Positions 1 to 46,630 of a stretch of DNA of 46,630 nt are shown here, piece after piece (positions within the stretch are counted from its first letter, which is position 1; every line of letters begins with the position of its first letter). The DNA comes from Micavibrio sp. (lineage in GTDB: Bacteria; Patescibacteriota; Minisyncoccia; Moranbacterales; GCA-2747515): positions 1 through 46,630 of the forward strand of contig DYDB01000008.1 in NCBI GenBank assembly GCA_020718085.1, in the 5' to 3' direction. A program made the position numbers and the translations under genes. The notes beneath the pieces were generated by a model that saw nothing but the letters and a program-made list of their open reading frames with translations, did not search any database and was not told where the DNA came from.

Positions 1-2
1 CA

Positions 3-3000
3 CAAAAAGAACAATATCCGATCGCACTTGATCCAACACTGCAGTTCACTGCTCCAGGGCAGAGTAATAGTGGGGATGTGATTGATGGGGAGGCAGGGAG
101 TCGGTTTGGGTATTCTACGGTCAATGGTGACTTCAATAGCGATGGAAAAATGGATTTGGGAATAGGAGCTATGTCATATGCGAGCAATACTGGACGTATA
201 TATATTTTCTACAACGACGGCACCATACCAACTACAGCAGTAACCGCAGATGTGATCATTACGGGTGAAGCAACAGAAAATTATTTTGGAAGTACGATCT
301 CAGCAGGTGATTTCAATGCTGATGGGCGTACAGATGTGATGGTTGGAGCGCGAGGATATGCAAGTAGCACTGGTCGTGTCTATGTTTTCTACAACGACGA
401 TTCCATTCCCACCACAGCCGCAACCGCAGACGTGATCATTACGGGAGGGGCAACAGGGAATGTTTTTGGTAGAGCATCTGCTGTTGGTGACTTCAACGCT
501 GATGGTAGAATCGATTTTGTAGTGGGTGCGGATGCTGTTCATAGTGTGTACATCTTCTACAACAATGGGTCATATCCTACCACAGCAACAACCGCAGATG
601 TGATCATCACGGGGAGTGGTTTTTTTGGAACGTCAATTACTGCAGGTGATTTTAATGCCGATGGACGTACAGATTTGGCAAGCGGAGGTTATGCAAATAG
701 CTCCTATGCGGGCAATGTTTCAATTTTTTATAATGATGGTTCATATCCTGCATTAGCAACAGGGGCGGACATTACGATCACGGGAGAAGCAAATAGCTTA
801 TTTGGGTGGAAATTGATTTCTGGTGACTTTAATGCGGATGGGAGAACTGATCTCGCTGTAGGCGCATATCAATACTCATCCAACACTGGTCGTGCCTACA
901 TTTTTTATTGCGATGGTACAATTCCTACCACAGCCGCAACTGCAGATGTGATCATTACAGGAGAAGTAGCGGGAGATTATTTTGGCTATAATTTGTTGAG
1001 TGATGATTTCAATGCTGATGGTAAAACCGATATGAGTGTTTACGGTGGCAATCGTGTTTATATTTTTTACAATGACGGCTCTATTCCCACTACAGCAGCA
1101 AACGCAGATGTGATTATTAAGGAGGAGGTGGCTTATAGCAATTTTGGATCTGGACTCTCAGGAATAACAAGTGGCGATTTCAACGCTGATGGACGCACGG
1201 ACATAGCGATAGGTGCACGAGCATATTCTTCGGATGCGGGTCGTGTCTATATTTTTTATTCTCAAAATGGACAGGTTAATACAAATAAAAAAATTACCGG
1301 AGAAAGCTCGAGTTGGTTTGGTAGTTCCCTTGCAATAGCTGATCTTAATAGTGATGGCAAAAATGATTTGATCGTTGGCGCGATCTTGTATTCCTCGCAG
1401 ATTGGTCGTGTATATATTTTTTATGCCGACGGCTCCATTCCCACGACAGCTGCTTCTGCAGATGTGATCATTACGGGAGAAACAATGAGCGGGTTTGGCA
1501 TATCTCTTGCCACGAGTGATTTCAATTTCGATGGTAAAATAGATCTCATTTCTGGTGCGCCTTATTATAATTCCAATCAAGGCCGCGCTTACATCTTCTA
1601 TGGTGACGGCTCCATCTCCACAACTGCAGCAACAGCTGATGTGATCATTACGGGGGAGGCGGGAAGTTTTTTTGGGCGCTCTGTTGTCGCTGCTGATCTG
1701 AATTCCGACAGCAGGTCAGATATCGCCATTGGTGCAAGTTCATACTCATCACAAACCGGTCGTACCTATATTTTCTATGGTGACGGCTCCATCCCCACAA
1801 CTGCTGCAACAGCTGATGTGATCATTACGGGGGAGACGACAAATAATTATTTTGGTTATGCTATGACGGCTGGTGATCTTAACATAGATGGTAAAACCGA
1901 TTTGATAGTGGGAGCACATGGATATGCTACAAACACGGGTCGTGCCTACATCTTCTATGGTGACGGCTCTATCCCCACTACAGCAGCTACGGCAGATGTG
2001 GTCATTACAGGGGAGGCGACGAGCAACTATTTTGGCTATGCAATGACAGTTGGTGATCTTAATATAGATGGAAAAACTGACTTGGTGGTTGGTGCGTATG
2101 GCTATTCTTCCAGCACAGGTCGTGCCTACATCTTCTATGGTGACGGCTCCATCCCCACAACTGCTGCAACATCGGATATTATTATTGCAGGGGAAGGCGG
2201 TCAATTTTCATGGGCTCTTACAACTGGTGACTTTAATGCTGACGGCAAAACTGACTTGGCGGTTGGAGCAATATCGCACCCTTCCAGTACAGGTCGTGCA
2301 TATATTTTCTACAATGACGGCTCTATCCCCACTACAGCCGCAACTGCGGATGTGATCATTACGGGGGATGCTACGAGTACGTATTTTGGATATTCTCTCG
2401 CAGCGGGAGATCTTAATGCTGATGGAAGAACAGATCTTGTTGTGGGTGCATATTACTATTCATCTCAGGCTGGGGGTGTTTTTATCTATGAAACGCGTGA
2501 TAATTACGCATGGCAAATGCAAGAGCAACGAGATTTAACGCGAGTTAATAGTTTATTTGGAGAGGAATTAAAAATTACAGGTGTTACTGGGCAAACGATA
2601 GGAAATTCTTTATTGGCAATGGATTGCAATGATGACGGGAAAAAAGATCTGGTAATCGGCGGTGGAAATAAAGTGTACATTTTTTATAATGATGGATCTT
2701 ATCCTGTTAGTAGTGAATTTGCAGATGCAATCATTACGAGTGAGGAAATATATGATGGGTTTGGCGGTAGAATGATCTTTGGAGATATGAACTTTGATGG
2801 TAAAGATGATCTGATAGTTTCAGCAGTAACTTCGTCCTCTAATGCTGGAAAGGTTTATATTTTTTACAATGATGGTTCGTTTCCTACTTTGGCCAGCGCG
2901 GCAGATGTGATCATGACTGGTGAAGCTCCAAACAATAATTTTGGTAATGCTTTGCACATGAATGATCTTAACGCTGATGGCAAAAATGATCTTGTGGTCA

Positions 3001-5123
3001 CAGCTCATGCCTACGCATCTTATACTGGACGTACCTACATCTTCTATGGAGACGGCTCCATCCCAACTACAGCCGCAACCGCGGATGTGATCATTACGGG
3101 AGGGTCAACAGGCAATTTTTTTGGCAACAGTATTGCAACTGGTGATTTTAATACTGACGGCAAAAATGATCTGGTCATTGGCGCAAGTGGTGGATTATCT
3201 GGTTTTGGCAGTGCATATTTCTTTTACAATGATGGTTCGTATCCGTCTACTGTGGCCACGGCTGATCTGACTATTTCCGGAGAAACGACAAATAGTAGTT
3301 TTGGAATTTCAATGACCACGGGTGATTTTAATGTGGATGGAAAAACTGATTTATCAGTGGCAGCACAATCATATTCTACACAAACTGGTCGCATGTATAT
3401 CTTCTACAACGACGGATCCATCCCCACAACTGCAGCAACTGCAGATGTGAGTATTACAGGAGAAACAACGAGTGGTTATTTTGGATGGAGCATGTCTTCT
3501 GGTGATATTAATGGTGATAAAAGAACGGATTTGATCGTTGGTGCACCAGGATATTCATCTTGGATTGGTCGTACCTATGTTTTCTATAATGATGGTGTAT
3601 ACCCAACCACTGCTGCTATGGCAGATAGTGTTTTTATGGGCGAATCTGCAAATAATAATTTTGGTGCAGTTGTTGGATCTGGCGATATTAATAATGACGG
3701 AACAAAAGATTTGATCATAGGAGCTTATGGTTACGCATCGAGTAAGGGGCGGGTATATATGTATACAATGAACGATTCTCAGACAATTGGTGATACAGGA
3801 GATCAATTTGGCATTGGATTGGCTTCCGGTGATTATAATGTTGATGGTAAAGTTGATTTGTTGGTTGGAGCGCCCGGCTATTCTTCCAATGTTGGTCGTG
3901 CTTATATTTTTTACAATCAAAATGGTAAAATATCATCCACTGCAACAAATGCAGATGTGATCATCAACGGTCAAGCAACCAGTGAATTTGGATTTAGAGT
4001 GAATTCCGGCGATTTCAATGCGGATGGTAAGATGGATTTTGCTGTTGGTGCACGATCTTATAATTCTAACCAAGGTCGTGCTTATATCTTTTATAGTGAT
4101 GGAAGCAATAATTTTGGCACAGTTGCTTGTAGCGGCTCCAGTCCGACAACATGTTCCGCTACCAATGGAGATGTGATCATTACTGGAGAAGCTGCTAGTG
4201 CTTTTGGGGGTAGATTGGCTGTTGGTGATTTCAATGCTGATGGAAAAACAGATTTAGCAGTGGGTGCTTATAACTATGCTACAATTACGGGACGTGCATA
4301 TGTTTTTAATCAAAATACGGCAGGAGGTTTTACTGCGACGATTGCGGCAACGAGTGCAAGTGCAATTTTGACGGGAGAAACCGTGGGTGATGGATTTGGA
4401 ATTGCGATGGCTTCTGGAGATTTCAATGCTGATGGTAAAATAGACCTCTCAGTTGGTTCTAACGGGTATTTATCGAGTGCCGGTCGTGTATATATTTTTT
4501 ACAATGGTTCGATTACAACTAAAAATGCCTCCGCAGCAAATATTATTGTTACTGGCGAAATAGCATCAAGTGAATTTGGAGGACTTGTTTCCTCTGGAGA
4601 CTTAAATAGTGATGGAAAAACAGATTTGATTGTAGGTGCTGTAACATATGATAATAACACCGGTCGTGTGTATATTTTTTACAATGATGGTTCCATACCA
4701 ATAAAGTCTGGGTCGGCAGATATCATCATTACTGGTGAAACTACCGAATCTTATTTTGGACGCTCTCCTATTTGTGCAGATTTTAACGCTGACGGTAGGA
4801 CAGATCTCGCTGTTGGTGCTAATAAATATTCTTCGAATACTGGTCGTGTGTATGTGTTTTATGGTGAATCAATAACCAATAATGCAGCGCAAGCAGACAT
4901 AATATTTACAGGAGAGGCAATAAACAATAACCTTGGTTTTGCTATAACAACAGGTGATATAAATATGGATGGCAAAACTGATTTGATCACGGGTGCCTAT
5001 GGATTTTCAAGTAATGCGGGAAAAGTTTATACATATATCAGTGAGGTAAATAACGAGGGGATTCAAAATACAGTTAAGGAGAAGGGAAATGTAAAAATTC
5101 GGGGAAATGTAAAAATGAAATAA
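3..5123 (+). CDS. FG-GAP/integrin-alpha-type beta-propeller repeat protein, 5' end outside window
   Basis: 28 copies of [G/A]D.N.DG..DL.VGA plus YIFYNDGSIPTTAATADVIITGE linkers. The frame is open from base 3 (QKEQYPIALDPTLQFTAPGQSNSGDVIDGEAGS...), so the listed GTG at 78 is probably internal. Confidence 0.93.
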   Translation, partial: QKEQYPIALDPTLQFTAPGQSNSGDVIDGEAGSRFGYSTVNGDFNSDGKMDLGIGAMSYASNTGRIYIFYNDGTIPTTAVTADVIITGEATENYFGSTISAGDFNADGRTDVMVGARGYASSTGRVYVFYNDDSIPTTAATADVIITGGATGNVFGRASAVGDFNADGRIDFVVGADAVHSVYIFYNNGSYPTTATTADVIITGSGFFGTSITAGDFNADGRTDLASGGYANSSYAGNVSIFYNDGSYPALATGADITITGEANSLFGWKLISGDFNADGRTDLAVGAYQYSSNTGRAYIFYCDGTIPTTAATADVIITGEVAGDYFGYNLLSDDFNADGKTDMSVYGGNRVYIFYNDGSIPTTAANADVIIKEEVAYSNFGSGLSGITSGDFNADGRTDIAIGARAYSSDAGRVYIFYSQNGQVNTNKKITGESSSWFGSSLAIADLNSDGKNDLIVGAILYSSQIGRVYIFYADGSIPTTAASADVIITGETMSGFGISLATSDFNFDGKIDLISGAPYYNSNQGRAYIFYGDGSISTTAATADVIITGEAGSFFGRSVVAADLNSDSRSDIAIGASSYSSQTGRTYIFYGDGSIPTTAATADVIITGETTNNYFGYAMTAGDLNIDGKTDLIVGAHGYATNTGRAYIFYGDGSIPTTAATADVVITGEATSNYFGYAMTVGDLNIDGKTDLVVGAYGYSSSTGRAYIFYGDGSIPTTAATSDIIIAGEGGQFSWALTTGDFNADGKTDLAVGAISHPSSTGRAYIFYNDGSIPTTAATADVIITGDATSTYFGYSLAAGDLNADGRTDLVVGAYYYSSQAGGVFIYETRDNYAWQMQEQRDLTRVNSLFGEELKITGVTGQTIGNSLLAMDCNDDGKKDLVIGGGNKVYIFYNDGSYPVSSEFADAIITSEEIYDGFGGRMIFGDMNFDGKDDLIVSAVTSSSNAGKVYIFYNDGSFPTLASAADVIMTGEAPNNNFGNALHMNDLNADGKNDLVVTAHAYASYTGRTYIFYGDGSIPTTAATADVIITGGSTGNFFGNSIATGDFNTDGKNDLVIGASGGLSGFGSAYFFYNDGSYPSTVATADLTISGETTNSSFGISMTTGDFNVDGKTDLSVAAQSYSTQTGRMYIFYNDGSIPTTAATADVSITGETTSGYFGWSMSSGDINGDKRTDLIVGAPGYSSWIGRTYVFYNDGVYPTTAAMADSVFMGESANNNFGAVVGSGDINNDGTKDLIIGAYGYASSKGRVYMYTMNDSQTIGDTGDQFGIGLASGDYNVDGKVDLLVGAPGYSSNVGRAYIFYNQNGKISSTATNADVIINGQATSEFGFRVNSGDFNADGKMDFAVGARSYNSNQGRAYIFYSDGSNNFGTVACSGSSPTTCSATNGDVIITGEAASAFGGRLAVGDFNADGKTDLAVGAYNYATITGRAYVFNQNTAGGFTATIAATSASAILTGETVGDGFGIAMASGDFNADGKIDLSVGSNGYLSSAGRVYIFYNGSITTKNASAANIIVTGEIASSEFGGLVSSGDLNSDGKTDLIVGAVTYDNNTGRVYIFYNDGSIPIKSGSADIIITGETTESYFGRSPICADFNADGRTDLAVGANKYSSNTGRVYVFYGESITNNAAQADIIFTGEAINNNLGFAITTGDINMDGKTDLITGAYGFSSNAGKVYTYISEVNNEGIQNTVKEKGNVKIRGNVKMK

Positions 5124-5205
5124 TGAGATCCCTTGATGTGCACGAGGTGCATCTTTTATCTTTGCAATTTTATGAACTTATGGCATAATATGTGAGTTAC
5201 CCTAT

Positions 5206-5278
5206 GCCATCTTAGCTCAGTTGGTAGAGCAGCACACTCGTAACGTGCAGGTCGTCGGTTCGAACCCGACAGATGGCT
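5206..5278 (+). tRNA. tRNA-Thr (anticodon CGT)
   Basis: Acceptor GCCATCT/AGATGGC, D-arm GCTCAGTTGGTAGAGC, anticodon loop CTCGTAA, T-arm GTCGG-TTCGAAC-CCGAC. Confidence 0.93.
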
Positions 5279-5295
5279 CATTTAAAAGTATTTTT

Positions 5296-6373
5296 ATGCG
5301 AGAGATCATTGAAAAATGTGGTGTGATAAAAAATAAGCTCCTGCAGTTGCAGGACTCTCTTTGACGTTGAAAATAAAAAGAATCACATCCTTCAGTTGGA
5401 AATTCTTTGTACAGAAGAGGGTTTTTGGAATGATCAGGAACGTGCACGCGGTATCATGCAGGAGCTCGAGCAGCTGCGTAGCGAGGTGGGGCAATTTGAT
5501 ATTTTGTTAAAAAATGCGGAGGATTTGACGGAGTTGTGTGGCATGATCACGGAGGAAAAAGAATGGGCTGATGTTTTGGTACAAGTAAATGCACTTGAAA
5601 GAGCTGTTGAAAAGTTAGATTTTTTTACACTTTTTGATGGAGAATATGATGTGAATAGCGCGATTGTTACGATTCATGCCGGCGCGGGTGGTGTGGACGC
5701 ACAAGATTGGGCAACAATGCTTCTCAAGATGTATGTGCGTTGGGCGGAAAGAAAAAATTATATAGTAAAAATTTTGGATGAGGTGGCTGGTGCAGAAGCA
5801 GGGATCAAAAGTGCAACTTTTGAAATTGACGGACGGTGGGTTTATGGGCATATGCGTGCAGAGGCTGGAGTGCACCGACTGGTGCGATTATCACCATTTA
5901 ATGCGGACAATTTGCGACAAACATCGTTTGCACGCGTGGAATCCATGCCGATCCTCAAAGAGATCAAACAAGTGCAAGTCAAGCCGGATGAGTTACGTAT
6001 AGATACGTACCGATCTTCTGGTGCGGGCGGACAACATGTCAATACAACGGATAGTGCAGTGCGTATCACGCATATTCCCACAGGATTGCAAGCACAGTGT
6101 CAAAACGAACGATCACAAATGCAAAATAAGGAAAGTGCGATGAAACTTTTGTTGGCAAAATTACACAAGAAATTTATTGAAGAGGAAGAACGGAAGAAAA
6201 AAGAACTACGCGGTGAAATGGTGGATGCTGGATGGGGTAATCAGATCAGATCATATGTATTACACCCATACAAGATGGTCAAAGATCACCGAACCAAACA
6301 TGAAACAGCTCAGGTGGATGATGTTCTAGACGGGGACATTGATGAATTTATCATTGCGTTCCTGCGACAATAG
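5296..6373 (+). CDS. prfB: Peptide chain release factor 2, programmed +1 frameshift at CTT-TGA-C
   Basis: Zero-frame MREIIEKCGVIKNKLLQLQDSL then TGA at 5362-5364; +1 frame continues DVENKKNHILQLEILCTEEGFWNDQERA... SPF tripeptide and GGQHVNTTDSAVRITHIPTGL motif present. Confidence 0.93.
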
Positions 6374-6427
6374 AATTGTGCTATAATGTACAAAGGTGCT
6401 TATAAGGAGTTTTAGAATAAAAACAAA

Positions 6428-7126
6428 ATGAACATGAAATTGATCAATTTGGAACGTGTAACGAAAGAATATTCAGATGGTTTCGTGGCTCTTAATGGTG
6501 TGGATTGCGCAATTGATCAGGGAGAATTTGTTTCGCTTGTAGGGGCGAGTGGAGCTGGAAAATCCACTCTTCTCAAGATGATCTATGCAGACGAATTTCC
6601 CACTGACGGCGCAGTTTATTTTGGTGGTCGGGATATTGCGCAAACCAAGCGACGATTGTTGCCATATTTTCGTCGAAATTTTGGGACGGTTTTTCAGGAT
6701 TTCAAGCTTTTGCCACAGAAGACTGTTTTTGAAAATATTGCATATACATTAGAAGTGCATGGAAAATCAGATGCACAGATCTATGATGAGGTAAATCATA
6801 TTTTACGTGTCGTGAATATGGCAGATCAGGGGCATAAATATCCCAATCAAATAAGCGGTGGGGAGCAACAACGCGTCTCGCTTGCGCGCGCGGTGATCCA
6901 TCGACCTCGTGTGCTCATTGCAGATGAGCCGACAGGAAATTTGGATCCGATCTCAACATTGGAAATTGTAAAATTGCTTCTCAAGATCAATTCATTTGGC
7001 ACAACTGTCATTTTGGCTACGCATGACAAATCAATTGTGGATAAATTGAATCGACGTGTAATTTTGATGAGCAAAGGGCGAATTATGCGTGATGATCTTC
7101 GAGGTAAGTACATTATTAGCGCATGA
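6428..7126 (+). CDS. ftsE: Cell division ATP-binding protein FtsE
   Basis: Walker A GASGAGKST, signature SGGEQQRVSLARA, Walker B VLIADEPTGNLD; followed by ftsX with 4-nt overlap. Confidence 0.93.
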   Translation: MNMKLINLERVTKEYSDGFVALNGVDCAIDQGEFVSLVGASGAGKSTLLKMIYADEFPTDGAVYFGGRDIAQTKRRLLPYFRRNFGTVFQDFKLLPQKTVFENIAYTLEVHGKSDAQIYDEVNHILRVVNMADQGHKYPNQISGGEQQRVSLARAVIHRPRVLIADEPTGNLDPISTLEIVKLLLKINSFGTTVILATHDKSIVDKLNRRVILMSKGRIMRDDLRGKYIISA

Positions 7127-8049
7127 AACAAACTATGAAAACAATCAAATTGGCACGAGTTTTTCGTGAGGGTGCACAAAACTTTTATCGTGATAAATGG
7201 TTGACACTCGCAACTGTCGTGATCATGTCATTGGCACTTTACTTGGTGGGAATCGCAATATTTTTGGGTTTTGGTGTATTGCATATCATTGATTCTGTCG
7301 AAAGTCGGATCAATATAAGTATGTATTTTGATTTTACCGTGCCGGAGGAAAAGATCCTGGAGATCAAAAAGCAGATCGAAGGTCGATCTGTTGAAGAAAT
7401 TCAGTCTGTAACATATATTTCTCGCGACCAGGCAATGCAGGATTTTCTTGTGCGAGAGGGTGATAGTAAGGAGATCAAGGAAGCTTTGGATATGATCGGA
7501 GAAAATCCGCTTCCTGCCTCATTGGTCATTGTTGCACATGATGCTGCAGCATATGAATCTATCAATGCCTATGCATTTCAAGAATATGAAGACTATATTT
7601 TAGATACAAGTTTTGCAAAGAATAAGGCTGTGATCGATGAGGTGCATAACCTACTGATTTTAATGCGTAATACGGGATTGGTCTTAGGTGGAATTTTTGC
7701 GGTTATTGCGGTTTTGGTTACTCTTAATACGATTCGTATGAGCTTATATGCACATCGTCAAGAGTTTGAGATCATGCGTTTAGTGGGAGCATCAAATCTA
7801 TACATCAAGATGCCGCCACTCGTGGAAGGTGTATTATATGGTTTTGCGAGTGCGGTCATTGGTGTGATCTTTTTGGTAATTACAGTTTTTGCTTTTGATC
7901 CTTTTGTGAAGAAAATTATGGCAAATGCTGATGTTTCATCATTTTATGGAAAAGATATTTTACAAGTTATTGCAATCGTATTGATCGTTGGCGTTTCGTT
8001 GGGGCTTGCGAGTAGTTATATTGCGATTCATCGCTATTTGGAACGATAA
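7123..8049 (+). CDS. ftsX: Cell division protein FtsX (permease-like)
   Basis: Overlaps ftsE (ATGA); N-terminal TM, large ectodomain, C-terminal TMs with RQEFEIMRLVGAS motif. Confidence 0.92.
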   Translation: MKQTMKTIKLARVFREGAQNFYRDKWLTLATVVIMSLALYLVGIAIFLGFGVLHIIDSVESRINISMYFDFTVPEEKILEIKKQIEGRSVEEIQSVTYISRDQAMQDFLVREGDSKEIKEALDMIGENPLPASLVIVAHDAAAYESINAYAFQEYEDYILDTSFAKNKAVIDEVHNLLILMRNTGLVLGGIFAVIAVLVTLNTIRMSLYAHRQEFEIMRLVGASNLYIKMPPLVEGVLYGFASAVIGVIFLVITVFAFDPFVKKIMANADVSSFYGKDILQVIAIVLIVGVSLGLASSYIAIHRYLER

Positions 8050-8073
8050 TATCTGATGTTACGGGAGTATAAT

Positions 8074-8107
8074 AAAAACAACCTTCTGTAGAATGGTTGT
8101 TTTTTTG
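8074..8107 (+). terminator. Intrinsic terminator after ftsX
   Basis: AAAAACAACC...GGTTGTTTTTTT hairpin plus T tract. Confidence 0.85.
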
Positions 8108-8114
8108 ATCCATA

Positions 8115-8717
8115 CTATAAATTCTTTTTTGTATCACTACTTTTATCGAAAGCCGTGTGATCATTGAATTTTCCCTTCCAATCTTCCGGATTGCCATAAT
8201 CTGCAAAATCTTTATACCATTCATGGTTTGTGAGTGGTTTGTTGGCGGCTTTGATGGGACACCAATAGCGCTCTGTGCGCGCTGCAATTTCAACTGCATA
8301 GCTGAAAAGTCCATTTACATAACTACAATACAGACAGTGAATTTTTTGAACAATATTCAAATAATCCAAAAAACGTCTGTCATATACAATGTAGTCATCA
8401 CGTTTTACTTTTGGAATTTTGTATAAGGGGAATGCGACGGCATGATAAATTGTGATGAACAGATCAAGGATCACTGCCGGAATGATCATCATGTAGATAA
8501 AGGGGAGGGAGAAAAAGTGTCGCACATCGCGAGGAATGACATATTTCCACACAGGAATACGGAAACGCTTATTGCGTTCACGCATTTTTTTGAGGAAGAT
8601 GACACGATGTTCTTTGATCGAAAATCCATACTCTTTGGCTAGTCGAGCATATTCTATGCGAAGAGCTTGATTGACCTCCTCCATCTTCTTAATAAGCATC
8701 TTTATCTTTGAGTCCAT
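8115..8717 (-). CDS. Conserved hypothetical membrane-associated protein (IHCLYCSYVNGLFSYAVEIAARTERYWCPIK)
   Basis: 200-aa ORF, one hydrophobic hairpin, CxYC and conserved-looking ARTERYWCPIK segment. Confidence 0.75.
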   Translation of the reverse strand: MDSKIKMLIKKMEEVNQALRIEYARLAKEYGFSIKEHRVIFLKKMRERNKRFRIPVWKYVIPRDVRHFFSLPFIYMMIIPAVILDLFITIYHAVAFPLYKIPKVKRDDYIVYDRRFLDYLNIVQKIHCLYCSYVNGLFSYAVEIAARTERYWCPIKAANKPLTNHEWYKDFADYGNPEDWKGKFNDHTAFDKSSDTKKNL

Positions 8718-8856
8718 TTTTGTGAAAGATTTAGTGAAAAAAATAAAAAACGTGATGTAATTTTACACGAAACAATTACAAAACATTCCTTTAATTAAAT
8801 CATCATAATTGATAATCTGCAAGGAATAAATTACGTAGATTTCGAAAAAAGGGAGA

Positions 8857-8885
8857 TTGACAATATATATAATATGATGTATAGT
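8857..8885 (+). promoter_or_regulatory. Sigma70-like promoter TTGACA-17-TATAGT
   Basis: Upstream of 73-aa ORF. Confidence 0.65.
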
Positions 8886-8954
8886 GTGATTTCGTTCATT
8901 TGATTAAAATTTGGTAAAGATATTCCTGAATTTAAGATGAAGGGAGGTGGAATA

Positions 8955-9158
8955 ATGGAATATTTGTTTGAACTGATTGAAAAAGTCAGTCTCTACGCAG
9001 TTTTGTGGTTTGCGATATGGTTGATAACGTTTTTTGTTAAAGAAACGTTTTTCAAAAAAATGGGCGATTGGTTCACTGGACCAGTTATAGCGATTTTTGT
9101 AGCATCGGTTGTTACGATCATGTTACTTATATACAATCATACTTCAATAGCACTATGA
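8955..9158 (+). CDS. Small two-TM protein (start refined to ATG 8955)
   Basis: AGGGAGGTGG RBS at 8941-8950 precedes ATG at 8955; two hydrophobic segments. Confidence 0.65.
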   Translation: MEYLFELIEKVSLYAVLWFAIWLITFFVKETFFKKMGDWFTGPVIAIFVASVVTIMLLIYNHTSIAL

Positions 9159-9177
9159 GGAATGCCATGAATCAAAG

Positions 9178-9211
9178 AAACAACCCAGTCATATAACGTG
9201 AGGGGTTGTTT
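9178..9211 (+). terminator. Intrinsic terminator
   Basis: AAACAACCC...GGGTTGTTT hairpin. Confidence 0.75.
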
Positions 9212-9331
9212 TATTATTTTGTAATGAAGGTGTCAAAAAATTCTTGTATGAACCTAATGGGTGCAGTTAAGATTTTTGTCGTTATATATAATAAGATATA
9301 GTATAATTTCAAATGGGATGAACATTGTTCT

Positions 9332-10366
9332 TTGATGAATAAAACAAAAAAAAGGGGGGGTGAAGTGAAAAAGACAAGGAGAAATCTACGGGGAAAGATT
9401 CGTGTTGGCATATTGCTTTTTTTAGGTGCAATTCTTTTGAGGAAACCAATGTTGTCTCTCATGCGATTTTTGCCATGTTTTTTTGACTATATTTTTTTTG
9501 TGTATCCTGGTAAGGAGAGTGATATTGGTGGATATCTGCCACAATTTATGGCAAATGGTTCGTGGTATAGAACGCAGATTTTTTTTGGAGGGATCATTAC
9601 TGCAGCAAGAGGAAAACGTGCGGGAAGAGGTTTTTTGATCGGCGCGCCATCAACAGTACGAAGCATGGTGCGTTCCAAAGAAGAATGTCTCATACTTGAG
9701 CGGAAGATGCGGTATATTGCCAATTGTTTTTCCATCAAAAAAATTGCGATTGCAGGAAGAGCGCCATCAATATTTTTGCGACATGATATTGCTTTGGAGG
9801 ATCCTTTTGTTCAAGGGGAAAAGGGAATGATCTTCTGTACTATTGAGGCATTGTACTTTGTGATGAACAAGCATCGCTTGTCTTTGCAAAATGTGCATAT
9901 TGTTGTGTTTGGCGCAGGCCGTGTTGGAAAAAGTATTTCCGATTTCCTTTTATCAGAAGAATGTACTGTAACCAACATTCGTGCACAAACCGTCTTTGAT
10001 CAAGAGGAACAGAAATTACCAGATGACGTAAACGATGTCTTGAGCAAAGCCGATGTTGTGATCGTGATCTCGGCAAAGGGTTCTGATTTCCATCCACACA
10101 TGAGATATCTGAAAGATGGTGTGATCGTAATTGGTGAGACACATCCTCCGATAATGAGATCTCTGAAACAAGGTTTTTTGTATAGGGCGGGATTATCTTT
10201 GAATGGATTGCGATTCGTTCCGGCACTTGAAACGTACAGTGCAACCAGTATCCCAGGATGTGTTGTCGAGGCAATTGTGAGCGCACAATACGGCAACATT
10301 TCGAATCAGAAAACTTTCAATCAGAGAGCGCGAGAGATCGGTTTTTACGCATGCATGGTTGAATAA
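9332..10366 (+). CDS. Rossmann-fold NAD(P)-binding protein with N-terminal membrane segment, unknown function
   Basis: HIVVFGAGRVGKSISDFLLSEECTVTNI...ADVVIVISAKGSDFHPHMRYLKDGVIVIGE; alternative GTG start near 9365. Confidence 0.65.
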   Translation: MMNKTKKRGGEVKKTRRNLRGKIRVGILLFLGAILLRKPMLSLMRFLPCFFDYIFFVYPGKESDIGGYLPQFMANGSWYRTQIFFGGIITAARGKRAGRGFLIGAPSTVRSMVRSKEECLILERKMRYIANCFSIKKIAIAGRAPSIFLRHDIALEDPFVQGEKGMIFCTIEALYFVMNKHRLSLQNVHIVVFGAGRVGKSISDFLLSEECTVTNIRAQTVFDQEEQKLPDDVNDVLSKADVVIVISAKGSDFHPHMRYLKDGVIVIGETHPPIMRSLKQGFLYRAGLSLNGLRFVPALETYSATSIPGCVVEAIVSAQYGNISNQKTFNQRAREIGFYACMVE

Positions 10367-10425
10367 CCAGTCTCAATCAATAAGTAAAAATTTAAATAGA
10401 CAAACCAATCAGCAGAAAATCTGCG

Positions 10426-10460
10426 AAAAGCAATTCACTCAAATGAGAGAATTGCTTTTT
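10426..10460 (+). terminator. Intrinsic terminator, family A (CACTC/GAGAG-type stem)
   Basis: AAAAGCAATTCACTCAAATGAGAGAATTGCTTTTT. Confidence 0.85.
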
Positions 10461-10491
10461 CATTTGTTGGTTTATAGGATGAAATGTGAAC
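10461..10491 (+). repeat. Degenerate tRNA-3'-like spacer repeat R1
   Basis: CATTTGTTGGTTTATAGGATGAAATGTGAAC aligns with R3 CATTTGTTGGCTCTATGGGAGGAAGTTCGAAC. Confidence 0.45.
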
Positions 10492-10541
10492 ATTGCATAT
10501 GCAACGAGTAAATATGTGATAATAACTTACGTATTGAAATA

Positions 10542-10570
10542 TTGACAAATCATCCATAATTATGTATAAT
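10542..10570 (+). promoter_or_regulatory. Consensus sigma70 promoter TTGACA-17-TATAAT
   Basis: Perfect -35 and -10 boxes. Confidence 0.9.
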
Positions 10571-10632
10571 ATTTCATTGTTGTTATTTAAAAAAGTTTGT
10601 ATTATTCAGACTACTTGAAGAAGGAGGCTTTA

Positions 10633-11091
10633 ATGGTAAGCGATGACAGTGGGATTCGTGATCTTGAAGAAGAAGTTTTTGAGATGTGGGAGAGATCTAT
10701 TGATTCATACATTAATTGGTGCAAGGCTTTGAGAGATCTGCTTAGATCATTATCAGAGGTTTCATTCTCATCTGAAAAGATCATTGAGATCAATCTGATG
10801 CAAAGAAAGCTGAATGATATTTGTGAGAAGTTGGATAGATTCAAGAGTAATGTTCGCACAATAGAACCTCTAAAATTGGTTAATGCACGAATTGAGGAGG
10901 TGATTGGTGAGGAATTGTCTGTGATGATGGAGGCGGATAGTTTACGGAAAAAACGTATACTTGAGGTGCCTAGTCCAAAATTTGGTGTTACGGGTTTTTT
11001 GCTGATGCCTTATACGGTGATTAGTTATCATATTAGAATGTTTGTACATAAATTCCAGATGTATAAACTAAAAAAACGAGGGAGGGATTAA
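10633..11091 (+). CDS. Hypothetical coiled/helical protein (start refined to ATG 10633)
   Basis: AAGGAGG RBS 5-6 nt upstream of ATG 10633; ORF track start at 10597 is an upstream TTG. Confidence 0.7.
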   Translation: MVSDDSGIRDLEEEVFEMWERSIDSYINWCKALRDLLRSLSEVSFSSEKIIEINLMQRKLNDICEKLDRFKSNVRTIEPLKLVNARIEEVIGEELSVMMEADSLRKKRILEVPSPKFGVTGFLLMPYTVISYHIRMFVHKFQMYKLKKRGRD

Positions 11092-11094
11092 ACA

Positions 11095-11442
11095 ATGGAT
11101 TTTACTAAAATTCAAAGCAAGGATGCGTGGAGAAATGATGGGCTTGAGGAGACGATAGAGCCTCTCAAAAAATGTGAAATTCATGTTCTTGCTATAGATA
11201 GCATCACGGTCATTTTTGAACATGATCCAAATTTTTCCACAGCATTTCAACTTCGTCATGTGGTTGATAAGTATGGGAATTGCGGATTTGCGTATTATGT
11301 GGATCCTAGACAAGTATTCTCTTATGCAGATACTTTTCGACCCGGTATTTCACGATCAGTCTACGATGAAGTGCTTCGAGAAGGAACGGTCGTGCAACAA
11401 GAATTTCTGCGGCGCTCCTGGATCGAATTGAATCGTAGATAA
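11095..11442 (+). CDS. Hypothetical protein, operonic with 10633 ORF
   Basis: Starts 3 nt after the previous stop; GGGAGGG-type RBS. Confidence 0.65.
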   Translation: MDFTKIQSKDAWRNDGLEETIEPLKKCEIHVLAIDSITVIFEHDPNFSTAFQLRHVVDKYGNCGFAYYVDPRQVFSYADTFRPGISRSVYDEVLREGTVVQQEFLRRSWIELNRR

Positions 11443-11464
11443 ACGCACAAACTTTAAGTTCAAC

Positions 11465-11502
11465 AAAAAGGCGATTCACTCATCTGAGAGAATCGCCTTT
11501 TT
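11465..11502. terminator. Bidirectional terminator, family A
   Basis: AAAAAGGCGATTCACTCATCTGAGAGAATCGCCTTTTT; same inner stem as 10426. Confidence 0.85.
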
Positions 11503-11518
11503 ATCTTTCAAAAGTTTA

Positions 11519-11545
11519 TTGGACTTTTTGGGATAGTATTCGAAC
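11519..11545 (+). repeat. tRNA-3'-like spacer repeat R2 (degenerate)
   Basis: TTGGACTTTTTGGGATAGTATTCGAAC. Confidence 0.5.
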
Positions 11546-11549
11546 TTTT

Positions 11550-11903
11550 TTAACCCATCACTGATGAAAAATCTCTAAACACTTGGTAAGTGGAAAGTAT
11601 TGCGAGCAGTATCGAACCTATGCTTGTTATTATTCCAGCCAACTGTATTTTTTCATTTGGGATCAATACAAGAACTAAACTAATAACAGAATGAATTATT
11701 GTGAATATCATTGACACCCAAAAAGGATAATATGACATTCCACCAGCAAAATAATAAAATGCAAATAATCCAATTCCAAGAAAGACTATTAAGATTTTAT
11801 TTATGGGAAAATTATTTTTTATTAAGGCTGGAATTAAAGCTGAAATTGTGGCAATAAGTAATGTTCCTAAAATTAAAATAGGAATTAAAAGTAATACGCC
11901 CAT
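11550..11903 (-). CDS. Small multi-TM hypothetical membrane protein
   Basis: 117-aa ORF, four hydrophobic segments; the only minus-strand gene in the array. Confidence 0.65.
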   Translation of the reverse strand: MGVLLLIPILILGTLLIATISALIPALIKNNFPINKILIVFLGIGLFAFYYFAGGMSYYPFWVSMIFTIIHSVISLVLVLIPNEKIQLAGIITSIGSILLAILSTYQVFRDFSSVMG

Positions 11904-11972
11904 AAAAATATTAAAAAATTTATATATAAATTAAGTATATCACAGTGTGGGGTGAAAAAAATAAAATTTTTT

Positions 11973-12070
11973 GTTAATAGATTTACCCATTTTTTGTTTA
12001 AAATTCTTATCCTATATAGCGGATAAAAAATGAGAACATCGCAAGGATATCCTCATTTTTCATTTGTTGG
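11973..12070 (+). repeat. Degenerate copy C of the ~103-bp boundary repeat (includes terminator)
   Basis: GTTAATAGATTTACCCAT...CTTATCCTATATAGCGGATAAAAAATGAGAA...CCTCATTTTTCATTTGTTGG; aligns with 15678 and 16819 copies. Confidence 0.8.
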
Positions 12071-12092
12071 CTCTATGGGAGGAAGTTCGAAC
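12061..12092 (+). repeat. tRNA-3'-like spacer repeat R3
   Basis: CATTTGTTGGCTCTATGGGAGGAAGTTCGAAC; the 26-nt core is identical to R6. Confidence 0.8.
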
Positions 12093-12100
12093 ACTAGTAT

Positions 12101-12129
12101 TTGACAAACAATAAAAAATTATGTATAAT
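12101..12129 (+). promoter_or_regulatory. Consensus sigma70 promoter TTGACA-17-TATAAT
   Basis: 8 nt after R3. Confidence 0.9.
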
Positions 12130-12195
12130 ATATTGTTATTTTTTATTGTTAAGTTATAACATAATAATCTGAAACAAAAGATTGGAGGCAGAAAA

Positions 12196-12522
12196 ATGAG
12201 CAAATCAGATGAACAGATTAAAAAAGGTGTGAGAAAAATCGAGGAGATGCATTTGCACTCATTCAGGAGCGTGGTAAATTCATTAAAAAAAATTGTTAGT
12301 CTCTTGCCTGAAAAATGTGAAATGAGCGATTTTTCTTTGGGTGAAGATTATAGCATAGCACTGAAACGAGATGCCTTAAGGATGGTTATAACAGAAATTG
12401 AAATAATTAAAAGATATCTTGAGCTCTTGAAAATTTCTGTTCCTACATCTGATGATCTTTCATGGCTTGAAAAGATCGTAATGTTGGAAAAAATCGTTGA
12501 TGACACAATTGCAAAGAAATAG
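12196..12522 (+). CDS. Small helical hypothetical protein
   Basis: GGAGG RBS at ~12184; 108-aa ORF with own promoter and terminator. Confidence 0.7.
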   Translation: MSKSDEQIKKGVRKIEEMHLHSFRSVVNSLKKIVSLLPEKCEMSDFSLGEDYSIALKRDALRMVITEIEIIKRYLELLKISVPTSDDLSWLEKIVMLEKIVDDTIAKK

Positions 12523-12536
12523 ATTATCAGCGATTT

Positions 12537-12575
12537 AAAAAAAGCAATCAACTCAGACGAGGTGATTGCTTTTTC
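12537..12575 (+). terminator. Intrinsic terminator, family A
   Basis: AAAAAAAGCAATCAACTCAGACGAGGTGATTGCTTTTT. Confidence 0.85.
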
Positions 12576-12600
12576 ATTTGTTTGAAAATTGTCTCATCGG

Positions 12601-12626
12601 TTGGTTCTATGGGACGAATCTTGAAC
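12601..12626 (+). repeat. tRNA-3'-like spacer repeat R4
   Basis: TTGGTTCTATGGGACGAATCTTGAAC; 5 differences in 26 from R3. Confidence 0.65.
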
Positions 12627-12652
12627 GCTTTTATGCAATGAAATAGATTGTT

Positions 12653-12683
12653 TTGACAAGTTTTGATATACTTAATCTATAAT
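12653..12683 (+). promoter_or_regulatory. Sigma70-like promoter TTGACA-19-TATAAT
   Basis: Upstream of 194-aa ORF. Confidence 0.7.
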
Positions 12684-12697
12684 TTTAAAAATCTTTT

Positions 12698-13282
12698 ATG
12701 TTTGGGAAAAGTTTAAAAAAGTGGGCAAAAGAAAATAGTTTAAATTATGAGAAAAAAGAAAAATTGAGTTTAATTAGATCAGAGAATGTTACACTAAAAA
12801 ATATTATTTGGGGAGAAAGAAATGGCAAAAAAGTTTATATTTTTGAAATTATGAATGAAACAGGGACTATTTCTAATATATACTATTATTGCAATCAGGG
12901 TTTTTATAAGGAGTTAAAATATAAAAACGTTGAAGAAGCTCTTTCCGGAGAGTTAGAACAAAATGGGATGAGTGTTTTTGGAGGCGAAACAGAAGTGGAA
13001 ATTATTGAAATTATTGTTGCAGAAATTTATTTGGATTTAGGTAAAAAAATAGATTACACCGTTGTCAAAAAGGTTTTGAAATCTTTGAAAAATTATTACA
13101 AATCAAAAGTAGGCATAAAAGATGTGATTATTGGAAATCTGATTGGCGCTCAAAGATCTGATATTGATTATGGCTCTGAGGAGTCAATTGAATTTGTTTT
13201 AAAGGAAAGTGAATTAGATCGGGAATTGGTTGAAATCATTGCAAAAAAATACGAAGAACTTTTCCAAAAATTTAATCAATAA
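12698..13282 (+). CDS. Hypothetical soluble protein
   Basis: 194-aa ORF with own promoter and terminator; no recognisable family. Confidence 0.7.
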   Translation: MFGKSLKKWAKENSLNYEKKEKLSLIRSENVTLKNIIWGERNGKKVYIFEIMNETGTISNIYYYCNQGFYKELKYKNVEEALSGELEQNGMSVFGGETEVEIIEIIVAEIYLDLGKKIDYTVVKKVLKSLKNYYKSKVGIKDVIIGNLIGAQRSDIDYGSEESIEFVLKESELDRELVEIIAKKYEELFQKFNQ

Positions 13283-13287
13283 TAAGT

Positions 13288-13316
13288 AAACCACCTTGAT
13301 AAAAAAGGTGGTTTTT
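13288..13316 (+). terminator. Intrinsic terminator
   Basis: AAACCACCTTGATAAAAAAGGTGGTTTTT. Confidence 0.85.
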
Positions 13317-13321
13317 ATTAG

Positions 13322-13347
13322 TTGGCTCTATGGGATGCAGTTCGAAT
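13322..13347 (+). repeat. tRNA-3'-like spacer repeat R5
   Basis: TTGGCTCTATGGGATGCAGTTCGAAT; 3 differences in 26 from R3. Confidence 0.75.
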
Positions 13348-13397
13348 ACACGTAAATACAAAAAATGCACTTTAGATTAGAATTTAAGATGTGTTTG

Positions 13398-13426
13398 TTG
13401 ACAATGATATTATTTCATGTTATATT
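13398..13426 (+). promoter_or_regulatory. Sigma70 promoter TTGACA-17-TATATT
   Basis: Upstream of GGDEF gene. Confidence 0.75.
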
Positions 13427-13507
13427 GATGCGATTATTTGTTATTTGACAATATGAAAAAATATCCATTTTGGATCAAAATATCTGATGAATATAGGGAG
13501 GTGTATT

Positions 13508-15055
13508 ATGGGTCTACGATCAAAAATTGCTGTAATGATCATGGGATTTCTTTTTGTGTTTATCATTGCGAGTTATGTATTGCTCAATATAATATTCCAG
13601 CCAGCGATCATTGAACATGAAAATGAGCATGTGGAGACGAATATTCGTCGCATTACAGAGGTGTTTCAAAATGAAATGAAACATCTCAATCAAATTTGTG
13701 CGGATTGGTCGTCGTGGGATGCTTCATATGATTTCATGGTCTCGCGCAACCAGAAATACATTGATGAGAACATTGAGGATAGCACGTTCATAAATGCCAA
13801 GTTGAATCTTATACATTTTGTGAATATGGATCATCAAACGGTGTTTTCGCGTGCCTATGATTATGTGCAGAAAAAAAATATCGATATTGATGAGTTTTTG
13901 CGTGACACTGTAAATATGAATCATTTTTTGATGCCGCGCATGCAGGGTGAAAGTGCACTTGTCGAACGATATATGTCAGGTGTCATTGCGACGCATCGCG
14001 GCATGATGATCGTGTCAAGTCGTTTGATCCTAACAAGTCAAGATCAGGGACCAACACATGGCGTATTGATCATGGGACGATTCATTGAGCCGATGCTTGA
14101 TGGTATCAAAAAACAGATCGATATCAATTTTGATATTATTACTGATCATGATCGCATAGTGGAGGAACAAGAGTTGCGTATACGTCCGTATGTAGTCAAG
14201 AAAGACAATGATAAGCAGTTCTCGGTCTATCAAAGTATGCTGGATATACGTGGAGATATTGCATTTGTTGTGCATTTTGTCGTACCGCGTACATATTATG
14301 CAGAGTCAATGCGGTTATTGAAATATGCACATATGTCATTTGTGGCATTTGCCCTGGTGATCCTTCTTGGTGTTTCGGTTGTATTGGAGTTTTTGTATTT
14401 TCGTCCTTTATTGCGACTCAAGGAAAGTGTTGAATATGCGCGAGAAAATCGTGAATTTACCACTAGTGTTGTGATCAGATCTCGAGATGAGATTGGATCT
14501 CTTGCACAGTCATTCAATGTTCTTTGTCAGGTAATTGCACAGAACAATGCTGATCTGGAACGTCTTGCACAGACAGATGTCTTGACGGGTGTGGCGAATC
14601 GTCGCTTTTTGGAAAATTTTCTATGTGTGGAGATCCAGAGATCGCAAAGAAGAAATTTGGTATTTTCCGTTTTGTTTTTTGACATTGACTATTTTAAGTT
14701 GCTCAATGACAAGTACGGACATCAATGTGGGGATTTTGTATTACAAAAATTCGCACAATTACTTCAGAAAAATTCGCGCAAAGAAGATCTTGTGGCGCGA
14801 TATGGTGGTGAAGAGTTCGTCATCGTTCTTCCTGATGCGAATAAGGATGAAGCAGTACAGCAAGCTGAGCGTCTGCGACAATTGATCTCAGATACAGCAA
14901 TTGCATGGGGTGATCAAAAGATCACTATTACATCAAGTATCGGATGTGCGAGTTATCCACAAAATGGTGATACAGCTGAGCGGGTTGTGTCATCCGCAGA
15001 CATTGCTCTCTATGCTGCAAAAGATCATGGCCGCAATAGGGTTATTGTTGCATGA
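13508..15055 (+). CDS. CHASE4-like sensor / HAMP / GGDEF diguanylate cyclase
   Basis: N-terminal TM, DWSSWDASYDFM...YIDENIEDSTF (CHASE4-like), second TM, HAMP-like linker, DVLTGVANRRFLE and RYGGEEFVIVLPDA. Start refined: GGGAGGTG RBS before ATG 13508. Confidence 0.88.
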   Translation: MGLRSKIAVMIMGFLFVFIIASYVLLNIIFQPAIIEHENEHVETNIRRITEVFQNEMKHLNQICADWSSWDASYDFMVSRNQKYIDENIEDSTFINAKLNLIHFVNMDHQTVFSRAYDYVQKKNIDIDEFLRDTVNMNHFLMPRMQGESALVERYMSGVIATHRGMMIVSSRLILTSQDQGPTHGVLIMGRFIEPMLDGIKKQIDINFDIITDHDRIVEEQELRIRPYVVKKDNDKQFSVYQSMLDIRGDIAFVVHFVVPRTYYAESMRLLKYAHMSFVAFALVILLGVSVVLEFLYFRPLLRLKESVEYARENREFTTSVVIRSRDEIGSLAQSFNVLCQVIAQNNADLERLAQTDVLTGVANRRFLENFLCVEIQRSQRRNLVFSVLFFDIDYFKLLNDKYGHQCGDFVLQKFAQLLQKNSRKEDLVARYGGEEFVIVLPDANKDEAVQQAERLRQLISDTAIAWGDQKITITSSIGCASYPQNGDTAERVVSSADIALYAAKDHGRNRVIVA

Positions 15056-15065
15056 CCAGGGTTAT

Positions 15066-15102
15066 AAAGCCTCGTATATATTATTATGTATACGAGGCTT
15101 TT
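15066..15102 (+). terminator. Intrinsic terminator
   Basis: AAAGCCTCGTATA...TATACGAGGCTTTT. Confidence 0.88.
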
Positions 15103-15135
15103 GATATTTTGTTTGCTTGGTAAGTATTCTGTTAG

Positions 15136-15161
15136 TTGGCTCTATGGGAGGAAGTTCGAAC
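15136..15161 (+). repeat. tRNA-3'-like spacer repeat R6
   Basis: TTGGCTCTATGGGAGGAAGTTCGAAC, identical to the R3 core. Confidence 0.8.
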
Positions 15162-15169
15162 TTTTATAC

Positions 15170-15198
15170 TTGACAATAGCTTGTAAGTATGCTATTGT
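15170..15198 (+). promoter_or_regulatory. Sigma70-like promoter TTGACA-17-TATTGT
   Basis: 8 nt after R6, same spacing as R3. Confidence 0.7.
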
Positions 15199-15258
15199 AA
15201 TTTGTTGCAGTTTTTTTAAATAAATTCATATCTATTAACAATAAGGGAGTGTGAAGCT

Positions 15259-15597
15259 ATGTTTAATTTAATTACACCTATTGTATGTGGAGCATTAATT
15301 GCCTCACTCGGGTTCATTATCTTAGAATTCTTCTTTGATAAAGAATATTTAAAAAAAGAGTTCTCTGCTTTTCTTCCTATAATTTTTGCATCAATTGCAA
15401 TGATTGATAATATTATTGGTTTTGGGAATAGAGAATGGATTATTTGTACTTTTTTTGCTATTTTATCTTTTGCAACTCTTGCTTTTTTGATGCTTAAGAG
15501 AAAAAAGCGGGGTGCGGAGAGGGTGCAACATACAAGACTCGTTCAAATAATGAGCAATCTTGTTGAAAAGAGAAATGCAGATGAGAATAAGATATAA
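15259..15597 (+). CDS. Small membrane protein, about 3 TM
   Basis: AAGGGAG RBS; hydrophobic ORF with own promoter and terminator. Confidence 0.7.
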   Translation: MFNLITPIVCGALIASLGFIILEFFFDKEYLKKEFSAFLPIIFASIAMIDNIIGFGNREWIICTFFAILSFATLAFLMLKRKKRGAERVQHTRLVQIMSNLVEKRNADENKI

Positions 15598-15618
15598 TTT
15601 TATATTCTCATTCAACTT

Positions 15619-15660
15619 AAAAACGATCCATCACAAAAAAATGTGATTGGGTCGTTTTAT
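15619..15660 (+). terminator. Intrinsic terminator
   Basis: AAACGATCCATCACA...TGTGATTGGGTCGTTTTATT. Confidence 0.75.
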
Positions 15661-15677
15661 TATTTACATCAAAATTC

Positions 15678-15780
15678 GTTGGGCCGGTAGGATTTACCCA
15701 TGCTGGGCATAAACTTCTCATCCTACCAGCAGATAAAAAATGAGAATGTCATTCAGACATCCTCATTTTTCATTTGTTGG
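15678..15780 (+). repeat. 103-bp boundary repeat, copy A
   Basis: 102/103 identical to 16819-16921. Contains GGTAGGAT...ATCCTACC stem-loop and an ATGAG..ATGTC/GACAT..CTCAT terminator hairpin. Confidence 0.95.
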
Positions 15781-15802
15781 CCCTATGGGACGAAGTTCGA
15801 AT
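15777..15802 (+). repeat. tRNA-3'-like spacer repeat R7
   Basis: TTGGCCCTATGGGACGAAGTTCGAAT; 3 differences from R3. Confidence 0.75.
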
Positions 15803-15844
15803 TTTTATGCGTGAAAATAGCGTATAAATAGGGACTTTTAGATA

Positions 15845-15873
15845 TTGACATAGTATTAAAAATATAGTATAAT
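15845..15873 (+). promoter_or_regulatory. Consensus sigma70 promoter TTGACA-17-TATAAT
   Basis: Upstream of 240-aa ORF. Confidence 0.9.
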
Positions 15874-16029
15874 TAACAATCGTTTTAGTTATTTAAAAAT
15901 CAAATATCATTCCATTTCACTTTTATAGAGCAGGAGGCTCTTTGTGGATGAATATCTAAGTATCATTTGTCGCTAAGGATTTTCTTCGAATACAAACTGA
16001 ATGTTTTCATGGATATAAAGGAGACAATA

Positions 16030-16749
16030 ATGAACTTTTCAGTCACCGTGAATTTTGGTCAAATGGTTGATGCGATCAATGGCAAAAAAGGTTGTCCAGT
16101 TAATTGGTCATGTGATGGTTTGATTTTAATGATCGTTGCCTGTTTTGATCAGTTGGAGGAAGACTTTCTCTATAAATTAACCCTTGAACAATGGCTTGAT
16201 ATTTTTATTATCGCAAAACACAAGAATGAATTGGCTATTGCGAACAGAGCATTTCAAAAGTTGGAAGAATTGAGTAATTCTTTTTCGAACTGGTTAATGA
16301 TTTGTCAGAAATGCAACGGATCTCATCTTGACAAATCAATGACTGAAAGAGCGATGGTGGAAATTTCTATGAGAGCAGAAACTCTCGAGGAATACATCAA
16401 AGCATTCTTTGCGATAAGTTTTCGTAAACAGGATATATTATGCCTTGATCGTTCATCTTTATGCGCGGATATTTTGGCAAAAATTCAAATCCTTATTGCA
16501 AATGCTTCATTAGAAGAATTGTTTAAGTGTAGCTTGTTGTTTGGAACCGGTAATAAAGAAAGCAGCGAAATTGCCAACCTAGTATATGTGCGGCTGAAGA
16601 CCATGAAGAGTACCTACGATGAATGGTGGAACATAACGAAACGTGTTTATCTTAACTTTCAAGGATATAAGAGTGAAAGATTCGACGAATTGATTAATCA
16701 GCGTTCATTAGAGCTTTTTTCTCTCGAAAATCCTGAGTTTATGAAATAA
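16030..16749 (+). CDS. Hypothetical protein, helical (start refined to ATG 16030)
   Basis: AAGGAG RBS at ~16018; ORF track begins at 15967. Confidence 0.7.
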   Translation: MNFSVTVNFGQMVDAINGKKGCPVNWSCDGLILMIVACFDQLEEDFLYKLTLEQWLDIFIIAKHKNELAIANRAFQKLEELSNSFSNWLMICQKCNGSHLDKSMTERAMVEISMRAETLEEYIKAFFAISFRKQDILCLDRSSLCADILAKIQILIANASLEELFKCSLLFGTGNKESSEIANLVYVRLKTMKSTYDEWWNITKRVYLNFQGYKSERFDELINQRSLELFSLENPEFMK

Positions 16750-16763
16750 ATAAATTTCAACAT

Positions 16764-16805
16764 AACGGCCCAATCACATAATGTGAGAGGGTCGTTAAAT
16801 TTTTT
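16764..16805 (+). terminator. Intrinsic terminator
   Basis: AACGGCCCAATCACATAATGTGAGAGGGTCGTT...TTTTTT; resembles the 15619 terminator. Confidence 0.75.
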
Positions 16806-16818
16806 AGACGAAAAACTT

Positions 16819-16921
16819 GTTGGGCCGGTAGGATTTACCCATGTTGGGCATAAACTTCTCATCCTACCAGCAGATAAAAAATGAGAATGTCATTCAGACA
16901 TCCTCATTTTTCATTTGTTGG
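16819..16921 (+). repeat. 103-bp boundary repeat, copy B, overlapping 3' end of tRNA-Gln
   Basis: One mismatch to copy A; its first 17 bp recur at 16917-16933 inside the tRNA. Confidence 0.95.
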
Positions 16922-16989
16922 GCCGGTAGGATTCGAACCTACGCGTCACGGGACCAGAACCCGTTGCCTTACCGCTTGGCTACGGCCCA
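16918..16989 (-). tRNA. tRNA-Gln (anticodon CTG)
   Basis: Reverse complement TGGGCCGTAGCCAAGCGGTAAGGCAACGGGTTCTGGTCCCGTGACGCGTAGGTTCGAATCCTACCGGCCCAA; all arms pair. Confidence 0.93.
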
Positions 16990-17128
16990 AAATGTGAGTT
17001 TACTTTATGCATTATACACTATTTTGTGTTTTTGACAATTATTGATTTAGGAAAATATCTCAAGAAGGTGCTATTGATTTTTGGTTAAAAATATGGTATA
17101 ATTGCTCTTAATATATGATCATAAAAAT

Positions 17129-17674
17129 ATGAATGATCACAAAGAAGAAGGTCAAAAAATTGATGATGTGCAAGGCAAGGTGGCATTTTTACAGGGCCTT
17201 ACAGAAAAGATCATTGATTCAACACGTACGATCGACAATCACGCCAATGTAATGGTTGGTCTCAATACGGCAATTTTTGTGGTTGTGATCTCCATGCTTT
17301 TTGAAGTGGATCATTTGCGATTTACACTTGGTGTTGTGGCTTTCTTTTCTATTATATCTGCAGTTGCTGCTGTTTTTGCAATTCGTTTGCCACGCCTGAT
17401 GTCACACAAAGATTATCCCATGAGTATTTTTCATACGCGAAAAATTGCCGGTTTTGATTCTGCGGAGCAATATGCACAGGCTTTGCATAAAACACTTTAT
17501 TCTGAAAAAAAGATCTTTGAAGAATATGCGCGGGAAGCATATAATTTGTCAAAATATTATTATACGCCCAAAAGACGTATGCTCACATGGTCTCGCTACC
17601 TTTTCCTTTTTGGTGTGATCAGTAGTAGCATGTTCTTGCTTTTGGAGAGGATGCATTGGTTCGCGATATTGTAA
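17129..17674 (+). CDS. Membrane protein resembling Pycsar-effector (PycTM/DUF5706) TM domain
   Basis: DSTRTIDNHANVMVGLNTAIFVVVISML + second TM + C-terminal TM; layout typical of DUF5706-type proteins. Start at M10 of the listed ORF. Confidence 0.55.
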   Translation: MNDHKEEGQKIDDVQGKVAFLQGLTEKIIDSTRTIDNHANVMVGLNTAIFVVVISMLFEVDHLRFTLGVVAFFSIISAVAAVFAIRLPRLMSHKDYPMSIFHTRKIAGFDSAEQYAQALHKTLYSEKKIFEEYAREAYNLSKYYYTPKRRMLTWSRYLFLFGVISSSMFLLLERMHWFAIL

Positions 17675-17684
17675 GCTTGCATTG

Positions 17685-17720
17685 AAAAACACACCGTTGA
17701 CGCGGTGTGTTTTTTATTTT
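17685..17720 (+). terminator. Intrinsic terminator
   Basis: AAACACACCGTTGACGCGGTGTGTTTTTT. Confidence 0.88.
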
Positions 17721-17786
17721 ACAATGGCAAACTGTTCATTAAATGATCAATTGTTGATAATATCACATACATAAGGAGGTGCATTT

Positions 17787-18464
17787 ATGCCACTGCATAA
17801 AATTCAGAAGATCTTATCTCACGCAGAGAATGATAAGACATTTTTTGCCCGTGTACAAAAGTATCATTCCACATTTTCTCCAGAGTATCGCATGATCGAA
17901 CGAGCATATGATAATGCACTGTACGCTTTTTCAGAAATGTATCGCGATGCGGGGCAACCATATTTTACGCATGTGCGTGCTGTAGCGATCATACTTATGG
18001 ATTACTTACATATCTATGAACGCACAGATTTGACGATACCTCCGCATGAACTTGTTATTGCTGCATTGTTACATGACAACCCAGAAGATCGACCTGATAT
18101 GTGGCCACTCAGTCGTGTGGCACGTGATTATAATGATCGTGTTGCCTTGCTTTTAGATTATGTTTCCAAAAGACCACGGTCGGATTTTGGTAATGATGAA
18201 GAAAAACAGCTTGCCTTTTATCATCGACGATTCATGACAGCTCCATTGGAATTTTTCTTGATCAAGCTCGCGGATCGTCTGCATAATCAACTTACATTGT
18301 GGACATGTGATGAACAAAAGATCCGACGAAAGGTTCAGGAAACTCAAGAAATTTATCTTCCATGGGCGCGTAAGAAGGGCATATTGGTACATGAATTGGA
18401 AGCAACGATCGAGGGATTTGAGGAACGGATCGCGAAACATTTGCAAACGTGCAAAATTCCGTAG
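17787..18464 (+). CDS. HD-domain hydrolase, RelA/SpoT (MESH1-like) HD type
   Basis: PYFTHVRAVAIIL...VIAALLHDNPED...FFLIKLADRLHNQLTL...ETQEIYLPWARKKG. Confidence 0.78.
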   Translation: MPLHKIQKILSHAENDKTFFARVQKYHSTFSPEYRMIERAYDNALYAFSEMYRDAGQPYFTHVRAVAIILMDYLHIYERTDLTIPPHELVIAALLHDNPEDRPDMWPLSRVARDYNDRVALLLDYVSKRPRSDFGNDEEKQLAFYHRRFMTAPLEFFLIKLADRLHNQLTLWTCDEQKIRRKVQETQEIYLPWARKKGILVHELEATIEGFEERIAKHLQTCKIP

Positions 18465-18473
18465 AGATGTAGT

Positions 18474-18507
18474 GTGGTAGCAAGAGAGATCTTGCTACCA
18501 TTTTTGT
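18474..18507 (+). terminator. Intrinsic terminator
   Basis: GTGGTAGCAAGAGAGATCTTGCTACCATTTTTG. Confidence 0.8.
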
Positions 18508-18523
18508 ATAGTATAATGAATAT

Positions 18524-19201
18524 ATGGAAAAGATCGAAGGAATATATATAATCGATAAACCACTCGGCATGAGTTCTCAACGGGCTGTTCAGGTGGTAAA
18601 GTATTGGGCTCGCGAAAAAACAGGTAATAAAAAGATCAAAGTGGGACATGCGGGCACACTGGACCCGCTTGCAACAGGTGTTTTGATTGTGGCCGTGGGT
18701 CGGGAATATACCAAGAGTATCGACACGATTGTTGCGGCACATAAGGTGTATGATGCAAAGATCCATCTCGGTGAAACAAGCACAACGGATGACGCAGAAG
18801 GTGAAAAAACTACCCATGAATTTTCTCACATGCCATCGCGCGAGGATATCGAAAATATTCTTCACACATTTATTGGGGACATTGCGCAAATACCTCCAAA
18901 ATACAGTGCGATTAAAATTGGTGGTAAAGAGGCATATAAGCGTGTGCGACGCGGAGAAATAGTGGAAATGCAACCTCGTACAGTGCATATTGATAAAATT
19001 GAGATCATTGAGTACACGTATCCACTTTTGCATGTGCACGTCGCGTGTGGTAAGGGCACATACATTCGTTCATTGGCACGAGATATTGGTGATGCGCTTG
19101 GCACGGGAGCATATTTGTCAGGACTTGTGCGTACAAGTGTGGGTGATTTTGTGATTACAAAAGCACAAAGTCTTGATGATTTTGCATGTAAAAAATTATG
19201 A
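18524..19201 (+). CDS. truB: tRNA pseudouridine(55) synthase TruB
   Basis: GIYIIDKPLGMSS, KVGHAGTLDPLATGVL, KGTYIRSLARDIGDALG. Confidence 0.93.
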   Translation: MEKIEGIYIIDKPLGMSSQRAVQVVKYWAREKTGNKKIKVGHAGTLDPLATGVLIVAVGREYTKSIDTIVAAHKVYDAKIHLGETSTTDDAEGEKTTHEFSHMPSREDIENILHTFIGDIAQIPPKYSAIKIGGKEAYKRVRRGEIVEMQPRTVHIDKIEIIEYTYPLLHVHVACGKGTYIRSLARDIGDALGTGAYLSGLVRTSVGDFVITKAQSLDDFACKKL

Positions 19202-20328
19202 AAATTGCAGTACATACAAAAGAAATGGAGAATATGCGTATTGACGGTACGATGGTGTATATGTCACATGTTTTGTATAACATGCAGGAGATGATCGGAG
19301 ATGATGATGCATTCCTTTATCATTCCATACCATATAATGAACACTTGAAGAAAATGACACATGCACATTTTCATGAGCGTATTGTGTCACAGTCTCCATT
19401 TTGGACACAAACACAATTTGCTTCGGCACTGTGGCGAGATCGTTGTGATGCGTTGTGGATGCCTCTGCACAATGTGCCGTATATGCGTCGCAAAAATATG
19501 CGTACCGTAGTGACCATTCATGATCTGGCATTCAAGTTTTTCCCCGGGACATATCCTACGAAGGATCGTATAAAGCTAAATTTTTTTACAGATCATGCAG
19601 TGAAGACTGCAGATGCGATTATCGCAATTTCCGCGTCAACAAAAAAAGATATACTCTCGTTTTATCCGCAGGTCCGTGAACAAAACGTGCATGTTGTTCA
19701 TCATGGGTTTGATCCGCAGTTATGGCAAAAAGTTTTCCCCATAAATGATATACAAGAAATTTTACAAAAATATCATGTGCAAGGGCAGCAATATATCATT
19801 CATGTGGGAGCGGTGCAACCACGCAAAAATCTCATCTTGCTCATTGATGCTTTTGCACAGATCAAAAGAACAGATGTAGATCTCAAACTAGTGCTTGTGG
19901 GCGGAGATGGGTGGTTGGCTGAAAAAATTCATGAACATATTGCCAATTGTCCATACAAGAGTGATATCATTGTGACGGGAAATATCTGTTTTGAGGATGT
20001 AAATGTATTGATGCAAAATGCATCTGTATGTGCACTGCCATCTCTCTATGAAGGGTTTGGCATACCAGGACTTGAGGCAATGGCCGCCGGGGTACCAGTT
20101 GTGGCAGCAAATAATTCTTGCTTCCCGGAAGTTTTGGGTGATGGTGCGATCTATTTTGATGCGCAAAGTATTTCGGATTGTGCACGATCTATCAGTGATG
20201 TATTGCATGATAATAAACGGAGAGAGGCGTTGATCACTTGCGCACAAAAACGTGCAAAATTATTTTCATGGAAGATTTGTGCACAAAAAACACTTGCAGT
20301 AATTCGAGATGATGATGTGACGATCTAA
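19198..20328 (+). CDS. Family 4 glycosyltransferase
   Basis: HVGAVQPRKNLILLIDAF..., ALPSLYEGFGIPGLEAMAAGVPVVAANNSCFPEV; 4-nt overlap with truB. Confidence 0.88.
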   Translation: MKIAVHTKEMENMRIDGTMVYMSHVLYNMQEMIGDDDAFLYHSIPYNEHLKKMTHAHFHERIVSQSPFWTQTQFASALWRDRCDALWMPLHNVPYMRRKNMRTVVTIHDLAFKFFPGTYPTKDRIKLNFFTDHAVKTADAIIAISASTKKDILSFYPQVREQNVHVVHHGFDPQLWQKVFPINDIQEILQKYHVQGQQYIIHVGAVQPRKNLILLIDAFAQIKRTDVDLKLVLVGGDGWLAEKIHEHIANCPYKSDIIVTGNICFEDVNVLMQNASVCALPSLYEGFGIPGLEAMAAGVPVVAANNSCFPEVLGDGAIYFDAQSISDCARSISDVLHDNKRREALITCAQKRAKLFSWKICAQKTLAVIRDDDVTI

Positions 20329-20720
20329 GATCTGTAAAGTTCATCGCGATATAATTTATGTGCTATCCAGAAAAAAATGCTCATAAGAAAGATCATGATG
20401 CCGGTGAGCAATGTTCCGTAGCGAATGCATGCAATGGCAATGAGTCCGATAAAAAGGGAGAAACCAAGAATGGTAAAAATGGAAATATTTTTTTTGGGTG
20501 CAAATGATATGTTCTGTGCGCGTGTAAGGAATATTGTAAATATACAAAGTGCAAAGAGGAGGCCGTATAATGTGATGGGTGAGACATAGCGATAAATGAT
20601 CCCCGGTAGGATCGTTTCTCCGATGAGTGCACACGCAACAATGAATAAGCACGCGGTTGTAATATCGATGAAAAAAACCGGTGTGAGAGGATGATAAATG
20701 ATCTTGTGTAGCTTATTCAT
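20325..20720 (-). CDS. Small polytopic membrane protein
   Basis: Start refined to MNKLHKIIYHP, overlapping the upstream stop; 4 hydrophobic segments. Confidence 0.6.
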   Translation of the reverse strand: MNKLHKIIYHPLTPVFFIDITTACLFIVACALIGETILPGIIYRYVSPITLYGLLFALCIFTIFLTRAQNISFAPKKNISIFTILGFSLFIGLIAIACIRYGTLLTGIMIFLMSIFFWIAHKLYRDELYRS

Positions 20721-21822
20721 TTTTTTGGGAGTAGTATTTACGCAATTCTTTTTTAATAAATGAAATTCTTTGCGACAGTGATGCATGTGTTGGTGCGGTT
20801 GAAAATGTAATATGAGATTCGTCAATGGCAACGTGTGGCGTATCGATCATAAATTGATAAATATTTCCGGGAAATGGTGCGATCTGCGAGAGGGAGATTG
20901 TGCAACTGTATGTACGTGGGCGCAGTAAGTTTCGGGATAATGTGCAGACATTAAATGTCGTGCGTGAAGCTTCGTCGACGATGATCGCATGTTCTTTGGC
21001 GCGGATCGATGGTTCGATTTTGTGCAGTTGATCTTGGTCGTAGAGATACATGCGCTGCGCATCGCGTGCCCAAAAAATAGTTCCAAACGGATGTGTGCTG
21101 GATGTATCGAACATGCGTGCTTTTTCGTGAAGTGCGCGCTCATCACCGGTGGATTCGCGTACGTTATCGAATTTATAACCAAGTGCAGTTACGGAAAGTT
21201 CATCTTGGAAAGGATGTTTTGTTGTGCCATCGATCACAAAGACGCCATCTTGTGATTTGATGAGAGATCCGGAGGCAAATCCTTGAACATCTTTGGGTGC
21301 GGTGCGTGCTAGTAGCTCGACGGCTGATTCTGCAGGTATGACAGTATTTTGTGCAAAAAAATAAGAATCAAAAATATTATCACTCAAGAAAGGATAAAGG
21401 ACGTTATCTCGATCAATGTAGTGTACGCCATCAATTTCGTATGTAGTGATAAGATGATCGGTGTATTTTTCTGCATCAATTGATGTAAGGAATGCAAGAT
21501 ATGAGTGACGGGTGGAGAGTTTTGTGTTTTGGGGTAAAGGCTCGGCGTTTTTTGGAAGAGTGATATTAATTGTTGCTTCAGTGAAATCACCTGTGGCAGC
21601 CACATCAAATGTGGTTCCAAATTCTGTGATATATGGTCGTGAGATCGTATTGGCGAGGGAATCTATGGCAGAACGAAAGTGAAATGCATATGTAGGGAAA
21701 AGGAGTTCTTTGACAAAAAGCATTCCTGCAACACCGGTAAGTATGATGAGCAAAATGCGAAAAGCGATGTGAATTTTATGTTGAATTGGAGTGAGACTTG
21801 GCTCATGTGATGGTGTGTTCAT
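20713..21822 (-). CDS. Hypothetical protein with N-terminal TM
   Basis: 369-aa ORF in a tight minus-strand operon. Confidence 0.7.
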   Translation of the reverse strand: MNTPSHEPSLTPIQHKIHIAFRILLIILTGVAGMLFVKELLFPTYAFHFRSAIDSLANTISRPYITEFGTTFDVAATGDFTEATINITLPKNAEPLPQNTKLSTRHSYLAFLTSIDAEKYTDHLITTYEIDGVHYIDRDNVLYPFLSDNIFDSYFFAQNTVIPAESAVELLARTAPKDVQGFASGSLIKSQDGVFVIDGTTKHPFQDELSVTALGYKFDNVRESTGDERALHEKARMFDTSSTHPFGTIFWARDAQRMYLYDQDQLHKIEPSIRAKEHAIIVDEASRTTFNVCTLSRNLLRPRTYSCTISLSQIAPFPGNIYQFMIDTPHVAIDESHITFSTAPTHASLSQRISFIKKELRKYYSQKNE

Positions 21823-21826
21823 GGCG

Positions 21827-23701
21827 TTATTTTATTTCATAGATCAGCCCACTAACAGTTGATACATCCTTTGCGGGAAAAAATTGTGGGATCTTTTTAT
21901 CTGTGGCAACGTGTAATTGTTCGATGGTGAGAGCGTATTGTGAGATGTGTTGCATGCGGTTACCAAAAACTGTAAGATAGCGTTCTGTGTTTTCAGTGGG
22001 TGTGATGAGAAATGTACGATCAAACGGTGAACGATCGATCTTGTCGAGGTCATGTGGGTTGAAAAAATATACCGCATGTTTATTGTCCAGCGAACGTAGT
22101 GGTGTAGTGATCATTGACCAGCCGTTTCCTGCAACGTTTTTGTCTACAAGAATGAGATCGTTTGGGCCAAATATGCGAGATAGTTCATGCACTTGTGTCA
22201 GAAGGGTCGTATTTTCTGCATATGTAAGATATGTAAAGAATGCGGGGATGTTGCACACGAAAAGAATGAAAAATGATGCCCAGACCAATGCTTTTTTGTA
22301 GAAAATGTCTGTGCGTATTTGTGTAATACCAAACACGCTTATGAGAATTGTTGCCGGAACAAGCGCAAAGACAAATCGGCGCAACATCCATGGATGATCA
22401 CTACTGATCTGTGGGTAAAAATAATAGAGAAAAAGTGGTGCGACAATTATGCAGATGAGTGTGATCGGGCGATATTTTTTATAGCGCAGTGCAAAGATCA
22501 TTGTACATAATGTGAATAGTAGTGGTGTGAGTAACCCGTATATGCCATAGACGTATGCGAGGTAATGATATTTTTTTGCAATTTCCATTGGCAATGTGGA
22601 AGAGTCGGTTGCAGTGTCCATAAGGGCGTGTGCCATTGTCGTGATAAATGGTTGATTCATGATCGTGATCGTAAACGCAACAGAAAAAAGAATTGCAGCG
22701 GGCAGAAAAATACGTTGCCACAGATCTTGGGAAAGAAATGCGCGTAATGTTGGTGTGCGTCTGGCGAGGTAAAAAAGGATCGCAAAAAACCATATGCCTT
22801 CAATGCGTGTGAAAAGCAATAATGTGATCGTCAAAAGAAATGTGTTATATGTGGCAGGGTTTGTTTGTGTGCGGAGTGCGAGAAGAAGAAAAATGCCACT
22901 CCACAACAATGTGCCGGCAATGTTCTCACTGAGAGTGAATTTACCAAACCACCCAACAACAAAAGAAGAGAGGAATAAAACTATGAAGATATAGGTATGT
23001 TTGCTATTCAAAAAGGTCCGTGCGGTGCATATCGTGCTGAGGATGAACAAGAAAAGTAATGTGCTGTTGGCAACGATAAATCCGCATACGCCACATAATC
23101 CAAAAAATCCGCTAATAAAGGTGATGTACGGGAGAGGAAATTGTGTGAGCAATGATCCATCCGGCAAATAATGAAATCCTGGAAAATTCAGTGCTTTGCC
23201 ACGACCATAAATATCAAAAAACGCTGTGCTCTCAGGAGAATGTGATATGAGCACGTGATCTTGTGCGAGTTGTATTGCTGCTGTAGCTAGTGATCCTTGA
23301 TCTCGGCCGGCGAAAATTGTCGGTACAGTGACAAAGGCAATCAAAAAGGTGAATGATGTTGCGATCACCATATATGTAATCAAGTGATGTGATGGACGGG
23401 GAAAGGGTAATGCTTTTTTGGTGTATAGTGCAATACAGGATGCAAGCCATATACCAACGATCGCGAGAGGATAAAAAATGCCTAAGATCGCAGCAAGTAC
23501 TGTGATCCATGCATATAAGACGACCATCAAAATGATGGAGCGCATAAAGATGATATCGCTTTGTGGTAACGTATTTTTCACATATACATTATATCTTTTA
23601 TCAGATGCATTGACAAATTGGCGCAGAAAAAAGTTTTTTGTTGGAATCTCTGTCGTAAATATGATAGAATGATAAAAAAGAATAAATATAAAAAAATGCA
23701 T
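21827..23701 (-). CDS. GT-C fold membrane glycosyltransferase (GT39/ArnT-like), start uncertain
   Basis: Polytopic; FAGRDQGSLATAAIQLAQ loop after early TMs. ORF track start 23743 runs into the divergent gene. Confidence 0.65.
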   Translation of the reverse strand: MHFFIFILFYHSIIFTTEIPTKNFFLRQFVNASDKRYNVYVKNTLPQSDIIFMRSIILMVVLYAWITVLAAILGIFYPLAIVGIWLASCIALYTKKALPFPRPSHHLITYMVIATSFTFLIAFVTVPTIFAGRDQGSLATAAIQLAQDHVLISHSPESTAFFDIYGRGKALNFPGFHYLPDGSLLTQFPLPYITFISGFFGLCGVCGFIVANSTLLFLFILSTICTARTFLNSKHTYIFIVLFLSSFVVGWFGKFTLSENIAGTLLWSGIFLLLALRTQTNPATYNTFLLTITLLLFTRIEGIWFFAILFYLARRTPTLRAFLSQDLWQRIFLPAAILFSVAFTITIMNQPFITTMAHALMDTATDSSTLPMEIAKKYHYLAYVYGIYGLLTPLLFTLCTMIFALRYKKYRPITLICIIVAPLFLYYFYPQISSDHPWMLRRFVFALVPATILISVFGITQIRTDIFYKKALVWASFFILFVCNIPAFFTYLTYAENTTLLTQVHELSRIFGPNDLILVDKNVAGNGWSMITTPLRSLDNKHAVYFFNPHDLDKIDRSPFDRTFLITPTENTERYLTVFGNRMQHISQYALTIEQLHVATDKKIPQFFPAKDVSTVSGLIYEIK

Positions 23702-26155
23702 CAAAAAAGTTTTATTCGATGGTATATTAGTGAGGGCTTGCAAGAGATGTTTTCTGTATGGAAGCGAATTATGCTTTTTGTTCCGCGATATTTTTCTATC
23801 GGACTTCTATTTCGCACGTTATTTGTGCCGTGGCATCGTGATATTTCATTGAAGACATGGCGGGGATTTAGTCCACTTCGATCGATCGAGCGATTCTTGT
23901 GGAATCTGTTTGCACGTGTTGTGGGAGCGGCTGTACGTTCATGTGTGATCTCTTCAAGTTTGGTTTTGTGGGTTCTTTTGAGCATGTTGGGTCTTCTTGG
24001 TGTAATTTTATATGTTTGTGCGCCGGGCGTACTGGTCATTACAATTATTTTATTTTTTAGCCCATTGCGATTTGGCGCTCTTTTGGTATTCATTTTTACA
24101 CTTTTGATCATCTACGGCGCATATCGCACATTTCGCGTAAGCGGACATCTTTTGTATACCACAATGAGCATGAAACAATTGCATGAGCAAGAGTGGTTTT
24201 ATCGGGTATATGAACGCATTGGTGTAACGCCGGCGGAAATTCCGTATGAGATCCTTGATGATTTTCAGGTTTTTCAAAAATTTCTTACCAAACGGGATAT
24301 TACAGTGGAAGAGTTTGAGAGCATTATTGCGTGGGAGATCGAACAACAACAAGAGCGTGAGGAAGATGCGAAATTCTTTTCTGAAAAAAAGATGTTGCGA
24401 CAGAGACCAATCGGTCTCAACTGGCATTTTGGATACACGGTTCAACTGGATCGTTATGTTGATGATCTGACAAGGTTTGATACAAGTGATTATATGCAAG
24501 CTTCTTTTCATGGATTTGATCAGGAAATGAGTATGATAGAAATCGTTTTGGCGCGACCGCATGAAAATAATATTGTCTTGACCGGACCGGCTGGTGTTGG
24601 ACGACATATGATCATTCATGAATTGGCACGTCGGATCCGTACGGGATATTTTGAAAATAATTTTATGCAACACATGCGTGTTGTGCAGTGCGATTTTTCA
24701 AATGTGATCACACAAGCAAAAAGTCGAGATGAAGATCCGGAATTTGTGATCCGCAGCCTCTTTCATGAAGCGGCTTATGCCGGCAATGTGATCTTCGTTG
24801 TGGATAATTTTGAACAATATATAGAAACCAATGCTACACGCGGTTTTTCTTTTACAATGATCATTGATGAATATGCATCAATGGAGTCATTTCGTATGAT
24901 CGCGATTGCAACGGACGAAGCGTTTCATGAGAACATTGATATGAATCAGATCATCAAGAGGCATTTTGATGTTATCCAAGTTCATGAGATGGATGAAAAA
25001 CATGCTATGAAAGTTTTGTTCACACGTTTTTATGGAAAGAAACACACGCCGTTCACATTTCAAGCACTTCGTCAGATCATTACGGATTCTACACGCTTTA
25101 CCAATTCGGCACCATTGCCAACGCGCGCAATCGGTTTGGCAATTGAGGTGATGTTGTCATGGCAGCGCACAGGGGTGGGATTTATCACGCCGCAGACTGT
25201 GGATGCCTTCATTACACAAAAGACGGGTATTCCGGTGGGGGATATTGCACAGGAGGAGCAAACCAAATTGCTCTCCCTGGAGGATTCTTTGCAAGAGATG
25301 ATCATCGGACAAAATGCGGCAGTGCAAACTGTGGCGTCTGCTGTGAGACGTATGCGTTCGGGTATGTCACGATCCAATAAACCCGCAGGAACTTTTCTCT
25401 TTTTGGGACCAACTGGTGTAGGAAAGACAGAGATGGCAAAAGCGATCGCTGCGCAATATTATGGTTCAAGCGATAGCATTGTGCGCATTGATATGAGTGA
25501 ATATCAAGGGCAAAATGCTGTCGATCGATTGATCGGTTCCAAGGAGTTGAGTCAACAAGGTGTTTTTGTAAGTGCGGTGCGTGAGCATCCATATGCTCTT
25601 TTGCTTTTGGATGAGATTGATAAGGCAAATCCACGCGTATTGGATCTCTTTTTGCAAATTCTTGATGAAGGATTTGTACATGATGCTTTTGGACGCAAAG
25701 TGAGCTTCACATCCATGATCATCATTGCCACATCAAATGCCGGTGCACTTATGATCAAAAAAATGGTGGACATGGGCATGGATCCGTCGCAAGAGGAAGC
25801 AAAGGTGGTCAACGGCATTATTGAGAGCGGTGCTTTTCGTCCAGAATTCATCAATCGTTTTGATGATGTAGTGATCTTTGGACCGTTGGAGGGAATGGAA
25901 ATACAAGAAGTGACACAATTGCTTCTACAAAAATTTTCTGCGCGTGTATTGGAAGAACAGAATCTGGAAGTGAACTTTGCACCTGGTGTGGTAGAAAAAA
26001 TTATCGAAAAAGGTTATGATCCAACTTTTGGTGCGCGGTCAATTATGCATTATATTGACGATGCGATTGCGGATGTTTTTGCCAAAAAACTCATCATGGG
26101 CAATGTACATCGTGGAGAGACGATTCAATTTACAGTGGAGGATATGGAACTGTAA
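23696..26155 (+). CDS. Membrane-anchored Clp-family AAA+ ATPase (ClpB/ClpC-like)
   Basis: Hydrophobic N-terminus; D2 LFLGPTGVGKTEMAKA, LLLLDEIDKA, D2-small FGARSIMHYIDDAI; D1 GPAGVGRH degenerate. Confidence 0.85.
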   Translation: MHQKSFIRWYISEGLQEMFSVWKRIMLFVPRYFSIGLLFRTLFVPWHRDISLKTWRGFSPLRSIERFLWNLFARVVGAAVRSCVISSSLVLWVLLSMLGLLGVILYVCAPGVLVITIILFFSPLRFGALLVFIFTLLIIYGAYRTFRVSGHLLYTTMSMKQLHEQEWFYRVYERIGVTPAEIPYEILDDFQVFQKFLTKRDITVEEFESIIAWEIEQQQEREEDAKFFSEKKMLRQRPIGLNWHFGYTVQLDRYVDDLTRFDTSDYMQASFHGFDQEMSMIEIVLARPHENNIVLTGPAGVGRHMIIHELARRIRTGYFENNFMQHMRVVQCDFSNVITQAKSRDEDPEFVIRSLFHEAAYAGNVIFVVDNFEQYIETNATRGFSFTMIIDEYASMESFRMIAIATDEAFHENIDMNQIIKRHFDVIQVHEMDEKHAMKVLFTRFYGKKHTPFTFQALRQIITDSTRFTNSAPLPTRAIGLAIEVMLSWQRTGVGFITPQTVDAFITQKTGIPVGDIAQEEQTKLLSLEDSLQEMIIGQNAAVQTVASAVRRMRSGMSRSNKPAGTFLFLGPTGVGKTEMAKAIAAQYYGSSDSIVRIDMSEYQGQNAVDRLIGSKELSQQGVFVSAVREHPYALLLLDEIDKANPRVLDLFLQILDEGFVHDAFGRKVSFTSMIIIATSNAGALMIKKMVDMGMDPSQEEAKVVNGIIESGAFRPEFINRFDDVVIFGPLEGMEIQEVTQLLLQKFSARVLEEQNLEVNFAPGVVEKIIEKGYDPTFGARSIMHYIDDAIADVFAKKLIMGNVHRGETIQFTVEDMEL

Positions 26156-26216
26156 GTAGTTATCGTCTGCGCGCAAATTCTTATTGATCCAATATTGTCA
26201 TTGTGAATGAATATTA

Positions 26217-26252
26217 AAAAGCCCCAACATGTGATCCATGCGGGGCATTGTG
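26217..26252. terminator. Hairpin terminator between convergent genes
   Basis: AAAAGCCCCAACATGTGATCCATGCGGGGCATT. Confidence 0.6.
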
Positions 26253-26272
26253 TAGCTGATGTGATTTGCACA

Positions 26273-27070
26273 TCAATTATCATATGGAGCTAATTGTATT
26301 ACGGCACAAGCTTCTGCAAAATTATCTGACGGTAAACCGATGCTCACGCGTACAGTTTTTTGTCCAACTTGTTTTACGAGAATACCAAGCTCAGGATTGT
26401 AATCCGGCTTATCCGGATGGCTTTTCCATGCAGAAGAGATCCCAGATTCATGCAACCTTTTGTTTAACTCATGGAACAAATCCCAATAGCCATGCTTTTC
26501 CTCGACGAAATCTTCGATAAACTTGTCCAATAAAAGATCGAGTTGACCAAATAGTTTTTTTGCTTGGGCAGATGACCAGTCATTGGATTGCTCGCACAGC
26601 ATGGGAACGAAAACTTCATCAGAAGGGTGTGGCGGCGGTGCTCCCTCATCGCTGATATAGGGAAGCACATAGGCAATTATCTCGTCCAACTTTTCAATGG
26701 GTACATCCTTTGATGTGAGAGAAATTTCAATTTCGGCTTGAAAATATACCATTGTATTTGGTAATTCTGTGCCCCTTGCCGTTCCTTTAGCACCTTCGTC
26801 ATCAGAGGTTTCAAAATAATAGGGAACCTCATCTACTTGATCAGGGTAGCCAATGCACAATGACCACCCAAAGATCTTGCCAGATTTTTCATCAAAATTT
26901 AACAGTGTTACTGTTGGACAGATATATCCGGATTCGCCAATGATGTTAAGTCCGCCGATCACCGTGGCAGGTACCATCTGTGGTGCACCATCAATTTGTC
27001 TCAAAGGTTTAATGCTGGATGGTATTTTGGGTAAATGATCAACACTTGTAAGATCTCGATATTTGCTCAT
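26273..27070 (-). CDS. Hypothetical protein
   Basis: Start refined to MSKYRDLTSVDHL with AAGGAG RBS. Confidence 0.7.
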   Translation of the reverse strand: MSKYRDLTSVDHLPKIPSSIKPLRQIDGAPQMVPATVIGGLNIIGESGYICPTVTLLNFDEKSGKIFGWSLCIGYPDQVDEVPYYFETSDDEGAKGTARGTELPNTMVYFQAEIEISLTSKDVPIEKLDEIIAYVLPYISDEGAPPPHPSDEVFVPMLCEQSNDWSSAQAKKLFGQLDLLLDKFIEDFVEEKHGYWDLFHELNKRLHESGISSAWKSHPDKPDYNPELGILVKQVGQKTVRVSIGLPSDNFAEACAVIQLAPYDN

Positions 27071-27241
27071 TTGTAGCTCCTTACGTAAGGTTTGAATTTT
27101 ATACAAAATGGATTATTTCGATCATCTCTTTTTCCAAAGATCTTGATATCTCATGATTATGAGTATTTATTAAAAAACAAACTAACGAAAAATTCTAACA
27201 TACAATATTTATCTTGTCAATCAGTAATAGCAATGGATCAG

Positions 27242-27270
27242 TTGACAAAAATTACATTATATGATATAAG
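27242..27270 (+). promoter_or_regulatory. Sigma70 promoter TTGACA-17-TATAAG
   Basis: Upstream of the 27338 ORF. Confidence 0.6.
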
Positions 27271-27337
27271 GAAAGGTCGTTTTGTATGGCATAAAACATG
27301 TTATTTAAGTATCACAATCTATTGTAGGAGGAAAAAT

Positions 27338-27814
27338 ATGTGTTTTACAAAAAGGGATGTGTTGAATTTTTTAATCGTCAAGGGCGGTCTGATCTGCAGT
27401 GATGATGTCGATCTGGACGCATTGGCAAACTTGGCGGAAGATCAATTTTTTCCACACAGATCTGTACAGGTTTTTACTTTTGAAAGCGAATCTGTAGAGA
27501 GTGATCTGACTCATCAGGAACTTTTGCAGAAGATTGATTCTGCGGGAAAGATGCCCGCCGGTATTATTGAGTCGTTTCTGTGGTGGGCGGTCCTTCCGGA
27601 TCATGAGAAAAATGATACACCGGGCGTTGCAATTTTGAACTCGGATGCCAAAAACGAAAGAATCCTTGAGTTCAGTGGAAGGTGTGATGATTGGCGCCTG
27701 CGGCTCCAAAAAATGCCCAGAAAGTGGGGAACAACAGCGTTTGAGGAAACATGGATGCAACGCGATAATACCATCTCTTTTGCTAACAAGTTTCTGGTTG
27801 TGGATAAGTGTTGA
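27338..27814 (+). CDS. Hypothetical protein (start refined)
   Basis: TAGGAGGAAAAAT before ATG 27338; the listed 27092 start lies upstream of the promoter. Confidence 0.65.
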   Translation: MCFTKRDVLNFLIVKGGLICSDDVDLDALANLAEDQFFPHRSVQVFTFESESVESDLTHQELLQKIDSAGKMPAGIIESFLWWAVLPDHEKNDTPGVAILNSDAKNERILEFSGRCDDWRLRLQKMPRKWGTTAFEETWMQRDNTISFANKFLVVDKC

Positions 27815-27837
27815 TTTTTTATCGAAATGAAGTGAAT

Positions 27838-27880
27838 GTGGCAGGGGCTAATGTAATATTAGCGCCCTGCTTTATTTTTT
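27838..27880 (+). terminator. Intrinsic terminator
   Basis: GCAGGGGCTAATGTAATATTAGCGCCCTGC followed by T-rich tract. Confidence 0.8.
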
Positions 27881-27995
27881 TATTTCGCATTGCAATTTTT
27901 TTATCTTGACAAATAGTAGATTGTAGTGTTTAATGATATGTCAATGTTCGTTAACTTTTACATGTCAGTAAAACATCTATAGTGGGAGGTTTGCC

Positions 27996-28739
27996 ATGAA
28001 CTATTCAGTTGGTGATCCGAATGGTTTTCATTGTGTGATCGATGAAATTGGTGCAATGGTGCACCGGTGTGGTGATGCGGATGCACACATGATCTATCCT
28101 TTTTTTGAAAGGGCTGATGGAAAAAAACGTGGAGGCATACCAATTTGTTTTCCGTTTTTTGGTCTGTCACAGAGTGCTTTTGCAGATGTGCCACAACATG
28201 GATGGTTGCGAGATCAAAGGCTTCGTATGATCTCTGAATCTGCGATCACGCAAGGATTATTTTTTATCGGCGACAGCAGTGGAGAGGATGTAAGTCATTA
28301 TGTATTTCCACATATATCTTATAGTGTTCTGCATATTTTGAGACAGCAAACGCGTGCAATTGAAACGCATCTCTCATTTTTTGGGATGGGACCGGGAAGA
28401 GTCCCGCTCAATCCGGCATTTCATCCATATTTTCCATGTGATGGTGCGTGCATGGTCAAGATCGGAAATAGGACTTTCACGAACTTCCCAAAAAAAGCTC
28501 AGTGTGTGTACATTACAGATGGGGATGATATCATCATCATTACGGGTAAATTGACGATCCTTATGAAATTACAAGGATTTGGTCGGCGCGCATGTGTGTA
28601 TTTATGGAGCGATGCACCGGATCAATATTTTTGTGTTGAACCGGTCTTCAATCCAGTGGAATTGTTTAACACGGAAGAAGGATTATTTCTGAATGATAAT
28701 GCACATTGTGAACTGTCGATGATCTTGACATGTTTGTAA
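27996..28739 (+). CDS. Aldose 1-epimerase / hexose-6-phosphate mutarotase-like protein
   Basis: GGIPICFPFFG, PQHGWLRD, LNPAFHPYF, VEPVFNP motifs. Confidence 0.78.
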   Translation: MNYSVGDPNGFHCVIDEIGAMVHRCGDADAHMIYPFFERADGKKRGGIPICFPFFGLSQSAFADVPQHGWLRDQRLRMISESAITQGLFFIGDSSGEDVSHYVFPHISYSVLHILRQQTRAIETHLSFFGMGPGRVPLNPAFHPYFPCDGACMVKIGNRTFTNFPKKAQCVYITDGDDIIIITGKLTILMKLQGFGRRACVYLWSDAPDQYFCVEPVFNPVELFNTEEGLFLNDNAHCELSMILTCL

Positions 28740-28893
28740 GAAAACGAGATATGTTGTGGTCGTTTTGCATGTATGCAAAGCGACCATTTTTTTGTGCAAA
28801 GTGTGATACGCGCATTGGTTTGTCATGAGGGGAAAAATGTGATAACGTGAAAAAAGAATTAAGATGATTTTTGTTTTTATTTAAAGGGTTTTT

Positions 28894-30075
28894 GTGAGGG
28901 TTTTAATGATCGCGCCGACGCCGTTCTTTTCTCATCGAGGGACGCATATTCGCATACTGGAAGAAGCGCGCGCGCTTGAGCGCATGGGGCATGATATCGC
29001 GATCGTCACATATCATAATGGCGATGATATTACGCAGTATATTACAACAAAGATCGACGTTCGACGTATCCGTCGATGGCTTTTTTGGTATAAAAAGACG
29101 GAAGCAGGTGCAGACTGGCAAAAAGTGATCTTGAACATCTTTTTGATCAAAAAAACAATATATATGACACGGACATTCAAGCCGGATATTATACATGCAC
29201 ATTTACATGAGGGCGTCTTGATCGGATGGTTGATACAAAAGATCTTCTTTTGGAAAAAAATACACATGGTGTCGGATTTTCATGGAAGTTTGGTGGGAGA
29301 GATGCGCTCTCATGGCTATCTCAGCATACCGCCGTTGGGTACGATCTTTCGCGGTTTGGAAAAATGGATCAATGGCATGGGTGATCGCGCGATTGTGAGT
29401 GGTGAGGAAAATGTGCAGATCATTCAGCAGGCACGTGCGGATAAGCAGGTTGATTATGTTTACGATGGTGTAAATGTTTTGGAATATCATGACGCTGTGA
29501 ATAAGAATGCGTTACGTGCAAAATATCATATTTCGGCAGATGCATTTGTTGTGGTTTACACTGGGGCACTTATTGCAAACAAGGGCATTGATTATATTTT
29601 GGAAACAATTCCGCTTGTAGTAAAAAAAATGCCGGATGTACATTTTGTGATCGGTGGTTATCCTGATGTGTGGGTGCGACAATATGTCAAAGAACATGAA
29701 TTACAGCAGTTTGTAACGATCATTTCACCCCTCAATTATTTTTCTCTGGCACAGATCAATCGTTTGGGCGATGTGGGAATTGATCCAAAGGATGCGACCG
29801 TTTTACAAGCAAGCGGAAAGATACTACAATACATGGCTGCACATGTGGGGATCATTTGTGCAGATCGACCGACAAATCGCAAATATCTTTCTGCCGACAG
29901 TGCGCAATTTTTGCCTGCGATCAATGCACACACACTTATGGATGCGATCGAAAAATTTTATCATGATCGTGCGTATGTACGATCATGCGCAGATCATGCG
30001 CGCCGAGATGTTGATGCGTTTGATTGGAGCGTGATCGGACGCAAGATCGATGAAGTCTATCATTCTGTCAATTAA
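28894..30075 (+). CDS. Family 4 glycosyltransferase (GTG start)
   Basis: APTPFFSHRGTHIRILEEARAL; VVYTGALIANKGIDYILETIPL. Confidence 0.85.
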   Translation: MRVLMIAPTPFFSHRGTHIRILEEARALERMGHDIAIVTYHNGDDITQYITTKIDVRRIRRWLFWYKKTEAGADWQKVILNIFLIKKTIYMTRTFKPDIIHAHLHEGVLIGWLIQKIFFWKKIHMVSDFHGSLVGEMRSHGYLSIPPLGTIFRGLEKWINGMGDRAIVSGEENVQIIQQARADKQVDYVYDGVNVLEYHDAVNKNALRAKYHISADAFVVVYTGALIANKGIDYILETIPLVVKKMPDVHFVIGGYPDVWVRQYVKEHELQQFVTIISPLNYFSLAQINRLGDVGIDPKDATVLQASGKILQYMAAHVGIICADRPTNRKYLSADSAQFLPAINAHTLMDAIEKFYHDRAYVRSCADHARRDVDAFDWSVIGRKIDEVYHSVN

Positions 30076-30095
30076 AGTAACACTGTAACATACAT

Positions 30096-32306
30096 ATGGA
30101 AGAACAAAAGGACGACAAAGGGAAAGAAAAAAAGACATGGAAGCAAAAACTTTCCATGGTTTTTGGCAGTATTGCAAAAAGTGTTTTTGATCTTGGATTG
30201 ATCGCAGGATGTGCATTTTTTACGATCTTTCTTTATGTATATTATACGTCAGTGCAACCAAATGCATTGGTACAGCGATCGATTTCGGAAACATCAATTA
30301 TTTATGACAGTACTGGTGAGCATGAACTGTATCGTATGTATGGTGAGGAAAATCGCAAAGTAATTGCACATGAGGACATTCCTGATTTTATGCGAAGAGC
30401 AACGATCGCAGCAGAGGATGATAATTTTTATCACCACAAAGGCGTGGATATTTTTGGTATTGCACGTGCATTGCAGAAGAATTTTGCAGCCGGAGGTGCT
30501 GCACAGGGCGGAAGTACGATCACGCAACAATTGGTGCGCAATACATTTCTTTCCAGAGAAAAAACGATCAAGCGTAAATTTATCGAAATTGTGCTTGCGA
30601 TCAAAATGGAGCGACATTATACCAAAGATGAAATTTTGGATTTCTATTTAAATGAGGTACCTTATGGATCCAACGCATATGGCATACAAGCGGCAGCAGA
30701 AAATTTCTTTGCAAAAAATGCGCGGGATCTCACATTGGATGAAGCGGCACTTTTGGCATCATTGCCAAAGGCTACAACGTATTATTCACCATATGGGAAC
30801 AATATTGATGCACTTAAGGCGCGTCAACACTCGATCATTAAGCGTCTGGGCGAGTTGGGATCGTACGATCAAGCGGTGATCGATGAGGCACTTGGTGCAG
30901 ACACCCTTGCAAAATTACAAGAATTTCACGAAGAGATCGATGCGCCGCATTTTGTTTTCTATGTACGTGAACAATTGGAGCAAATGTATGGCACGGATGT
31001 TGTGCAACGTGGAGGTCTCAAAGTGTATACAACACTTGATTACGAGATGCAAAAGCGTGCAGAGGAGGATGTGGCTGGTTATGCCAGTAAATTACCACAG
31101 TATGGTGCATCCAACGCGGCACTTGTAGCTGTATCGCCAAAGACGGGAGATGTGTTGGCGATGGTGGGAAGTATAGATTACTTTGATAAAGAAAATGATG
31201 GTGAGGTGAATGTGGCACTGCGTCCGCGTCAACCGGGTTCATCATTCAAGCCGATTGTTTATGCCGCTGGTTTTGATAAGGGATACCAACCGGAGACGCT
31301 GCTCTATGATGTGCAGACAAGTTTTGGTAAAGATGGTAGCGGTAAAGATTATACACCACATAATTATGATGGACAGAATCATGGATTGGTTCCTGTGCGA
31401 AAAGCATTGGCGGGATCGCTCAATGTCCCGGCGGTGAAAATGTTGTATCTTGTGGGAATTGATAATGCGATAGACTTTGCCGAAGAGTTGGGCATTACAA
31501 CACTGACAGATCGCAAACGGTATGGCTTGTCATTGGTTTTGGGTGGCGGTGAAGTGAAGCTGTTGGAGGAAACAGGTGCGTTTTCTGTTTTTGCCAATGA
31601 TGGTGTGCGGGCGCCTGTGCATGGGATCAATCGTGTGATCGATGCATCCGGTAAAGAGATCAGTAGTGCACCAAAAGCGGAACGTGTGATCGATGCGGAA
31701 GTTGCGCGCAAGGTCTCCAGTATTCTATCAGATAATGATGCACGATCGTTTATTTTCGGCTCGAGCAGTGCGGTTTACATACCGGGAAAAAAGGTTGCTG
31801 CAAAAACGGGTACGACACAAGATTATCGTGATGCATGGACAGTTGGGTATACGCCAGAAATTGCTGTGGGCGTATGGGTGGGAAATAATGACGGAAAGTT
31901 GATGCGTGCAGGAAGTGATGGCTCATTCGTTGCAGCACCGTTGTGGCACACGTTTATGGCGCGTGAACTGGAATCCTTGCCAGATACACAATTTGAACCC
32001 TATGAAAAGGTGACATCAAAGAATTTTATGGTGACAGGCAATCGTCCGGATGGTGTGTCGGGAGATGGTGGAAAGATCTATATCAGTAAAGCTTCCGGAA
32101 AACAGATCTCTGCGGAAAAAGCGAGTAAAATGGATAAAGGTAAATTGGAGGAAAAGTATGCGTCGAGTTTTGGCGGACACAGCATATTATATTATGTCAG
32201 TAAGGATAATCCATTGGATGAAACAGCGAAACCAAATTTCGATGATCCGATGTTGCATCTGTGGGATGCGGCTTTGAGTGGGAATAAGGGCGATGAACAA
32301 CAATAA
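30096..32306 (+). CDS. Class A penicillin-binding protein (GT51 + transpeptidase)
   Basis: ATIAAEDDNFYHHKGVD, GGSTITQQLVRN, KTGTTQDYRDAWTVGYTP, GSSFKPIVYAAG. Confidence 0.93.
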   Translation: MEEQKDDKGKEKKTWKQKLSMVFGSIAKSVFDLGLIAGCAFFTIFLYVYYTSVQPNALVQRSISETSIIYDSTGEHELYRMYGEENRKVIAHEDIPDFMRRATIAAEDDNFYHHKGVDIFGIARALQKNFAAGGAAQGGSTITQQLVRNTFLSREKTIKRKFIEIVLAIKMERHYTKDEILDFYLNEVPYGSNAYGIQAAAENFFAKNARDLTLDEAALLASLPKATTYYSPYGNNIDALKARQHSIIKRLGELGSYDQAVIDEALGADTLAKLQEFHEEIDAPHFVFYVREQLEQMYGTDVVQRGGLKVYTTLDYEMQKRAEEDVAGYASKLPQYGASNAALVAVSPKTGDVLAMVGSIDYFDKENDGEVNVALRPRQPGSSFKPIVYAAGFDKGYQPETLLYDVQTSFGKDGSGKDYTPHNYDGQNHGLVPVRKALAGSLNVPAVKMLYLVGIDNAIDFAEELGITTLTDRKRYGLSLVLGGGEVKLLEETGAFSVFANDGVRAPVHGINRVIDASGKEISSAPKAERVIDAEVARKVSSILSDNDARSFIFGSSSAVYIPGKKVAAKTGTTQDYRDAWTVGYTPEIAVGVWVGNNDGKLMRAGSDGSFVAAPLWHTFMARELESLPDTQFEPYEKVTSKNFMVTGNRPDGVSGDGGKIYISKASGKQISAEKASKMDKGKLEEKYASSFGGHSILYYVSKDNPLDETAKPNFDDPMLHLWDAALSGNKGDEQQ

Positions 32307-32424
32307 CGGATCTTGCGTCATTACGTTATGCAATATTGCAAGATGGCGCGCATAAGTGGGTTGGTGTAACTTATGTACAAGAAGAAAATATGCAACATAT
32401 ACGTAAAAATTTATAGTACAGCAT

Positions 32425-32661
32425 ATGCCGGAAAAAATGTCTTTTGTAGCGCAGTATAAAAAGATCAAAGAACCTTTTGTAGTGACAGATGCAATGCGCC
32501 AAGGAGCAAAAGAATTGGAGGAATCGGAAATGGTGCGTGCCGGGGAGATCGGTCCGGAACAAAATACAATGCGTCCATCAAAAAAAGACCAAGCGATCAA
32601 TAGTAAAATTTTGGATGAAGTAGATAAAATTATAACAACACATGATGATGAAAACGCATAA
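32425..32661 (+). CDS. Small hypothetical protein
   Basis: 78-aa ORF between PBP and DUF4012 gene, overlapping the latter by 20 nt. Confidence 0.5.
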   Translation: MPEKMSFVAQYKKIKEPFVVTDAMRQGAKELEESEMVRAGEIGPEQNTMRPSKKDQAINSKILDEVDKIITTHDDENA

Positions 32662-34336
32662 TTACAATAATTATAGAGATCATCGTACCAAAGAAAGAAA
32701 AAGATCATTGAAAATGGTCGCAATCTTTGTTGTTGTTGGGATAATGATCATTGGAGGCGGTGTGTGGTGGTATGTCGCATCACATAAAGGCGCTGTATTA
32801 CAAAAAACAATCCAAGTGGCGGACAATGTTCTTAAACTGGATCAATTAGATGAGAGTACGCGTGAGAAATTTGGTGTGATCCAAGATATTGCCAATGCAA
32901 TGCTTGCACAGGATGATGTGGTGCGCAGATATATGATCCTTCTCCAAAATAATCTGGAACTTCGTCCTGGTGGTGGATTTTTGGGGCAGTATGCCGTGAT
33001 AGAAGTAAAGAATGGTGAGATCCTTTCATACAAGGTGGAAGATTCAAATATACTGGACAGCACATATCAATCTGATCGATTGTTGCCGCTCTCATTGCAA
33101 AAATATTTGAGTGATACCAAAAAGATGAAGTTTCGCGATAGTAACTATTCGCCAAATTATCCGGAAAATGTAACTGATGCATTGCATTTCTATGCGCTTG
33201 CTGGGCAAGATGCAAATTTTGACGGTGTGTTTGCAGTGAATGCGTCATTGTTTGAGGATATTCTCACAATTACCGGTCCGATCACGGCAACAGAAAAGAA
33301 CTATGAAGATTATGGAGAGTTTGCTAGTGACGGTGGTCTGATGAAATTGCAAAAATTGGTAGAGGAACCGGTGTTTCGATCTGATGAGCGAAAAAAATGT
33401 GAAAAACCATTGCGGGAGGCAAAAGTGCCGGTAGATGATCCGCGATGGAAGGCGTGCCAGTATGATGCAGTAGGCAAGAAAATGAAACTTATGGATCACG
33501 GTGAGGAAATTGCGCGAAAAAATATTCTCAATGCAATTGCCAAAGAAATGATCCCAAAATTGATCAAAGTGGATAAGGTTGAACCGCTTATTGTCATGGT
33601 GACAAAGAATTTAGCGGATAAGGATATCCAAATGTGGTTCAAAGATGAAAAGTTGCAACAGTTGGCGAAGAGTGAATCCTGGACCGGTGAGGTGGATGAT
33701 AGTTGGGATGGGGATTATGTGATGATCTCTGATGCCAATGTCGGTGCGCTCAAATCCGACTTTTATATGCGTCGCAATATGGAGTACAAAGTGGACTTCA
33801 CTGGAAAAAGTGCGGAAGCCAATGATGCGGCGGCGGGACGTATGGTACGCTATATCAGTGATGATGTGAAGGAAAAAGTGATGAGTGGCACGTTTGTCAC
33901 GGATCTGCCACTTGCAACAGCACGTATGACATATAAAAACACAGCGACAGAGGCAAGTTACTTCAATATGGATTACCATTCCTTTACGCGTCTTTATGTG
34001 CCGGAAGGAAGCAAATGGTATGTGCGAGAATGGTTTGAGGCACCAGGTCTTGATAATAATGTATTTGGCAATAAGCAAGTATACGGATATAAATTTGATG
34101 TACTATTGGGGGATACGATTCCGACAATGTTGCAATACACATTGCCAAGCAGGATCACAGAAGATGGATATAAACTCAAAATTCAAAAACAATCCGGTAT
34201 CGGTACAATTCCGCTCACGGTAACAGTGATCGGATCTGACGGAAAAAAGTACACCAAGGATGTACAATTTGAGCATGATATGATCTTTGAACTCAAAAAT
34301 ACAGGGAACGGCAAAGAACTTGTGATCGTTGAATAG
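32642..34336 (+). CDS. DUF4012 domain-containing membrane-anchored protein
   Basis: N-terminal TM; RRYMILLQNNLELRPGGGFLGQYAVIEVKNGEI. Confidence 0.85.
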   Translation: MMMKTHNYNNYRDHRTKERKRSLKMVAIFVVVGIMIIGGGVWWYVASHKGAVLQKTIQVADNVLKLDQLDESTREKFGVIQDIANAMLAQDDVVRRYMILLQNNLELRPGGGFLGQYAVIEVKNGEILSYKVEDSNILDSTYQSDRLLPLSLQKYLSDTKKMKFRDSNYSPNYPENVTDALHFYALAGQDANFDGVFAVNASLFEDILTITGPITATEKNYEDYGEFASDGGLMKLQKLVEEPVFRSDERKKCEKPLREAKVPVDDPRWKACQYDAVGKKMKLMDHGEEIARKNILNAIAKEMIPKLIKVDKVEPLIVMVTKNLADKDIQMWFKDEKLQQLAKSESWTGEVDDSWDGDYVMISDANVGALKSDFYMRRNMEYKVDFTGKSAEANDAAAGRMVRYISDDVKEKVMSGTFVTDLPLATARMTYKNTATEASYFNMDYHSFTRLYVPEGSKWYVREWFEAPGLDNNVFGNKQVYGYKFDVLLGDTIPTMLQYTLPSRITEDGYKLKIQKQSGIGTIPLTVTVIGSDGKKYTKDVQFEHDMIFELKNTGNGKELVIVE

Positions 34337-34369
34337 TTTGGCATTGATCATTAGGCAACGATATATCTC

Positions 34370-34408
34370 AAGGTTCAACCTTCGGCACCCGAAGGTTGAA
34401 CCTTTTTT
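34370..34408 (+). terminator. Strong intrinsic terminator, 15-bp stem
   Basis: AAGGTTCAACCTTCG-GCACC-CGAAGGTTGAACCTTTTTT. Confidence 0.92.
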
Positions 34409-34462
34409 GCACAATCGTGAAATGGTGTGCAAATTAATTTTGAAATACATTATCAGCATCCT

Positions 34463-34496
34463 CCTCTCCCTATGGGAGAGGAATGAGGTGAGGGCT
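34463..34496. repeat. Small palindromic element CCTCTCCC-TAT-GGGAGAGG...GGTGAGGGC
   Basis: Perfect 8-bp stem; intergenic. Confidence 0.55.
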
Positions 34497-34623
34497 CTGC
34501 AAGTTATCCACACTTCTCATAAAATTTATTTTCACTTAATCTGAATTTTCGTTTTATTTCATTTTTGTTCTTTACAATTGATCATATGTGGGATCGTCAT
34601 GTAATCATGAACGAATGTGGTCT

Positions 34624-37600
34624 ATGCAAAAAATTTTAATACGGAGTATCGGTGCGCTATTGATCATCACAATATGCATGAATCCTTTTATTATCCCGTT
34701 TTCACTACTTACACCAACTGCATGGGCGAATTGGTGGGGAACGGAACAAGAATTGACCAATCTATATATTACCGAAAATACAACATGGAACAGCGATACA
34801 GATCTCAGCGGTTATGAACATATCTATATTTACGAAGATGCGCAATTAACGATAGAAGCAGGATCGCATATCACATTGCGACATCTCGTGGTGATTTGGG
34901 GAAACATTGTTGCACAAGGCACGATCGACAATATGATCACGATCACACGCGCTGAACCGCATAAGAATAATTGTGATCCTGAACGAGATCTATGCTATGA
35001 CGAATATTGTACAGCAGGGGAGTATGTCATGCCGGCGTTACAATTTGATGCATTTGCAGATATGAATGAGGATAGGGAGTCCCTCTTTTCTTTTGTAAAA
35101 TTTGAACACATGGGTATTGATCATGCATTTGATGATGAAGAACAATGTCCTGCAATGGTCATGCGTGATCGTGTGCGAGGTTTGATTGCGCCATCTGCAT
35201 ATGCGAGTGAGGTAACTGTTCAATCACCGGCCGTACTCTATCGTTCAGGTAAATTGCATATGAAAAATTGCATATTTGAAAATAATTATACAGCGGATAT
35301 TCAGATTGCCGCGGCATATTCGGATTATTTGAATACACAGGGATATGTGCATATAGAAAATTCAAATTTTCAAAACAATTCACAAAATATTGCAGTGGCT
35401 TCATCATTCACATATGCACAGCAACCAAATGAGCCGGATGAGTGTGTGCGTACATGTATGCGGTCACATCGGGAAGATCCATCTCCAAATATTTATGTGC
35501 AATGTGCAATTTCGTGTATGGGTGAAATGGATGGTGTGCATGATAAGAGCAGGGTCGTCTTGAAAAATAATTGGTATGGAAGTATTTCTGGACCAAATAC
35601 AGACCAAGATCCGGATTTTTCATACTACGGGGAAAAGATCATGGGGGATATTACATACGAACCACAGGATTTTCGTAGATCACCAGACTTTGCTTCAAAT
35701 GTCTTGTTTCTCCCTGGGATCAAGGCGAGTCGGCTCGATCTGGATGATGGCGATCAGGTTTGGTTACCGGAAAAGGAAGAAGATACGCATTATCTTGGCA
35801 TGAACAATGATGGAGAAAGTGCAAATGAGATCCATGCAAAGAATATTGTGGAAAATGCATATGGTCTTGTACCTGTGTATGATGAATTTGTGGAAGATCT
35901 CAATGATCTCAGAAATGATCATGCAATAAAAGATTTTTCACTTTACGCATATGATTGGAGATATGATGTGGAAGAGATCGCAAAAAACGGCACAAAACGT
36001 GAAAATGGCACGGTCATCAAACCTATTGATGAGATCTGGCGATTGGCAGAGTCGTCAGTGAGTGGTAAAGTGACGATCGTGGCGCACTCTAATGGTGGTT
36101 TGCTGGCAAAGGCGATCATGCAAGAATTGGAAAGACAGATGTACGAATCAGGTAGGGAGGATATGGATATGCCGGTAGACAATATCATCATGGTAAGTTC
36201 ACCGCAAATGGGTACGCCAAAAGCAATCGCATCTCTCTTACATGGCTATGATGAAAAAATTGCCAAAAGATTCATTACGCTTATGAGTGATGAACAATCC
36301 CGCATGCTTGCAGAGGATATGCCTGGTGTGTACGGATTGCTTCCATCCAAAGAATATTTTGCACGAACACAAGAACCATTGATCACATTTGATGCAACAG
36401 TTGGTCAATACAGAGAATACAAAGATGTATATGGAAAAGAAATTGAGAATTTCGATGAATTTAGAAATTTTGCCCTTGCAAATGAGGATCATCGAGATAA
36501 GCCGGCATATGATGACTTGAAAAGTGCAAATGTCCTCAATGAAAAGATCTTTGACATGGAAACACAATTGCATGATCATCTCGATGCGTGGACTCCTCCG
36601 GAAAATGTAAAGCTCATCCAGATCGGTGGGTGGGGACTGGATACAATGCGCGGGATCACATATACCATGAAATTAAAGGAGAATTGTGAAATGACGATTC
36701 TTGGTAGAATTTGCACACCAACAGGGGAATATGAATCTTTCTACGAAGTAAAACCAACTGTTGATGGCGATGGTACCGTTGTAACGTCGAGCTCACTCAC
36801 GCTTCCATCTGCGGAGAATGTAGAGCGGTATTGGGTTGATTTGTTTGATTATGATGTTTGGTATAGAAACAATAGAAGTCATAAAGATATTTTGGAAGTT
36901 GATTCAGTAAGAGAATTCATTGGTGATTATGTTAAAAAACATATTAAATCTGAAAAATTGCCACAATATATTACAAATGTTCGTCCAGATGAAGATGAAG
37001 ATATGGAAAACCCCATCCGTATACGCATGTCCCTCTATTCACCACTCGACATTCATCTCTATGATGAACACAGCAATCACACAGGACCAGTCACGGAGAT
37101 GGTTGATGGTGAAGAAAAAACGATGATCGAAGAGAACATTCCGAATAGTTATTACGAAACAATTGGTGAACACAAGTATGTCGGGTGGGGAACAGATGAT
37201 GATGTACATGTGGAGCTGGATGGGTATGGCGAAGGGTCATATACAGTGAAATTACAAGAAATCTTTGTTACGGATGGCGGTGAAGAAGTGGGGGATACTA
37301 CGGAATTTACATCATTACCCACAAGTGCGGATACAAAAGTGAATTTCAAAGTGCTGACAGAGGGTATTCAAGACATGAGTGATCTCACAGCAGATTATGA
37401 TGGAGATGGTGTGATAGATTACACAGTCACACCACAGATCAATGGCTCTGCTTCATTGACAGGTGAAGGTGCTGAACAAAATGATAAACAAGAAGAAATT
37501 GTAAAGGACACAAAGAACAAATACAAAAAAGCATCAACTACAAACTGGAGCGCATATCAGTATACAACTAAAAGCGCATCATGTCCGGAAAAAATTGCAC

Positions 37601-37845
37601 TCACGCTCACAGGAAAACATTTTGACAAAGATGCTATAATACGCATAGGGGATGTTAAAGCGCAGAAGGTTAAAAGATTCAACAACAAAAAACTTACAGC
37701 GATTTTTTGCATGAATGATTTGTATAAAGTAAAAACTGAATCATTACGAACGATTAGTATAACGAATCCGCATACAAAGCGTAATAAGGCAGAAAAGAAG
37801 ATTGATATTAAAAATGTAAATATAAAGAAAAAATTAATTTTTTAG
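34624..37845 (+). CDS. Secreted LCAT-like alpha/beta hydrolase with N-terminal beta-helix-like region and C-terminal IPT/TIG-like domain
   Basis: Signal peptide MQKILIRSIGALLIITICMNPF; VLFLPGIKASRL; YAYDWRYD; VTIVAHSNGGLLAK; SSPQMGTPKA. Confidence 0.72.
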   Translation: MQKILIRSIGALLIITICMNPFIIPFSLLTPTAWANWWGTEQELTNLYITENTTWNSDTDLSGYEHIYIYEDAQLTIEAGSHITLRHLVVIWGNIVAQGTIDNMITITRAEPHKNNCDPERDLCYDEYCTAGEYVMPALQFDAFADMNEDRESLFSFVKFEHMGIDHAFDDEEQCPAMVMRDRVRGLIAPSAYASEVTVQSPAVLYRSGKLHMKNCIFENNYTADIQIAAAYSDYLNTQGYVHIENSNFQNNSQNIAVASSFTYAQQPNEPDECVRTCMRSHREDPSPNIYVQCAISCMGEMDGVHDKSRVVLKNNWYGSISGPNTDQDPDFSYYGEKIMGDITYEPQDFRRSPDFASNVLFLPGIKASRLDLDDGDQVWLPEKEEDTHYLGMNNDGESANEIHAKNIVENAYGLVPVYDEFVEDLNDLRNDHAIKDFSLYAYDWRYDVEEIAKNGTKRENGTVIKPIDEIWRLAESSVSGKVTIVAHSNGGLLAKAIMQELERQMYESGREDMDMPVDNIIMVSSPQMGTPKAIASLLHGYDEKIAKRFITLMSDEQSRMLAEDMPGVYGLLPSKEYFARTQEPLITFDATVGQYREYKDVYGKEIENFDEFRNFALANEDHRDKPAYDDLKSANVLNEKIFDMETQLHDHLDAWTPPENVKLIQIGGWGLDTMRGITYTMKLKENCEMTILGRICTPTGEYESFYEVKPTVDGDGTVVTSSSLTLPSAENVERYWVDLFDYDVWYRNNRSHKDILEVDSVREFIGDYVKKHIKSEKLPQYITNVRPDEDEDMENPIRIRMSLYSPLDIHLYDEHSNHTGPVTEMVDGEEKTMIEENIPNSYYETIGEHKYVGWGTDDDVHVELDGYGEGSYTVKLQEIFVTDGGEEVGDTTEFTSLPTSADTKVNFKVLTEGIQDMSDLTADYDGDGVIDYTVTPQINGSASLTGEGAEQNDKQEEIVKDTKNKYKKASTTNWSAYQYTTKSASCPEKIALTLTGKHFDKDAIIRIGDVKAQKVKRFNNKKLTAIFCMNDLYKVKTESLRTISITNPHTKRNKAEKKIDIKNVNIKKKLIF

Positions 37846-37853
37846 AAAAAGAT

Positions 37854-38336
37854 ATGCAAAATAAAATATTATCTATCAAGATTGGTCTTGTGTTTTTATT
37901 TGTTATAATTTTTGTTTTTGGTATTATAGCATTTCAACCATATGATTATGGGGTGTGTCATGCAAAAGAGGAGTGTTTCTTAAAAGGATGGCGACACAAT
38001 ATTGCAGAACCAATGATTTTATCATCAATTGGATCTCTCGTTTCTATTATTTTTACATTCTTCATCTCTATAAAAATCTTCAAAAAGTGGCTTATCTATT
38101 TCTTTATTTGGCTTATCGTTGATATTTTATGGGTTATGAGTGCGGATACAACCTCTGACTATTTTGGTCTCACACCAACCAAAGAAACCGCATCGATCTA
38201 TATGGGATTTATTCTTGTCTATACCAGTTTGATTTGGTTCATTCTGTCAAAAATGAAATGGGAAACATGGATTAAATGGTTTGTAGGAGTGATCACATTT
38301 ATTATAGCTGTCGTGTTAACTTTTGCACTTTCTTAA
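37854..38336 (+). CDS. Four-TM hypothetical membrane protein
   Basis: 160-aa hydrophobic ORF 8 nt after the hydrolase gene. Confidence 0.7.
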   Translation: MQNKILSIKIGLVFLFVIIFVFGIIAFQPYDYGVCHAKEECFLKGWRHNIAEPMILSSIGSLVSIIFTFFISIKIFKKWLIYFFIWLIVDILWVMSADTTSDYFGLTPTKETASIYMGFILVYTSLIWFILSKMKWETWIKWFVGVITFIIAVVLTFALS

Positions 38337-38395
38337 TAATGTTATTTAAATCAAATGGGATCTATGAGTTATATATTGTGATCAGGTAAGTGAGG

Positions 38396-38520
38396 TGATA
38401 CCATAAAAGGAGTTAACAATTAAAAATGAAAAATTAAAAGTAATATGATTACATATCATGTAAATCTTTATTGTATTTTTCATTATTAATTTTTTCATTA
38501 TTAATTAACCCTCTTGTCTC
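38396..38520. repeat. MITE-like intergenic element, copy 1 (~125 bp)
   Basis: Same as 40638-40762 with few changes; imperfect inverted termini AAAGGAGTTAACAATTAAAAATG / CATTATTAATTAACCC(T/C)CTT. Confidence 0.85.
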
Positions 38521-38555
38521 CTTTTTACTTAAAAATAAAGAATGCGGTAAACCAT

Positions 38556-40343
38556 ATGAATATACGGCACAAGGGTTTTGTGGTGTTGTTTTTGATTGTG
38601 ATCATTGGTGTGGGTTTTCGGTTGTACGGCGGAAATGATCTGATCTTTTTTGAGATCGATCAGGCAAGAGACTATAAGCTTCTGGGTAAATTATCGGATG
38701 AGGGCATTGGCAACTTCCCATTACTTGGTCCAAAGGCGGGAGGTACATTTTTTCGTCTTGGTCCGGTGTATTATGTGCCAACGTATCTTTTGACAAAAGT
38801 ATTTGGTCTCTCGCCATATTTCATCGTCTTACCTGAGATCATTTTTTCAGTTTTGACGATCCCACTTCTTTTCGTTTTTTTGAGAGAGTTCTTTCGGGAG
38901 AGAATTGCACTGTATTGCACAGCTCTTTTTGCAGGTAGTTTGTTTTTTGTGGAGTATGCGCATTTTGCATGGAATCCTAACTATATCCCGTTTTTCTTTT
39001 TGCTTTTTTTGTATGCGATGCTCAGATATGTGCGAACTGATACACAAAAGATGTCGTGGGTAGTCATTTTGGCGTTTTCCGCGGGCATTGTCATGCAATT
39101 GCATACCATCACCTTTGTCGCAACTCCGTTGATCGTGATCTTATATTTTGTTTTTTTACGCAAAGCAATCGTAGTAAAGCATGTGGTTGTTTTTGTGGTG
39201 CTATCAGTATTGCTCTCCACACCGCTAATAGTAAATGACATGCTTACCAAGAGGGAAAATATACAGGAGTTCTTTGTTGCAAAGGAAAAGCGTGAGGGAA
39301 AAGGCGAGGGATCCAGTCTTGGCAAAGTGATCTTTATCAATGCATATAATCATGTAAAATATTATACTGTCATAGCTACATCTCAGCACGTCGTGCATGA
39401 TCTGGCTCGTGTACGAAGCAGTGATGATCTTTTTGATCTTGCAAGTCACAATCTGTACTCGATACGTGCAAAAGTGCATTTTGGAATCATTGTGTTCGTA
39501 TGCGTTCTACTTGGATTGTTTTTTGTATTTTTGATTCGCGAACTTTTTGATTTTAAAAAACAAAAGGAGAAAGTTGTGTATTCTCAGAAATATAATTTCA
39601 TACTTCTTTTTGTGATCGTACAAATAACTTTTGCCTTACTTTTCATTCCTTTGGCACTAAATGCAGATTCACGACATTTTCTCCCACTCTTTTTTGTTCC
39701 GTTTGTCATTATTGGGTTTTTATTTAGTTTTATAGAAGAAAAGATCGTACAGGGGCGTAGAATTGTTGTTGTGATCTTTATGCTATTGTTTTTGTGCAAT
39801 GTTCTTGGGACAGTGCGATGGTTACGCATGATCGATCATTATGAAACTGCACGTGATAATACCCAAGAATTTATTTTGGAACCATATTATATAATGACGA
39901 TGGAGCAGTGGAGATCTGTGGTCGATACAATTGTAAGTCTTTCAGAGAAACATTCTGGTCCTTTATACGTACAATCTTCCACGTATCACATCAGATCACT
40001 GATCGCATTATTGCAAGATGTATATGGAAAAGAAGTATATGTCATTGAACCTGACCGATGTGATCGAAATGGTAGATACTTTGTGCTCAAAGAAACGACT
40101 GATGTAGAGGAGGGTGTGCCTTTGACCAGTGAAATTGGAGAGCGATTTGATGTGATTGGTACATATGATCTCGGTACGATACAGCTATTTCAGCTACAGA
40201 TCAAAGATCACGTATGGGATGTGTGCACAGATGGATATGTGCAAGATGTTGAGGAGGAACTATCGATACCGTGTTATGATCTGCGCTATGATGTGTCACA
40301 AAGAGATCGCTGTCGCGTGCGAGATATCAAACATCTTTTTTGA
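38556..40343 (+). CDS. GT-C (GT39/ArnT-like) membrane glycosyltransferase
   Basis: IFFEIDQARDYKLLGKL after TM1, polytopic, conserved FRLGPVYYVP. Confidence 0.75.
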   Translation: MNIRHKGFVVLFLIVIIGVGFRLYGGNDLIFFEIDQARDYKLLGKLSDEGIGNFPLLGPKAGGTFFRLGPVYYVPTYLLTKVFGLSPYFIVLPEIIFSVLTIPLLFVFLREFFRERIALYCTALFAGSLFFVEYAHFAWNPNYIPFFFLLFLYAMLRYVRTDTQKMSWVVILAFSAGIVMQLHTITFVATPLIVILYFVFLRKAIVVKHVVVFVVLSVLLSTPLIVNDMLTKRENIQEFFVAKEKREGKGEGSSLGKVIFINAYNHVKYYTVIATSQHVVHDLARVRSSDDLFDLASHNLYSIRAKVHFGIIVFVCVLLGLFFVFLIRELFDFKKQKEKVVYSQKYNFILLFVIVQITFALLFIPLALNADSRHFLPLFFVPFVIIGFLFSFIEEKIVQGRRIVVVIFMLLFLCNVLGTVRWLRMIDHYETARDNTQEFILEPYYIMTMEQWRSVVDTIVSLSEKHSGPLYVQSSTYHIRSLIALLQDVYGKEVYVIEPDRCDRNGRYFVLKETTDVEEGVPLTSEIGERFDVIGTYDLGTIQLFQLQIKDHVWDVCTDGYVQDVEEELSIPCYDLRYDVSQRDRCRVRDIKHLF

Positions 40344-40353
40344 TACAAAATTA

Positions 40354-40607
40354 TGTCATCCCGACTGTAATGGAGGGATCTCTCGACTACGCTCGAGATG
40401 ACAGAAAAAAAGATTTCTCGACAAGCTTCGAAATGACAAGGTATGTGTCATCCCGATTGAAGAAAAAAGTGTCATTCCGACCGAAATGGAGGAATCTAAG
40501 ATCTCTCGACTTACGCTCGAGATGACAATTGGTGAGATCTCTCGACTACACTCGAAATGACAACGCGTGTGACATTCCGACCGCAGTGGAGGGGGAGGGA
40601 TCTAAAA
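40354..40607. repeat. Cluster of TGTCATYCCGAC...GGATCT / AGATYTCTCGAC...CGARATGACA palindromic repeats
   Basis: At least four half-units in alternating orientation between two glycosyltransferase genes. Confidence 0.88.
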
Positions 40608-40637
40608 ACTCCTATTCTTGTGATAACAGGTGTGAAA

Positions 40638-40762
40638 TGATACCATGAAAAGGAGTTAACAATTAAAAATGAAAAATTAAAAGTAACATGATTACATATC
40701 ATGAAAATCTTTATTGTATTTTTCATTATTAATTATTCATTATTAATTAACCCCTTTGTCTC
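40638..40762. repeat. MITE-like intergenic element, copy 2 (~125 bp)
   Basis: TGATACCATGAAAAGGAGTTAACAATTAAAAATGAAAAATTAAAAGTAACATGATTACATATCATG... matches copy 1. Confidence 0.85.
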
Positions 40763-43065
40763 TCTATTTCATAAAATTTGGCAAAGTAGTTGCTGCGATC
40801 AAACGTGATGGCATTTTTCGTGCGTCACAACGTATTTGGAAAGGCGTTGCGACAGCATTGCGACCGGTGGGCAAAGGTGACATTCTTTTCATTTCCGGTG
40901 GTGTGGGGGATAGTGCATTGTATCGTACGGCACATGTGGCGGAGGAACTACAATTTAATGGATTCACATGCTCTGTGACCGTGCAGGACAATCCTTTTCT
41001 CATAAAATATGTGGATCGGTTTTCCGTCTTTATTTTTCATCGAACACTTTATACTGATCGTGTGCGAAACATGATTGTTGAGATCAAAAAACAGGGAAAG
41101 GAGATCATCTTTGAAACAGATGATCTGGTGTTTGACGTTGATTTTAAAAAGACGGACTCATATCAAAATTTAAATATCTTAGAAAAGAAACAATACGAAA
41201 ATGGAGTGGGTGGAGAAATTTTGCGTGACACATATGTCAAAATTGCTACTACTACAACAAGTTTTCTCGCAGAGAAATTACGGGCAGAGGGTAAAGAGGT
41301 TTTTGTAGTACCAAATAAACTTTCTGCTAAAGATGTTGCAGATGCTGAGAAGGCTCGAGAGATTTCTCGACAAGCGCGAAATGACAAAAAACATGTCATC
41401 CCGACTGAAATGGAGGGATCTCAGGTTGTAAGACTTGGCTACTTTAGTGGCACGATCAGTCACAATAAGGACTTTGCAACGATCACAGATGCGCTTATAC
41501 AGATCATGGAGAAATATCCGCAAGTAGAACTTCTTCTCGTCGGTCCGTTGGATGTAGAAAATATTTTGGTGCAAAGATTCGCAGATCGGATCGTGCAATT
41601 ACCTTACGCACCACGCAGTCAACATTTTGCCAATATTGCGCAGTGTGATATCAACCTTGCGCCATTGGAGATGAATGATCCTTTTTGCGAGGCAAAATCT
41701 GAATTGAAATTTTTTGAGGCAGGTATTGTGAAAGTGCCGACAGTTGCTGTGGCAAATCGTACATTTACAGAGGCAATTCATGATGGTGTGGACGGACTTG
41801 TTGCACGTGGAACAGAGGAATGGGTGCAAAAGTTGTCACAGTTGATCGAAGATAAAAATGTGCGGGGGAACATGGGTGAAAACGCATATCAAACAGCTAA
41901 AGCTCGATATGTTACCGACACTGTGTGTAATAGAGAATATGTACAATATCTTTTTCAGAAAGTACATCATGTACAAAATGTGATCAATTGTGACAGTAAG
42001 TTGGGACGTGTGAGCACAGCTGTAGTTATTGTAAATTGGAATGGGAAAGAACATCTAAAACAGTGTTTTGACAGTTTGCAAAAACAAAGTGACACAAATT
42101 TTTCGGTCATTTTTGTGGATAATGGATCGCAGGATGGATCTGCCGACTTTATTACACAAAACTATCAAAATGTCATAATGATCTCACTTAAAGAAAATAC
42201 CGGCTTTGCATTTGCCAACAATATTGGGATTCAATATGCACTTTTTCACAAAAACATTCAGAATGTTATCACACTCAACAATGATACGGAGTTGGACATC
42301 AATTATATCGCTTCAATGCATCATGCATTGGAAAAGTGTGATAGTGAAAAGATCGGCGGGATTCAGCCAAAATTATATAATTATTATCAAAAGAATATCA
42401 TTGATTCCACTGGTGTTTTGACGAGTTTTGAATTCAGTGCACATAATCGTGGACGAAATACGGAAGATGTGGGGCAATTTGATAAGGGAGAGTTCGTTTT
42501 TGGTCCGAGCGCGAGTGCATCATTATATACGCGCGATGCTCTTATATGCACGCAGTTATCATCGGGAGAATATTTTGATAACACGTATTTTGCATATTAT
42601 GAAGACGTGGACTTGGCATGGCGACTGCACTTGGCAGGTTATAAAACACTTTTTGTACCGCAGGCTATTGTGTATCATGTGCATTCGGCAACGGGAAAAA
42701 ATTACTCCCCATTCAAGTCGTTCCATATTCATCGCAATCATTACTTTAATATTATTAAAAACGCATCATTTTTACGGCTTGCGGGCGTGATGCTGTTCAT
42801 GCCGATTCGATATATAATGCTTATGAGCAGTGTTTTGTTCAAAAAAGGGCCTGCTGCTGCAGCAAATCGTCAAAAAGGCACTGGGGATGGGTTGATAAAG
42901 AACGTATTGCGTTCATGGCGAGATGTGATCGCACATATGCCGGAAATGTGCAAGAAAAGACGTCTGATCCAGAGAAATAAAGTGCTTTCTGAGAGAGAAA
43001 TACGACAGATCTTCAAAAAAGATCATATCTCCATAAAAGACGTGATCTATAAGCAATACAAATGA
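40756..43065 (+). CDS. Two-domain glycosyltransferase (GT4-like N-term, GT2 C-term), TTG start within repeat
   Basis: GT4-like RLGYFSGTISHNKDFATITDAL...; GT2 AVVIVNWNGKEHLKQCFDSL, VDNGSQDGSADFI, TLNNDTELD. Confidence 0.82.
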   Translation: MSLYFIKFGKVVAAIKRDGIFRASQRIWKGVATALRPVGKGDILFISGGVGDSALYRTAHVAEELQFNGFTCSVTVQDNPFLIKYVDRFSVFIFHRTLYTDRVRNMIVEIKKQGKEIIFETDDLVFDVDFKKTDSYQNLNILEKKQYENGVGGEILRDTYVKIATTTTSFLAEKLRAEGKEVFVVPNKLSAKDVADAEKAREISRQARNDKKHVIPTEMEGSQVVRLGYFSGTISHNKDFATITDALIQIMEKYPQVELLLVGPLDVENILVQRFADRIVQLPYAPRSQHFANIAQCDINLAPLEMNDPFCEAKSELKFFEAGIVKVPTVAVANRTFTEAIHDGVDGLVARGTEEWVQKLSQLIEDKNVRGNMGENAYQTAKARYVTDTVCNREYVQYLFQKVHHVQNVINCDSKLGRVSTAVVIVNWNGKEHLKQCFDSLQKQSDTNFSVIFVDNGSQDGSADFITQNYQNVIMISLKENTGFAFANNIGIQYALFHKNIQNVITLNNDTELDINYIASMHHALEKCDSEKIGGIQPKLYNYYQKNIIDSTGVLTSFEFSAHNRGRNTEDVGQFDKGEFVFGPSASASLYTRDALICTQLSSGEYFDNTYFAYYEDVDLAWRLHLAGYKTLFVPQAIVYHVHSATGKNYSPFKSFHIHRNHYFNIIKNASFLRLAGVMLFMPIRYIMLMSSVLFKKGPAAAANRQKGTGDGLIKNVLRSWRDVIAHMPEMCKKRRLIQRNKVLSEREIRQIFKKDHISIKDVIYKQYK
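41354..41423 (+). repeat. In-frame copy of the palindromic repeat inside the glycosyltransferase CDS
   Basis: CTCGAGAGATTTCTCGACAAGCGCGAAATGACAAAAAACATGTCATCCCGACTGAAATGGAGGGATCTCA, translated AREISRQARNDKKHVIPTEMEGSQ. Confidence 0.9.
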
Positions 43066-43128
43066 TTTTTTGATTGTTTATCCAGATGGATTGTGCTATG
43101 CTGTATGAAGTAAAAAGATGTCAGTGAT

Positions 43129-43917
43129 ATGTTCAAAACATTCAAAAAACACGAAAATTACAAGGAATTGGTATGGGTCTTGGCCAAAACAGACTTCAAA
43201 TTGCGGTATAATAATTCTGTGTTGGGTTATGTGTGGGCACTTCTCAAGCCACTCTTGATGTTTTTGGTGCTCAATTTCGTTTTTTCATCGATGTTCAATC
43301 CTAAAAATACTGGTGCAGAATACTACTCTTTGCAGCTTATTACAGCTCTCATGATGTTCAATTTTTTTGCAGAAGGTACAAATGCCGGTATGGCATCGCT
43401 ATTGTCCAAATCACAGCTCGTGACCAAAATTTATGTACCACGATGGACAATTATCATTGCGTCAACGATTAATGCAGGCATGATCTATCTCATGAATTTG
43501 ATCGTGATCATCGGATTTTTTGTGTGGAAGCAATTCTTGCCAAGTTTTGAAGCGGTTTTGCTTTTCATCCTTTTCTCATTCCTTATATACATGCTGATCG
43601 TGGCCTTTTCTTTTTTTACAGCGCCACTTTATGTGCGTTTTCGCGATCTACTTATGATCTGGGAAGTGCTTCTCATGATCATGCTCTATGCGAGCCCAAT
43701 CATTTATCCACTTTCCATTTTGCCAATGAACGTGCAACAGGTTATTTTGGCAAACCCGATGGCGTTTATCATTCACTTTACAAAAGAAGGACTCATCAAT
43801 AGTCATTTTCCTGACATGTGGCAACTCATGGGTTTTGTTTTGATCGTGAGTATAGTGTTTGTATTGAGCTTGTTCTCATATAAAAAATTGTCAGCAACCG
43901 TTGCGGAGCATATCTAG
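43129..43917 (+). CDS. ABC-2 type polysaccharide export permease (Wzm/TagG-like)
   Basis: FKLRYNNSVLGYVWALLKPLLMFLVLNFVFS; six TMs. Confidence 0.88.
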   Translation: MFKTFKKHENYKELVWVLAKTDFKLRYNNSVLGYVWALLKPLLMFLVLNFVFSSMFNPKNTGAEYYSLQLITALMMFNFFAEGTNAGMASLLSKSQLVTKIYVPRWTIIIASTINAGMIYLMNLIVIIGFFVWKQFLPSFEAVLLFILFSFLIYMLIVAFSFFTAPLYVRFRDLLMIWEVLLMIMLYASPIIYPLSILPMNVQQVILANPMAFIIHFTKEGLINSHFPDMWQLMGFVLIVSIVFVLSLFSYKKLSATVAEHI

Positions 43918-43957
43918 AGGTCTCATATCTTTTTATAATATATCTTTTTGTGAAACT

Positions 43958-44818
43958 ATGAACAATCAAATTTCGTCAGCAAAAAGAAAAGTGATCATCA
44001 ACCTTTGTCTTACAGGCATGATCCCGACGAAAGAAATGAACTCACATACGCCGATCTCACCGAAAGAAATTATCACATGTGCTTTACAATGTGCAGATTT
44101 GGGTGCTTCGATGATCCACATTCATGCGCGTGATGAAAAAAGCGGAAAGCCGACATGGGATAAAAATATTTATGCAGAGATCATTTCCGGCATTCGTGCA
44201 AAAAATAAAGATCTTGTTCTCTGTGTATCAACGAGTGGTCGTGATTGGAAAGAATTTGAGAAGCGGTCTGCATGCTTGGAATTGGAAGGAGAATTAAAAC
44301 CTGATATGGCGTCTCTCACGCTCGGATCAATGAACTTCATAAGCCAAGAGAGCGTGAATAGTCCGCAGATGATCGAACAACTCGCCACAACAATGAAAGA
44401 ACGCGGTATAAAGCCAGAGATCGAGATCTTTGAACCAGGTATGATACATAAAGCAAAATATCTCATGACAAAGAACGTCATAAATGATAGTAGTCCATAT
44501 TTTAATATACTATTTGGATCGTTGGGCACAACACCATTGGATGCTGTATCTGCCGGTGCAATGATGCACATGTTGCCGGAAAATGCCGTGTGGGGATTCG
44601 CAGGTATTGGAGCGTATCAATTGGATGCAAATATTCTTGGTATTGCACTTGGGGGTCATGTGCGTGTCGGATTGGAAGATAACATTTATTTCGATCGTGA
44701 GAAAAAAGTTCTTGCGTCCAATGAAATGCTGGTGGAACGAGTGGCACATATTATTCGTACAATGGAATTGGAAATTGCAACGCCACAAGATGCACGAATA
44801 ATGCTTGGTTTAACATAA
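43958..44818 (+). CDS. BKACE (beta-keto acid cleavage enzyme, DUF849) family protein
   Basis: KVIINLCLTGMIPTKE...HTPISPKEI...GASMIHIHARDEKSGKPTWD; VSTSGR. Confidence 0.82.
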   Translation: MNNQISSAKRKVIINLCLTGMIPTKEMNSHTPISPKEIITCALQCADLGASMIHIHARDEKSGKPTWDKNIYAEIISGIRAKNKDLVLCVSTSGRDWKEFEKRSACLELEGELKPDMASLTLGSMNFISQESVNSPQMIEQLATTMKERGIKPEIEIFEPGMIHKAKYLMTKNVINDSSPYFNILFGSLGTTPLDAVSAGAMMHMLPENAVWGFAGIGAYQLDANILGIALGGHVRVGLEDNIYFDREKKVLASNEMLVERVAHIIRTMELEIATPQDARIMLGLT

Positions 44819-44826
44819 GAATATTT

Positions 44827-45321
44827 ATGGAAAAAAAATATACGCAAGGTGAACAGTGTGTGATTGCAAAAGATGCTGTGGTTGGGGATGGGTCACGCGT
44901 GGGAAATTTTGTTTTTGTAAGAGAGAAAACAGTAATTGGCAGCAAGTGTGTAATTGGATCATTTGTGGATATTGAAGGTGATGTAATGATTGGTGATCGC
45001 GTTTCTTTGCAAAGTGGGTGTTATGTTACGCGAGGCGTGATCATTGAGGATGATGTATTTTGCGGTCCGCGTTTGGTAACAATGAATGATAAGAAGATGA
45101 CATATGGCAGAGCGCATATGTCTTTTGAAAGAAGTGCGCCACGCATCTGCCACGGTGCGCGTATTGGTGGAGGGGTTGTGCTTTTGCCGGGAATAGTTGT
45201 GGGTGCAAATGCGTTGGTTGGAGCAGGATCAGTGGTCACAAAAGATGTGCCAGAAAATGCGATTGTCTATGGTAATCCTGCACAAGTGATGGGAATTGTG
45301 CCAGTTGAAGAACGGTTATGA
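44827..45321 (+). CDS. Left-handed beta-helix acyltransferase
   Basis: Hexapeptide repeats; GIVVGANALVGAGSVVTKDVPENAIVYGNPAQVMG. Confidence 0.88.
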   Translation: MEKKYTQGEQCVIAKDAVVGDGSRVGNFVFVREKTVIGSKCVIGSFVDIEGDVMIGDRVSLQSGCYVTRGVIIEDDVFCGPRLVTMNDKKMTYGRAHMSFERSAPRICHGARIGGGVVLLPGIVVGANALVGAGSVVTKDVPENAIVYGNPAQVMGIVPVEERL

Positions 45322-46502
45322 AAATTTTGATAACGAACAATGCGTTGATGTATCGCTCTGGGAGTGAATTATATGTACAAGAATTGGCATTTGCATTGCG
45401 TGATCGCGGTCATGAGGTCGCTGCATTCAGTACAGATCTTGGAGATTTGGCACAAAAGATGATCGATGGGGGCATTATTGTGATCGATGATCTTGAAAAA
45501 CTGCCATGGAAACCTGACATTATTCACGCACAGCATCATTTGGAAACGATGATCGCTTTGACTTATTTTCCACATACGCCGGCAGTATACGTTTGCCATG
45601 GTTGGAAGCCGTGGCAAGAGATTCCGCCATTGCATCCACGGATTGTGACATATGTTGCTGTGGATACAAAAACACGAGATCAGGCGATTACGGAACATCA
45701 TATACCAGCAGATAATATTCACATCATGCATAATTTTGTGGATTTGCATCGATTCAAAGAGCGAGAAAATCTTCCCCTAAAACCAAAAAAGGCACTTGTG
45801 TTCAGTAACTATGCGAGTGAAAATAATTTTTTGCCATGTATCCGAGAAGCGTGCAATAAGGCTGACATCACACTTGATGTTGTGGGCATGTCGTCTGGTC
45901 ACGTTGTTGAGGACCCTGAGAACATCATCAGATCGTATGATTTGATTTTTGCTGTGGGACGTAGTGCATTAGAAGCACTGGCTTCTGGTGTATCCGTGGT
46001 TATTTGTGGTGTATGGGGTGTTGGTCCACTTGTGACGTTCAAAGATGTGGATCGGTTGCGAGATCTCAATTTCGGTGTTGCTGCGATGTATACCGAATTA
46101 GACGCGGATGTTATTTACAAAGAAATTTGTCGTTATGATGCGGATGATGCAAAGCGTGTGACGCAGTATCTGAGAGAAAGAATCGGATTGGATCACGCAG
46201 TAGATGATCTCGAAAAACTATATAGCAATGTCTTGAAAGTATATGATTCAATGCAAGGTGATACGGAAGGTGATTCACGGGCACATGCGAAATATCTCAA
46301 GAAAATTGCTATTCTTCTCAAACAAAACATACAGGAATGTGCTGTAGTACAAGGGGGCTTACAGCATAGAGAACTACTCATTCAGCAAAAAGACTGTGAA
46401 ATCATGCAAAAAAACAATGAAATTGCCATGATGCAAGCATCCAAGTTTTGGAAAATGAGAGATATATATATGAGATTTAAAAATATTGTCAAAAGAAATT
46501 GA
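45318..46502 (+). CDS. Glycosyltransferase (GT4-like)
   Basis: MKILITNNALMYRSGSELYVQELAFALRDRGHEV; HNFVDLHRF; 4-nt overlap with acyltransferase gene. Confidence 0.8.
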   Translation: MKILITNNALMYRSGSELYVQELAFALRDRGHEVAAFSTDLGDLAQKMIDGGIIVIDDLEKLPWKPDIIHAQHHLETMIALTYFPHTPAVYVCHGWKPWQEIPPLHPRIVTYVAVDTKTRDQAITEHHIPADNIHIMHNFVDLHRFKERENLPLKPKKALVFSNYASENNFLPCIREACNKADITLDVVGMSSGHVVEDPENIIRSYDLIFAVGRSALEALASGVSVVICGVWGVGPLVTFKDVDRLRDLNFGVAAMYTELDADVIYKEICRYDADDAKRVTQYLRERIGLDHAVDDLEKLYSNVLKVYDSMQGDTEGDSRAHAKYLKKIAILLKQNIQECAVVQGGLQHRELLIQQKDCEIMQKNNEIAMMQASKFWKMRDIYMRFKNIVKRN

Positions 46503-46630
46503 TAATTTTATAAAACATCTATAAACAAACATTTTATAAAAAATGTACAGAATAAAAGTGCTCATTTTTTAACTTTTAATAAATGACAGAAACCAAAATA
46601 TATACTATACTGCAAAAATGGAAAAAAATA

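Follow-up and report, generated by a model that had tools for sequence, protein, structure and literature searches.

An array of small-gene cassettes ends at a tRNA-Gln gene

The window (the whole stretch of 46,630 nucleotides that was analysed, part of a genome of 1.29 Mb in 18 contigs) contains an array of seven small-gene cassettes, which occupies positions 10466-16818 and ends at a tRNA-Gln gene. Judged from its sequence organization, the array very probably consists of non-autonomous cassettes of one or two genes that were inserted in trans at the 3' end of the tRNA-Gln gene by a large serine recombinase (LSR), a serine integrase. Each cassette begins with the boundary RTTGGYYCTATGGGAYGARGTTCGAAC or a weaker form of it; in most cassettes a promoter of their own, a single gene (cassette 1 has two) and a terminator come next. 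The features are listed below; scores in bits refer to R1, a sequence model of the boundary.

10466-11517, plus strand: cassette 1; strongly decayed boundary at 10466 (R1 17.0 bits), perfect TTGACA-17-TATAAT promoter at 10542, ORFs 10597-11091 and 11095-11442, terminator
11518-12065, no strand assigned: cassette 2; strongly decayed boundary at 11518 (R1 16.3 bits), ORF 11550-11903 on the minus strand; its last part is an old copy of mini-unit M
About 11971-12065, end of cassette 2: decayed copy of M, similarity to M 63-78%
12066-12599, plus strand: cassette 3; boundary at 12066 with the in-frame LSR tail LALWEEVRTLVFDKQ and stop, promoter, ORF 12196-12522, terminator
12600-13320, plus strand: cassette 4; boundary at 12600, among the few with a left arm (TTTGTTTGAAAATTGTCTCATCG followed by GTTGG...), ORF 12698-13282
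13321-15134, plus strand: cassette 5; boundary at 13321 with the tail LALWDAVRIHVNTKNAL and stop; diguanylate cyclase (CHASE4-HAMP-GGDEF) at 13487-15055
15135-15677, plus strand: cassette 6; boundary at 15135 with the tail LALWEEVRTFILDNSL and stop; ORF for a small membrane protein at 15259-15597
15678-15775, minus strand: mini-unit M (first repeat copy), 98 bp
15776-16818, plus strand: cassette 7 (the unit of the sequence-only reading); boundary at 15776 with the tail LALWDEVRIFMRENSV and stop, perfect promoter at 15845, ORF 16030-16749, terminator
16819-16916, minus strand: mini-unit M' (second repeat copy), one mismatch to M in 103 bp; adjoins tRNA-Gln
16917-16989, minus strand: tRNA-Gln(CTG), with the 3' end GTTGGGCCGGTAGGATTCGAACC, the putative attB half-site

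The genes face tRNA-Gln in six of the seven units, and three cassettes have perfect TTGACA-17-TATAAT promoters. The GC content of the cassettes is 27-39%, compared with 41% in the flanks. Except for the CHASE4-HAMP-GGDEF protein, no cassette gene product had a family match above the cut-off, and cassette 1 gave neither a Pfam nor a PADLOC match. A defence role for the window cassettes was rejected because none of them had a PADLOC match. The gene at 16030-16749 had no convincing homologue in the 130 other genomes of the order, where marginal short matches alone were obtained, and the family search returned only a sub-threshold HNH match. An Rfam scan of the 8-18 kb region matched the tRNA alone. 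No LSR, Rep or tyrosine recombinase gene was found in the seven cassettes.

Decay of the boundary showed only a weak trend with distance from the tRNA (rho 0.68, p 0.09), and a clear gradient was therefore rejected. Between ftsX and the array (8937-10366) there are two more small genes, one of which codes for a 344-aa NAD-binding protein; possibly these are older cassettes whose boundaries have decayed past detection. Positions 1-5123 are part of a very long gene for an FG-GAP-like repeat protein, which has many diverged internal repeats and runs off the contig end.

Cassettes and boundaries in related genomes

The syntenic locus has the order tRNA-Thr, prfB, ftsE, ftsX ... tRNA-Gln. Seven cassettes are present there in the window (G000), two in G004 (L024), one in G002 (L029), and one in G051 (L030), which belongs to another family. 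The cassettes differ among these four genomes. Elsewhere, cassettes of two species, L026:10660-12010 and L028:6186-7541, were 91.6% identical; the homology begins exactly at the boundary, and the left flanks are unrelated.

The boundary is present in the window in four copies (12066, 13321, 15135 and 15776), with none expected by chance and none found in shuffled sequences; the weaker forms are at 10466, 11518 and 12600. It was found in all five other same-genus genomes, with up to eight copies in one. Among named genomes, all exact matches were in MAGs of Candidatus Moraniibacteriota (Moranbacteria). When R1 was run on 131 genomes of the order, matches were obtained in 31. Outside the genus 13 copies could be tested, that is, either a tRNA was in view or at least 7 kb of contig lay downstream. 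Ten of these 13 face the 3' end of a tRNA-Gln gene within 7 kb (binomial p about 8e-20, on the rough assumption of a 0.7% chance per copy), and an eleventh faces the tRNA-Ser gene targeted by the LSR of its own element.

Some arrays in the genus have no adjoining tRNA in the contigs examined. In G001 and G002 a second array follows the CTP synthase gene (L023 and L028; G001:C106, G002:C4). At the end site of this array in G001, GTTGGTCCTATAGGATTTAAG, the spacing of TAGGATT is still like that of a tRNA, and the site is a possible secondary attB. A viral origin was rejected, since IMG/VR contained no exact match to the boundary and, by the pattern method, no relative of the LSR.

The boundary resembles one half of an LSR attP site

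On sequence grounds, the boundary looks like the attP half of an LSR. Its first eight bases track the 3' end of the target tRNA, with 7-8 matches out of eight in the clearest elements, for Gln and Ser. Boundaries start with GTTGGG or GCTGGG for Gln, with GCGGRGAG for Ser, and with GAGGAGAG where that tRNA-Ser has it. In all true target pairs that were scored on both sides, the sequence TTCGAAC/TTGGAAC starts at index 21 in the boundary and at index 16 in the tRNA. This 5-bp shift fits the LSR rule of Rutherford and colleagues, according to which attB has the zinc-domain (ZD) motif 5 bp nearer to its centre than attP does (PMC3783163).

Complete boundaries, as at L022:9326 and L028:6188, are imperfect palindromes of about 47 bp centred on GTTGG, with the zinc-domain motif in both arms. 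In G001 the left arm is intact directly beside tRNA-Gln; in most internal boundaries the left (P) arm is lost, shortened or changed.

When the LSR was read across the circle junction, a tail of the type LxLWDEVxT...stop was obtained in 9 of 10 junctions, indicating that attP lies inside the 3' end of the LSR gene. Because of this location each cassette starts with an orphan LSR tail, and the window boundaries of cassettes 3, 5, 6 and 7 indeed encode the same tail in the same frame (type LALWDEVRT...stop). The codon-position entropy test of the tail gave a weak result, the third position being only slightly more variable, and the claim that the tail is in frame rests on the shared frame, peptide and stop rather than on this test. 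The tails closest to those of the window boundaries belong to the tRNA-Gln LSRs of G015 and G016 (LALWDDVRT and LALWDRVRN), which are of the same family; this points to that type of LSR as the helper. Comparison of eight loci (L182, L184, L125, L129, L135, L137, L192 and L193) revealed that the C-terminal tail of the LSR differs by state. It is WDEV(R/G)T... in the circle and is encoded by the tRNA antisense strand, often as an LGRRDSNPR-like sequence, when the element is integrated.

The location of the boundary between terminator and promoter, and the ability of complete copies to fold into an imperfect hairpin with an 18-bp stem, would also suit an extragenic palindrome that does not move, or an element that regulates the small genes downstream of it. 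Such an element would not account for the first bases tracking the target tRNA, for the orientation towards tRNA 3' ends across the order, for the presence of the boundary at the flanks of LSR elements, or for its reading in frame as an LSR tail. We consider this explanation extremely unlikely.

LSR elements with a rolling-circle Rep gene

In G059, G083, G015 and G016 the interval between the motif and tRNA-Gln is an autonomous element. The last genes of these elements code for a rolling-circle Rep (PF23343) and then for an LSR that ends at or across the tRNA; the gene upstream of the LSR gene is thus a Rep gene and not that of a second serine recombinase. The LSRs of L137 and L135 matched PF00239, PF07508 and PF13408 (Resolvase, Recombinase and zinc-ribbon) above the cut-off. 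The LSR also matched the phrog_95 integrase and, distantly, the solved serine recombinases YokA and TP901-1. Related LSRs are present in 76 of the 131 genomes of the order, and in most of the loci examined their end is at a tRNA gene (Ser, Pro, Val, Asp or Gln). A single LSR element (L182; G000:C15, about 23.6-30.7 kb) is present in the genome of the window. It is ~7.1 kb long, resides in tRNA-Ser(GCT) and contains the boundary GCGGGGAGTGTGGGACGATGTTGGAAC, a rolling-circle Rep gene and an LSR of 500 aa. No tRNA-Gln-specific LSR was found in the genus.

Some of the cargo of the autonomous elements codes for a Thoeris ThsB TIR protein and an OLD/AriA-like ATPase (L129:775-1263 and L135:1690-3045, respectively, both on the minus strand); the elements thus appear to be carriers of genes for defence against phages.

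In G016 tRNA-Gln is preceded by a tandem of two cassettes and then an LSR element. The same tandem occurs in G083, spread over two contigs that overlap by 127 bp. Since integrated elements are well documented to decay to att-flanked remnants with tandem accretion (PMC5704250), we considered whether the array in the window could have arisen from ordinary integrative elements (cis-mobilizable islands) standing in a row, which decayed in place by losing their integrase and replication genes. The 3' tail of the LSR gene retained at each boundary would agree with such decay, and the account of the Dehalococcoides islands in PMC3146451 provides a precedent, with cargo-only islands beside LSR islands. 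However, a tblastn search for LSR and Rep remnants in the array gave as sole matches those between the LSR C-terminus and the antisense strand of tRNA-Gln itself. Moreover, seven independent deletions would hardly have left seven short units that keep promoter, ORF and terminator intact, and integrase-less cassettes are common to genomes at different places, as in the L026/L028 pair (91.6%). In-place decay is therefore an unlikely origin of the array.

Proposed mechanism of cassette insertion

We infer that the cassettes were circular, that the LSR acted in trans and that entry was at the tRNA end. Each cassette would formerly have been a small circle whose attP was the imperfect palindrome around GTTGG (about 47 bp). 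Crossing of this attP into the GTTGG at the tRNA end, by an LSR like those of the relatives, would leave the right attP half (P') at the far end of the cassette and restore the tRNA, so that new cassettes would enter at the tRNA. The LSR would have acted in trans because the array encodes none.

Several observations count against this model: the lost left arms, the lack of a tRNA-Gln LSR in the genus, the arrays without an adjoining tRNA, and the weak decay trend. In addition, characterised serine integrases, as far as the account in PMC3783163 extends, do not recombine attP with attR, yet an array that grows in tandem at the tRNA must have a site that can be used again. For repeated entry, the enzyme would have to be permissive or the site would have to be converted back to an attB-like form; alterations are in fact seen in most left arms of the array.

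As a tentative generalization, the array may represent a 'serine integron' in Moranbacteria, that is, a lineage-wide system of gene capture with tRNA-Gln as the fixed entry point. Its single-gene cassettes would carry an attP with an orphan integrase tail, the LSR that builds the array would be supplied by separate rolling-circle elements, and direction would be set by the swap of the integrase C-terminus, from WDEVRT in the circle to the tRNA-antisense form after integration.

Relation to known systems

Integrons and chromosomal integron arrays resemble the window array in having tandem small cassettes, one fixed entry end and a folded recombination site. Integrons use a tyrosine recombinase and entry at attI, whereas the window array has an inferred serine recombinase, entry at a tRNA and cassettes with own promoters; unlike in integrons, the integrase would come in trans from separate rolling-circle elements. 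A true integron, with an IntI tyrosine recombinase acting on attC hairpins, could produce single-gene cassettes mostly in one orientation, and complete boundaries do form imperfect hairpins. G001 even has one extra tyrosine recombinase that appears IntI-like by eye; this protein of 346 aa, IntI/Xer-like, is encoded at L054:5458-6495 on the minus strand (G001:C151) and was found in one of the six genus genomes. In the other five there is a single tyrosine recombinase, syntenic, far from the arrays and apparently a housekeeping Xer. There is no IntI beside the array, most cassettes have own promoters, in part of consensus sequence, entry is at the tRNA end and not at an attI beside intI, and the boundary is an LSR-type half-site that encodes an LSR tail. 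Taken together, a true integron is almost certainly the wrong explanation. An attC reading of the boundary was likewise rejected, on account of the promoters in the cassettes and the absence of intI near the arrays; GTTGGGC fits GTTRRRY only because it is the tRNA acceptor end. A Xer/dif-module was also rejected, since inspection by eye showed no dif-like arms and since the one Xer-like gene lies at a distance from the arrays. The array is thus integron-like in architecture yet fails the defining features of an integron.

SCC/SCCmec elements (Ccr) resemble the window array in that serine recombinases insert them at the 3' end of a conserved gene, that they form composite islands in tandem, and that some members have no recombinase of their own. 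They differ in having a protein gene as target and a size of tens of kilobases, and in lacking promoter-gene-terminator minicassettes. Mycobacteriophage BPs has a tyrosine integrase. In mycobacteriophages such as BPs attP is inside a coding gene near a tRNA-type target, as in the elements described here, and integration alters the C-terminus of the protein; in the account of PMC4557955 the altered protein is the repressor, whereas here it would be the serine integrase itself, the effect being a predicted one.

The mechanistically nearest system is that of the Dehalococcoides ssrA islands (DsiB) or, more generally, the accretion of cis-mobilizable elements. As described in the passages of PMC3146451 on these islands (which also discuss SCC/SCCmec), they too combine an LSR, the 3' end of an RNA gene and tandem arrangement, and many lack an integration module. 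They belong to a different phylum, target tmRNA by inferred T-loop insertion and are much larger, with cargo-only islands that include reductive dehalogenase genes; these passages describe neither single-gene cassettes nor an attP within the integrase gene (PMC3146451). The elements studied here do not correspond to a DsiB/DsiA module at ssrA, their targets being tRNA-Gln, tRNA-Ser and others and their Rep gene lying upstream of the LSR gene. In CIMEs and in ICE/IME accretion, att-flanked non-autonomous units likewise accrete at one tRNA end, but the known cases are described as decayed conjugative or mobilizable elements, while the units here are of about 0.5-1.8 kb with one or two genes (PMC5704250). 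The array agrees with the definition of a CIME in that its seven att-bounded units lack integration and transfer genes and that such units stand in tandem with LSR elements in G016 and G083. Judged from common att sites, a related autonomous element may mobilize them.

A literature search on CPR/Patescibacteria integrons, tRNA-linked serine recombinases and Moranbacteria mobile elements returned nothing on this system. What is new is that the cassettes hold single genes with own promoters, that attP lies within the integrase gene and that tRNA-Gln would serve for entry. If the proposed mechanism is true, arrays of single expressed genes like those of integrons would have evolved a second time, by an independent route, and in ultra-small CPR bacteria, for which little is known of how genes are gained. 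Small genes that lack annotation would, as an entire class, be traced to a mobile pool that can be defined. Natural attP/attB pairs would become available for a serine integrase family that uses tRNA ends, and it could be tested whether the tail swap of the integrase on integration controls direction.

The 103-bp repeat contains a separate mini-unit

The sequence-only reading had called attention to near-identical 103-bp direct repeats that bracket a single gene next to tRNA-Gln. The segments 15678-15780 and 16819-16921 are indeed identical at 102 of 103 positions (C and T, respectively, at the sole mismatch, 15703), in direct orientation and 1141 bp apart, and the second copy extends into the tRNA-Gln gene at its 3' end, which points toward the repeat. 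The third copy, near 11973-12070, is real and, as had been stated, diverged (63% identity without gaps over 120 bp, 78-80% by BLAST). Repeated use of one boundary was also borne out, although the recurrent boundary is the 27-bp att half-site RTTGGYYCTATGGGAYGARGTTCGAAC. The 103-bp repeat itself consists of the 98-bp unit GTTGGGCC...TTTCATTT (mini-unit M) and the next GTTGG, and the 1141-bp period is the sum of the 1043-bp cassette 7 and one such unit. Of the proposed 1141-bp single-gene insertion, therefore, the part that holds is that a discrete unit was inserted and is not ancestral (its gene lacks a convincing homologue and the cassettes at the tRNA-Gln locus differ among relatives); the 103-bp repeat is not its boundary. 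The repeat pair is not a feature common to all relatives, as none of the five same-genus genomes has it.

In the tRNA sense M consists of a copy of the tRNA-Gln 3' end, a bidirectional terminator hairpin and a box of the form GGTAGGAT-GAGAAGTTTATGC-hairpin-GGGTAA-ATCCTACC, after which the 3' half of the tRNA is repeated once more in a displaced position. Boxes of the M type (GAGAAGTTTATGC-hairpin-GGGTAAAT joined to a copy of a tRNA 3' half, with arms that match the local T-stem) occur elsewhere, with no cassette in between. They were found behind tRNA-Ser in the window's genome (L213, G000:C15:39393), behind tRNA-Arg in G004 (L199/L204, G004:C73; two in exact tandem, 122-bp unit) and behind tRNA-Ser in G025 (L220/L226, G025:C1:199154; two in exact tandem, 57-bp unit). 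Further boxes follow tRNA-Ala, tRNA-Ser and tRNA-Tyr (M-type loci also include L217, L222, L223 and L229). Because the same box occurs behind other tRNA genes, M is distinct from the cassettes and probably represents another type of insertion, one that uses the T-loop, or a relic of such an insertion. It is not explained by the LSR and thus counts against insertion by the LSR as a full account.

With cassette 7 lying between M and M', it seems that M was acquired at the tRNA twice, once before and once after this cassette; equally possible is that one copy arose from the other by homologous recombination or gene conversion. Once M was present twice, cassette 7 and M could form a 1141-bp module deletable by homologous recombination. 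Taken alone, the repeat could be viewed as a recent duplication, or as a 1141-bp circle inserted through RecA without the help of any special recombinase, because copies that are 99% identical and in direct orientation are sufficient for homologous recombination. This is very unlikely and is refuted as a full account, since it leaves unexplained the 27-bp boundary at every other cassette, the genus- and order-wide link to tRNA ends, the encoded LSR tail, and the M-like mini-units behind other tRNA genes without an intervening cassette. It stays as a possible explanation of how M and M' became nearly identical. An M box bearing the tRNA-Asp 3' end was also observed in G094 (L196 and L231; G094:C12, 15-44 kb), where the region from tRNA-Asp to this box, about 29 kb long, contains two LSR genes as well as phage-like genes and is possibly a composite island.
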